Of a DNA stretch of 38,774 bases, positions 1 through 38,774 are shown one piece after another (positions within the stretch are counted from its first letter, which is position 1; every line of letters starts with the position of its first letter). A program made the position numbers and the translations under genes. The notes beneath the pieces are model-generated. The model did not search any database, was not told where the DNA came from, and worked only from the letters and a program-made list of their open reading frames with translations. The DNA is from Sphingobacteriales bacterium (GTDB lineage Bacteria > Bacteroidota > Bacteroidia > UKL13-3), in NCBI GenBank assembly GCA_021298155.1, contig JAJTEN010000036.1, positions 1 through 38,774 of the forward strand. The letters are read 5' to 3'.

Positions 1-83
1 GTCACCAAGCTAAAATTGATGAATGGCGTCATGAGCAAAGTTTGGTTCGAACCAAGGAAAGGCGACCGAATATAGGAGAGTAG
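1..83 (+). CDS. trmD: 3' end of trmD, tRNA (guanine-N1)-methyltransferase (partial)
   Basis: Reading from base 3, the frame stays open to the TAG at 81-83 and gives the last 26 residues of a protein. It contains the WR...SL.RT..RRP pattern typical of the TrmD C-terminus (seen here as DEWRHEQSLVRTKERRPN). TrmD methylates G37 of tRNAs to prevent frameshifting. The next gene is rplS, and trmD-rplS is a very common bacterial order, which supports the call. The rest of the gene lies before the window. Confidence 0.8.
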   Translation, partial: HQAKIDEWRHEQSLVRTKERRPNIGE

Positions 84-87
84 TGTT

Positions 88-188
88 TATAGTCCATAGT
101 CCATGGACCATAGACCAATTGAATTAAATTTTATTGTATAAGCATCTGTAATACAATGACTATGGACTATGGACTATGTACCATCGAC
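88..188. repeat. Heptanucleotide repeats in inverted orientation between trmD and rplS
   Basis: The left arm ATAGTCCATAGTCCAT (89-104) is a perfect 16-bp inverted copy of ATGGACTATGGACTAT at 162-177. Within each arm the unit TGGACTA or its complement repeats every 7 nt. Related variants continue to about 117 on the left (ccatggaccatagacca) and 188 on the right. The arms could fold into a cruciform or RNA hairpin around a 57-nt AT-rich loop. I see no coding frame or CRISPR-like spacer structure. A further variant lies at 676-706. Confidence 0.75.
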
Positions 189-206
189 TTTTTTTTTAGC
201 TTCTCT

Positions 207-236
207 TTTGTATTTAATTGAAAAAGTCTATTTTCG
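207..236 (+). promoter_or_regulatory. Possible Bacteroidota-type promoter for rplS
   Basis: TTTG at 207-210 is followed after 18 nt by TATTTTCG at 229-236, one base from the Bacteroidota -7 consensus TAnnTTTG. A transcript would begin near 243, about 20 nt before the ATG at 266. This placement also argues against the upstream TTG at 218 as the rplS start. It is pattern matching only. Confidence 0.35.
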
Positions 237-265
237 CAGTCCGATTTTTAGAAAAGAATAGCAAC

Positions 266-613
266 ATGGACGCAATAAAATTTGTAGAGCAAGAATTTAC
301 TCAAGGAAAAACTTTCCCGGCATTTGCCGCTGGAGATACCATTAACGTACACTATAAAATTCGTGAAGGCGCAAAAGAGCGCATTCAGCAATACCAAGGT
401 GTAGTAATTCAACGCAGAAATGCAGGTTTGAGTGAAACCGTTACCGTTCGTAAAATTTCTAATGGAGTAGGTGTTGAGCGTATTTTCCCATTATACAGCT
501 TGAATATTGATAAAATCGAATTGGTAATGCGTGGTAAAGTCCGCAGAGCTCGTTTGTTTTACTTACGTGAAGCTAAGGGTAAAAATGCTAAGATTAAAGA
601 AAGAAGAGGGTAA
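266..613 (+). CDS. rplS: 50S ribosomal protein L19
   Basis: The product is a 115-residue L19, a large-subunit ribosomal protein at the interface with the 30S subunit. The sequence has the family's FVEQEF start, the [13 protein letters not shown] strand, the [14 protein letters not shown] segment and the VERIFPLYS core, ending in a basic tail. The frame is open back to a TTG at 218, but that adds 16 residues not typical of L19 and overlaps a candidate -7 promoter box, so ATG 266 is chosen. It follows trmD and is closed by a strong terminator. Confidence 0.95.
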
Positions 614-636
614 AAATTTAATAACTTAAGCAAAAG

Positions 637-669
637 ACCCCGGCTCATTTATTTGGGTCGGGGTTTTTG
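637..669 (+). terminator. Rho-independent terminator after rplS
   Basis: The arms ACCCCG (637-642) and CGGGGT (659-664) pair and are followed directly by a T run. The loop contains a second possible GACCC/GGGTC pairing (636-640 with 655-659). It starts 23 nt after the rplS stop. Confidence 0.8.
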
Positions 670-675
670 TTTAAA

Positions 676-706
676 CTATGGTCTATGGTCTAAGGACTAT
701 CGACCA
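676..706. repeat. Third copy of the TATGG-type heptanucleotide repeat, before valS
   Basis: ACTATGGTCTATGGTC and the following TAAGGACTATCGACC are degenerate 7-nt-period units of the family seen at 88-188. It lies between the rplS terminator and the valS start. No protein or RNA gene is evident. Confidence 0.6.
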
Positions 707-729
707 AAAAAGAGATTAACTACCAAAAA

Positions 730-3375
730 ATGAACGAATTAGCAAAAACATATACGCCACAAGATTTTGAAGAGAAGTGGTATGCTTATTGGTTGAGCCA
801 AAAGTTTTTTCATGCTGAACCAAATCCAGAAAAAGAACCATATACCATAGTAATTCCACCACCAAATGTGACTGGTGTGCTGCATATGGGCCATATGCTT
901 AATAATACCATTCAAGATGTTTTGGTGCGCAGGGCGCGCATGCAAGGTAAAAATGCTTGTTGGGTGCCTGGAACAGACCATGCCTCTATTGCTACCGAAG
1001 CCAAAGTTGTTCAATTATTGCGTGAACAAGGGATAAAAAAATCTGATTTAAGTAGAGAAGATTTTTTAAAGCATGCCTATTCTTGGAAAGAAAAGTATGG
1101 AGGAATTATCTTAGAACAGCTCAAAAAATTAGGTGCCAGCTGCGATTGGGATAGAACACGTTTTACCATGGAGCCTAAGTTAAGCGAGGCCGTAATAGAT
1201 GTGTTTATTGATATGTACAACAAGGGCTTAATATATCGTGGTTTGCGCATGGTAAATTGGGATCCGCAGGGCAAAACGGCCCTAAGTGATGAAGAAGTAA
1301 TTCATAAAGAAGTACAATCTAAGTTGTATTATATTAGGTATTTTATGGCAGATGGCAGCGGTAATTATGTTACCATTGCTACTACCAGACCAGAGACAAT
1401 TTTAGCTGATGTGGCAATTTGCGTTCATCCATCAGATGAACGCTACAAACACCTATTAGGTCAAAAATGCCTAGTTCCGTTTATACATAGGGAAATTCCA
1501 ATTATAGCCGATGAGTATATTGATCCAGCTTTTGGCACAGGCTGTTTAAAAGTGACGCCTGCGCACGATCCAAATGATTATCTTATTGGGCAAAAGCATG
1601 GTTTAGCGGTAATTGATGTATTAAGTGAGGATGGGTTTTTAAATGAAAATGCACAGGATGCCAGGTATATTGGTAAAGATAGATTTGCAGTTAGGAAGCA
1701 AATTGCCATTGATTTAGAGGAAGCCGGACATATTGAAAAAATTGAGGAGCATAAGAACCAAGTAGGAACCAGTGAACGAACGGGTGCTGTAATAGAACCT
1801 CGTTTGAGTTTGCAATGGTGGGTAGATATGAAGAAATTTATGGCCAGAAACCCGCAAGTTTTAGATGCGGTAATGAGCGATGAAATTCAATTTCACCCAG
1901 CTAAAATGAAAAACACCTACAAACACTGGATTGATAATATCAAAGATTGGTGTATAAGCAGGCAGCTTTGGTGGGGGCAACAAATTCCAGCCTGGTATAA
2001 TGAGAAAGGAGAATTAGTTGCAGTTGCTAAAACTGAAGCAGAAGCAATAGAAATGCTAAAAGCCAAAGGCCAAGAGCCAATTGCTAATAGCTTAAAACAA
2101 GACGAAGACGTTCTAGACACTTGGTTTAGTTCTTGGTTATGGCCAATTTCTGTGTTTGATGGTTTTGAAGACCCTGAAAATGCAGACATTAAACATTTTT
2201 ACCCTACCAATGATTTAGTAACTGCACCAGAAATTATGTTTTTTTGGGTATTTAGAATGATCATGGCAGGTTACGAATGGCGCGGCGAAAAACCGTTTAG
2301 TAATGTATATTATACCGGTATTGTGAGAGATAAGCAACGCCGCAAAATGAGTAAGTCTCTAGGTAATTCACCAGATCCTCTAGACCTTATTGCCAAGTAT
2401 GGCGCAGATGGGGTTCGCATGGGCATGCTGCTTTGTTCTCCTGCCGGAAATGATATCTTGTTTGATGACAGTCAGGTTGAGCAAGGAAGAAATTTTGCCA
2501 ATAAAATCTGGAATGCGTTTAGGTTGGTAAAAGGCTGGGAAGTGAAGCCAGATAGTGGGTTTAGCCCAGAGATTATTGAGGCAAACCAAACCAGTGGGCG
2601 TTGGTTTTCAGCTAGGTTACACGATGCTTTGCTTGATATTGAAGAGAAGTACAAAGGATACCGATTAAGTGAAGCTTTAATGAGCATTTATAAACTTATT
2701 TGGGACGATTTTTGTGCTTGGTATTTAGAAATGGTAAAGCCTGTTTATGGCGAACCAATGAACGAAAGTACTTACCAAACCACCTTGTCATTTTTTGAAG
2801 AATTGATGAAGGTTTTGCATCCTTTTATGCCATTTATAACCGAAGAAATTTGGCAAAATATGGCAGTACGCAAAGCGGGTGAATCTATTTGTGTGGCCCA
2901 ATATCCGGTGGCTATTGGGGTAGAAGCACCTAATTTAATGCGTGTTTTTGAAAGCATACAGCAAATTAGAAACTTGAGAAATGCCAAAGGATTAAGTCCG
3001 AAAGAGGCCTTTGAAATCTTTATTAAAGCCAAAGATCAAAGCTTATATGCGCCATTTACTTTCTTGTTAAAGAAGTTAGCCAATGTAAGTGCTATTCATT
3101 TTGTAGACGCACAACCACAGGGAAGTACCTTGTTACCTGTTGATACCGATGAACTCTTTGTGGTATTAAATTTACAAGTAGATGCGGTGGCAGAGCGCGA
3201 GAAAATGGAAAAGGAAATTGAATACCTTGAAGGCTTTATGAAATCTGTGGATGCTAAGTTAAGCAATGAGAGATTTGTTGCGAACGCAAAGCCTGAATTG
3301 GTAGAAAAAGAGCGTCAGAAAAAAGCGGATGCCGCTGCCAAAATTGAAATATTAAGAAAGAGTTTAGAAGGCTAA
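730..3375 (+). CDS. valS: Valyl-tRNA synthetase
   Basis: This class I synthetase charges tRNA-Val with valine in the cytoplasm. At 881 residues it has normal family length. The HIGH-type motif appears as HMGH at residues 52-55 within PPPNVTGVLHMGHMLN, and KMSKS lies at 539-543. Between them is the CP1 editing domain, which removes mischarged threonine, with the TTRPETILADVA segment. The anticodon-binding domain and a C-terminal coiled-coil arm (about residues 810-881, rich in K and E) follow. The ATG at 730 starts right after the heptamer repeat region. It converges with mpl, with 13 nt between the stops. Confidence 0.97.
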   Translation: MNELAKTYTPQDFEEKWYAYWLSQKFFHAEPNPEKEPYTIVIPPPNVTGVLHMGHMLNNTIQDVLVRRARMQGKNACWVPGTDHASIATEAKVVQLLREQGIKKSDLSREDFLKHAYSWKEKYGGIILEQLKKLGASCDWDRTRFTMEPKLSEAVIDVFIDMYNKGLIYRGLRMVNWDPQGKTALSDEEVIHKEVQSKLYYIRYFMADGSGNYVTIATTRPETILADVAICVHPSDERYKHLLGQKCLVPFIHREIPIIADEYIDPAFGTGCLKVTPAHDPNDYLIGQKHGLAVIDVLSEDGFLNENAQDARYIGKDRFAVRKQIAIDLEEAGHIEKIEEHKNQVGTSERTGAVIEPRLSLQWWVDMKKFMARNPQVLDAVMSDEIQFHPAKMKNTYKHWIDNIKDWCISRQLWWGQQIPAWYNEKGELVAVAKTEAEAIEMLKAKGQEPIANSLKQDEDVLDTWFSSWLWPISVFDGFEDPENADIKHFYPTNDLVTAPEIMFFWVFRMIMAGYEWRGEKPFSNVYYTGIVRDKQRRKMSKSLGNSPDPLDLIAKYGADGVRMGMLLCSPAGNDILFDDSQVEQGRNFANKIWNAFRLVKGWEVKPDSGFSPEIIEANQTSGRWFSARLHDALLDIEEKYKGYRLSEALMSIYKLIWDDFCAWYLEMVKPVYGEPMNESTYQTTLSFFEELMKVLHPFMPFITEEIWQNMAVRKAGESICVAQYPVAIGVEAPNLMRVFESIQQIRNLRNAKGLSPKEAFEIFIKAKDQSLYAPFTFLLKKLANVSAIHFVDAQPQGSTLLPVDTDELFVVLNLQVDAVAEREKMEKEIEYLEGFMKSVDAKLSNERFVANAKPELVEKERQKKADAAAKIEILRKSLEG

Positions 3376-3388
3376 AGAAAATATTATT

Positions 3389-4735
3389 TTAAAATTCTAA
3401 ATCCATGCCGTCAAAAGTGCCGCTGCTCATGAGCAATAGGTTTTCTTGGCCTGTATAATGTGATTTAATAAAGACACGTAATTCGTTTTTGTCTGTAAAT
3501 ACCTGTACGTTTTCTCCAAAACCATTGGCAACATCTTCTTTGCTAAGCATGGGCATTTTTTTGATTTCTAAGGCATGTTTGCTAAATAAAACTGCTCTCA
3601 CATCTGCCTGAACTAAGGTGTTCTTATAGTGTGGTAAAAAGTCTTTATTTAAACTGCTATAGGTATGCAATTCGTAAATGGCAATGAGTTTACGATTTGG
3701 GTATAATTCGCGAACGGCATTAACGGTTGCTTTAAGCTTAGATGGTGCATGGGCAAAGTCTCTAAACACCAAGCTATCTTCCGTTTCTTTTATGGTTTCT
3801 AATCGTTTGGCCGTACCTGTAAAGCTTTGTATTGCCTCAAAAAACTGACTTTGGTTCAGGCCAACTTTTAAACAAGCATGCATGGCGGCCATCATGTTTT
3901 GTAGGTTGTGCGATCCAAAGAAAGATAGGGTAGTGCTGTGTGGAAGTCCAGTTAGCGCACTGTTTAACATAAACTTACCATTTACAACTTCAAAGGAAGG
4001 TGTTTGGTAGGCAATTTTTGCACAAGCCGTTTCTGTTTGATCCAAAAGTTTTTTTACCTCTGGATCTGATTCACAATAGATGATTGCGCCAGTTTCTGGA
4101 ATGTCTTGCACAAATTTTTTGAATTGCCAGAGGTAATTTTCAAAAGTTGGAAACACATTTATATGATCCCATGCTATACCAGTAATAATGCCAATATTGG
4201 CTTGGTAAACATGAAATTTTGGTCGCAAATCTAGCGCAGAAGTAAGGTATTCATCCCCTTCAAAAACGGCAATTTTAGAAGTATGGCTGAACCCAACCAT
4301 GGTTTCGAAGCCGGCTAATTGGGAGCCTACTAAATAGTCGAATTCAAGATTATGGTAATTTAATACATGCAAAATCATAGCAGTGGTGCTGGTTTTACCA
4401 TGACTCCCACCCACTACAATTCTCAATTTGTCCTTGGTTTGTTCGTACATATATTCTGGAAAAGAATATATTTTTAATCCCAATTCTTGCGCGCGGGCAA
4501 TCTCTGGATTGTCTTTACGGGCATGCATACCTAAGATGATGGCATCTATGTCTGTTGTTATAAGTTCGGGTTGCCAACCAAAAGAGGCTGGAAGCAATCC
4601 ATAATTTTTTAATCGCGATAAGGCTGGTTCATAGATTTCATCATCGGTACCTGTTACTTGATAACCTTTTTTATGTAAAGCAATGGCCATATTGTGCATT
4701 ACCGCACCGCCAATAGATATAAAATGTACGCGCAC
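3389..4735 (-). CDS. mpl: Mpl-like Mur ligase (UDP-MurNAc tripeptide recycling ligase)
   Basis: The 448-residue protein has Mur ligase architecture: an N-terminal Rossmann-like domain (HFISIGGAVMHNMA, near residues 4-17), the ATP-binding P-loop GSHGKTST at 110-117, then central and C-terminal ligase domains. The length and the N-terminal sequence fit the Mpl family better than MurC. Mpl joins L-Ala-gamma-D-Glu-meso-DAP tripeptide to UDP-MurNAc when cell wall material is recycled. Substrate assignment comes from family resemblance. It lies 4 nt after the TonB-like gene and is probably co-transcribed with it. Confidence 0.85.
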   Translation of the reverse strand: MRVHFISIGGAVMHNMAIALHKKGYQVTGTDDEIYEPALSRLKNYGLLPASFGWQPELITTDIDAIILGMHARKDNPEIARAQELGLKIYSFPEYMYEQTKDKLRIVVGGSHGKTSTTAMILHVLNYHNLEFDYLVGSQLAGFETMVGFSHTSKIAVFEGDEYLTSALDLRPKFHVYQANIGIITGIAWDHINVFPTFENYLWQFKKFVQDIPETGAIIYCESDPEVKKLLDQTETACAKIAYQTPSFEVVNGKFMLNSALTGLPHSTTLSFFGSHNLQNMMAAMHACLKVGLNQSQFFEAIQSFTGTAKRLETIKETEDSLVFRDFAHAPSKLKATVNAVRELYPNRKLIAIYELHTYSSLNKDFLPHYKNTLVQADVRAVLFSKHALEIKKMPMLSKEDVANGFGENVQVFTDKNELRVFIKSHYTGQENLLLMSSGTFDGMDLEF

Positions 4736-4739
4736 TTTT

Positions 4740-5105
4740 TTATTTTAATTTAAATGAGATTGGTAGGGTAAAAACAACATTCACAGGTTTGCCCATTTGC
4801 GTGCCCGGCGACCATTTGGGCATTAAACTTAATACACGAATAACTTCCTCGGCAAATTCGGGTTCAACTTTATTTACAATTTGAATGTTTTCTATACCGC
4901 CCTCTTTGTTGATAATAAACTTGGAGATAACCCTTGCCTCAATCTTATCTTTTTTTAAGTTTTTTGGATACTTAACTTCCTTAAATGTAAGTACCTTATC
5001 GTTCTCTGAAGTATCCATTGTTTTTGATTGATTTGGGTCTATTTTATCTTGCGCGAACAAAAAAGCTGGAAAGCTTAAGCAGAATAAGAGTATTAAATTT
5101 TTCAT
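4740..5105 (-). CDS. Small secreted TonB C-terminal domain protein
   Basis: This 121-residue protein has a signal peptide (MKNLILLFCLSFPAFLFAQ, cleaved near residue 19). The rest resembles the TonB C-terminal domain: YPKNLKKDKIEARVISKFIINKEGG, then an EVIRVLSLMPKWSPGTQMGKPV segment matching the usual P.W.PG...GKPV signature, then a final beta strand. It has no proline-rich spanning region and no membrane anchor, so it is unlikely to be a classical energy transducer. Such stand-alone TonB-C proteins are common in Bacteroidota and mostly of unknown role. It is the first gene of a pair with mpl, and its 5' region faces the MBL hydrolase gene. Confidence 0.8.
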   Translation of the reverse strand: MKNLILLFCLSFPAFLFAQDKIDPNQSKTMDTSENDKVLTFKEVKYPKNLKKDKIEARVISKFIINKEGGIENIQIVNKVEPEFAEEVIRVLSLMPKWSPGTQMGKPVNVVFTLPISFKLK

Positions 5106-5218
5106 TGGTGTTAATTAGCATACGAATTAACAAATATTTTAGAAGAAATAAGCACAGATAAAAAGCTTTTTTGTTAAATTAATTCTTTTCAGTTTATAAA
5201 ATTTACTATTCTTGTTTC

Positions 5219-6049
5219 ATGGAATTATATACAATAGAAACAGGTAATTTTAAGTTAGATGGCGGCGCCATGTTTGGGGTTGTGCCTAAAAGTATATGGA
5301 ACAAGCTAAATCCAGCAGATGATAATAATATGATCAGTATGGCGATGCGTTGTTTGTTGGTTCAAGATGGAAACAGATTAATCCTAATTGATAATGGCAT
5401 GGGGTCGAAACAGGATGCTAAATTCTTTGGGTATTATTATTTGTATGGCGATTTTTCTTTAGATGCTTCCTTGGCCAAGTATGGTTTTAGCAGAAACGAT
5501 ATTACCGATATGGTGCTTACCCACTTGCATTTTGATCATTGTGGTGGCAGTATTCAATACAATGCAGATCGAACGAAGCTTGAAACCGCTTTTCCAAACG
5601 CTAGGTATTGGGTAGCAGAAGAGCATTGGAATGAAGCCTTGAACCCCAATCCACGAGAAAAAGCAAGTTTTTTAAAAGAGAATATTTTGCCCATTCAAGA
5701 AAGTGGTCAGCTGCAATTGTTGCAGGCAGGCCAGCAATTTCATAAGGATATTGACCTATTGTTTTCTGTCGGACACACCCAACACATGATGCTTCCAGTA
5801 ATACCCTATAAAGGAACAAAATTAGTGTACATGGCCGATTTAATTCCCACACAAGCCCATATGCCAATATCGTATGTTATGGGCTATGATGTTCGCCCGC
5901 TAAATGCCATGAAAGAAAAAGCGGATGTGTTAAATATGGCCCTCGAAAATAATTGGATTTTGTATTTTGAACACGATCCGTTTAATATGGCTTGCACCTT
6001 ACAACAAACCGAAAAAGGGATTAGGGTAAAAGATCAAGTTTTAATATAA
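5219..6049 (+). CDS. Metallo-beta-lactamase-fold hydrolase
   Basis: This 276-residue protein has the metal-binding THLHFDHCGG motif (HxHxDH) near residue 101, a second metal His in FSVGHTQHMM, an Asp in YMADLIPTQAH and a late His in YFEHDP, so the full binuclear site is present. There is no signal peptide, so it acts in the cytoplasm. The arrangement resembles the AhlD/lactonase-like and quinolone-type MBL groups, but the substrate cannot be read from sequence. ATG 5219 is the only good start. Its stop runs straight into a heptamer repeat shared with the 3' end of the GH92 gene. Confidence 0.85.
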   Translation: MELYTIETGNFKLDGGAMFGVVPKSIWNKLNPADDNNMISMAMRCLLVQDGNRLILIDNGMGSKQDAKFFGYYYLYGDFSLDASLAKYGFSRNDITDMVLTHLHFDHCGGSIQYNADRTKLETAFPNARYWVAEEHWNEALNPNPREKASFLKENILPIQESGQLQLLQAGQQFHKDIDLLFSVGHTQHMMLPVIPYKGTKLVYMADLIPTQAHMPISYVMGYDVRPLNAMKEKADVLNMALENNWILYFEHDPFNMACTLQQTEKGIRVKDQVLI

Positions 6050-6087
6050 CACTCAAAACTTAACACTTAACACTTAACACTCAAAAC
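6048..6087. repeat. CTTAACA heptamer repeat filling a convergent intergenic gap
   Basis: AACACTCAAAAC occurs at 6048-6059 and again at 6076-6087. Between them, ACTTAAC-type 7-nt units repeat three times. The array fills the whole 38 nt between the MBL stop (6049) and the GH92 stop (6088). No strong hairpin was seen, so it is not an obvious terminator. Confidence 0.8.
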
Positions 6088-8886
6088 CTACCTCACCCCA
6101 ATTTCATCAACAAAAATAAAGGCTTCCTCACCAGCGCTGATATGCCATGCAGGCAATTTGCCAAAGTTTTGTGCACTTACTTTGATATACCTTACTTGGA
6201 TATTTTTATCTAATTTTTGTGCTAATTTTAAAATAATATTTTCTTGGGTTTCTTCGGGAGTTTGGTGACCAATATCTGCTAATTGTTCGTAATTTTTACC
6301 ATCTACAGAGCCCCAGAATTCTACTTTCTTGGGCAACATGATCCATGAGCGTTGGTCTTGCAAGAAATTAGCATAAACATAAGTAATATCTGTACTCTTT
6401 TTTAAATCAATTATCGCTTCAAAATTGCACCCTTGATAACCTTGCCATGATCCTTTCCTCCAGTCTTTATCGCCATAAATGCCATCAATTAAGCCCTCTG
6501 CTCCGCCAGCGGTATATTGCCTATTGTACTTTTGCTGTAAGCTAATTTCCCAGGTATTGTTACGTTTGTAATACTGGGCGCTACTCTCCAAATTCCTCAT
6601 TTCTCCCTGCCAATTGATAGCACTAATGGCTTTTATTTCGGCACTCGATTTTAGGTAAAAAGGTGCTTTGTATAATTGAAATTTATCAGCTGTGTTTGAA
6701 TCTTTATAGGTAATTGAATAATAAATTTCGGTATTTACCTGTTTAAAATTAGACCTTATTTCAATCAAAATACTGTCGGTAAAAGTTTTACTTTTTGCGA
6801 GAATAATAGGAGCTGGGAGTAGGGTGCCCGACTTATAATCGGCGGCGGTTTTTGGGTTCAGACCGATAAAGGCATTTTTTCTAATGGCATTGTTTTTAGC
6901 GCTATCAGCAAGGGTAAAATCTTCAAAGAGGGAATAACCTATTTGGTATTCATTTAAACCTGGAGTAACAGGATAATAACCCAGTGAACTCATTACATAC
7001 CACGCACTCATTTGGCCGCAATCTTCATTGCCCGATAAGCCATCGGGTGCATTTTGATACATTTCATTTAAAATTTGCTTCACCCGCATTTTTGTTTTTT
7101 CTGGCTTGCCAACATAATTGTATAAATAGGCCATGTGGTGACTAGGTTCGTTGCCATGCGCGTATTGACCTATAAGTCCGGTTATATCTGCTTGGGTTCG
7201 ACCTGTAGTTTTGGTATCTGTGGTAAACAAAGAATCTAATTTTTGTTCAAAGGCAGCTTTGCCTCCCATAGCTGTAATTAACCCTAAAATATCTTGCGGA
7301 ACAAAGAATGTGTATTGCCAAGCATTAGCTTCCGTGTAGTTATTATTAACTTCTCTGGGGTCGAATGGTTCGTACCATGCCCCATTTTTACGCGGTTGCA
7401 TAAAGCCTGTTTCTGGGTTAAATACCTGCTGCCAAATAGGAAAACTCTGATCATTTTTTGGGATTGCACCCACCTGTTTTTTTATTTGATCTACACACCA
7501 ACTATTGTAAGCATATTCTAGCGATTTACTTAAGCTCTCACTTTCATCTTCCACTGTTAAATAGCCTTTTTGGTGAAATATATCTGCTCCATATTGGTGA
7601 TTTTTGGCAGTGCCGATTGTAGCTTCTAAGGCTAGTTTTTTATCAAAGTTATCGTTTCCTTTGGCCAATGCATCTGCAATGATGCTTGCAGAATGATAGC
7701 CTATCATGCAATCGGTTTCGTTGCTGGCAAGCTCCCACATGGGCATTCTGCCAACCTGCTTATATTGTGCTAAAAACGTTTTTATGAAGTCAACATTTCT
7801 TTCGGCTTGAACCAAATTAAATAGAGGATGTAAAGCCCTGAAGGTGTCCCACAAACTAAAAACTGAATAATAGGTAAAGCTGGTATCGGTATAAATTTTA
7901 TGGTCTCTTCCGCGGTATCTGCCATCTACATCACTGGCGGTAGAAGGGTGGATAAAACAATGGTATAAGGAAGTATAAAATATTTCTCTTTCGGTTTTGG
8001 TTCCGCCCTTCACGGCAATTTTAGCAAGTTCCTTATTCCAAAAATGAGTGGCATCTGTTTTGGTTTTATTAAAATTCCAATGAGGTATTTCTGTTTGTAA
8101 ATTTTGTTTAGCGCCAAATTCATCCACCGAACTAATTCCTACTTTCACATAAATTGTTTCACCTTTTTTTAGGTTAAAATTAAAATAAGCCATAGTGGCA
8201 TTTTTATCCGTAGCCGCATTTTTTTGTATTGAACTAAATTCTTTTGAGAATTCTATATAGAAATATACAAATTGATCTTTAGCCCATGCCTCACTTCTCC
8301 TGTATCCGCTGATGGTTTTGGAATTAATAATATTGATTTTACCATCCAATAATTTATCTCTGTGTAATAGGTCTAGTACAACTTGGTATGATCCATTTTT
8401 GGAGAAGGTATACTGGTGAAAAGCGGCGCGTGTTGTAGCTGTGAGTGCAACATCAATATTGTGTCTAAGTAAATTAACCTGATAAAAACCAGGTTTTGCT
8501 TGTTCTTTATTGTGCGAGAATTTTGAACGGTAATCGCTATTTTTAAATGTAGGATTACTAATTTGTGTAGGCATTAATAATATATCTCCAAAGTCGCTCA
8601 CCCCCGTTCCGCTCAAATGGGTATGACTGAACCCATAAATGATTGAGTCTGAATAATGATACCCACTACAGCCATCCCAACTGCCGTCTATGCGCGTATC
8701 TGGACTCACCTGCACCATGCCAAAAGGCACCACAGCACCCGGAAAAGTATGTCCATGCCCACCAGTACCTACAAAGGGATTTACCAAGGCGGTGTAATTG
8801 CTTTGAGCCATGGCGAATTGGCTCCAAGTTCCCCCTAACATAAAAACTAAACAAACAACGATAAGTCTACCCATATTTTTTTGCAT
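6088..8886 (-). CDS. Secreted GH92 family alpha-mannosidase with C-terminal accessory modules
   Basis: GH92 enzymes are calcium-dependent exo-alpha-mannosidases acting on N-glycans and mannans. A signal peptide ends near residue 28 (AMAQ). The N-terminal sandwich carries the hallmark NPFVGTGGHGHTFPGAVVPF (residues 36-55). The alpha/alpha barrel follows, with SLWDTFRALHPL and the catalytic region SGNEDCGQMSAWYVMSSLGY (around 612-632). After about residue 715 come a chitobiase-type beta domain and a discoidin-like (F5/8 type C) domain to residue 932, so it is longer than a bare GH92. No SusC/SusD pair is nearby, so it is not in a typical utilization locus. Mannose linkage preference is not predictable here. 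Confidence 0.9.
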   Translation of the reverse strand: MQKNMGRLIVVCLVFMLGGTWSQFAMAQSNYTALVNPFVGTGGHGHTFPGAVVPFGMVQVSPDTRIDGSWDGCSGYHYSDSIIYGFSHTHLSGTGVSDFGDILLMPTQISNPTFKNSDYRSKFSHNKEQAKPGFYQVNLLRHNIDVALTATTRAAFHQYTFSKNGSYQVVLDLLHRDKLLDGKINIINSKTISGYRRSEAWAKDQFVYFYIEFSKEFSSIQKNAATDKNATMAYFNFNLKKGETIYVKVGISSVDEFGAKQNLQTEIPHWNFNKTKTDATHFWNKELAKIAVKGGTKTEREIFYTSLYHCFIHPSTASDVDGRYRGRDHKIYTDTSFTYYSVFSLWDTFRALHPLFNLVQAERNVDFIKTFLAQYKQVGRMPMWELASNETDCMIGYHSASIIADALAKGNDNFDKKLALEATIGTAKNHQYGADIFHQKGYLTVEDESESLSKSLEYAYNSWCVDQIKKQVGAIPKNDQSFPIWQQVFNPETGFMQPRKNGAWYEPFDPREVNNNYTEANAWQYTFFVPQDILGLITAMGGKAAFEQKLDSLFTTDTKTTGRTQADITGLIGQYAHGNEPSHHMAYLYNYVGKPEKTKMRVKQILNEMYQNAPDGLSGNEDCGQMSAWYVMSSLGYYPVTPGLNEYQIGYSLFEDFTLADSAKNNAIRKNAFIGLNPKTAADYKSGTLLPAPIILAKSKTFTDSILIEIRSNFKQVNTEIYYSITYKDSNTADKFQLYKAPFYLKSSAEIKAISAINWQGEMRNLESSAQYYKRNNTWEISLQQKYNRQYTAGGAEGLIDGIYGDKDWRKGSWQGYQGCNFEAIIDLKKSTDITYVYANFLQDQRSWIMLPKKVEFWGSVDGKNYEQLADIGHQTPEETQENIILKLAQKLDKNIQVRYIKVSAQNFGKLPAWHISAGEEAFIFVDEIGVR

Positions 8887-8955
8887 CGCCGAATATACTA
8901 TAATACTCGGAAAGGGCAGAAAATATTCCTTTAAAGGGTTTAAAATTTTTGGATC

Positions 8956-10506
8956 CTACTTAGTTTCCATTACCACGAATGGTACAATCATTTCCTCTAA
9001 ACTGATACCACCATGTTGGAATGAATTGTTATACATATTCACATGGTAATTATAATTATTTGGATAGGCCATAAAATCTTCACCCATGGCAAAAACGTAG
9101 CTTGTGCTCATGCTTTGTTTTGGCAGAAAGGCGTCCGACGGATTTTTAATAGAGAATAGTTCTTTCTCATTGTAATGTAAGCTTTTGCCCTGTTTGTATC
9201 TTAAATTAGTGCTCGTGTTTCTATCACCAACAATTTTAACAGGGTTGTTAACCCGAATAGAACCATGATCGGTTGTGATAACAATTCTTGCTTTTTTGCT
9301 TGCAATTTTTTTGATGGCTTCAAAGAGCGGAGAATGCTCAAACCAAGATGCAGTGATGCTTCTGTAGGCAGCCTCATTTTCTGCCAGCTCTTTCATTACA
9401 TTCATTTCGGTTCGTGCATGAGATAGCATATCAACAAAATTATATACGATAACATTTAATTTATTATGCCATAAATTCGGAATTGAATCTACTAAATCTT
9501 TCCCAGCGTTTAAATGAGTAACTTTAGTGTATGAAAACTTATCCTTGAAGCCAGCCCTGAGTAATTGCCTTCCTAATAAATCCTCTTCATGTATGTTTTT
9601 CCCTTCTTCATCTTCCTCATTAACCCATAAATTGGGGTATAATTTTTCAATTTCTAGCGGAAGCATACCTGCAAAAAAGCTATTTCGGGCATAATGTGTT
9701 GTGGTTGGAAGGATGGTCATATAGGTTTCTTCCTGAACCAAGTTAAATAACTCAATTAAATTGTTCTGAACTACTTTCCACTGATCGAACCTAAAATTAT
9801 CTATCATTATTAAAAAAGTAGGAACCTCATCCTTTAACAGTGGAATGAGCTTTTTATTCACGATAGTATGACTCATTACAGGCGTTTTGGCATCTGGTTT
9901 CTTTAAGAACTGAATAAAATTATCCTTTACAAATTTACTCCAGCCATTATTTGCATCTCTTTTTTGCATGGCCAAAATTTCATCCATGCCTGTTTCTCCA
10001 CTTTTGGCTAATTCTAACTCCCAATAAATTAGTTTTCTATACATGGTAGACCAGCCTTCAAAGTCTCTTACATCAGACAAATCCATGCTTAGTTGTCTAA
10101 ATTCTTGCTGATAATTTTTGGCCGTTTTTTCTGTAACCAATTGTTTGCCATCTAAAATTCTTTTTAAAGAAAGTAAGATTTGATTACTATTTACGGGCTT
10201 TATCAAATAATCGGCAATTTGATTGCCAATTGCATCTTCCATGATATGCTCTTCTTCACTCTTAGTAATCATAATAACGGGCACTTCTGGACGAATTACC
10301 TTAATTTGAGATAAGGTTTCAATACCCGAAATTCCCGGCATGTTTTCATCTAAAAAAATTACATCGTATTTGTTATTTTTTACTTTTTCAATGGCATCAA
10401 TTCCATTATTTGCTTTGTCTACCACGTAGCCTTTGTTGGTTAAAAACAAAATATGAGGTTTTAACAAATCAATCTCATCATCAGTCCAAAGTATGTTCAC
10501 ACTCAT
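8956..10506 (-). CDS. porX: PorX, response regulator with PglZ domain (type IX secretion control)
   Basis: The 516-residue protein has an N-terminal CheY-like receiver with acidic pocket D9/D10 and phospho-acceptor D53 in FLDENMPG. It continues into a linker and a PglZ domain of the alkaline phosphatase superfamily. Visible metal and nucleophile motifs are MIDNFRFDQW, PTTTHYARNSFF (around 264-275), NFVDMLSHAR and VITTDHGS. This receiver-PglZ order is the hallmark of PorX, which with the kinase PorY controls type IX secretion genes and gliding in Bacteroidota. PorY is not in the window. Two probable type IX cargo proteins lie downstream at 31576-33810 and 35094-36302. Confidence 0.93.
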   Translation of the reverse strand: MSVNILWTDDEIDLLKPHILFLTNKGYVVDKANNGIDAIEKVKNNKYDVIFLDENMPGISGIETLSQIKVIRPEVPVIMITKSEEEHIMEDAIGNQIADYLIKPVNSNQILLSLKRILDGKQLVTEKTAKNYQQEFRQLSMDLSDVRDFEGWSTMYRKLIYWELELAKSGETGMDEILAMQKRDANNGWSKFVKDNFIQFLKKPDAKTPVMSHTIVNKKLIPLLKDEVPTFLIMIDNFRFDQWKVVQNNLIELFNLVQEETYMTILPTTTHYARNSFFAGMLPLEIEKLYPNLWVNEEDEEGKNIHEEDLLGRQLLRAGFKDKFSYTKVTHLNAGKDLVDSIPNLWHNKLNVIVYNFVDMLSHARTEMNVMKELAENEAAYRSITASWFEHSPLFEAIKKIASKKARIVITTDHGSIRVNNPVKIVGDRNTSTNLRYKQGKSLHYNEKELFSIKNPSDAFLPKQSMSTSYVFAMGEDFMAYPNNYNYHVNMYNNSFQHGGISLEEMIVPFVVMETK

Positions 10507-10560
10507 TGTTTAATTGTTTAAATATTCGGTATTGTTATCAAAAATGATGCCTTCAATGCA

Positions 10561-10568
10561 TATCTTTG
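10561..10568 (+). promoter_or_regulatory. -7 promoter box TATCTTTG of the HD phosphohydrolase gene
   Basis: TATCTTTG matches the Bacteroidota -7 consensus TAnnTTTG exactly. A transcript would start near 10575, leaving a short leader before GTG 10599. A clear -33 TTTG at ideal spacing was not found. The box overlaps the TTG at 10566 that would otherwise serve as an earlier start. Confidence 0.4.
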
Positions 10569-10598
10569 CGAAATAACGTAAAAAAAGGCAATTACATT

Positions 10599-11831
10599 GT
10601 GACCAGCAACAAACTTAAAAATTTTAATGATCCTGTATATGGGTTTGTGAGTATTCCTTGCAACCTCGTTTACGACATAATCGCGCATCCGTTTTTCCAG
10701 CGTTTACGGCGGATCAAACAGTTGGGATTATCTAATTATGTGTATCCTGGAGCACAGCATACTAGATTTCAGCATGTTATTGGGGCAATGAGTTTAACCC
10801 AAGACGCTGTTGCCACATTGCGTCAGAAAGGAATTGTAATTTCAGTTGAAGAAGAAGAAGCGGTGTGTGCAGCCATATTGCTGCATGATATAGGTCATGG
10901 TCCGTTTTCACATACTTTAGAAAATATTTTAATTCGAGAATTGCCGCATGAGAAATTATCGCTTCATTTAATGAATCTGATCAATACAGATTTAGGCGGT
11001 AGACTCAATTTGGCCATCCAAATTTTTACGAATACCTATCACAGAGGTTTTTTGCATCAATTGGTGAGTAGTCAGCTCGACATGGATAGGCTAGATTATT
11101 TGCGCAGGGATAGTTTTTACAGTGGTGTTCAAGAAGGGGTTGTTGGGCAAGATAGGATAATTAAAATGTTAAATGTAGCCAATGATGAATTGGTTGTAGA
11201 TGAAAAAGGGATTTATAGTATAGAAAAATTTCTAATAGCAAGAAGGTTAATGTACTGGCAGGTATATCTGCACAAAACTGTCATTGCTGCAGAATCTGTG
11301 CTCATTAAAACCATGCAACGTGCATTTGAACTCATTGGTTCAGGCCACGATTTATTTGCTGCTCCAGCTTTAGCCTATTTTTTAAAACACAGAATGAGCG
11401 GTGAGGAGTTTTTACAAAATGAAGAGGCTGTTAGACAATATACGCTATTAGATGATGATGATATAATGAGTGCAATAAAAGTTTGGAGCACTCATTCAGA
11501 CAAAGTATTGAGCAGATTAGCAAACATTTTAAAAGATAGGTTGTTGCCCAAAGTGGTTCTGAATAATGAGCCTTTTCAACCCATGCAATTACAAGAATTA
11601 AAAATGCAGATTTCGCAGATTTATGGAATTTCTTTACCTGAAGCTGATTATTTTGTATTCACAGATTTTGTAAAAAATAGGGCATACAGCATCGAAAACT
11701 TTAATATCAAAATCTTGTTTAAAGATGGTAGTTTGAAAGATATAACCTTGGCTTCAGACCAATATAACATTGAGGCTTTAACTAAGTTTGTAACCAAATA
11801 TTATTTGTGTTACCCCAAAGAATTGGCTTAG
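10599..11831 (+). CDS. HD-domain phosphohydrolase (dNTPase/SAMHD1-like superfamily)
   Basis: The HD metal site is clear: FQRLRRIKQLG and QHTRFQHVIGAMSLT supply the first histidines and LLHDIGHGPFSHTLE is the HD motif. LDMDRLDYLRRDSFYSGV supplies the last Asp. This matches the COG1078 group, related to dGTP triphosphohydrolases and SAMHD1. These enzymes hydrolyse phosphate esters, often of nucleotides, but the true substrate is unknown. GTG 10599 is chosen over TTG 10566, which lies inside a -7 box; this gives 410 residues beginning TSNKLKNFNDPVYGF after the initiator Met. It diverges from porX. Confidence 0.85.
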   Translation: MTSNKLKNFNDPVYGFVSIPCNLVYDIIAHPFFQRLRRIKQLGLSNYVYPGAQHTRFQHVIGAMSLTQDAVATLRQKGIVISVEEEEAVCAAILLHDIGHGPFSHTLENILIRELPHEKLSLHLMNLINTDLGGRLNLAIQIFTNTYHRGFLHQLVSSQLDMDRLDYLRRDSFYSGVQEGVVGQDRIIKMLNVANDELVVDEKGIYSIEKFLIARRLMYWQVYLHKTVIAAESVLIKTMQRAFELIGSGHDLFAAPALAYFLKHRMSGEEFLQNEEAVRQYTLLDDDDIMSAIKVWSTHSDKVLSRLANILKDRLLPKVVLNNEPFQPMQLQELKMQISQIYGISLPEADYFVFTDFVKNRAYSIENFNIKILFKDGSLKDITLASDQYNIEALTKFVTKYYLCYPKELA

Positions 11832-11903
11832 TTAGCATTTAATGGTATGTCAAGGTTGGCTAGTAAAATGATTTTTTGGTACTAAATTTAGCAATTACAA
11901 GAC

Positions 11904-12692
11904 ATGAATAACGAATATATTGACCGCATTAATACCGCGATAGCTCCCTGGAAATCACAGATTATAGATCACAAAGTATATAGTGAGATTTTGCGTTTGG
12001 AAGATGTACAACTCTTCATGCAATCGCATGTATTTGCTGTATGGGATTTTATGTCTATTTTAAAATCCTTACAAAATGGTTTAACTTGTACAAGTGTACC
12101 TTGGTTTCCGGTGGGTTCTGCAGATACCAGATATTTGATCAATGAAATTGTTGTTGGAGAAGAATCTGATGTAGATATGGAAGGGAACAGAATTAGTCAT
12201 TTTGAACTCTATATAAATGCCATGAAGCAATGCGGAGCAGATACCAATGGCATAGAAAAATTTCTTCAAAAGCTTGAATTTTCAAAGGATATTGATTTGG
12301 CTTTTAATCAATCAAATGTGCCATTAGAGGCCGAGCATTTCGTTAAATTCACTTTTGATTCGATTGCAGAATTAAAAATGCACAAACTTGCCGCTATATT
12401 CACTTTTGGTAGGGAAGATTTAATACCGGGTATGTTTTATTCGTTGGTAAACGACATCAATAAACAGTTTCCTGATAAAATGGCTATTTTTAAATATTAT
12501 TTAGATAGACATATTGAGGTAGATGGCGGTCATCATAGCGAATTAGCTATTCGTATGCTCATTCATTTATGTGGAAATGACCCAGAGAAATGGCGTGAGG
12601 CTGAAGAGGCAAGTGTTGCATCGCTCAAAATGAGGATTCAATTGTGGGATGGCGTATACAACAGAATATGCGAAAGGAAGCCATTCAATTAA
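11904..12692 (+). CDS. DUF3050 family protein (heme-oxygenase-like fold)
   Basis: The 262-residue protein matches DUF3050 throughout: an early HKVYSEI, then FMQSHVFAVWDFMSILKSLQ, TSVPWFPVG, LINEIVVGEESDVD and SHFELYINAMKQCGAD. The family is mostly helical and is predicted to share the heme oxygenase/TenA-like fold; its activity is not known. Conserved His and Glu residues in those motifs may bind metal. It follows the HD protein by 72 nt and precedes lpxD by 91 nt, all in the same direction. I see no functional link to either neighbour. Confidence 0.82.
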   Translation: MNNEYIDRINTAIAPWKSQIIDHKVYSEILRLEDVQLFMQSHVFAVWDFMSILKSLQNGLTCTSVPWFPVGSADTRYLINEIVVGEESDVDMEGNRISHFELYINAMKQCGADTNGIEKFLQKLEFSKDIDLAFNQSNVPLEAEHFVKFTFDSIAELKMHKLAAIFTFGREDLIPGMFYSLVNDINKQFPDKMAIFKYYLDRHIEVDGGHHSELAIRMLIHLCGNDPEKWREAEEASVASLKMRIQLWDGVYNRICERKPFN

Positions 12693-12783
12693 TTCTTCTG
12701 GCCTCAAATTCAAACACGCATAAAGTTGATGTAGGATTTTTTTAATATAATTGCCTTAAATTAGATTATTATATAAGTATCAT

Positions 12784-13821
12784 ATGCAAATAAGCGCAAA
12801 AGATCTTGCAGTATTATTGGGAGGGATAATAGAAGGTGAGGAATCTATTGTTGTGAATACCGTTGCTAAAATTGAAGAAGGTTTTGAAGGTGCCCTTTCA
12901 TTTTTAGCAAATCCCAAATACGAAGAACATATTTATGTTACAAAATCTTCCATTGTATTGGTTAGCAAAGATTTTAAGCCCAGTAAAGAAATTAATACCT
13001 GTTTAATAAAAGTAGATGATCCTTATGCAGCATTCACTTTTCTGTTAGAGAAATTTAGTAATGTAAGCAATCATTTAGTGGGTATTGAATCTATGAGTTT
13101 TATTGACCCAACTGCACAAGTAAGTGAAGACGTTTATGTTGGATCATTTGCCTATATAAGTAAGGGGGCTCAAATTGGCAAACAAAGCAAAATATATCCG
13201 CATGTTTTTGTTGGGGCAAATGTGAAAATTGGTGCTAATTGTATCCTATATTCAGGTGTAAAAATATATCATGATTGTGTAATTGGCGACAATTGTATCA
13301 TACATGCCAGTTCTGTAATTGGTAGCGACGGTTTTGGATTTGCTCCATTACCAGATAGATCTTACAAGAAAATTCCTCAAACAGGTAATGTTATTATTGA
13401 AGACGACGTTGAAATAGGTTCTAATGTGAGTGTAGATCGCGCTACCATGGGATCAACCATACTCAGAAAAGGCGTAAAATTAGATAATTTAGTTCAAATT
13501 GCACACAATGTGGAGGTGGGTGAACATAGCGTTATGGCTGGTCAATCTGGTATTGCTGGTTCAACTAAATTGGGTAAATACATGGTGGTTGGTGGTCAAG
13601 TTGCCATCTCCGGACACCTTCAAATTGCAAACGGTAACCAATTTGGTGGACAATCAGGGGTAAACGCGAATATTAAAGAAGAAAATAAAAAGTGGTTTGG
13701 TACGCCAGTTTTAGAATTGAGAGACTCGCTGAGAACCAGCGCTATTATGAGGAAATTGCCCGAGCTTTTAAGTAGAATTGATGCACTGGAAAAGGAGTTG
13801 GCTCAGCTCAAAAAGGAATAA
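12784..13821 (+). CDS. lpxD: UDP-3-O-acylglucosamine N-acyltransferase
   Basis: LpxD adds the second 3-hydroxyacyl chain, from acyl-ACP, to UDP-3-O-acylglucosamine in lipid A synthesis. The 345-residue protein has an N-terminal uridine-binding domain (residues 1-100, including [14 protein letters not shown]). A left-handed beta-helix of hexapeptide repeats runs to about 315, with the [15 protein letters not shown] and [19 protein letters not shown] segments and the catalytic His. A short C-terminal helix follows. It opens the lpx cluster, but a strong terminator separates it from lpxC-fabZ. Confidence 0.95.
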
Positions 13822-13839
13822 AATTTAAATAAATAATAA

Positions 13840-13868
13840 AAAAAGCGGGACAATTTGCCCGCTTTTTG
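13840..13868. terminator. Intrinsic terminator between lpxD and lpxC-fabZ
   Basis: The arms AAAAAGCGGG (13840-13849) and CCCGCTTTTT (13858-13867) pair perfectly over 10 bp around an 8-nt loop, then TGTTTTTTT follows. The A/T symmetry means it could work in both directions. It lies 18 nt after the lpxD stop and 20 nt before ATG 13888. Confidence 0.85.
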
Positions 13869-13887
13869 TTTTTTTGCAGGATTATTT

Positions 13888-15273
13888 ATGAAGCAAACAA
13901 CGATTAAAAAATCTGTTAGTGTTGAAGGAGTTGGACTACATACTGGACAGATAGTAACCATGACATTTAATCCTGCTCAGGATTATTATGGTATTAAATT
14001 TCAGCGAGTTGATTTACCAGATCAGCCATTTATTGATGCTGATGTGGATAATGTGGTAGATACATCCAGAGGTACAACGCTTGAGCAGAATGGCGCGCGA
14101 GTTGCAACTGTTGAGCATGTAATGGCTGCCCTAGCTGCATTAGAAATTGATAATTGCATTGTTCAGATTAATGGAGGTGAAACGCCAATTATGGATGGTA
14201 GTTCACAATTCTTTATGAAAGCATTGAAACATGCTGGTATTTTAGAATTAGAGGCTGAACGCGAATATTTTACTATTCCTCAAAATATTTATTATACCGA
14301 ATCTGATAGAAATGTGGAGATGATTGCCATGCCACTTGATGATTATCGCTTAACGGTAATGGTAGATTATAATTCACCTGTTTTAGGCTCTCAACACGCT
14401 TCAATTACTAGTTTGAAAGAATTTGAAACAGATATTGCAAGTTGTCGAACATTTTGTTTTTTGCATGAATTAGAGTTGCTATACAATAATGGTTTAATTA
14501 GGGGAGGCGACTTAAATAATGCCATTGTAATAGTTGATCGGGTAATTGAAGATAGCGAGTTGGAAAGTTTGGCTAAAATGTTCAACAAGCCAAAAGTTGA
14601 AGTGAAAAAGGAAGGTATTTTAAATAACGTTGATCTTCGCTTTCATAATGAACCTGCTCGTCATAAACTACTTGATTTGATTGGAGATTTGGCTTTAATA
14701 GGTACCCCAATAAAGGCACAAATTATGGCTGCTCGTCCGGGACATGCCGCAAATGTTGCCTTTGGAAAAAAAATTAAGGCACTGATCAAAAAAACGAGAA
14801 GCACAGTAAGAGTGCCTAAGTACGACCCCAATAAACCTCCCTTGTATAATAGCATGGCCATAGAAAAAATGTTACCACATAGGTTTCCGTTTTTAATGGT
14901 TGATAAAATCATGGAGATGGGGCAGAACCACATTATTGGAATTAAAAATGTAACCTTCAATGAGCCTTTTTTTCAGGGACATTTTCCGGGTAATCCAGTT
15001 ATGCCTGGCGTTCTTATTATTGAAGCCATGGCCCAATGTGGAGGAGTTTTAATTTTATCCAAAGTTGAAGATCCTGAAAATTACAATACTTATTTTATGA
15101 AAATTGACAATGCTAAATTTAAAGAAAAAGTAGTTCCAGGAGATACGCTCATCTTTAGGTTAGAGTTAATTGGACCAATTCGCCGTGGAATTTGCATCAT
15201 GAAAGGTAGTGCGTTTGTTGGCGATAAATTGGTTGCAGAGTCGGATTTAATGGCACAAGTAGCAAAGGGATAA
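13888..15273 (+). CDS. lpxC: Bifunctional LpxC deacetylase / FabZ 3-hydroxyacyl-ACP dehydratase
   Basis: Residues 1 to about 305 are LpxC, the zinc deacetylase that commits UDP-3-O-acyl-GlcNAc to lipid A: GVGLHTGQ, the zinc motif EHVMAALAALEIDN (about 76-89) and RHKLLDLIGDL carry the metal and catalytic residues. From about 310 to 461 is FabZ, which dehydrates 3-hydroxyacyl-ACP: LPHRFPFLMVDKI and GHFPGNPVMPGVLIIEAMAQ hold the catalytic His and Glu. This fusion (lpxC/fabZ) is a hallmark of Bacteroidota. The frame is open upstream to TTG 13855, inside the terminator stem, so ATG 13888 is the start. lpxA follows 2 nt later. Confidence 0.95.
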   Translation: MKQTTIKKSVSVEGVGLHTGQIVTMTFNPAQDYYGIKFQRVDLPDQPFIDADVDNVVDTSRGTTLEQNGARVATVEHVMAALAALEIDNCIVQINGGETPIMDGSSQFFMKALKHAGILELEAEREYFTIPQNIYYTESDRNVEMIAMPLDDYRLTVMVDYNSPVLGSQHASITSLKEFETDIASCRTFCFLHELELLYNNGLIRGGDLNNAIVIVDRVIEDSELESLAKMFNKPKVEVKKEGILNNVDLRFHNEPARHKLLDLIGDLALIGTPIKAQIMAARPGHAANVAFGKKIKALIKKTRSTVRVPKYDPNKPPLYNSMAIEKMLPHRFPFLMVDKIMEMGQNHIIGIKNVTFNEPFFQGHFPGNPVMPGVLIIEAMAQCGGVLILSKVEDPENYNTYFMKIDNAKFKEKVVPGDTLIFRLELIGPIRRGICIMKGSAFVGDKLVAESDLMAQVAKG

Positions 15274-15275
15274 AT

Positions 15276-16061
15276 ATGATACATCAATTAGCATCCGTAG
15301 ACCCAAGTGCGCGCATTGCCGAGCATGTAACTGTAGATCCTTTTACCATGATTCACAAAGATGTGGAGATTGGAGAAGGTACATGGATTGGAAGTAATGT
15401 AACCATATACCCAGGTGCGCGCATCGGAAAAAATTGCAGAATTTTTCCAGGCGCAGTTATCTCCGCTATTCCGCAAGATTTAAAGTTTGATGGAGAAGAA
15501 ACCTTAGCTATTATTGGAGATGGCACTACCATAAGGGAATGTGTTACCATCAACAGGGGTACAAAAGATAAGTTTAAAACTGAGGTTGGTTCAAACTGTT
15601 TAATTATGGCTTATACCCATTTGGCTCATGATTGTATTGTTGGAAACCAAGTTATTATAGCCAATGGTGTGCAGGCGGCAGGACATGTAACTATTCAAGA
15701 CTTTGCCCGCATTGGCGGTTTATCTGCCATTCATCAATTTGGAATTGTGGGAAGAAATGTGATGATTGAGGGGGGAAGTATGGTAAGTAAAGATGTACCG
15801 CCTTTTGTAAAGGCCGGTCGCTATCCTTTAACCTATGAAGGTGTAAATGCAGTTGGATTAAGAAGAAATGGATTTTCAAATGAAAAAATAAATGAAATTC
15901 AAGACATTTATCGAATTTTATTTATACATAACAGAAACCTCGGTAAAGCCATTGAAATGGTAGAAAAAGAGATGCCATTTTCTGCAGAAAGAGATGAGAT
16001 TTTAAATTTTATTCGTAATTCTGAAAGGGGTGTTTTAAAAGGATTTAACAACAGTAAGTAA
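15276..16061 (+). CDS. lpxA: UDP-N-acetylglucosamine O-acyltransferase
   Basis: LpxA performs the first lipid A step, moving a 3-hydroxyacyl chain from ACP to UDP-GlcNAc. The 261-residue length is standard. Hexapeptide-repeat coils fill residues 1-190: IHQLASVDPSARI, NRGTKDKFKTEVG, and YTHLAHDCIVGNQ with the catalytic His. The helical C-terminal domain is present (GLRRNGFSNEKINEIQDIYR). It starts 2 nt after lpxC-fabZ, so translation is probably coupled, and it is followed 8 nt later by the ABC ATPase. Confidence 0.96.
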   Translation: MIHQLASVDPSARIAEHVTVDPFTMIHKDVEIGEGTWIGSNVTIYPGARIGKNCRIFPGAVISAIPQDLKFDGEETLAIIGDGTTIRECVTINRGTKDKFKTEVGSNCLIMAYTHLAHDCIVGNQVIIANGVQAAGHVTIQDFARIGGLSAIHQFGIVGRNVMIEGGSMVSKDVPPFVKAGRYPLTYEGVNAVGLRRNGFSNEKINEIQDIYRILFIHNRNLGKAIEMVEKEMPFSAERDEILNFIRNSERGVLKGFNNSK

Positions 16062-16069
16062 ACTATATT

Positions 16070-16687
16070 TTGCAACTAACCCTCACCGATATCGGAAAAA
16101 AGTTTAATCGCCAATGGGTTTTTAAGGGTATTAATCTAACTATTCATCCCAATCAAAGTATCGCATTGGTTGGAAATAATGGGTCAGGAAAATCTACCTT
16201 GCTTCAAATTATTTTTAATTATCAAACCTACTCTAAAGGTGAGATTGTTTATTCCCTGAACCAATCTATTTTAACAGAAAATGAATTGGTAGGTAAAATA
16301 GCTATTGCTGCTCCATACATAGATTTGTTGGAAGACTTCACCTTGCTTGAAATGCTTCACTTCCATTTTAGTTTAATTCCTAAAAAAAATGACATCAGCC
16401 TACAGGAGATGATTATAGATAGTGGTCTGAGTTTACAGGAGCATAAAGCCATTAAGTTTTTTTCATCTGGAATGAAACAGCGATTAAAGCTGGTTTTGGC
16501 AATTTATGCAGATACGCCTTTGTTATTGCTGGATGAACCTTGTTCTAATTTAGACAATCAAGGTATTGAATGGTACAGGAATTTAATTCAATCTCAATTA
16601 ACGCATAGAACAATCATTATAGCCAGTAATCAATTGCTTGAATACGATTTTTGTGATCGCACAGTATCTATATTAGACTTTAAGTAG
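16070..16687 (+). CDS. Stand-alone ABC transporter ATP-binding protein, TTG start
   Basis: This 205-residue single nucleotide-binding domain has Walker A GNNGSGKS (35-42), signature FSSGMKQRLKLVLA (about 130-143) and Walker B LLLLDEP (about 150-156). There is no membrane segment and no permease gene nearby. The start is TTG at 16070: no ATG or GTG precedes the first conserved strand (QLTLTDIGKKF), and the spacing of 8 nt after lpxA suits a coupled start. It may partner with a permease encoded elsewhere; its place at the end of the lpx genes suggests an envelope role, but the cargo is unknown. Its 3' end overlaps lpxB by 8 nt. Confidence 0.85.
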   Translation: MQLTLTDIGKKFNRQWVFKGINLTIHPNQSIALVGNNGSGKSTLLQIIFNYQTYSKGEIVYSLNQSILTENELVGKIAIAAPYIDLLEDFTLLEMLHFHFSLIPKKNDISLQEMIIDSGLSLQEHKAIKFFSSGMKQRLKLVLAIYADTPLLLLDEPCSNLDNQGIEWYRNLIQSQLTHRTIIIASNQLLEYDFCDRTVSILDFK

Positions 16688-17789
16688 CAATTAATTTTTG
16701 AATAGCTGAAGCCGCATTCGCGGCTGCATTTTGATGCAGGAACAAGCTGTCTAACTCAGCATAGTCTAGCATAATTTGAGCACGTTTTGCCCCATTAGGC
16801 AATATTGCTTCAAATTCATGTTTTAAATTTGTTAATTGGTAATTGTTTTGAATCAGTTCTTTAATGGCTTCTCGGTTCAGATTTAGATTAACCAAAGATG
16901 CCCATTTTACTTTTACCAGCATTGATGCAATCCAATAGGTTATTGGTTGCGCGGCGTATACACATACATGTGGTACCTTCATAAATGCAGTTTCTAATGA
17001 GGCTGTGCCGCTGCAAACAATTGCCGCTTCACTATAGGCTAAGATATTCCGTACATCATCAAAAATGATTGCTGCTTCTTGGTTATGTATGATTTTCTGA
17101 TAGTAAGAATCACCTAAGTGAGAAGTGCCTGCGATAATAAATTGATATTGAGGGTAGGCCTTTGCTAATAATAGCATGTTTGGCAGCATGCGTTTTACTT
17201 CTTGCTTTCTGCTTCCCGGCAATAATGCAATAATTGGCTTAGTACTTAAATTGTTTTTGGCTCTAAAGTCATCAGATTTTTTAAATCGATTAATTTGGTT
17301 GTACAACGGGTTGCCGATGTATTTTGCGTTTACTTTCCACTTTTTAAAATAAGCTGTTTCAAAAGGGAAGATGAGCAGTAATAAATCAACATTGGCCTCT
17401 AATTGTTTGCCTCTTTTTTCGTTCCAAGCCCAAATTTTAGGCGCAATAAAGTAGCAGGTTTTGATATTGTATTTGCGTGCAGCTTTTGCCATACGCATGT
17501 TAAAGCCCGGGTAATCAATTAAGATGAGTACATCTGGTTTGTAGGTCGAAAATTGAGCCTCACATCGTTTCATGTTGGCTTGTATGGTTCTAATATTTAA
17601 TAGCACTTCTACAAAACCCATTATTGTAATATCTTTAAAGTGCTGAAGCATTCCTGGTGCCACTTCCGCCATTTTATCTCCACCCCAAAAGGCAAATTCT
17701 GCAGCGGGGTCTTTGGCTAAAATACCCTCCATTAAACTTGCGCCCAATAAATCACCGCTGGCCTCTCCAGCAATCAAAAAATATTTCAA
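16680..17789 (-). CDS. lpxB: Lipid-A-disaccharide synthase
   Basis: LpxB is the GT-B glycosyltransferase that joins UDP-2,3-diacylglucosamine and lipid X to form the lipid A disaccharide at the inner membrane. The 369-residue protein begins FLIAGEASGDLLGASLM, the typical LpxB GEASGD start, followed by GGDKMAEVAPG. It has ILIDYPGFNMRMAK, YFIAPKIWAWNEKR and the LLPGSRKQEV motif, then CSGTASLE near the sugar-nucleotide site. It is on the strand opposite the other lpx genes and converges with them, overlapping the ABC gene tail by 8 nt. Confidence 0.95.
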   Translation of the reverse strand: MKYFLIAGEASGDLLGASLMEGILAKDPAAEFAFWGGDKMAEVAPGMLQHFKDITIMGFVEVLLNIRTIQANMKRCEAQFSTYKPDVLILIDYPGFNMRMAKAARKYNIKTCYFIAPKIWAWNEKRGKQLEANVDLLLLIFPFETAYFKKWKVNAKYIGNPLYNQINRFKKSDDFRAKNNLSTKPIIALLPGSRKQEVKRMLPNMLLLAKAYPQYQFIIAGTSHLGDSYYQKIIHNQEAAIIFDDVRNILAYSEAAIVCSGTASLETAFMKVPHVCVYAAQPITYWIASMLVKVKWASLVNLNLNREAIKELIQNNYQLTNLKHEFEAILPNGAKRAQIMLDYAELDSLFLHQNAAANAASAIQKLIAT

Positions 17790-17975
17790 TGCTATGCTTA
17801 GTTTTGTTCAAATATATACTATTTTATGTTTTTACTATTCATTAATAAAACGGTTTGTCAAGTTAAATTAAGTGTATAATTTATTAGCAATTAATTGCTT
17901 AACTAACAAAAGTGCATTTCAAAAATTAGTATTTTAAAACTAAATTCAGTACATTGCATCAAATTAATTTATCTT

Positions 17976-18872
17976 ATGTCTGATTCAAATAAAAAAAGTA
18001 ATAGTACATTAACGCTTTTACTATTGTTACTGATTTGTTCTATTGGCGCTAATTTTTACCAATGGCAAAGCAACAAAAACATGGTTGTTTCACATGTGAA
18101 TGAGGTAGATAGTTTGAGTACCTTGCGTTATAATGTGGAAAGAGAGTTAGAATTAACTATTGGTGAATTGGAGAAATACAGGGGAATTGCAGGGAATTTA
18201 GATACCTTATTAAATGATGCGAAAAGTGAAATAGCTATTCAAGAGCAAGCAATTAAAAAGTTATTAGCAACAGAAAAAGAAGGTAAAAAATTGAGCAGTA
18301 AGTTAAAACTTGAGATCGCTAAACTTCATAAAATGCGTGATGAATACTTAGAAAAAATTGATGTATTGATTGCCGAGAATGATAAATTAAAAGCAGAAAA
18401 TGCTACCTTAAATTCACAAGTAGTAAATTTGAATCAACAAAAGAATGTGTTAACAGATAAAGTAGCTACAGCTGCTCAGTTAAAAGTAGAATACGTAAAG
18501 GTTAATTCATACAAGAAACGTAAAAATGGCAAGTATACGGAAAGTGTTTTAGCAAAACGCACCAATAAATTAGAAGCTTGTTTTACCCTAATGGATAACA
18601 AAATTGCTGGTACGGGAGATAAATTAGTTCATTTGGTAATTACTGCACCCAATGGAAAAATTCTTATGTCATACACCAAAGCCTCATTTAATGATTTGGA
18701 TGGAAATACTATTGATGCTTCTTCAAGTTTAAAAATAGATTATACCGGAGCTAAAAAAGATGTGTGTTTATCTTATGAAAACGATGCGCGAATTTTGGAG
18801 TCGGGCACCTATCAAATCGATATTTATGCAGAGGGATTAAAGGTTCACCAGAGCAATTATATTTTGCGCTAA
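17976..18872 (+). CDS. Membrane-anchored coiled-coil protein of unknown function
   Basis: I do not recognise a family. The 298-residue protein has a short polar N-terminus, one transmembrane segment (about residues 13-28, LTLLLLLLICSIGANF), a long charged coiled coil (about 45-165, with heptad-like K, E and L) and a C-terminal beta-rich domain (about 170-298) with VHLVITAPNGKILMSY and ESGTYQIDIYAEGL. This suggests a bitopic protein with a periplasmic rod and end domain, perhaps a spacer or organiser at the envelope. The 186 nt upstream to lpxB hold no other gene. Its stop overlaps the tail of the HEAT-like gene by 4 nt. Confidence 0.75.
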   Translation: MSDSNKKSNSTLTLLLLLLICSIGANFYQWQSNKNMVVSHVNEVDSLSTLRYNVERELELTIGELEKYRGIAGNLDTLLNDAKSEIAIQEQAIKKLLATEKEGKKLSSKLKLEIAKLHKMRDEYLEKIDVLIAENDKLKAENATLNSQVVNLNQQKNVLTDKVATAAQLKVEYVKVNSYKKRKNGKYTESVLAKRTNKLEACFTLMDNKIAGTGDKLVHLVITAPNGKILMSYTKASFNDLDGNTIDASSSLKIDYTGAKKDVCLSYENDARILESGTYQIDIYAEGLKVHQSNYILR

Positions 18873-19375
18873 GCTTTCTTTTTATTAAGCCTTTTTATCA
18901 AAGAGCTTTTTATTCCGGGCGAAAGTGTTGCTAAGTAGGTGTCTTGTAAAAGCAGGCCAAGCTCTTGTTTTAATGCTGGGTATTTATTACTAATTCGTAA
19001 CATAACTTCCATAGCTACCGCCCTAGCAGACGATGATTTGTGGATTTGCAGCCAAATTTGCATGCAATATTCGTACAATTCTCCTTCCATTTTATCGTCC
19101 CAATCCACTAAAAACAAGAGTTTAAGTAATTCTCTTTGGTGCCCATCTTTTTTGTGTGGTATGGCATTAAGCAGCTTTTCTAAATAAGGTAAAAAGTGCG
19201 GGTCGTTTTGAACCAAGCAACATTGCAATAGCCAAGCAGCTCGCCAGCAATAGGGTTGTTTATTTGATAAGGCTAGCTCAAAAGCCTCGGGTATGTAATT
19301 TGTATGTGATCGCAAAAAGGCAATCATTGCCTCTTTGCGACCTCTAATCATACTATTTTCTAGTGGCGTTTCCAT
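18869..19375 (-). CDS. Conserved hypothetical helical-repeat (HEAT-like) protein
   Basis: The 168-residue protein is almost all helix, with pairs such as CWRAAWLLQCC, LLKLLFLVDWDDKMEG and SARAVAMEVMLRISNKYP that look like HEAT/armadillo-type repeats, which usually bind proteins. No catalytic motif or signal peptide is visible. It is last in the minus-strand row M23, MerR, gldC, DinB, this gene, and lies 55 nt after the DinB gene. The role is unknown. Confidence 0.65.
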   Translation of the reverse strand: METPLENSMIRGRKEAMIAFLRSHTNYIPEAFELALSNKQPYCWRAAWLLQCCLVQNDPHFLPYLEKLLNAIPHKKDGHQRELLKLLFLVDWDDKMEGELYEYCMQIWLQIHKSSSARAVAMEVMLRISNKYPALKQELGLLLQDTYLATLSPGIKSSLIKRLNKKKA

Positions 19376-19430
19376 GCTGCAAGTTTGGGTTCAAACCCAA
19401 ATGAACGGCTTTATGGGAGTATGAATGGGG

Positions 19431-19952
19431 TTATTTACCAATATATTTTTCTTCAATCATATTGCGGTGATGCAATTCATGACCGGCAATAATATAAGGG
19501 ATGCAATTGGCAGAGATGGCTTGGCCATTTGCCTCACCAATTTGTTCCCACATCTCAGTGGTAAAGCTTTGAAACAATTCAATAGTACTGGCCCGTAAAA
19601 GCGAATATTCTTTTACAATACCCAATATTTTACGTTTGTTTGCTTGGCTATTTTGGGCAAATTCATTCTCATTAAAACCTGGTAACGGGGTTTTATCTTT
19701 TCTGCCAATGCGCAATGCTCGGTAGGCAAAAATTCTTTCACAATCCATTAAATGAACCAAAATTTCTAAAATGGTCCACTTTCCATCTTGGTAACTACTT
19801 GCCAATGTCTCATCATCTAAGCTGGTTACTAAGTCAATCGTTTCCATCGATTGAACTTGTAACTCACCTAAAACATCTTTGTTTTCTGGCACTAATTTAA
19901 TGTAGTTCCAATAGAAAGCTGGACATTGATCTTGGGTTGGTTTAGGTATCAT
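19431..19952 (-). CDS. DinB family metal-binding protein
   Basis: The 173-residue four-helix protein resembles the DinB/YfiT group. Histidines lie in the expected places: HLMDCERIFAYRALRI after the WTILEILVHLMD segment, and the late HELHHRNMIEEKYI. DinB-like proteins often act as thiol-dependent (bacillithiol or similar) S-transferases; the substrate here is unknown. It is fourth in the minus-strand operon, 21 nt after gldC. ATG 19952 is the only good start. Confidence 0.8.
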   Translation of the reverse strand: MIPKPTQDQCPAFYWNYIKLVPENKDVLGELQVQSMETIDLVTSLDDETLASSYQDGKWTILEILVHLMDCERIFAYRALRIGRKDKTPLPGFNENEFAQNSQANKRKILGIVKEYSLLRASTIELFQSFTTEMWEQIGEANGQAISANCIPYIIAGHELHHRNMIEEKYIGK

Positions 19953-19973
19953 GTTTTGATATCAGCTAATGAA

Positions 19974-20342
19974 TTAATGTTGGTGATCTGGTCCAAATAC
20001 ATTGGCTTTATGTCCGAAGTGGTGCACAAAGTCTCTCATTTCGTCACTTAACTCTTTATTCCCTGTGGCTCTTTCAAAAGTATCTGCCATGGTAGCTAGG
20101 GTTTGGAACATAAATAAATTCATCTCTTCCACATTCATATCCTGCGTCCACAAATCAATTCGCATAGCATTTTGTTGTAGACCATCAAAAATACTTAGCA
20201 TCATACCTTTGGCGCTTTCTTTACCATCAAAATCGGCATCATCTGCATCCCATTCAATATTAATGGGTAAATTTTCATGGTCTAAATGTACATCTATTCT
20301 AATTTGAGAGGTTTTTGAAACCTGTTTTTTTTCTATCGTCAT
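19974..20342 (-). CDS. gldC: Gliding-motility protein GldC
   Basis: The 122-residue protein matches GldC: a beta start (SQIRIDVHLDHENLPINIEW), then KGMMLSIFDGLQQNAMRIDLW and the helical MNLFMFQTLATMADTFERATG segment. GldC was found as a gene that improves gliding in Flavobacterium and belongs to the wider Bacteroidota gliding and envelope set; its exact job is not settled. It lies 3 nt after the MerR gene and 21 nt before DinB, probably in one operon with the M23 peptidase. Confidence 0.85.
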   Translation of the reverse strand: MTIEKKQVSKTSQIRIDVHLDHENLPINIEWDADDADFDGKESAKGMMLSIFDGLQQNAMRIDLWTQDMNVEEMNLFMFQTLATMADTFERATGNKELSDEMRDFVHHFGHKANVFGPDHQH

Positions 20343-20345
20343 AGC

Positions 20346-20681
20346 TTATAAATTTGTTTTAATTTCTATTAAAAAGGATTTAAGTTTATTTAGTTTAAGT
20401 TTTATTTCCTCAGCCGGTTCAAGGCTCGTGTTTTTAATTTTTAGTTTTTCTTTGGCACCGGCTATGGTAAATCCTTCCACCTTTACCAATTGTATTATTC
20501 TTTCTAGTAAATGTAAGTCGTCTTGGTTAAATTTTCTAGTTCCACCTTTTGTTTTTCTTGGGTTCAGCAAAGAAAATTCTTTTTCATAAAATCTAATCAA
20601 GGAAACACTTACGCCAAGTTTAACAGCCACTTCACCAATGGTAAAATATTTTTTTTCTACAGAATTGTCTGACAGTTGCAT
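20346..20681 (-). CDS. MerR family transcriptional regulator
   Basis: The 111-residue protein has a MerR winged-helix domain at about residues 12-80: FTIGEVAVKLGVSVSLIRFYE, then NPRKTKGGTRKFNQDD and the winged helix AKEKLKI. Only about 30 residues follow, so the long dimerisation helix is short and there is no ligand domain. It is therefore a compact MerR of the kind common in Bacteroidota, with unknown signal. It lies 9 nt after the M23 peptidase gene and 3 nt before gldC, so it may regulate its own operon. Confidence 0.85.
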   Translation of the reverse strand: MQLSDNSVEKKYFTIGEVAVKLGVSVSLIRFYEKEFSLLNPRKTKGGTRKFNQDDLHLLERIIQLVKVEGFTIAGAKEKLKIKNTSLEPAEEIKLKLNKLKSFLIEIKTNL

Positions 20682-20690
20682 GCTAAATAA

Positions 20691-21659
20691 TTAATCGAAT
20701 GATTGGCCTTCTCGTGCAGCAATGGTGCGTATGGCTTGAAATTCTTCTTCCGTGATTCCCTTAAAGAAGTAGTTAATAGGGTTAACTTTGTTGTTTCCTT
20801 TCATTACTTCATAATGCACATGTGGAGCGGTTGAGGTACCTGTTGAACCCACATATCCAATGAGTTCTCCTCTAGTAACTTTTTGACCTACTCGTGCTTT
20901 AATTCTGCTCATGTGTGCATATAGAGAGGCATATCCAAAGCCATGCTTAATAACCACATGATTTCCATAGCCACTGCCATTTTCTGCCACACTAATAACC
21001 CCATTTCCAGTAGCATATATGGGAGTGCCTTTGGGTGCAGTAAAATCTATTCCTGCATGGAATTTATGCGTTTTAAAAATAGGATGGATCCGATAACCAT
21101 AACCTGATGCGATACGCGTTAAATCCTCATTGCTCACAGGTTGAATTGCAGGAATACTGGCTAAAAATGCTGTTTTATTTTTAGCTAATACGCTCAATTC
21201 ATCAAAAGATTTGCTCTGTTTGGCAACTTGCTGACTTAGAACATCTATTTTTTTGTTTAGTGAAACGAGTTCTGCTGTGTTATCAAATCCTTCCAAACTT
21301 CTGTATCTGTCTGCATCCGAGAAATTAGGTTTTACTGAATTTATGTCAATTGGTTCAGCTTCAAAAATGGCCCTATAAATATTGGCATCACGCTCTTGAA
21401 GCTCAGTTATTAAACCACCTAATTCGTTTATTTTTTTATTTAAATATTTTATTTGAATCTTATACTGCTCATTTTCTTGCTTGAGTGCACGTTCTTTTGG
21501 CGAATCTAGAAAACTATACACACCAAAAGCCATAATACCTCCAGCCACTGCAGAGGCAGATAAAAAACCAAATACCCGCAAGACCACAGACCATAGGCTT
21601 GTACCCACTTTTTCAAAGTCGAGTTTATGTGGATTATAGAAGTATTTTATTTTTGCCAA
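20691..21659 (-). CDS. M23 family membrane-anchored peptidoglycan endopeptidase
   Basis: The 322-residue protein has an N-terminal transmembrane segment (about residues 22-48), a coiled-coil region (about 57-165) and an M23/LytM peptidase domain. Zinc motifs are clear: HAGIDFTAPKG (HxxxD, about residue 199) and HVHYEVM (HxH, near residue 279). Such enzymes cut peptidoglycan cross-links and are typical in Bacteroidota envelope operons. All zinc ligands are present, so it is probably active rather than a degenerate activator. It leads the minus-strand operon with MerR and gldC and diverges from alaS across 144 nt. Confidence 0.9.
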   Translation of the reverse strand: MAKIKYFYNPHKLDFEKVGTSLWSVVLRVFGFLSASAVAGGIMAFGVYSFLDSPKERALKQENEQYKIQIKYLNKKINELGGLITELQERDANIYRAIFEAEPIDINSVKPNFSDADRYRSLEGFDNTAELVSLNKKIDVLSQQVAKQSKSFDELSVLAKNKTAFLASIPAIQPVSNEDLTRIASGYGYRIHPIFKTHKFHAGIDFTAPKGTPIYATGNGVISVAENGSGYGNHVVIKHGFGYASLYAHMSRIKARVGQKVTRGELIGYVGSTGTSTAPHVHYEVMKGNNKVNPINYFFKGITEEEFQAIRTIAAREGQSFD

Positions 21660-21803
21660 TGTTTCTCTTTTTTGTGTAACTCAAATTCATCTTCTTTGCA
21701 ATATGAATCATGAATTACTTTGTTTTCTTTGTAAATAAAAGAGACCGAAAATAAGTGATTCTGATTAGAAGCGAAAAAATTAAATATAATAAACTGAATA
21801 TCA

Positions 21804-24413
21804 ATGTCAAATTCGAGCCAAATCCGCAAACAATTCTTGGATTTTTTTGAAAGCAAGGGCCATCAAATTGTTCCCTCGGCACCCATTGTGGTAAAAAACG
21901 ACCCAACTTTAATGTTTACTAATGCTGGGATGAATCAATTTAAAGATTGGTTTTTAGGAAATGAAGAGCCGAAGTATAAGCGTGTGGCCGACACCCAAAA
22001 GTGTTTAAGAGTTAGCGGGAAGCATAATGATTTGGAGGAAGTAGGTGTAGATACCTACCACCATACCATGTTTGAAATGCTGGGCAACTGGAGCTTTGGT
22101 GATTATTTTAAGAAGGAAGCCATTGAATGGGCATGGGAGTTATTAACCGAAGTATATAAACTACCAAAAGACCGTTTGTATGTTACGGTTTTTGAAGGTG
22201 ATGCAAAGGAAGGTTTAGCTTTTGATCATGAAGCATATGATAATTGGAAACTTTGGATCAGCCCAGAAAGAATTTTGAATGGAAATAAAAAAGATAACTT
22301 CTGGGAAATGGGCGATACGGGTCCGTGTGGACCATGCACTGAAATACACATAGACCTGCGGTCGGATGCAGAGAGAGCAGTGGTTTCTGGTGCAAAATTG
22401 GTTAATAACGACCATCCACAGGTGATTGAGATATGGAACAATGTGTTTATGGAGTTCAATCGCAAAGCTGATGGTAGTCTAGAAAAATTACCTGCCCAGC
22501 ATGTTGATACAGGAATGGGTTTTGAGCGATTGTGCCGTGCTATTGAGGCTAAACAATCAAATTATGATACAGATGTTTTTGTTCCCTACCTGCAATTTTT
22601 GTCGGCTGAAACAGGAATGGAATATGGTAAATCTGAACCGATTGATATTGCCATGCGGGTTTTGGCAGATCATATCAGAACCATAACTTTTGCCATTTTA
22701 GATGGGCAGTTGCCTTCCAATACAGGGGCAGGTTATGTAATTAGGCGCATTTTACGCAGAGCAGTAAGGTATTATTATTCTTTTTTACATACTAAAGAGC
22801 CATTGTTATATAAAATGGTAAGTTTGGTAGGCGATTCATTTATAGATATTTTCCCTGAGGTTAAAGCCAAAAAACAGTTTATTGAGCAAGTTGTAAAAGA
22901 AGAGGAGATAGGTTTTTTACGTACTTTAGAAAATGGGATAAAGCGAATAGAAAAAATTAGCGGAGACATTAATGGAGAAGAGGCCTTTGAGCTCTTTGAT
23001 ACCTATGGTTTCCCCATAGATTTAACACAGTTAATTGCGCGTGAAAGAGGATCTACAGTTGATTTAGCTGGGTTTGAGAAAAATTTGCAACTGCAAAAAG
23101 AGCGTTCTAGAAAGGCTACTTCTCTAGAAACCGATGATTGGGTTATAATAGAAGAGAACGATCAGTTAAAATTTGTAGGATATGATACCTTAGAAGCTGA
23201 GGTTAAAATTACCCGTTTTCGTAAAGTAAAAGCTAAGGGTAAAGAACAGTTTCAATTGGTATTTAACCAAACACCGTTTTATGCAGAGAGTGGCGGACAA
23301 GTAGGAGATGTTGGCATCATCCAAAGCGCTAATGAAAAGCTCTCTATTATCGATACACAAAAAGAGAATAACTTAATTATTCATATTGTAGCTCAATTGC
23401 CAGAAAATCCCAGTGCACTATTTATAGCAAAGGTTGATGCGCCAAAACGTAAATTAACAGAGGCTAACCACTCTGCTACGCACCTGTTGCATGCCGCATT
23501 AAGAAGTATTTTGGGAACGCATGTAGAGCAAAAGGGTAGTTTGGTGAATAGTGAATATTTACGATTCGACTTTTCTCATTTTAAAGGAATGTCGGATATT
23601 GAATTGAAAAGCGTTGAGCAACTTGTTAATCAAAAAATTCGGGAAAATATTAGCTTAATTGAACGCAGAGAAGTTCCTATCTCAGAAGCCAAAGAGATGG
23701 GTGCTATGGCATTATTTGGCGAAAAATATGGAGATAAGGTGCGTGTAATTACCTTTGATTCTGCCTACAGTGTTGAGTTATGCGGTGGAACCCATGTGAA
23801 AGCTACAGGTGAAATTGGACTCTTTAAATTAAAAAGTGAAAGTGCTGTAGCAGCCGGTGTTCGACGGATAGAAGCAATAAGTTCGCTTGCCGCTGAGAAC
23901 ATGATAGCGGATCAAGAAAAAATGATCAATGAAATAAAGGCGATACTCAAATCGAACGATCCAATTAAATCTATTGAAACACTAATCTATGAGAAAAGCG
24001 ACCTTCAAAAGAAGCTTGATAATTATGAGAATGAACGCACACAACAAATTAAAAATCAATTGTTAAATGAACTTGTTAAAGAAGCTGGCGTATCAAGAAT
24101 AATTGCCAAAGTAAATGTGAGCAATACCGATCAGTTAAAGAACTTGTCTTTTCAACTGAAACAGGAAGTGCCACAGTTGTTTTGTTTGCTTGTTATGGAA
24201 AATAATCAAAAGCCTTTTATCAGTTTAATTCTTTCAGAGGAATTGGTTGAATCTAAGCAATGGAATGCCGGTAGCCTGGTGAAAACTTGGGCTAAGCATA
24301 TTCAAGGAGGGGGAGGAGGTCAGGCTTTCTATGCTACCGCGGGTGGAAATAACTTGGCCGGCTTGGAAAGTGTATTGAAAGAAGCTGAAATTTGGATTGA
24401 AGGAAATTGTTAA
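21804..24413 (+). CDS. alaS: Alanyl-tRNA synthetase
   Basis: This class II synthetase charges tRNA-Ala. The 869 residues cover the catalytic core (IRKQFLDFFESKGH at the start, then TLMFTNAGMNQFKDWF and GDTGPCGPCTEIH), the tRNA-recognition domain, and the editing domain with the zinc motifs NHSATHLLHAALR (about 555-567) and CGGTHVKATGEIG (about 660-672). A C-Ala region ends it, with the glycine-rich HIQGGGGGQAFYATAGG. ATG 21804 is used. It stands alone after the divergent M23 gene and is followed by two hairpin terminators. Confidence 0.97.
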   Translation: MSNSSQIRKQFLDFFESKGHQIVPSAPIVVKNDPTLMFTNAGMNQFKDWFLGNEEPKYKRVADTQKCLRVSGKHNDLEEVGVDTYHHTMFEMLGNWSFGDYFKKEAIEWAWELLTEVYKLPKDRLYVTVFEGDAKEGLAFDHEAYDNWKLWISPERILNGNKKDNFWEMGDTGPCGPCTEIHIDLRSDAERAVVSGAKLVNNDHPQVIEIWNNVFMEFNRKADGSLEKLPAQHVDTGMGFERLCRAIEAKQSNYDTDVFVPYLQFLSAETGMEYGKSEPIDIAMRVLADHIRTITFAILDGQLPSNTGAGYVIRRILRRAVRYYYSFLHTKEPLLYKMVSLVGDSFIDIFPEVKAKKQFIEQVVKEEEIGFLRTLENGIKRIEKISGDINGEEAFELFDTYGFPIDLTQLIARERGSTVDLAGFEKNLQLQKERSRKATSLETDDWVIIEENDQLKFVGYDTLEAEVKITRFRKVKAKGKEQFQLVFNQTPFYAESGGQVGDVGIIQSANEKLSIIDTQKENNLIIHIVAQLPENPSALFIAKVDAPKRKLTEANHSATHLLHAALRSILGTHVEQKGSLVNSEYLRFDFSHFKGMSDIELKSVEQLVNQKIRENISLIERREVPISEAKEMGAMALFGEKYGDKVRVITFDSAYSVELCGGTHVKATGEIGLFKLKSESAVAAGVRRIEAISSLAAENMIADQEKMINEIKAILKSNDPIKSIETLIYEKSDLQKKLDNYENERTQQIKNQLLNELVKEAGVSRIIAKVNVSNTDQLKNLSFQLKQEVPQLFCLLVMENNQKPFISLILSEELVESKQWNAGSLVKTWAKHIQGGGGGQAFYATAGGNNLAGLESVLKEAEIWIEGNC

Positions 24414-24481
24414 GCTATTTTTTGAATTTACCTTGAATTTTTAGCGGGTAAAATGGTTTGATAAACTACAAATACCATAAA

Positions 24482-24511
24482 AAAAGCCCTCTTTGAGTAA
24501 AGAAGGCTTTT
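24482..24511. terminator. Bidirectional hairpin terminator downstream of alaS
   Basis: AAAAGCCCTCTTT (24482-24494) pairs with AAAGAAGGCTTTT (24499-24511) with one mismatch around a 4-nt loop. A run of A precedes it and T follows, so it could stop transcripts from either side. Confidence 0.75.
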
Positions 24512-24682
24512 AGTTAAGTTTTGGTGAGTAATTGTATTTTTTTTGCTTTGTGTTTGTATTATTATCATTAAAAATACTGATGCAATATATAATGAAAAAA
24601 TATGAATAGCAATACCTAATTTTAAGTAGTTTATCATCTTGTTTTTTGCTTTTAATGCCCTGTTTTATAGTAATTTAAAATT

Positions 24683-24721
24683 AAAAGAGCCAATATTCAA
24701 ACAGTGAATATTGGCTCTTTT
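24683..24721. terminator. Perfect 16-bp hairpin downstream of tryptophan dioxygenase
   Basis: AAAAGAGCCAATATTC (24683-24698) pairs perfectly with GAATATTGGCTCTTTT (24706-24721) around a 7-nt loop. The tail on either strand is T-rich. It lies just after the stop of the minus-strand dioxygenase gene and is probably its terminator. Confidence 0.8.
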
Positions 24722-24743
24722 ACCAAATGCAAACGGGTGTTTT

Positions 24744-25661
24744 TTACTTTTCTACACCCCAATTTTCTAATTCTGTTGCACTCCATAAATCTGGAAAATA
24801 GATGCGTTTCTGGAATGCGGGGTGTAAGTATTTTTCCCAATGACTGCCTCCAGTAGCAGTTTTAGTTTCACCTTTTGATTTTAGGTAGGTTCGGGCCGTT
24901 TCTAAATGCACCATTGGCCATTCAATATTATACTTTCTATCAAAATTTCTAAGTGCCTCAATGAACGATTTTTGTTCTGTTTCATTTAATTTAGGTAGAA
25001 TTAATTTGTACCTATTGTTCAAATTATGTGTCTTCATGGTGTGAGCAGATTGAACAAATAAGGGTAAATATTTCTGCTCAAAATCACTTAGTGTTTTATT
25101 TTTCTTGTTGGTTTCTCTGTTAAAACCTGCTTCTTGCCAATATAACATAGAAAACTTCTCTTCTATTGTGGTTTCTGTTGTTACGCGGTTTCTTAAATAG
25201 GCTGGAATTAATAAATCAATATCGGTACACATAAGTTCTATGAACCTAAATTGTGCCGACTGAAATCCGCTTGCAGGAGATAAGCTTAGTCTGAATTGAT
25301 TGTAATCTTCATAACTCATTCCTTGATTCATAATGCTGAAAGAACTGCATAATAAGTCGGTATACCTAACCATACGATTGAGTTTTTCAACAAATAAACT
25401 TGGCTGCATTTCGCTCAAACACAATTGGTCTAATTCATGGCGAATGAGTTTTAAAACCAATTCTGTTATCTGATGGTACACAATAAATATGGTTTCATCT
25501 TTGAAATCTGTTCGCGGATTTTGAAGCGTAAGTAGGGTGTCAACCATCACATATTCCCAATAATTTATGGCTCTATTGTGTTTTAACCCTTTTAAATAAT
25601 TTTCCGGATCTTGTCCGTTTGCAATTAACTTGTCTTTTATTTCTTGTAAAATATTTTCCAT
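24744..25661 (-). CDS. kynA: Tryptophan 2,3-dioxygenase
   Basis: This heme enzyme opens the indole ring of L-tryptophan to N-formylkynurenine, the first kynurenine pathway step. The 305-residue protein has family motifs: YWEYVMVDTLLTLQ near the start, FIVYHQITELVLKLIRHELD with the substrate-side His, and the C-terminal MVHLETARTYLKSKGETK plus ATGGSHWEKYL, matching the heme-proximal His region and the GTGGS loop. Later kynurenine genes are not in the window. The neighbour upstream is a YdeI-like gene, 27 nt away. Confidence 0.88.
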   Translation of the reverse strand: MENILQEIKDKLIANGQDPENYLKGLKHNRAINYWEYVMVDTLLTLQNPRTDFKDETIFIVYHQITELVLKLIRHELDQLCLSEMQPSLFVEKLNRMVRYTDLLCSSFSIMNQGMSYEDYNQFRLSLSPASGFQSAQFRFIELMCTDIDLLIPAYLRNRVTTETTIEEKFSMLYWQEAGFNRETNKKNKTLSDFEQKYLPLFVQSAHTMKTHNLNNRYKLILPKLNETEQKSFIEALRNFDRKYNIEWPMVHLETARTYLKSKGETKTATGGSHWEKYLHPAFQKRIYFPDLWSATELENWGVEK

Positions 25662-25688
25662 TGTGCTTGTATAATGTGCTTATTTATG

Positions 25689-26336
25689 TTAACGCTTGGC
25701 TTTATAATGATCATGTATTCCAATGCCTTGTAGTATTTGATCCTTGTATTTTGCTATTTGTGCTTTTCGGGTAGCACTTTGCTTTGCTTTTGAAAATTGA
25801 ATAATATAACCTCTTTGTCGACCCAAACTTAAAGATTCAAAAGCTTGTTTGAAAGCTAGGTCGGCATTAAATTCTTCTAAAAGTTCATCAGGAATAGGTT
25901 CAGGATTTTTGGCAAAAACAAATTTTTCTCCTTTTTTCTCCAATTCAACGGCTTCAAGTATATATGATTTTAGTACTGGAATTAATTTTTCTATGTCAGA
26001 TTTATGGGTAAATTTAATGAGGCGGTCTGACTGCAAATTGCCTTGTTGCTGTAAAAGTTTGTGCGAATCTGATAATAGTACACCTTTAAAAAAACCTAAA
26101 TTTGCTGAATGTTTTAAGGCATTTACAGCTATCACATTTTTACCTGCGTGGGTATAAACTGGTGCGCCCCATTTTAGTTCTTCAGTTAGTCCGCATGCCA
26201 ATACAATTTCTCTAAGTAAGGCTAACTCTTCTCTAAAAGGGATTACTTTACACTGGGGTGTTGCTCCATATTTACAACGCATGCAGCCGTCTATTAGATA
26301 TTTATCGACGAGTGGATTTAAGTTGAAATCTGACAT
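25689..26336 (-). CDS. YdeI/OmpD-associated (DUF1801) family protein
   Basis: The 215-residue protein resembles the YdeI group: a DUF1801-like part with LKWGAPVYTHAGKNVIAVNALKH and LGFFKGVLL, then a C-terminal part with PIPDELLEEFNADLAFKQAFESL and GRQRGYIIQFSKAKQSATR, the YdeI end motif. Members are soluble and of unknown molecular role; some are linked to peptide resistance. ATG 26336 is used; the frame extends to a TTG at 26360 but the added residues are not typical. Cysteines in the N-terminal GCMRCKYGATPQC could bind metal. It precedes the tryptophan dioxygenase gene by 27 nt. Confidence 0.78.
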   Translation of the reverse strand: MSDFNLNPLVDKYLIDGCMRCKYGATPQCKVIPFREELALLREIVLACGLTEELKWGAPVYTHAGKNVIAVNALKHSANLGFFKGVLLSDSHKLLQQQGNLQSDRLIKFTHKSDIEKLIPVLKSYILEAVELEKKGEKFVFAKNPEPIPDELLEEFNADLAFKQAFESLSLGRQRGYIIQFSKAKQSATRKAQIAKYKDQILQGIGIHDHYKAKR

Positions 26337-26423
26337 GTGCGTTTGGTTTTCTAGCAGCAAATGTGGGCAAAAATTAGCAGTTTCAAAAATTTGATTATCA
26401 GATTAGGTAGGGATTGCTTTGGG

Positions 26424-26436
26424 TCAAAACTTTTGA
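26424..26436. promoter_or_regulatory. 13-nt palindrome upstream of the photolyase operon
   Basis: TCAAAACTTTTGA is a perfect palindrome around a central C, 38 nt before the operon's first ATG (26475). It lies in the only sizeable leader of the operon and could be an operator. No regulator gene is adjacent, so this is a suggestion only. Confidence 0.3.
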
Positions 26437-26474
26437 TGCGACAAATGGTTATTTTATTTGATTAACACATAAGG

Positions 26475-26744
26475 ATGACAGATCAAGAAATAGACCGTGT
26501 AATAGAAATGGCTTGGGAAGATAGAACTCCATTTGAGGCTATTTATATGCAATTTAATTTAAAAGAATCGGATGTAATTGCATTAATGCGCAAAAGCTTG
26601 AAACGATCTAGCTTTAATCGCTGGCGCAAACGGGTAAATTCTGGTGTGAGTCAGAAACACCTGCACAAAAGAAATCCTGAAATTAGTAGATTCAAATGTA
26701 CTTTACAGCGAAGTATTACCATGAACAAAATTAGTAAACGGTAA
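26475..26744 (+). CDS. TIGR03643/DUF2805-type small conserved protein
   Basis: The 89-residue basic protein carries the family pattern EIDRVIEMAWEDRTPFEAI, then ESDVIALMRKSLK, SSFNRWRKRV and the late RFKC. The middle looks like a helix-turn-helix that may bind nucleic acid, but the function is unknown. In other genomes members often sit near photolyase/cryptochrome genes, as here. Its TAA overlaps the next ATG (TAATG at 26742-26746), so the next gene is probably translated by coupling. I take it as the first gene of the photolyase operon. Confidence 0.85.
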   Translation: MTDQEIDRVIEMAWEDRTPFEAIYMQFNLKESDVIALMRKSLKRSSFNRWRKRVNSGVSQKHLHKRNPEISRFKCTLQRSITMNKISKR

Positions 26745-27769
26745 TGCAGCCTAAGTTTGGCCCGAAGCTACAAGATATTTGGGAAAGGGTAGATGCTATT
26801 TCACCTGCAGATTATGCAAGAAGTAGAAATTATTTGAATGGCGCAGTTACCTATCTTTCTCCCTATGTCTTGCTCAAAGAGTTGGCGTGGCGAGATTATT
26901 TTCAACGTGTGGCACAGCATAAAAGCATGGATGAAGAGATTAAACAAGCTCAAGGAAAATGTACTAATTATCTAATACCACAAGCTGTTATTGAGGCCAA
27001 TACTGGAATTGAGGCTATTGATACAGCTATAAAAAATTTACAGACAACTGGATACCTGCACAATCATTTGCGAATGTATATCGCGTCTATTTGTTGTAAT
27101 GTGGCGCAATCACACTGGAAGATGCCTTCGAAATGGATGTATTACTATTTGTTAGATGCCGATTTTGCCAGTAATACCTGCAGTTGGCAATGGGTAGCTG
27201 GCGCTAATAGCAGTAAATTGTATTATGCCAATCAAGAAAATATAAATAAGTATACGCATAGCCAGCAACAAGATACTTTTCTTAATACAAGTTATGAGAG
27301 GCTAGCGGCTATGCCTGTTCCCAAAGAGTTGTGTACATTAACTTCTTTTCAAGCCAAAACAGTTTTACCTGAACCGAGTGAAATATTCATAAATAAAGAG
27401 CTCCCAACCCTTGTTTATACTATATATAACCTCGATCCAATTTGGCATGCAACGGGTAATTATAACCGCATTTTATTGCTTGAACCAAGTCATTTTGATA
27501 AATATCCAATGGCTAATTTGTCGATGGATTTTATGTTTCAATTGGCACATCAAATTCCGGGAGTGCAAGTGTTTGTTGGTAGTTTCGCCCAGCTAAAAGT
27601 ATTGGCTGAACCCACTAAAATAATTTATAAAGAACATCCACTGCAGATGGGATTTTCAGGAATTCAAGAGCATCGCGATTGGATGGTAGCTGGTGTGGCC
27701 GACTATTTCCCATCGTTTTTTGCTTTCTGGAAGCAGATGAGTAAATCACTCTATACACACTATAAATAG
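26744..27769 (+). CDS. Photolyase-like FAD-domain protein without N-terminal antenna domain
   Basis: The 341-residue protein starts directly in the photolyase FAD-binding helical domain: RNYLNGAVTYLSPYV (28-42), ELAWRDYFQRV (46-56), TGYLHNHLRM (102-111) and DADFASNTCSWQWVAG (138-153). The Asn four residues before the first Trp, next to flavin N5 in E. coli photolyase, and the two Trp are kept. The canonical N-terminal alpha/beta antenna domain is absent. Between LSPYV and ELAW only 3 residues remain, where about 32 are usual (as in the neighbour at 27773). After residue 220 an alpha/beta-like segment follows (NRILLLEPSHFDKYP, VQVFVGSFAQL), which may replace the missing domain. It is coupled to both neighbours. 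Whether it binds FAD is uncertain. Confidence 0.8.
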   Translation: MQPKFGPKLQDIWERVDAISPADYARSRNYLNGAVTYLSPYVLLKELAWRDYFQRVAQHKSMDEEIKQAQGKCTNYLIPQAVIEANTGIEAIDTAIKNLQTTGYLHNHLRMYIASICCNVAQSHWKMPSKWMYYYLLDADFASNTCSWQWVAGANSSKLYYANQENINKYTHSQQQDTFLNTSYERLAAMPVPKELCTLTSFQAKTVLPEPSEIFINKELPTLVYTIYNLDPIWHATGNYNRILLLEPSHFDKYPMANLSMDFMFQLAHQIPGVQVFVGSFAQLKVLAEPTKIIYKEHPLQMGFSGIQEHRDWMVAGVADYFPSFFAFWKQMSKSLYTHYK

Positions 27770-27772
27770 GGT

Positions 27773-29260
27773 ATGAGTAAGGAAGAAATAACTGTTGTTT
27801 GGTTTAAACGCGACTTACGCTTAACTGATCATGAGCCTTTAAAATTGGCCCAACAGATGAATCTTCCTATTTTGCTCTTGTATTGTTTTGAGCCAAGTAT
27901 AATGCGTTATCATGATTCGGATGTGAGGCATTGGCGATTTATTTATGAATCTATTCAAGCGATGCAAGAACAATTGAATGTTTATCAAGCCAAACTCTAT
28001 TATTTTCACCAAGAAGCTCCAGCAGTATTTGAGATATTGCAAGAGCAATATTGCATAAGATATGTTTTTTCTCATCAGGAAATTGGCACACAAATTACCT
28101 ATAACAGAGATATTCGCCTGGCTAATTGGTTTGGTTCGAACCAAACGATTTGGAAAGAATCTCGCTTAAATGGGGTTATTAGGAAGTTAAAATCTCGGCA
28201 AAACTGGCAGAAACGTTGGGAACAAACCATGTTATCTCCAATTATAAACATAGATTTAGCTGTAAGTAATTTTGTGCAATTACCTGTAGAATGGTATACT
28301 GCACGTTTTGGTTCAGCCCTAGATAAATCAATTACAGAGAGACACACTATGTTTCAACAAGGAGGTGAAAGTACGGCTTGGCGCTACCTGAATAGCTTTT
28401 TAAGAGAGCGGCACCTTAACTATTCGAAACATATTTCTAAACCATTTTGGAGCAGAACCGGCTGTGGAAGAATTTCACCTTATTTGGCTTATGGTAATTT
28501 GAGTATGCGCATGGTTTACCAGGAAACAATTAAACAGTATCAGGTTTCTAAAAACAAACGCGCACTATCCAATTTTATGTCGCGTTTACATTGGCATTGC
28601 CATTTTATGCAAAAGTTTGAAGACGAAATGCGCATGGAATTTGAGCCAGTAAATAGAGCTTATGAAGCAATGAATAAGCCCAAAAACCCTCAATATATTC
28701 AGGCTTTTGAGCAGGCATGTACAGGAATTCCAATTATAGATGCAAATATTAAATGTTTGGTTCAAACCGGATATATTAACTTTAGAATGCGGGCCATGTT
28801 GGTTTCGTTTTTTGTGTTTAATCTTTGGCAAGATTGGCGCGATTTACATTTCCTAGCGCGTAATTTTTTAGACTATGAGCCTGGCATTCACTACCCTCAA
28901 ATACAAATGCAAGCAGGTTTAACCGGTGTAAATACCATCCGAATGTATAACCCTGTTAAAAATAGTTATTGCCATGATGAAGAAGGATTGTTCATTAGAA
29001 AATGGCTGCCCGTGCTGGCTAACTTACCAACATCACTTATTCATGAGCCTTGGAAAATGACACAAATGGATCAACGTTTTTATGGCGTAGAAATTGGTAA
29101 AGATTATCCAAAGCCCATCATAGAAATGGAGGAGAGCAGAAAGGCTGCTAGCGAAGTAATGTATGGTTTAAAAAAGTCGGATTCTGCGCGTGCAGAAGGC
29201 AAACGTATATTGGCAAAACATACTTCTAATATGGGTTTTAAGCAGGGAAAAAAAGCATGA
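27773..29260 (+). CDS. Divergent cryptochrome/photolyase family protein
   Basis: The 495-residue protein has the full two-domain layout. The N-terminal alpha/beta antenna domain ([16 protein letters not shown], residues 8-23) runs to about 130, then the FAD domain with [14 protein letters not shown] (197-210), [34 protein letters not shown] and [13 protein letters not shown]. The usual ELxWREF motif is RLHWHCHF here, and the usual Asn-Asn-Gly-Gly-Trp-Gln-Trp stretch reads [13 protein letters not shown] (373-385), so the conserved Asn and both Trp are missing. This suggests altered flavin chemistry rather than standard DNA repair. A basic tail follows. It starts 3 nt after the previous gene, and its TGA overlaps the next ATG. 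Confidence 0.85.
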
Positions 29261-29400
29261 AGAAAGCGCATTTGCCCAATAAGATTTGCGTTACTTGTGG
29301 TAGACCATTTACATGGCGCAAGAAATGGGAGAAGGTATGGAATGAGGTGAAATATTGTAGTAAAAAATGTAGTTCGAACCGAAATAAAGTGAAAGCATGA
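29257..29400 (+). CDS. DUF2256 small zinc-ribbon-like protein
   Basis: This 47-residue, very basic protein starts at ATG 29257 inside the previous stop (ATGA overlap), and its own TGA (29398-29400) overlaps the next gene's ATG in the same way. It matches DUF2256: [16 protein letters not shown] then [12 protein letters not shown], giving a CxxC plus CxxxC zinc site and many Lys/Arg, as in small nucleic-acid-binding proteins. DUF2256 genes often sit next to photolyase or cryptochrome genes. It is easily missed because of its size, but the two overlaps and the conserved pattern make it convincing. Confidence 0.88.
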
Positions 29401-30872
29401 TAGGACTGATATTTCCGCATCAATTATTTGAGCATAGTAAACTCATTGATGCTTGCAAAAAGATATATGTAATAGAAGAATATTTATTCTTTAAGCAATA
29501 TGCTTTTCATAAACAAAAGTTGGCGTTTCATAGGGCTAGTATGCAGTTTTATGCCGCCTATTTATTGGCCCAAAATAGGGAAGTTATTTATATAGATGCC
29601 CAGCATTTAGAGAGTGATATTAGGCATTTTGTAGCGGCCAGAGCGCAAGAACAGTGTGGAGAATTATGTTTCATAGATCCTACCGATAATTATTTAGCGA
29701 GACGCTTAAATAGCGCTGCTCAAAAGCACCATATTACATTGGTTCAGCATGATTCTCCTTTATTTATGAATACGCAGGAGGAGAACCAAGCTTTTTTTGC
29801 AGGCAAGAAAAGGATGTTTCAAACAGATTTTTACATGCAGCAACGCAAAAAAGGTAAAATTTTGCTCGATGGCGTGGGCAAGCCTTTGGGCGGCAAATGG
29901 TCTTTTGACGAAGAAAATCGTTTAAAATATCCCAAAGATAAAACGCCGCCAATAACTCATTTTTTAGCGCCCAATGCCTTTTACCAAGAAGCCATAAATT
30001 ATGTAAACACGCATTTTGCCAAAAACCCAGGTTACCTGCAATTAAATACATTTTACCCTTGTACATTTGAAGAAAGTAAGCAATGGTTGCAAGATTTTTT
30101 GGTGCAAAGATTTGCAGAATTTGGTCCTTACGAAGACTCTCTTGTTTCCAAAGAATTGGTTTTAAATCATAGTTTAATCAGTCCGCTTTTAAATGCAGGT
30201 TTATTGTCTGTAGATAAAGTGATAGCCACAACTATAAAATTTGCAGAAGCGCACGCGGTGCCCCTTAATTCATTGGAAGGTTTTGTGCGTCAAATAATTG
30301 GGTGGAGGGAGTTTATTAGAGCTGTTTATGAGCAGGTTGGAACCATAGAGCGAACCAAAAATTATTGGGGATTTACCCGAAAAATCCCTGCTTCTTTTTA
30401 CACGGGTACCACGGGCATTGAACCCATAGATAATTCCATAAAAAAAGTACTAAACCATGGTTATGCGCACCACATAGAACGCTTAATGGTATTGGGTAAC
30501 TTTATGTTGTTATGTGAGTTCGATCCAGATGAGGTATATAGGTGGTTTATGGAGATGTTTATAGACGCATATGATTGGGTAATGGTGCCCAATGTATATG
30601 GAATGAGTCAGTTTGCCGATGGCGGCTTAATGGCTACAAAACCGTATATAAGCGGAAGCAATTACTTGATGAAAATGGGCGATTATAAAAAGGGTGAATG
30701 GCAAACTATTTGGGATGGATTGTTCTGGCAATTTATGGATAAACAAAGAGCCTTTTTCCTTCAAAATCCACGCCTCGGCATGCTTGTTAGAACCTTTGAT
30801 AAAATGGCTCCAGAAAAGCGCGTACAGCATATCCTTGCGGCACAAAAATATTTGGATAGCCTGGCAGACTAA
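29397..30872 (+). CDS. FeS-BCP-type (DPRP) photolyase-like protein lacking the iron-sulfur cysteines
   Basis: The 491-residue protein is of the FeS-BCP/(6-4)-photolyase-like group. An N-terminal DPRP alpha/beta domain has [19 protein letters not shown] and [15 protein letters not shown], and the FAD domain has [30 protein letters not shown] and [20 protein letters not shown]. In classical members three late cysteines (a CxxC plus one more) join a fourth to hold a 4Fe-4S cluster. Here [17 protein letters not shown] (419-435) and everything after it contain no Cys. An iron-sulfur-free branch of this group is known, to my memory, in marine bacteria. It is the operon's last gene, ATGA-coupled to DUF2256 and overlapping the START gene by 4 nt. 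Confidence 0.88.
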
Positions 30873-31525
30873 AATCCTTTTATAGGTTTTTGATACTTCT
30901 CTTTTAAAAGCGATTTACGCATGCCGCGCACAGATTCTAAAGGTGCTTTGTCTATAAATAAATTGATGAGCCAAATGGGAACAGCTCCTCCTGGATCAAC
31001 TGCAATAATATATTCTGCCTTGCAGGTATTTGCATTTATTTGGGTAATATGCCACTTGGCTTTCATGAACGGAACCCTCACAAAGGATTTGTTTTTGGGG
31101 ATAAAATTGCTTTCACTTTTGGCATAAATAAATGCCTCGAGCTCATTCGATAATTTGTCTAGGCTTTGTTTAAATACGCCATCTCTATTCTCAAAAGGCC
31201 AGGGCACATACAATTCTTGGTAATACAATTGTTCGAACCTATTAGTGCGTTTTAATAGGTCTGAACGCCTGCACCCAAACTGGTAATTCTTTTGTTCTGA
31301 AATATCGGTAATAAGGGCTACTAATGTTTGTACACTGCAATTAAAGGTAGCAACTGTCTTTAGTTCTTTAATTGCCAATCCCGGATAATCGCGCACGTAT
31401 ACCTCAATTTGGTCTATGTTTTTGGTTTGTGTCCACTTTTGCTGAGCAATAGCAGGTTGTACAAAAGCCAATAACAGAAACAAGCTGCTGCTTAGGTAAA
31501 GAATATGTGTTTTATTTGGGGTCAA
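30869..31525 (-). CDS. Secreted START/SRPBCC-domain protein, TTG start
   Basis: The 218-residue protein has a signal peptide (ILYLSSSLFLLLAF to about residue 28, AIAQ) and a START-like (helix-grip) domain: EVYVRDYPGLAIKELKTVATF, then LVALITDISEQKNYQFGC, YYQELYVPWPFENRDGV and the C-terminal GGAVPIWLINLFIDKAPLES helix, as in START proteins. It probably binds a lipid or other hydrophobic ligand in the periplasm. No ATG lies before the signal peptide, so TTG 31525 is used. The start falls inside a perfect inverted repeat and just after a TATATTTG -7 box (31545-31552 on this strand). Confidence 0.78.
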   Translation of the reverse strand: MTPNKTHILYLSSSLFLLLAFVQPAIAQQKWTQTKNIDQIEVYVRDYPGLAIKELKTVATFNCSVQTLVALITDISEQKNYQFGCRRSDLLKRTNRFEQLYYQELYVPWPFENRDGVFKQSLDKLSNELEAFIYAKSESNFIPKNKSFVRVPFMKAKWHITQINANTCKAEYIIAVDPGGAVPIWLINLFIDKAPLESVRGMRKSLLKEKYQKPIKGF

Positions 31526-31549
31526 CAGTAAATTTATTTGACCCCAAAT
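31514..31549. promoter_or_regulatory. Perfect 12-bp inverted repeat across the START gene start
   Basis: ATTTGGGGTCAA (31514-31525) is perfectly complementary to TTGACCCCAAAT (31538-31549) around a 12-nt spacer. The first arm contains the TTG start of the minus-strand START gene. The second overlaps the -7-like TATATTTG of the same strand. It could be an operator or an RNA hairpin that limits translation. The T-runs expected of a terminator are missing. Confidence 0.6.
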
Positions 31550-31575
31550 ATAAGCTGCTTAGCTTAACAAATCCT

Positions 31576-33810
31576 TTAGTTCTCTTGCTTCACTAGTTTT
31601 TTACTCAATACATGCCCATTTACATCTTTAATTTGCACATAATACATGCCCGCTTTTAAACTTGAAATAGCTATTGAGGTATTTTGTTTGTCTTTGTGAA
31701 TTACCAAATCCATTTGTTTACCCATCATATCAAAAATGGCGATGTCTGCCATTTCTGGTCCACCTGTTTTATTTTGAATGGTAATGGTTTCGGTAGCAGG
31801 ATTAGGGTATAAAACAAACTGATCCATGGCAATAACTGATTCAGGCTCATTAATAGCGGTAACGCTATTCTGACCAATTACTATTTTTAACTTATCTGCC
31901 GTTGCAGTTTGGTGGGCAAGATACACATAAGGGGCAATAGTGGTTTTACCCGGCATTTCTGCCCAAACCCTAAAATTACCGGCGCCCATATTGTTAAATT
32001 CAAATTTTCCATTGGCGTCTGTGTGGGTAAAGGCAATTGCCTTTTCGTTTTGATCCAATAAGAAAATGAGCATTTTTTCTGCAGCTTTCCCTTCTGGTAT
32101 AGTAGTGCCATTATCTTTTACATTTTTCCCATACACAGCGGTTCCAGCAATTTTTCCTCCATTTTGATTACTTGGCGTAAAAGGAATTAAGTTGATGTCT
32201 ATATTGTTTCTATCAGATACAATGGTAAGTATATCGCTGGTTGTCCAGTTTAGTTTGTCTCCATAATAAGTTGGCAAATAGAAATCCTGACTTGTAGGAT
32301 CGAATGCGAAGTCGGTTTGAATGAGATAATATCCTTTTCTTAAAAACATTTCATAGAACCCACTGTCGTTACTCATAGTAGCATATGCATAGGCTAATCT
32401 ACCAGATTGGGGTTCGTACATAAATGCGTTAACAGGACTAAACATGGCTGGGTTATTTCCTTGTTTTAATCTACCACTTACTTTGTAAACCGGACCTACA
32501 CCGATGCTTCTGTAACTGGTGTCGGCACAATTTACTTGGTTCGATACGATCATTCTAATGGTATATATCCCTGCAGTATCGTATTCGTGTTGGTAGTAGA
32601 TTTTATTGGTACTATCAATTTCAGTTGTTCCATCGCCCCAGTTTATATTAATATAGGATTTATTGTTGGCATTGGCAGTAATTCTAGAGTCGCTAAAAAT
32701 AAAGGCTTTATTACCGCTGGTGTCTCCCGGAAAGGCAGAAAATGAAGCATTACAAATAGGTATGGCACTATTAATATACACGTTTCCAAAACCATAAATT
32801 TCACCACATAATGAATGGAAATTTTGAACGGTAATGGTATAAAACCCGGTATCTGGATAAATGTGTTCTATGATTTTTTGATTGGTACTTAAAATCTGGC
32901 CATCACCAAAATCAACATCGTAAAACATCAGGCTATTTGCGGTATCCTCAATAGTAATGGTAGCTTTCTGATTAATATTGGTTGCACTTACTTTTAGCTC
33001 GCAGGTCTTTTTATCTAATATAGTGAAAGTTTGTGTTACCTTACTATTACATGGCCCGTTTAAGGTTAAGCTAACTTCGTAGGTTCCCGCATTGGCATAG
33101 TCTTTTACTGGATTTTTTGCTGTGCTGGTGGTACTATCCCCAAAATTCCAGAGCCAAGTGGCAGTGCTCCCAGGAAATACACTTTGATTTAAAAAATAAT
33201 GTGAACCATTGGCGATAGGTTTTGTAAATTCTGCATAACATGGCGCAGGAACAAAAACGGTAACAGTTGAACATTGGTAATTGTAATTTTTTTGTTGGTC
33301 GAAAGCATACATGCAAACAGAATAAGTGCCGCTCGATTTATACTGATAAACCAAAGAATCATTTTCACCATCTAAGGCAGTTCCATCCCCTAGGTCCCAA
33401 TAATAGGCCATAATAGCCGAACTAGAACTCGCGTTATTGTACAAGGTTATTTTTCCATTACCCTCAAGCGTATATGAAAAATCTGCATAAACGGGCGTTG
33501 AGCTGCTAATTTGAACACTATCGCAAAATTGGTTTGGACTAGTAGTACAAAAGCTATCGCGCAAGCAAACATAATAGGTTCCCGTGTTGGTAAAAGATTT
33601 AGAGGTAAAATCTTCTCTTTCAAATTTGGGTGCCGATCCATCCCCAAAATTCCAGATATAATAAGGGAAATTGATTGGCATGTTATTCACGTAAAAAATA
33701 ACATCCTTCCCACGTTTGTAATAATCAAACTTGGGTTCGCAAGATTGTGCGCCAACTATTCCGGGAAACAAAATAGATAAAATAACAATGAATCTGCTCA
33801 TTTTTTTCAT
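31576..33810 (-). CDS. Secreted PKD-repeat protein with type IX secretion sorting domain
   Basis: The 744-residue protein starts at ATG 33810 with a signal peptide (to about residue 21, GIVGAQ). About five PKD-type beta-sandwich repeats follow, each with WNFGDG/DFGDG-like motifs (YYIWNFGDGSAP, AYYWDLGDGTA, ATWLWNFGDSTT, YDVDFGDGQ, ININWGDGTT). A carboxypeptidase-regulatory or SdrD-like middle has ANGKFEFNNMGAGNFRVWAE. The type A sorting domain starts at FVLYPNPATETITI and ends GMYYVQIKDVNGHVLSKKL. PKD proteins are usually surface or secreted adhesins or enzyme scaffolds; no catalytic motif is visible. It fits export by the type IX system controlled by PorX. Confidence 0.88.
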   Translation of the reverse strand: MKKMSRFIVILSILFPGIVGAQSCEPKFDYYKRGKDVIFYVNNMPINFPYYIWNFGDGSAPKFEREDFTSKSFTNTGTYYVCLRDSFCTTSPNQFCDSVQISSSTPVYADFSYTLEGNGKITLYNNASSSSAIMAYYWDLGDGTALDGENDSLVYQYKSSGTYSVCMYAFDQQKNYNYQCSTVTVFVPAPCYAEFTKPIANGSHYFLNQSVFPGSTATWLWNFGDSTTSTAKNPVKDYANAGTYEVSLTLNGPCNSKVTQTFTILDKKTCELKVSATNINQKATITIEDTANSLMFYDVDFGDGQILSTNQKIIEHIYPDTGFYTITVQNFHSLCGEIYGFGNVYINSAIPICNASFSAFPGDTSGNKAFIFSDSRITANANNKSYININWGDGTTEIDSTNKIYYQHEYDTAGIYTIRMIVSNQVNCADTSYRSIGVGPVYKVSGRLKQGNNPAMFSPVNAFMYEPQSGRLAYAYATMSNDSGFYEMFLRKGYYLIQTDFAFDPTSQDFYLPTYYGDKLNWTTSDILTIVSDRNNIDINLIPFTPSNQNGGKIAGTAVYGKNVKDNGTTIPEGKAAEKMLIFLLDQNEKAIAFTHTDANGKFEFNNMGAGNFRVWAEMPGKTTIAPYVYLAHQTATADKLKIVIGQNSVTAINEPESVIAMDQFVLYPNPATETITIQNKTGGPEMADIAIFDMMGKQMDLVIHKDKQNTSIAISSLKAGMYYVQIKDVNGHVLSKKLVKQEN

Positions 33811-33983
33811 AACTATCACGTTTAATTAAATGTAGGTTCGGTCTGAACCAAATGCTTGTTTTGTAATGTATAACCGAACGCACTTTGATTTGGTTTTGCT
33901 TAGCCTATTTTTTTTACAATTAGTCTGTTTTTTCATCCTAAAGGTTATACTCAGGCTTATTTTTTACCTTTTATGTAATGAAG

Positions 33984-34014
33984 TTGTTTGTACTTATTAA
34001 GTGCAATACTTTTG
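33984..34014 (+). promoter_or_regulatory. Bacteroidota-type promoter for the SUMF1 gene
   Basis: TTG (33984-33986) is followed after 20 nt by TACTTTTG (34007-34014), an exact TAnnTTTG box, within the consensus spacing of 19-21 nt. The transcript start would be near 34021, just before ATG 34037. Confidence 0.5.
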
Positions 34015-34036
34015 TGCAGATTAACTCATTTTGTGT

Positions 34037-34798
34037 ATGTCTAATGGCTCAAGTAAATGTGTAATAGTGTCTAAACTTACGGTTTTTTGCCTTTTGTTGG
34101 GATTGATAAAGTTGGCTCAAGCACAACAATATCCTGAGATGATAAGGGTAGAAGGTGATACTTTTACTATGGGAAATGCTTTTAAAGTGGGTGAATCTGA
34201 TGAATTGCCGCAACATAAAGTATGGATAAGTACCTTTAAAATGGCCAAAACTGAAACCACGGTAGCTCAGTATCAAGAATTTTGCAAAGACACTAAACGC
34301 TCTATGCCTCCTGCTCCGCCTTGGAATTGGATAGATAAGCATCCAATGGTTAATGTAACCTGGTACGACGCACAGGCTTACTGTGTTTGGTTGGGACAAA
34401 AATTAGGTAAAAAAATTCGCCTACCAACAGAAGCCGAATGGGAGTATGCAGCCAGTGGTGGCAGATTTAGAAACGGCGCTTTATATTGTGGAAGCTCAGA
34501 AATAACTTTAATTGCTTGGAACAATGATTTAAAACCCTATCCAGTTGCCAGGAAATATCCCAATGAGTTGGGCTTACATGATATGAGCGGCAACGCATGG
34601 GAGTGGTGTAGTGATTGGTATGGCCCCTATACTGATCAGACGAAAATAAATCCAAAGGGACCATTAACAGGTAGTTTTAAAGTAGTAAGAGGAGGTAGTT
34701 GGGAAGATGAAAATATGTATTGCCGAACCAGTAACCGAAGCAACTACATGCCCAGCGGAAGAAATATTCATAATGGTTTTAGGGTAGTAGAGGAGTAG
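34037..34798 (+). CDS. SUMF1/formylglycine-generating-enzyme-like protein
   Basis: The 253-residue protein starts at ATG 34037 (a TTG at 34031 is also in frame) with a signal peptide to about residue 31 (LAQAQ). The SUMF1 fold follows: MIRVEGDTFTMGNAF, VWISTFKMAKTETTVAQYQEF, NVTWYDAQAYCVWLGQKLG, RLPTEAEWEYAASGG, GNAWEWCSDWYGPY and RGGSWEDE. This C-type-lectin-like fold is used in formylglycine-generating enzymes and in GldK/GldJ of the gliding/type IX machinery. The catalytic Cys pair of true FGE cannot be confirmed here, so a structural or ligand-binding role is equally possible. It faces the PKD gene head to head. Confidence 0.88.
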   Translation: MSNGSSKCVIVSKLTVFCLLLGLIKLAQAQQYPEMIRVEGDTFTMGNAFKVGESDELPQHKVWISTFKMAKTETTVAQYQEFCKDTKRSMPPAPPWNWIDKHPMVNVTWYDAQAYCVWLGQKLGKKIRLPTEAEWEYAASGGRFRNGALYCGSSEITLIAWNNDLKPYPVARKYPNELGLHDMSGNAWEWCSDWYGPYTDQTKINPKGPLTGSFKVVRGGSWEDENMYCRTSNRSNYMPSGRNIHNGFRVVEE

Positions 34799-35093
34799 AA
34801 ATGTTAATGCTTGCTTGCGGATATTGAGTTCGATTAATAGCCAAGGTAACTTACTTCCCTATACAGAAACTAAAGCCGATTATAAATCAATTTATTACAT
34901 CAATCGGGCAACACTTGGGCAACAAGAAATTTGAATGCAACCACAAATATGAGCAAAGAAAAATAGTTTGGGAGAATTCTCCTTTTAGTTCGCTAAAAAG
35001 TATAAGAAGGGAGAGGCTTTGATTTTTATTTTAACAGTTAAAAGCACTTTTTATGGGCTATTTGAGGTTTCTAATATGTATAAGTTGAAAAAC
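34799..35093. other. 295-nt gap, no convincing gene
   Basis: A 46-codon open frame without a start (34799-34936) and a 12-bp palindrome GGAGAATTCTCC at 34971-34982 are the only features. No tRNA or strong terminator was seen. Confidence 0.4.
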
Positions 35094-36302
35094 CTACCAC
35101 ACGATAAACTTTATCATATTAAAGGAGTTAGCATTAGATATTCTCACAAAATAAATTCCTGCATTAGGTGAATCCATCTGTATATCCAAAGAATGATGGA
35201 GGAGGTCTTTTTGTGTTCCTAATTCATATACAATTTGCCCCAAATGATTTAACACCTCAATGTTATAGTCGCTTAAATTTTCAGTTTCCGAATCAATTTG
35301 AAAGCTGCCATTATTGGGGTTTGGACATATCTTAATCGATTTGGCTAATTCATGCGACTCTACACCCACCACACTTGGATTGTATTCATAAAAGGTGCTC
35401 AGCAGTGCTGCAAATAAGGTGTCTGAACCAATACCTACATAGGCTTTATTTCCAATGCCAAAAGAAACTGAACCAATGCTAGATAGATTTTGAAAAGCGG
35501 GTAAACTATGCCAAGTATTTTTGTTTTGATTATAATACAATAATTCTTTTCCAATAACATCACCCACACCTAATCCAATAAAAGCAGTATTCCCTATATT
35601 AAAACAAGTGGCACCTGTTCTGCCTCCTGCACCTATACTGGCAATTTGAGTCCAAGTATTGCTATCGGGGTTGAACCTGAAAAAGTCTGAATACTCTTGA
35701 TTTCCATTTGTGCCAGTTCCTACATAGCCATAATTGTCAATAGCAAAACCAACTGCATTTGATCTTCTCAGTCCAGCGAAAGCTAATTTTTGCCTCCAGG
35801 TATTGCTATCTGGATTGTATTCCCAAAAGTCATTATATCTGCCAGTGCCGTTAGTGCCAGTTCCTAAATAAATTTTGTTCTGAATAGTAAATGCTACTGC
35901 ATAGGCTCTGCCAGCACCAGGAAAGTCTGCTTTTTGAGTCCATGAATCACTATCGGTATTGTATTCCCAAAAATCCTTGGAAAAAACATTCCCAGATTTT
36001 AAACCAGTTCCATAAAATAATTTGTTGCCTTTGCTAACACATACAGCTCCATATCTTGCCCCACCTGGGAAATTTTGTTTTTGTTCCCATTCATCAGTTG
36101 CAGGCTTATAGCACCAAACATCATTCTTAGAGCCTGTGCTATCAAAACCGCCTATGATATAGCCAAAGCCGTTTACAGCAGCAGCAGAGGCAGAAACTCT
36201 AGCCGAGCCTTTAAATCTATTTTTTTGTGTTAAATCGGGTTGGGCGAAACAGTTAATCGCAATTAGTAACATGAATACTAGATTTAAAATTGTATATTTC
36301 AT
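35094..36302 (-). CDS. Kelch-like beta-propeller protein with type IX sorting domain
   Basis: The 402-residue protein has a signal peptide (to about residue 20, NCFAQ) and about six kelch-type repeats. They show as recurring FWEYNPDSNTW and GTGTNG motifs plus a per-blade pattern of R..AVxF.I.NxxYxGTG, forming a beta propeller. It ends in a type A sorting domain (ICPNPNNGSFQI ... GIYFVRISNANSFN), so it is probably exported by the type IX system. The function is unknown; propellers of this kind bind proteins or sugars. An IS21 element ends about 42 nt before its start codon and may have replaced its promoter. Confidence 0.85.
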   Translation of the reverse strand: MKYTILNLVFMLLIAINCFAQPDLTQKNRFKGSARVSASAAAVNGFGYIIGGFDSTGSKNDVWCYKPATDEWEQKQNFPGGARYGAVCVSKGNKLFYGTGLKSGNVFSKDFWEYNTDSDSWTQKADFPGAGRAYAVAFTIQNKIYLGTGTNGTGRYNDFWEYNPDSNTWRQKLAFAGLRRSNAVGFAIDNYGYVGTGTNGNQEYSDFFRFNPDSNTWTQIASIGAGGRTGATCFNIGNTAFIGLGVGDVIGKELLYYNQNKNTWHSLPAFQNLSSIGSVSFGIGNKAYVGIGSDTLFAALLSTFYEYNPSVVGVESHELAKSIKICPNPNNGSFQIDSETENLSDYNIEVLNHLGQIVYELGTQKDLLHHSLDIQMDSPNAGIYFVRISNANSFNMIKFIVW

Positions 36303-36348
36303 ATTAATTTATTTAAGAAGATTTATTTTTTGCAAAATAGTATTGAAG

Positions 36349-36388
36349 TTGACCCCCTGTTTTCCATTTAAATTGACCCCCCATTTTC
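36349..36388. repeat. Tandem IS21 terminal repeats
   Basis: TTGACCCCCTGTTTTC (36349-36364) and TTGACCCCCCATTTTC (36373-36388) differ at two positions and are offset by 24 nt. Repeated motifs of this type near both ends are typical binding sites for the IS21 transposase. Confidence 0.8.
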
Positions 36389-36452
36389 ATGTAATAAAAA
36401 GTGCTTAAAAGTCGGATTGAATTCTAGTGTAAATTAAATGCAAAATTAGAAG

Positions 36453-37088
36453 TTAAACAACCTTTCTTTTTTTTCTAAGTGAATCACCTTTTAATTCTAA
36501 TTTATGTGCATCGTGAACGATCCTATCTAAAATGGCATCAGCCATAGTTTCATCTCCGATTATTTCATACCAGGCAGATATTGGAACCTGGATGGTAGAA
36601 TGAACAGCGTGTAGGTCTTCAATTATATCCATAAGAATCATCCTACTTGTACTATCAAAAGGTTGTATTCCAAAATCATCAAGGATTAAAAGATCTTGTT
36701 TTTCAATTTTAGCAAGTTCTTGAAGAGAGGTACCATCTGCCTTTGCAAGCTTAAGTTGGTTTATTAATCGACTCGTATTTGCATACAAAACCTTAAAGCC
36801 AAGCAAACAAGCTTGATTTCCAATGGCTGAGGCCAGGAAGCTTTTTCCGGTTCCAGTGCTTCCAGTAACAATCAGGTTTTGGTGTTGTTTAATAAAATCA
36901 CATTCTGCCAACCGGTTAATAAAGTTCTGGTCAATACCTCTGTCGATTGAATAGTCAATCATTTCAATAGCAGCCTTGTATCTGAACTTTGCGTTGCGCA
37001 GACCTCTAGATACAGCTCTGTTTTGCCGGTCGTCCCATTCACTTTCGATGAGTTGCGCAAGCAACTCATCTGTGGTAAGATTGTTCAT
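36453..37088 (-). CDS. istB: IstB-like ATPase of IS21, probably damaged
   Basis: IstB is the AAA+ ATPase that helps IstA choose targets. The 211-residue product has Walker A GSTGTGKS, Walker B LLILDDFG and the family core EWDDRQNRAVSRGLRNAKFRYKA. Family members are near 245 residues. Upstream in another frame (ATG 37122) lies MNQETLEK, the usual IstB N-terminus, running out of frame. The sensor-1 stretch normally reading like STIITSQ is STIQVPIS here, short by three residues, and the Arg usual before it is Leu (IIEDLHAV). So it may be inactive. It is 57 nt from istA. Confidence 0.8.
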   Translation of the reverse strand: MNNLTTDELLAQLIESEWDDRQNRAVSRGLRNAKFRYKAAIEMIDYSIDRGIDQNFINRLAECDFIKQHQNLIVTGSTGTGKSFLASAIGNQACLLGFKVLYANTSRLINQLKLAKADGTSLQELAKIEKQDLLILDDFGIQPFDSTSRMILMDIIEDLHAVHSTIQVPISAWYEIIGDETMADAILDRIVHDAHKLELKGDSLRKKRKVV

Positions 37089-37145
37089 TGAAGAAGATTT
37101 TTTCTAATGTTTCTTGGTTCATTTTTTTATTGTTTTATCGAAGGT

Positions 37146-38723
37146 TTATTCATAATATTTTTTACCTCTCAGGTTGTCATGAGGTGGTGTGGGTTTATTT
37201 TGGGTACTGTTATTGCCATCTATTTCGTCTCCTAGATCATCATCATTTTCAAGACCTTTCTTAAGTACATCTTCTAAAAAGTAATAATGGATTAATCCGT
37301 ACTTCATGGCTTTTTTGCAGGCATTGTTGATTCTTTCTTTTTCAACCCTTCTTGCAAGGTTTAACACGCCGTTGCAAGCTTTATAAGCCATTTCAGGGTG
37401 AGGTTTGCTTTCAATCAAAAGTTCCATAAACTTTGCAACTTCATCGGAGATGGCTTTTGCTTTTTCTATAAAATAATCAGTGTTCCAGTCACTCATGTAT
37501 TTATGTTTACTAGCTAAATGCTCCTGGTCTGTGGTATAGCGATTTTTCTTGTAGTTTCTTTCATGAGTTGCAATGAGTTTGTACTGATGGTAGATTTTAA
37601 CTGAAAGAGAGTTGTAGACAATCCGAACCCTTTTTCCTATGAACTCATAGGGAACAGAGTAATAGTGTTTGTCTTCATGTAGTGTTACATAACAATTCTT
37701 CATCACCCTGTATTCCTTGATTTGGTATACCTCATAAGTCAATTGAGGTAGAGCAAGTAGCTCATGCTTTTCATCTCTGATAAAAAGTTCAAATCTTGAC
37801 TCAGCCTGTTTAAGTGGTGCACGATTATGCTTGTCCAAGGCTATTAGGATAGCAGTATTGAGGTCTTTTAGACTTAGGAATATCTTTCCATCCAACTCTG
37901 TATAAATTCGCTGATAAACGAGTCTTACGGCATTCTCCACAAGAGCCTTATCTTTTGGTCTGTAGGATCTGGCTGGAAGAATACTAGTATTGTAGTGCTC
38001 TGCAAAGCTTCCAAAGGTCGCATTAATGATAGGTTCGTACCTACTACTTTTAGTAACTGCTGCTTTCAGATTGTCGGGCACAACAGCCCTTGGAACACCA
38101 CTATAAAACTCGAACATGTTCTTACAACAATTGATAAAATCATTGATTGTCTGAGATAGTGTAGCTTCAACATAGGTGTATTGGCTGCATCCTAAAATAC
38201 CTACAAAAACCTCAACCTGCTTTTCCTCTCCTGTTTCAGCATCAGTGATTTTTAGCTTATCACCACAGAAATCAATAAAGACCTTTTCGCCTGCTTTGTA
38301 ATCAATGTGCATGGTCATTCCGCTTCGCTTTCTATACTCCTGGATGTAGCGATAAAACTGGGAGTGTCCATATCCGTTGGGATGTTTTTCAATATATTTA
38401 TGATACATCTTTGCAAGTGTCATCCCTTTTTTTCTTAGGTGCTTAACTATGTCTGGCAGCTCTTGATTTAGCTCCAAATACCGTTCAGTATCAGGAATAA
38501 ATTGCTGACTATTGGGTTCATAAAAAAGCTCTTGAAGTGCTGATTCTTCAAGCTTTTCAATATCCTCATAAATGAGATTGAGTGTTTTAAATTTCTTAAG
38601 ATACCTCTTTACAGAATTCTTAGAAATTCCTGATAAAAGGCTGATTCTTTTGCTTCCACAACCCTCGGTGTGAAGGCGGATAATTTGTTTAATTTTGTTC
38701 ATAATGATTGGTTTATTTGCCAT
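37146..38723 (-). CDS. istA: IstA, IS21-family DDE transposase
   Basis: The 525-residue transposase has an N-terminal helix-turn-helix (GCGSKRISLLSGISKNSVKRYL) and an RNase-H-fold DDE core: VFIDFCGDKL (Asp), VPDNLKAAV (Asp) and KALVENAV (Glu), then a C-terminal DNA-binding part. All three acidic residues are present, so it looks intact. ATG 38723 fits the family start MANKP; the frame extends to a TTG at 38744. The start codon sits inside a hairpin (38706-38759). Confidence 0.9.
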   Translation of the reverse strand: MANKPIIMNKIKQIIRLHTEGCGSKRISLLSGISKNSVKRYLKKFKTLNLIYEDIEKLEESALQELFYEPNSQQFIPDTERYLELNQELPDIVKHLRKKGMTLAKMYHKYIEKHPNGYGHSQFYRYIQEYRKRSGMTMHIDYKAGEKVFIDFCGDKLKITDAETGEEKQVEVFVGILGCSQYTYVEATLSQTINDFINCCKNMFEFYSGVPRAVVPDNLKAAVTKSSRYEPIINATFGSFAEHYNTSILPARSYRPKDKALVENAVRLVYQRIYTELDGKIFLSLKDLNTAILIALDKHNRAPLKQAESRFELFIRDEKHELLALPQLTYEVYQIKEYRVMKNCYVTLHEDKHYYSVPYEFIGKRVRIVYNSLSVKIYHQYKLIATHERNYKKNRYTTDQEHLASKHKYMSDWNTDYFIEKAKAISDEVAKFMELLIESKPHPEMAYKACNGVLNLARRVEKERINNACKKAMKYGLIHYYFLEDVLKKGLENDDDLGDEIDGNNSTQNKPTPPHDNLRGKKYYE

Positions 38724-38759
38724 ATTTTGCAATTGAAATGACAAAATATGGAACCAATC
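38706..38759 (-). promoter_or_regulatory. Hairpin enclosing the istA start codon
   Basis: Two stacked inverted repeats: GATTGGTT (38706-38713) with AACCAATC (38752-38759) outside, and CCATATTTTG (38720-38729) with CAAAATATGG (38742-38751) inside. That is 18 bp with a 6-nt bulge. The istA ATG (38721-38723, minus strand) lies in the inner stem, so the RNA could hide the start, if transcription begins upstream of the structure. Confidence 0.55.
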
Positions 38760-38774
38760 CTAAGTTCAAGCAAC

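Follow-up and report, generated by a model that had tools for sequence, protein, structure and literature searches.

Photolyases of inverted topology have been proposed to lie near the root of the photolyase/cryptochrome family. In NewPHL, the inverted photolyase presented by Emmerich in 2020, the C-terminal domain is said to seal the FAD site. In PMC13274461, NewPHL (Emmerich 2020) is equated with SPL (Xu 2021) as an enzyme of inverted topology that repairs dimers in single-stranded DNA, and Dinoroseobacter shibae and Methylobacterium mesophilicum are named as organisms carrying NewPHL. Marine Synechococcus/Cyanobium also possess the reverse order, with Phr4 and Phr5 encoded by two adjacent genes and Phr6 by one gene, while Synechococcus Phr7 is composed of an FAD domain plus a Z-domain (PMC9426592). 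The reversed layout is already known from work of 2020-2022, and the gene described here belongs to a compact and large Bacteroidota branch of this known kind.

The gene lies in a window of 38,774 nucleotides, the whole stretch of DNA that was analysed. Its 341-residue product is very probably a photolyase of inverted topology, of the NewPHL or short photolyase-like kind, whose C-terminal segment is a shortened version of the photolyase Rossmann-like domain. The features of the locus are listed below.

24744-25661, minus strand: tryptophan 2,3-dioxygenase-like gene near the photolyase cluster (PF03301, E 2.5e-26).
26475-26744, plus strand: DUF2805 / TIGR03643 gene, 89 aa, the first gene of the cluster (Pfam E 1.1e-32, NCBIfam E 1.1e-31).
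26744-27769, plus strand: probable inverted-order photolyase, 341 aa, ATG start, with the FAD domain N-terminal and an alpha/beta domain C-terminal.
26866-26872, plus strand: junction of a 78-bp in-frame deletion, corresponding approximately to residues 43-68 of ortholog L031 (DNA alignment).
26873-27274, plus strand: Pfam-recognised part of the FAD-binding catalytic domain, residues 44-177 (PF03441, E 9e-23).
27404-27766, plus strand: C-terminal alpha/beta domain, residues 221-341, the probable counterpart of the photolyase N-terminal domain (AlphaFold2, VIA-align, hhalign).
27716-27763, plus strand: terminal helix with an SFF..WK motif, residues 325-340 (DSSP of the model).
27773-29260, plus strand: DASH-like photolyase of conventional order, 495 aa (PF00875 at 7-106, PF03441 at 268-463).
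29397-30872, plus strand: DPRP photolyase of conventional order, 491 aa (PF04244 E 1.1e-50, PF03441 E 1.3e-6).

The stop codon of the DUF2805 gene overlaps the ATG of the 341-residue photolyase by one base (TAATG), and three bases separate the open reading frame of the latter from the DASH-like photolyase gene downstream. The genome encodes four PF03441 proteins, namely the three of the cluster and one of conventional length on another contig. The DPRP neighbour at 29397 belongs to the prokaryotic 6-4 photolyase family (FeS-BCP). An earlier note on this DNA, made from the sequence, had read the 341-residue protein as beginning directly in the FAD domain, and a Pfam search bears this out: the single domain match is FAD_binding_7 (PF03441) at residues 44-177 with an E value of 9e-23, and no PF00875 or PF04244 antenna domain was found ahead of it.

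Between LSPY(V) and LLKELAW the window copy is missing 26 residues that are present in the other 70 of the 71 aligned members; the earlier note makes no mention of this deletion. In the DNA alignment to the ortholog the gap is clean, comprising 78 bp in frame. The deletion removes a helix of the FAD domain, which spans residues 49-58 in the L031 model, as well as 8 of the 121 columns of highest conservation. The family as a whole has a complete FAD-binding helical domain, but the window copy, with these 26 residues missing, does not, and its activity is therefore doubtful. The gap may represent a recent loss, a tolerated loss, or an assembly error. Decay or loss of function of this allele after a recent 78-bp loss, or else an error of assembly, is nearly an even prospect, and is compatible with the family being inverted photolyases. 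Consistent with decay, the gap occurs in only one of 71 members and removes conserved columns, the copy differs at seven more conserved positions, a number equalled but not exceeded by another member of the set, and three other photolyases are encoded in the genome. In contrast, the reading frame is intact over 341 codons, and nonsynonymous divergence (pN) from the ortholog, at 0.176, is on a par with the 0.165 of the neighbouring DASH-like gene. This comparison thus gives no indication of long neglect or of relaxed selection in the window copy.

A scan of bacterial genome contigs identified more than 500 loci encoding relatives of the 341-residue photolyase. The best 80 of these loci come nearly all from Bacteroidota, plus one from Ignavibacteria, and all of them encode chains of 357-388 aa that span the FAD part as well as the C-terminal part, with the FAD-first order in 80 of the 80 inspected. 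In samples of Bacteroidota genomes, the full-length profile matches 17 of 198, and the C-terminal profile matches 18 of 395. One further Bacteroidota member (G206:C2:1293770-1294990; L135, L138) is a single open frame of 414 aa in which the FAD and C-terminal parts match separately, which suggests an insertion at the domain linker.

The neighbourhood of the gene recurs as well. A DUF2805 gene adjoins the inverted photolyase in at least 53 of the 80 loci, sharing its strand in at least 52 and then nearly always lying directly upstream; a DPRP gene is nearby in at least 57, and at least 36 have a DASH-like gene on the strand of the inverted photolyase. These counts are lower bounds, because contig ends cut many of the 80 loci. 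The cluster of three photolyases (inverted, DASH-like and DPRP) in the same orientation is widely recurrent in Bacteroidota, and a photolyase gene cluster is enriched in proteorhodopsin-bearing Flavobacteriia (PMC5932025). Judged from gene order, DUF2805 may have a role in photorepair or in its regulation. A bolder reading, which we consider rather unlikely, is that the Bacteroidota proteins constitute a separate, undescribed inverted subclass, characterised by a 120-residue antenna-derived cap that domain libraries fail to recognise and by an operon shared with two conventional photolyases, and that the window copy exemplifies how a working enzyme can lose an FAD helix.

The segment that follows approximately residue 220 is strongly conserved among the 71 aligned relatives, with the positions of Y, N, W, R, L, P, F, KEHP and SFF invariant or almost so. 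AlphaFold2 modelled the intact ortholog L031, which is 72% identical to the window protein, with a pLDDT of 95.9 and a pTM of 0.92, and modelled the C-terminal 136 residues of the window protein alone with a pLDDT of 92.6. The predicted elements follow one another as two strands, two helices, a strand, a helix, a strand, a short strand and a long helix, in agreement with the strand-helix-strand pattern that the earlier note had read from the letters, and the segment is, in these models, a Rossmann-like domain. When VIA-align was applied to the 1000 best Foldseek chains for the C-terminal model, ranks 1-6 were all occupied by photolyase/cryptochrome N-terminal domains (Z 6.2-6.9), with residues 1-130 of the Caulobacter 6-4 photolyase at the top (Z 6.9, rmsd 2.6, 96 residues). 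The resemblance to antenna domains that the note had proposed is thus found at the level of predicted structure, and a fold unrelated to the Rossmann-like antenna domain was not found, though the next match after the photolyases, a universal stress protein, is close at Z 6.0. These model-based Z values are not decisive alone, with 6.9 lying below 8 and within 1 of 6.0.

Conceivably, the C-terminal domain could instead have been recruited, after loss of the N-terminal antenna, from an unrelated Rossmann-like domain within the same broad fold group, of the universal stress protein or nucleotidyltransferase type. Besides the near tie in VIA-align Z, such an origin would fit the outcome of Foldseek with the C-terminal model, which gave no match under E 0.001, had phosphopantetheine adenylyltransferases as its top rows and included universal stress proteins, and it would fit the Pfam search of the 71 C-terminal domains, which returned no consistent family. 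A sequence search of the PDB with the C-terminal profile gave nothing meaningful, and nearly all rows from VIA-align of the full model cover the FAD domain only.

Profile-profile comparison of the C-terminal part alone argues against such a recruit. Specifically, hhalign of the C-terminal alignment gave a P of 0.00087 against the N-domain of the DASH-like neighbours, 0.009 against class I N-domains and 0.017 against DPRP N-domains, while 13 unrelated control families from the same loci gave P values of 0.011 to 0.83. With a broader C-terminal alignment the DASH-like N-domains gave a P of 0.001, their score being reached by none of 200 column shuffles, and the score of the class I N-domains was reached by three of 200; the added members left the test no sharper (Neff 3.3 vs 2.9). 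The register covers the photolyase domain from strand 2 to strand 4, placing RILLLEPSHF..Y on strand 2 and VQVFVGSFAQL on strand 3, not far from the reading in the earlier note. Photolyase N-domains are the best profile match, above controls and shuffles. The likeness to the DPRP neighbour that the note had quoted is weak: hhalign does align the register at NRILLLEPSHF, but the P of 0.017 is no better than that of the best control (0.011), and the N-domain of the DASH-like neighbour matches better (0.00087). Taken together, the Rossmann-like fold, the structural ranking and the profile preference for photolyase N-domains indicate that the domain order is reversed.

A tblastn search of plasmids also recovered FAD-first proteins from Alphaproteobacteria (388-410 aa) and from Deinococcus. 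On three Deinococcus plasmids (L139-L141) the fused chain is 456-472 aa long, and its C-terminal domain begins in a photolyase-like manner (AVVWVHGDRLSPTNEAL). On the plasmid of Deinococcus sp. QL22 (L112:1069-2360) the FAD part (257 aa) and the photolyase part (173 aa) are encoded by genes overlapping by 4 bp, and the 173-aa protein matches PF00875 with an E of 2.3e-4, its score of 21.6 bits falling short of the curated cut-off (26.6). The split form of QL22 and the fused form of the three plasmids make a natural pair, like Synechococcus Phr4/5 and Phr6. The four Deinococcus C-terminal or downstream domains match class I N-domains in hhalign with a P of 3e-7 and 93% probability. By eye, the C-terminal domains of Deinococcus QL22 and of the alphaproteobacterial proteins end in an FF motif resembling that of the SFF..WK helix, with basic residues after it. 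A direct profile link from the Bacteroidota C-terminal domain was not significant to its Deinococcus counterpart (P 0.05-0.06) or to its alphaproteobacterial counterpart (P 0.3).

In a tree of FAD domains computed without the long-branched DPRP group, a branch supported at 100/100 sets the inverted proteins of Bacteroidota, Alphaproteobacteria and Deinococcus apart from the rest, with Ruegeria, Peteryoungia and other alphaproteobacterial proteins standing in for reference NewPHL sequences; with the DPRP group included, the support for unity of the inverted group falls to 82/33. The inverted FAD domains are separate from those of class I and DASH. Since the FAD-first relatives carry a clear photolyase domain at the same place, and the profile tests favour the photolyase N-domains, we regard an unrelated recruit as unlikely.

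The FAD domain itself is that of a photolyase: residues 1-217 of L031 align to residues 171-414 of Thermus photolyase with a VIA-align Z of 15.9. Active-site positions were mapped through an alignment to Anacystis (A. nidulans) photolyase, and their conservation was read from the alignment of 71 relatives. The positions of the dimer contacts and of the tryptophan electron chain are those of class I photolyases. The list of FAD residues was that of PMC9426592. The FAD residues Y228, L243, S244, R287, N349, D380, D382 and N386 are kept, as are E283, W286, N349, M353 and W392, which contact the dimer; all are invariant or more than 90% conserved, while three FAD contacts are altered (T240 to V, W280 to F/L, and A385 to S). 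Of the electron-chain tryptophans, W390 and W367 are kept, and the third is not conserved. The Fe-S cysteine pattern C..C...C was found in none of the 80 Bacteroidota members.

The conserved contacts suggest, as far as residues can, repair of cyclobutane dimers. A cryptochrome, acting as a light sensor to control the operon and not in repair, would fit the linkage to the small DUF2805 protein, which has a weak helix-turn-helix match (E 0.029), but the dimer contacts of CPD photolyase are conserved and the operon partners are photolyases, making a sensor very unlikely. The earlier note had left the choice between a swapped order and a half-protein: the fold, the profiles and the FAD-first relatives favour the swapped order, and a half-photolyase needing a separate antenna subunit, for which the overlapping domain genes on one Deinococcus plasmid and likewise Synechococcus Phr4/Phr5 (PMC9426592) offer precedents, is scarcely credible, as each member inspected has the alpha/beta domain on the same polypeptide as the FAD domain and AlphaFold2 models the full-length protein as a unit (pTM 0.92).

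For an inverted photolyase, we propose that the N-terminal helical domain would bind FAD and the lesion, and that the C-terminal domain would be a shortened form of the Rossmann-like domain that leads ordinary photolyases, probably closing the FAD cavity as a cap. The job of the intact family would most likely be blue-light repair of cyclobutane pyrimidine dimers, in which excited FADH- would donate an electron to a dimer held by the conserved Glu, Trp, Asn, Met and Trp. The residues point to probable specificity for such dimers rather than for 6-4 lesions, and, by analogy with characterised alphaproteobacterial relatives, the intact family may prefer single-stranded DNA. With it, the UV-repair operon found in many Bacteroidota would comprise a third photolyase. 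Furthermore, several hundred Bacteroidota genes, together with the fused and split Deinococcus relatives, provide sequence material for asking if a single reversal, through fusion of two neighbouring genes, gave rise to the order.

Compared with known systems, the Bacteroidota proteins share the FAD fold and the dimer-contact residues with class I CPD photolyases and DASH cryptochromes, which in contrast carry in front a PF00875 antenna domain that the 341-residue protein lacks. With the DPRP (FeS-BCP) neighbour at 29397, the protein shares an operon and a weak local similarity in the strand 2-helix stretch, whereas DPRP has an N-terminal PF04244, absent from the 341-residue protein, and the conventional order. 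The reverse domain order is common to the Bacteroidota proteins and to Synechococcus Phr4 plus Phr5 and Phr6, but the Synechococcus proteins, like SPL of the Fe-S type, have four Fe-S cysteines, a pattern (C..C...C) that 0 of 80 Bacteroidota members possess. The Deinococcus FAD-first proteins (L112, L139-L141) have the same order and fall in the same FAD-domain group, yet differ in a still recognisable PF00875, in the presence of the four cysteines of the Fe-S pattern and, in QL22, in being encoded by two overlapping genes. Relative to NewPHL/SPL, the Bacteroidota proteins are shorter, at approximately 365 aa, where the alphaproteobacterial proteins analysed have 388-410 aa, and the profile link between the C-terminal domains has a P of 0.3; they nevertheless share with NewPHL/SPL an FAD domain placed first, a Rossmann-like (Z) domain placed last and the lack of an N-terminal antenna domain, and their FAD domains group with the alphaproteobacterial proteins of the same layout.
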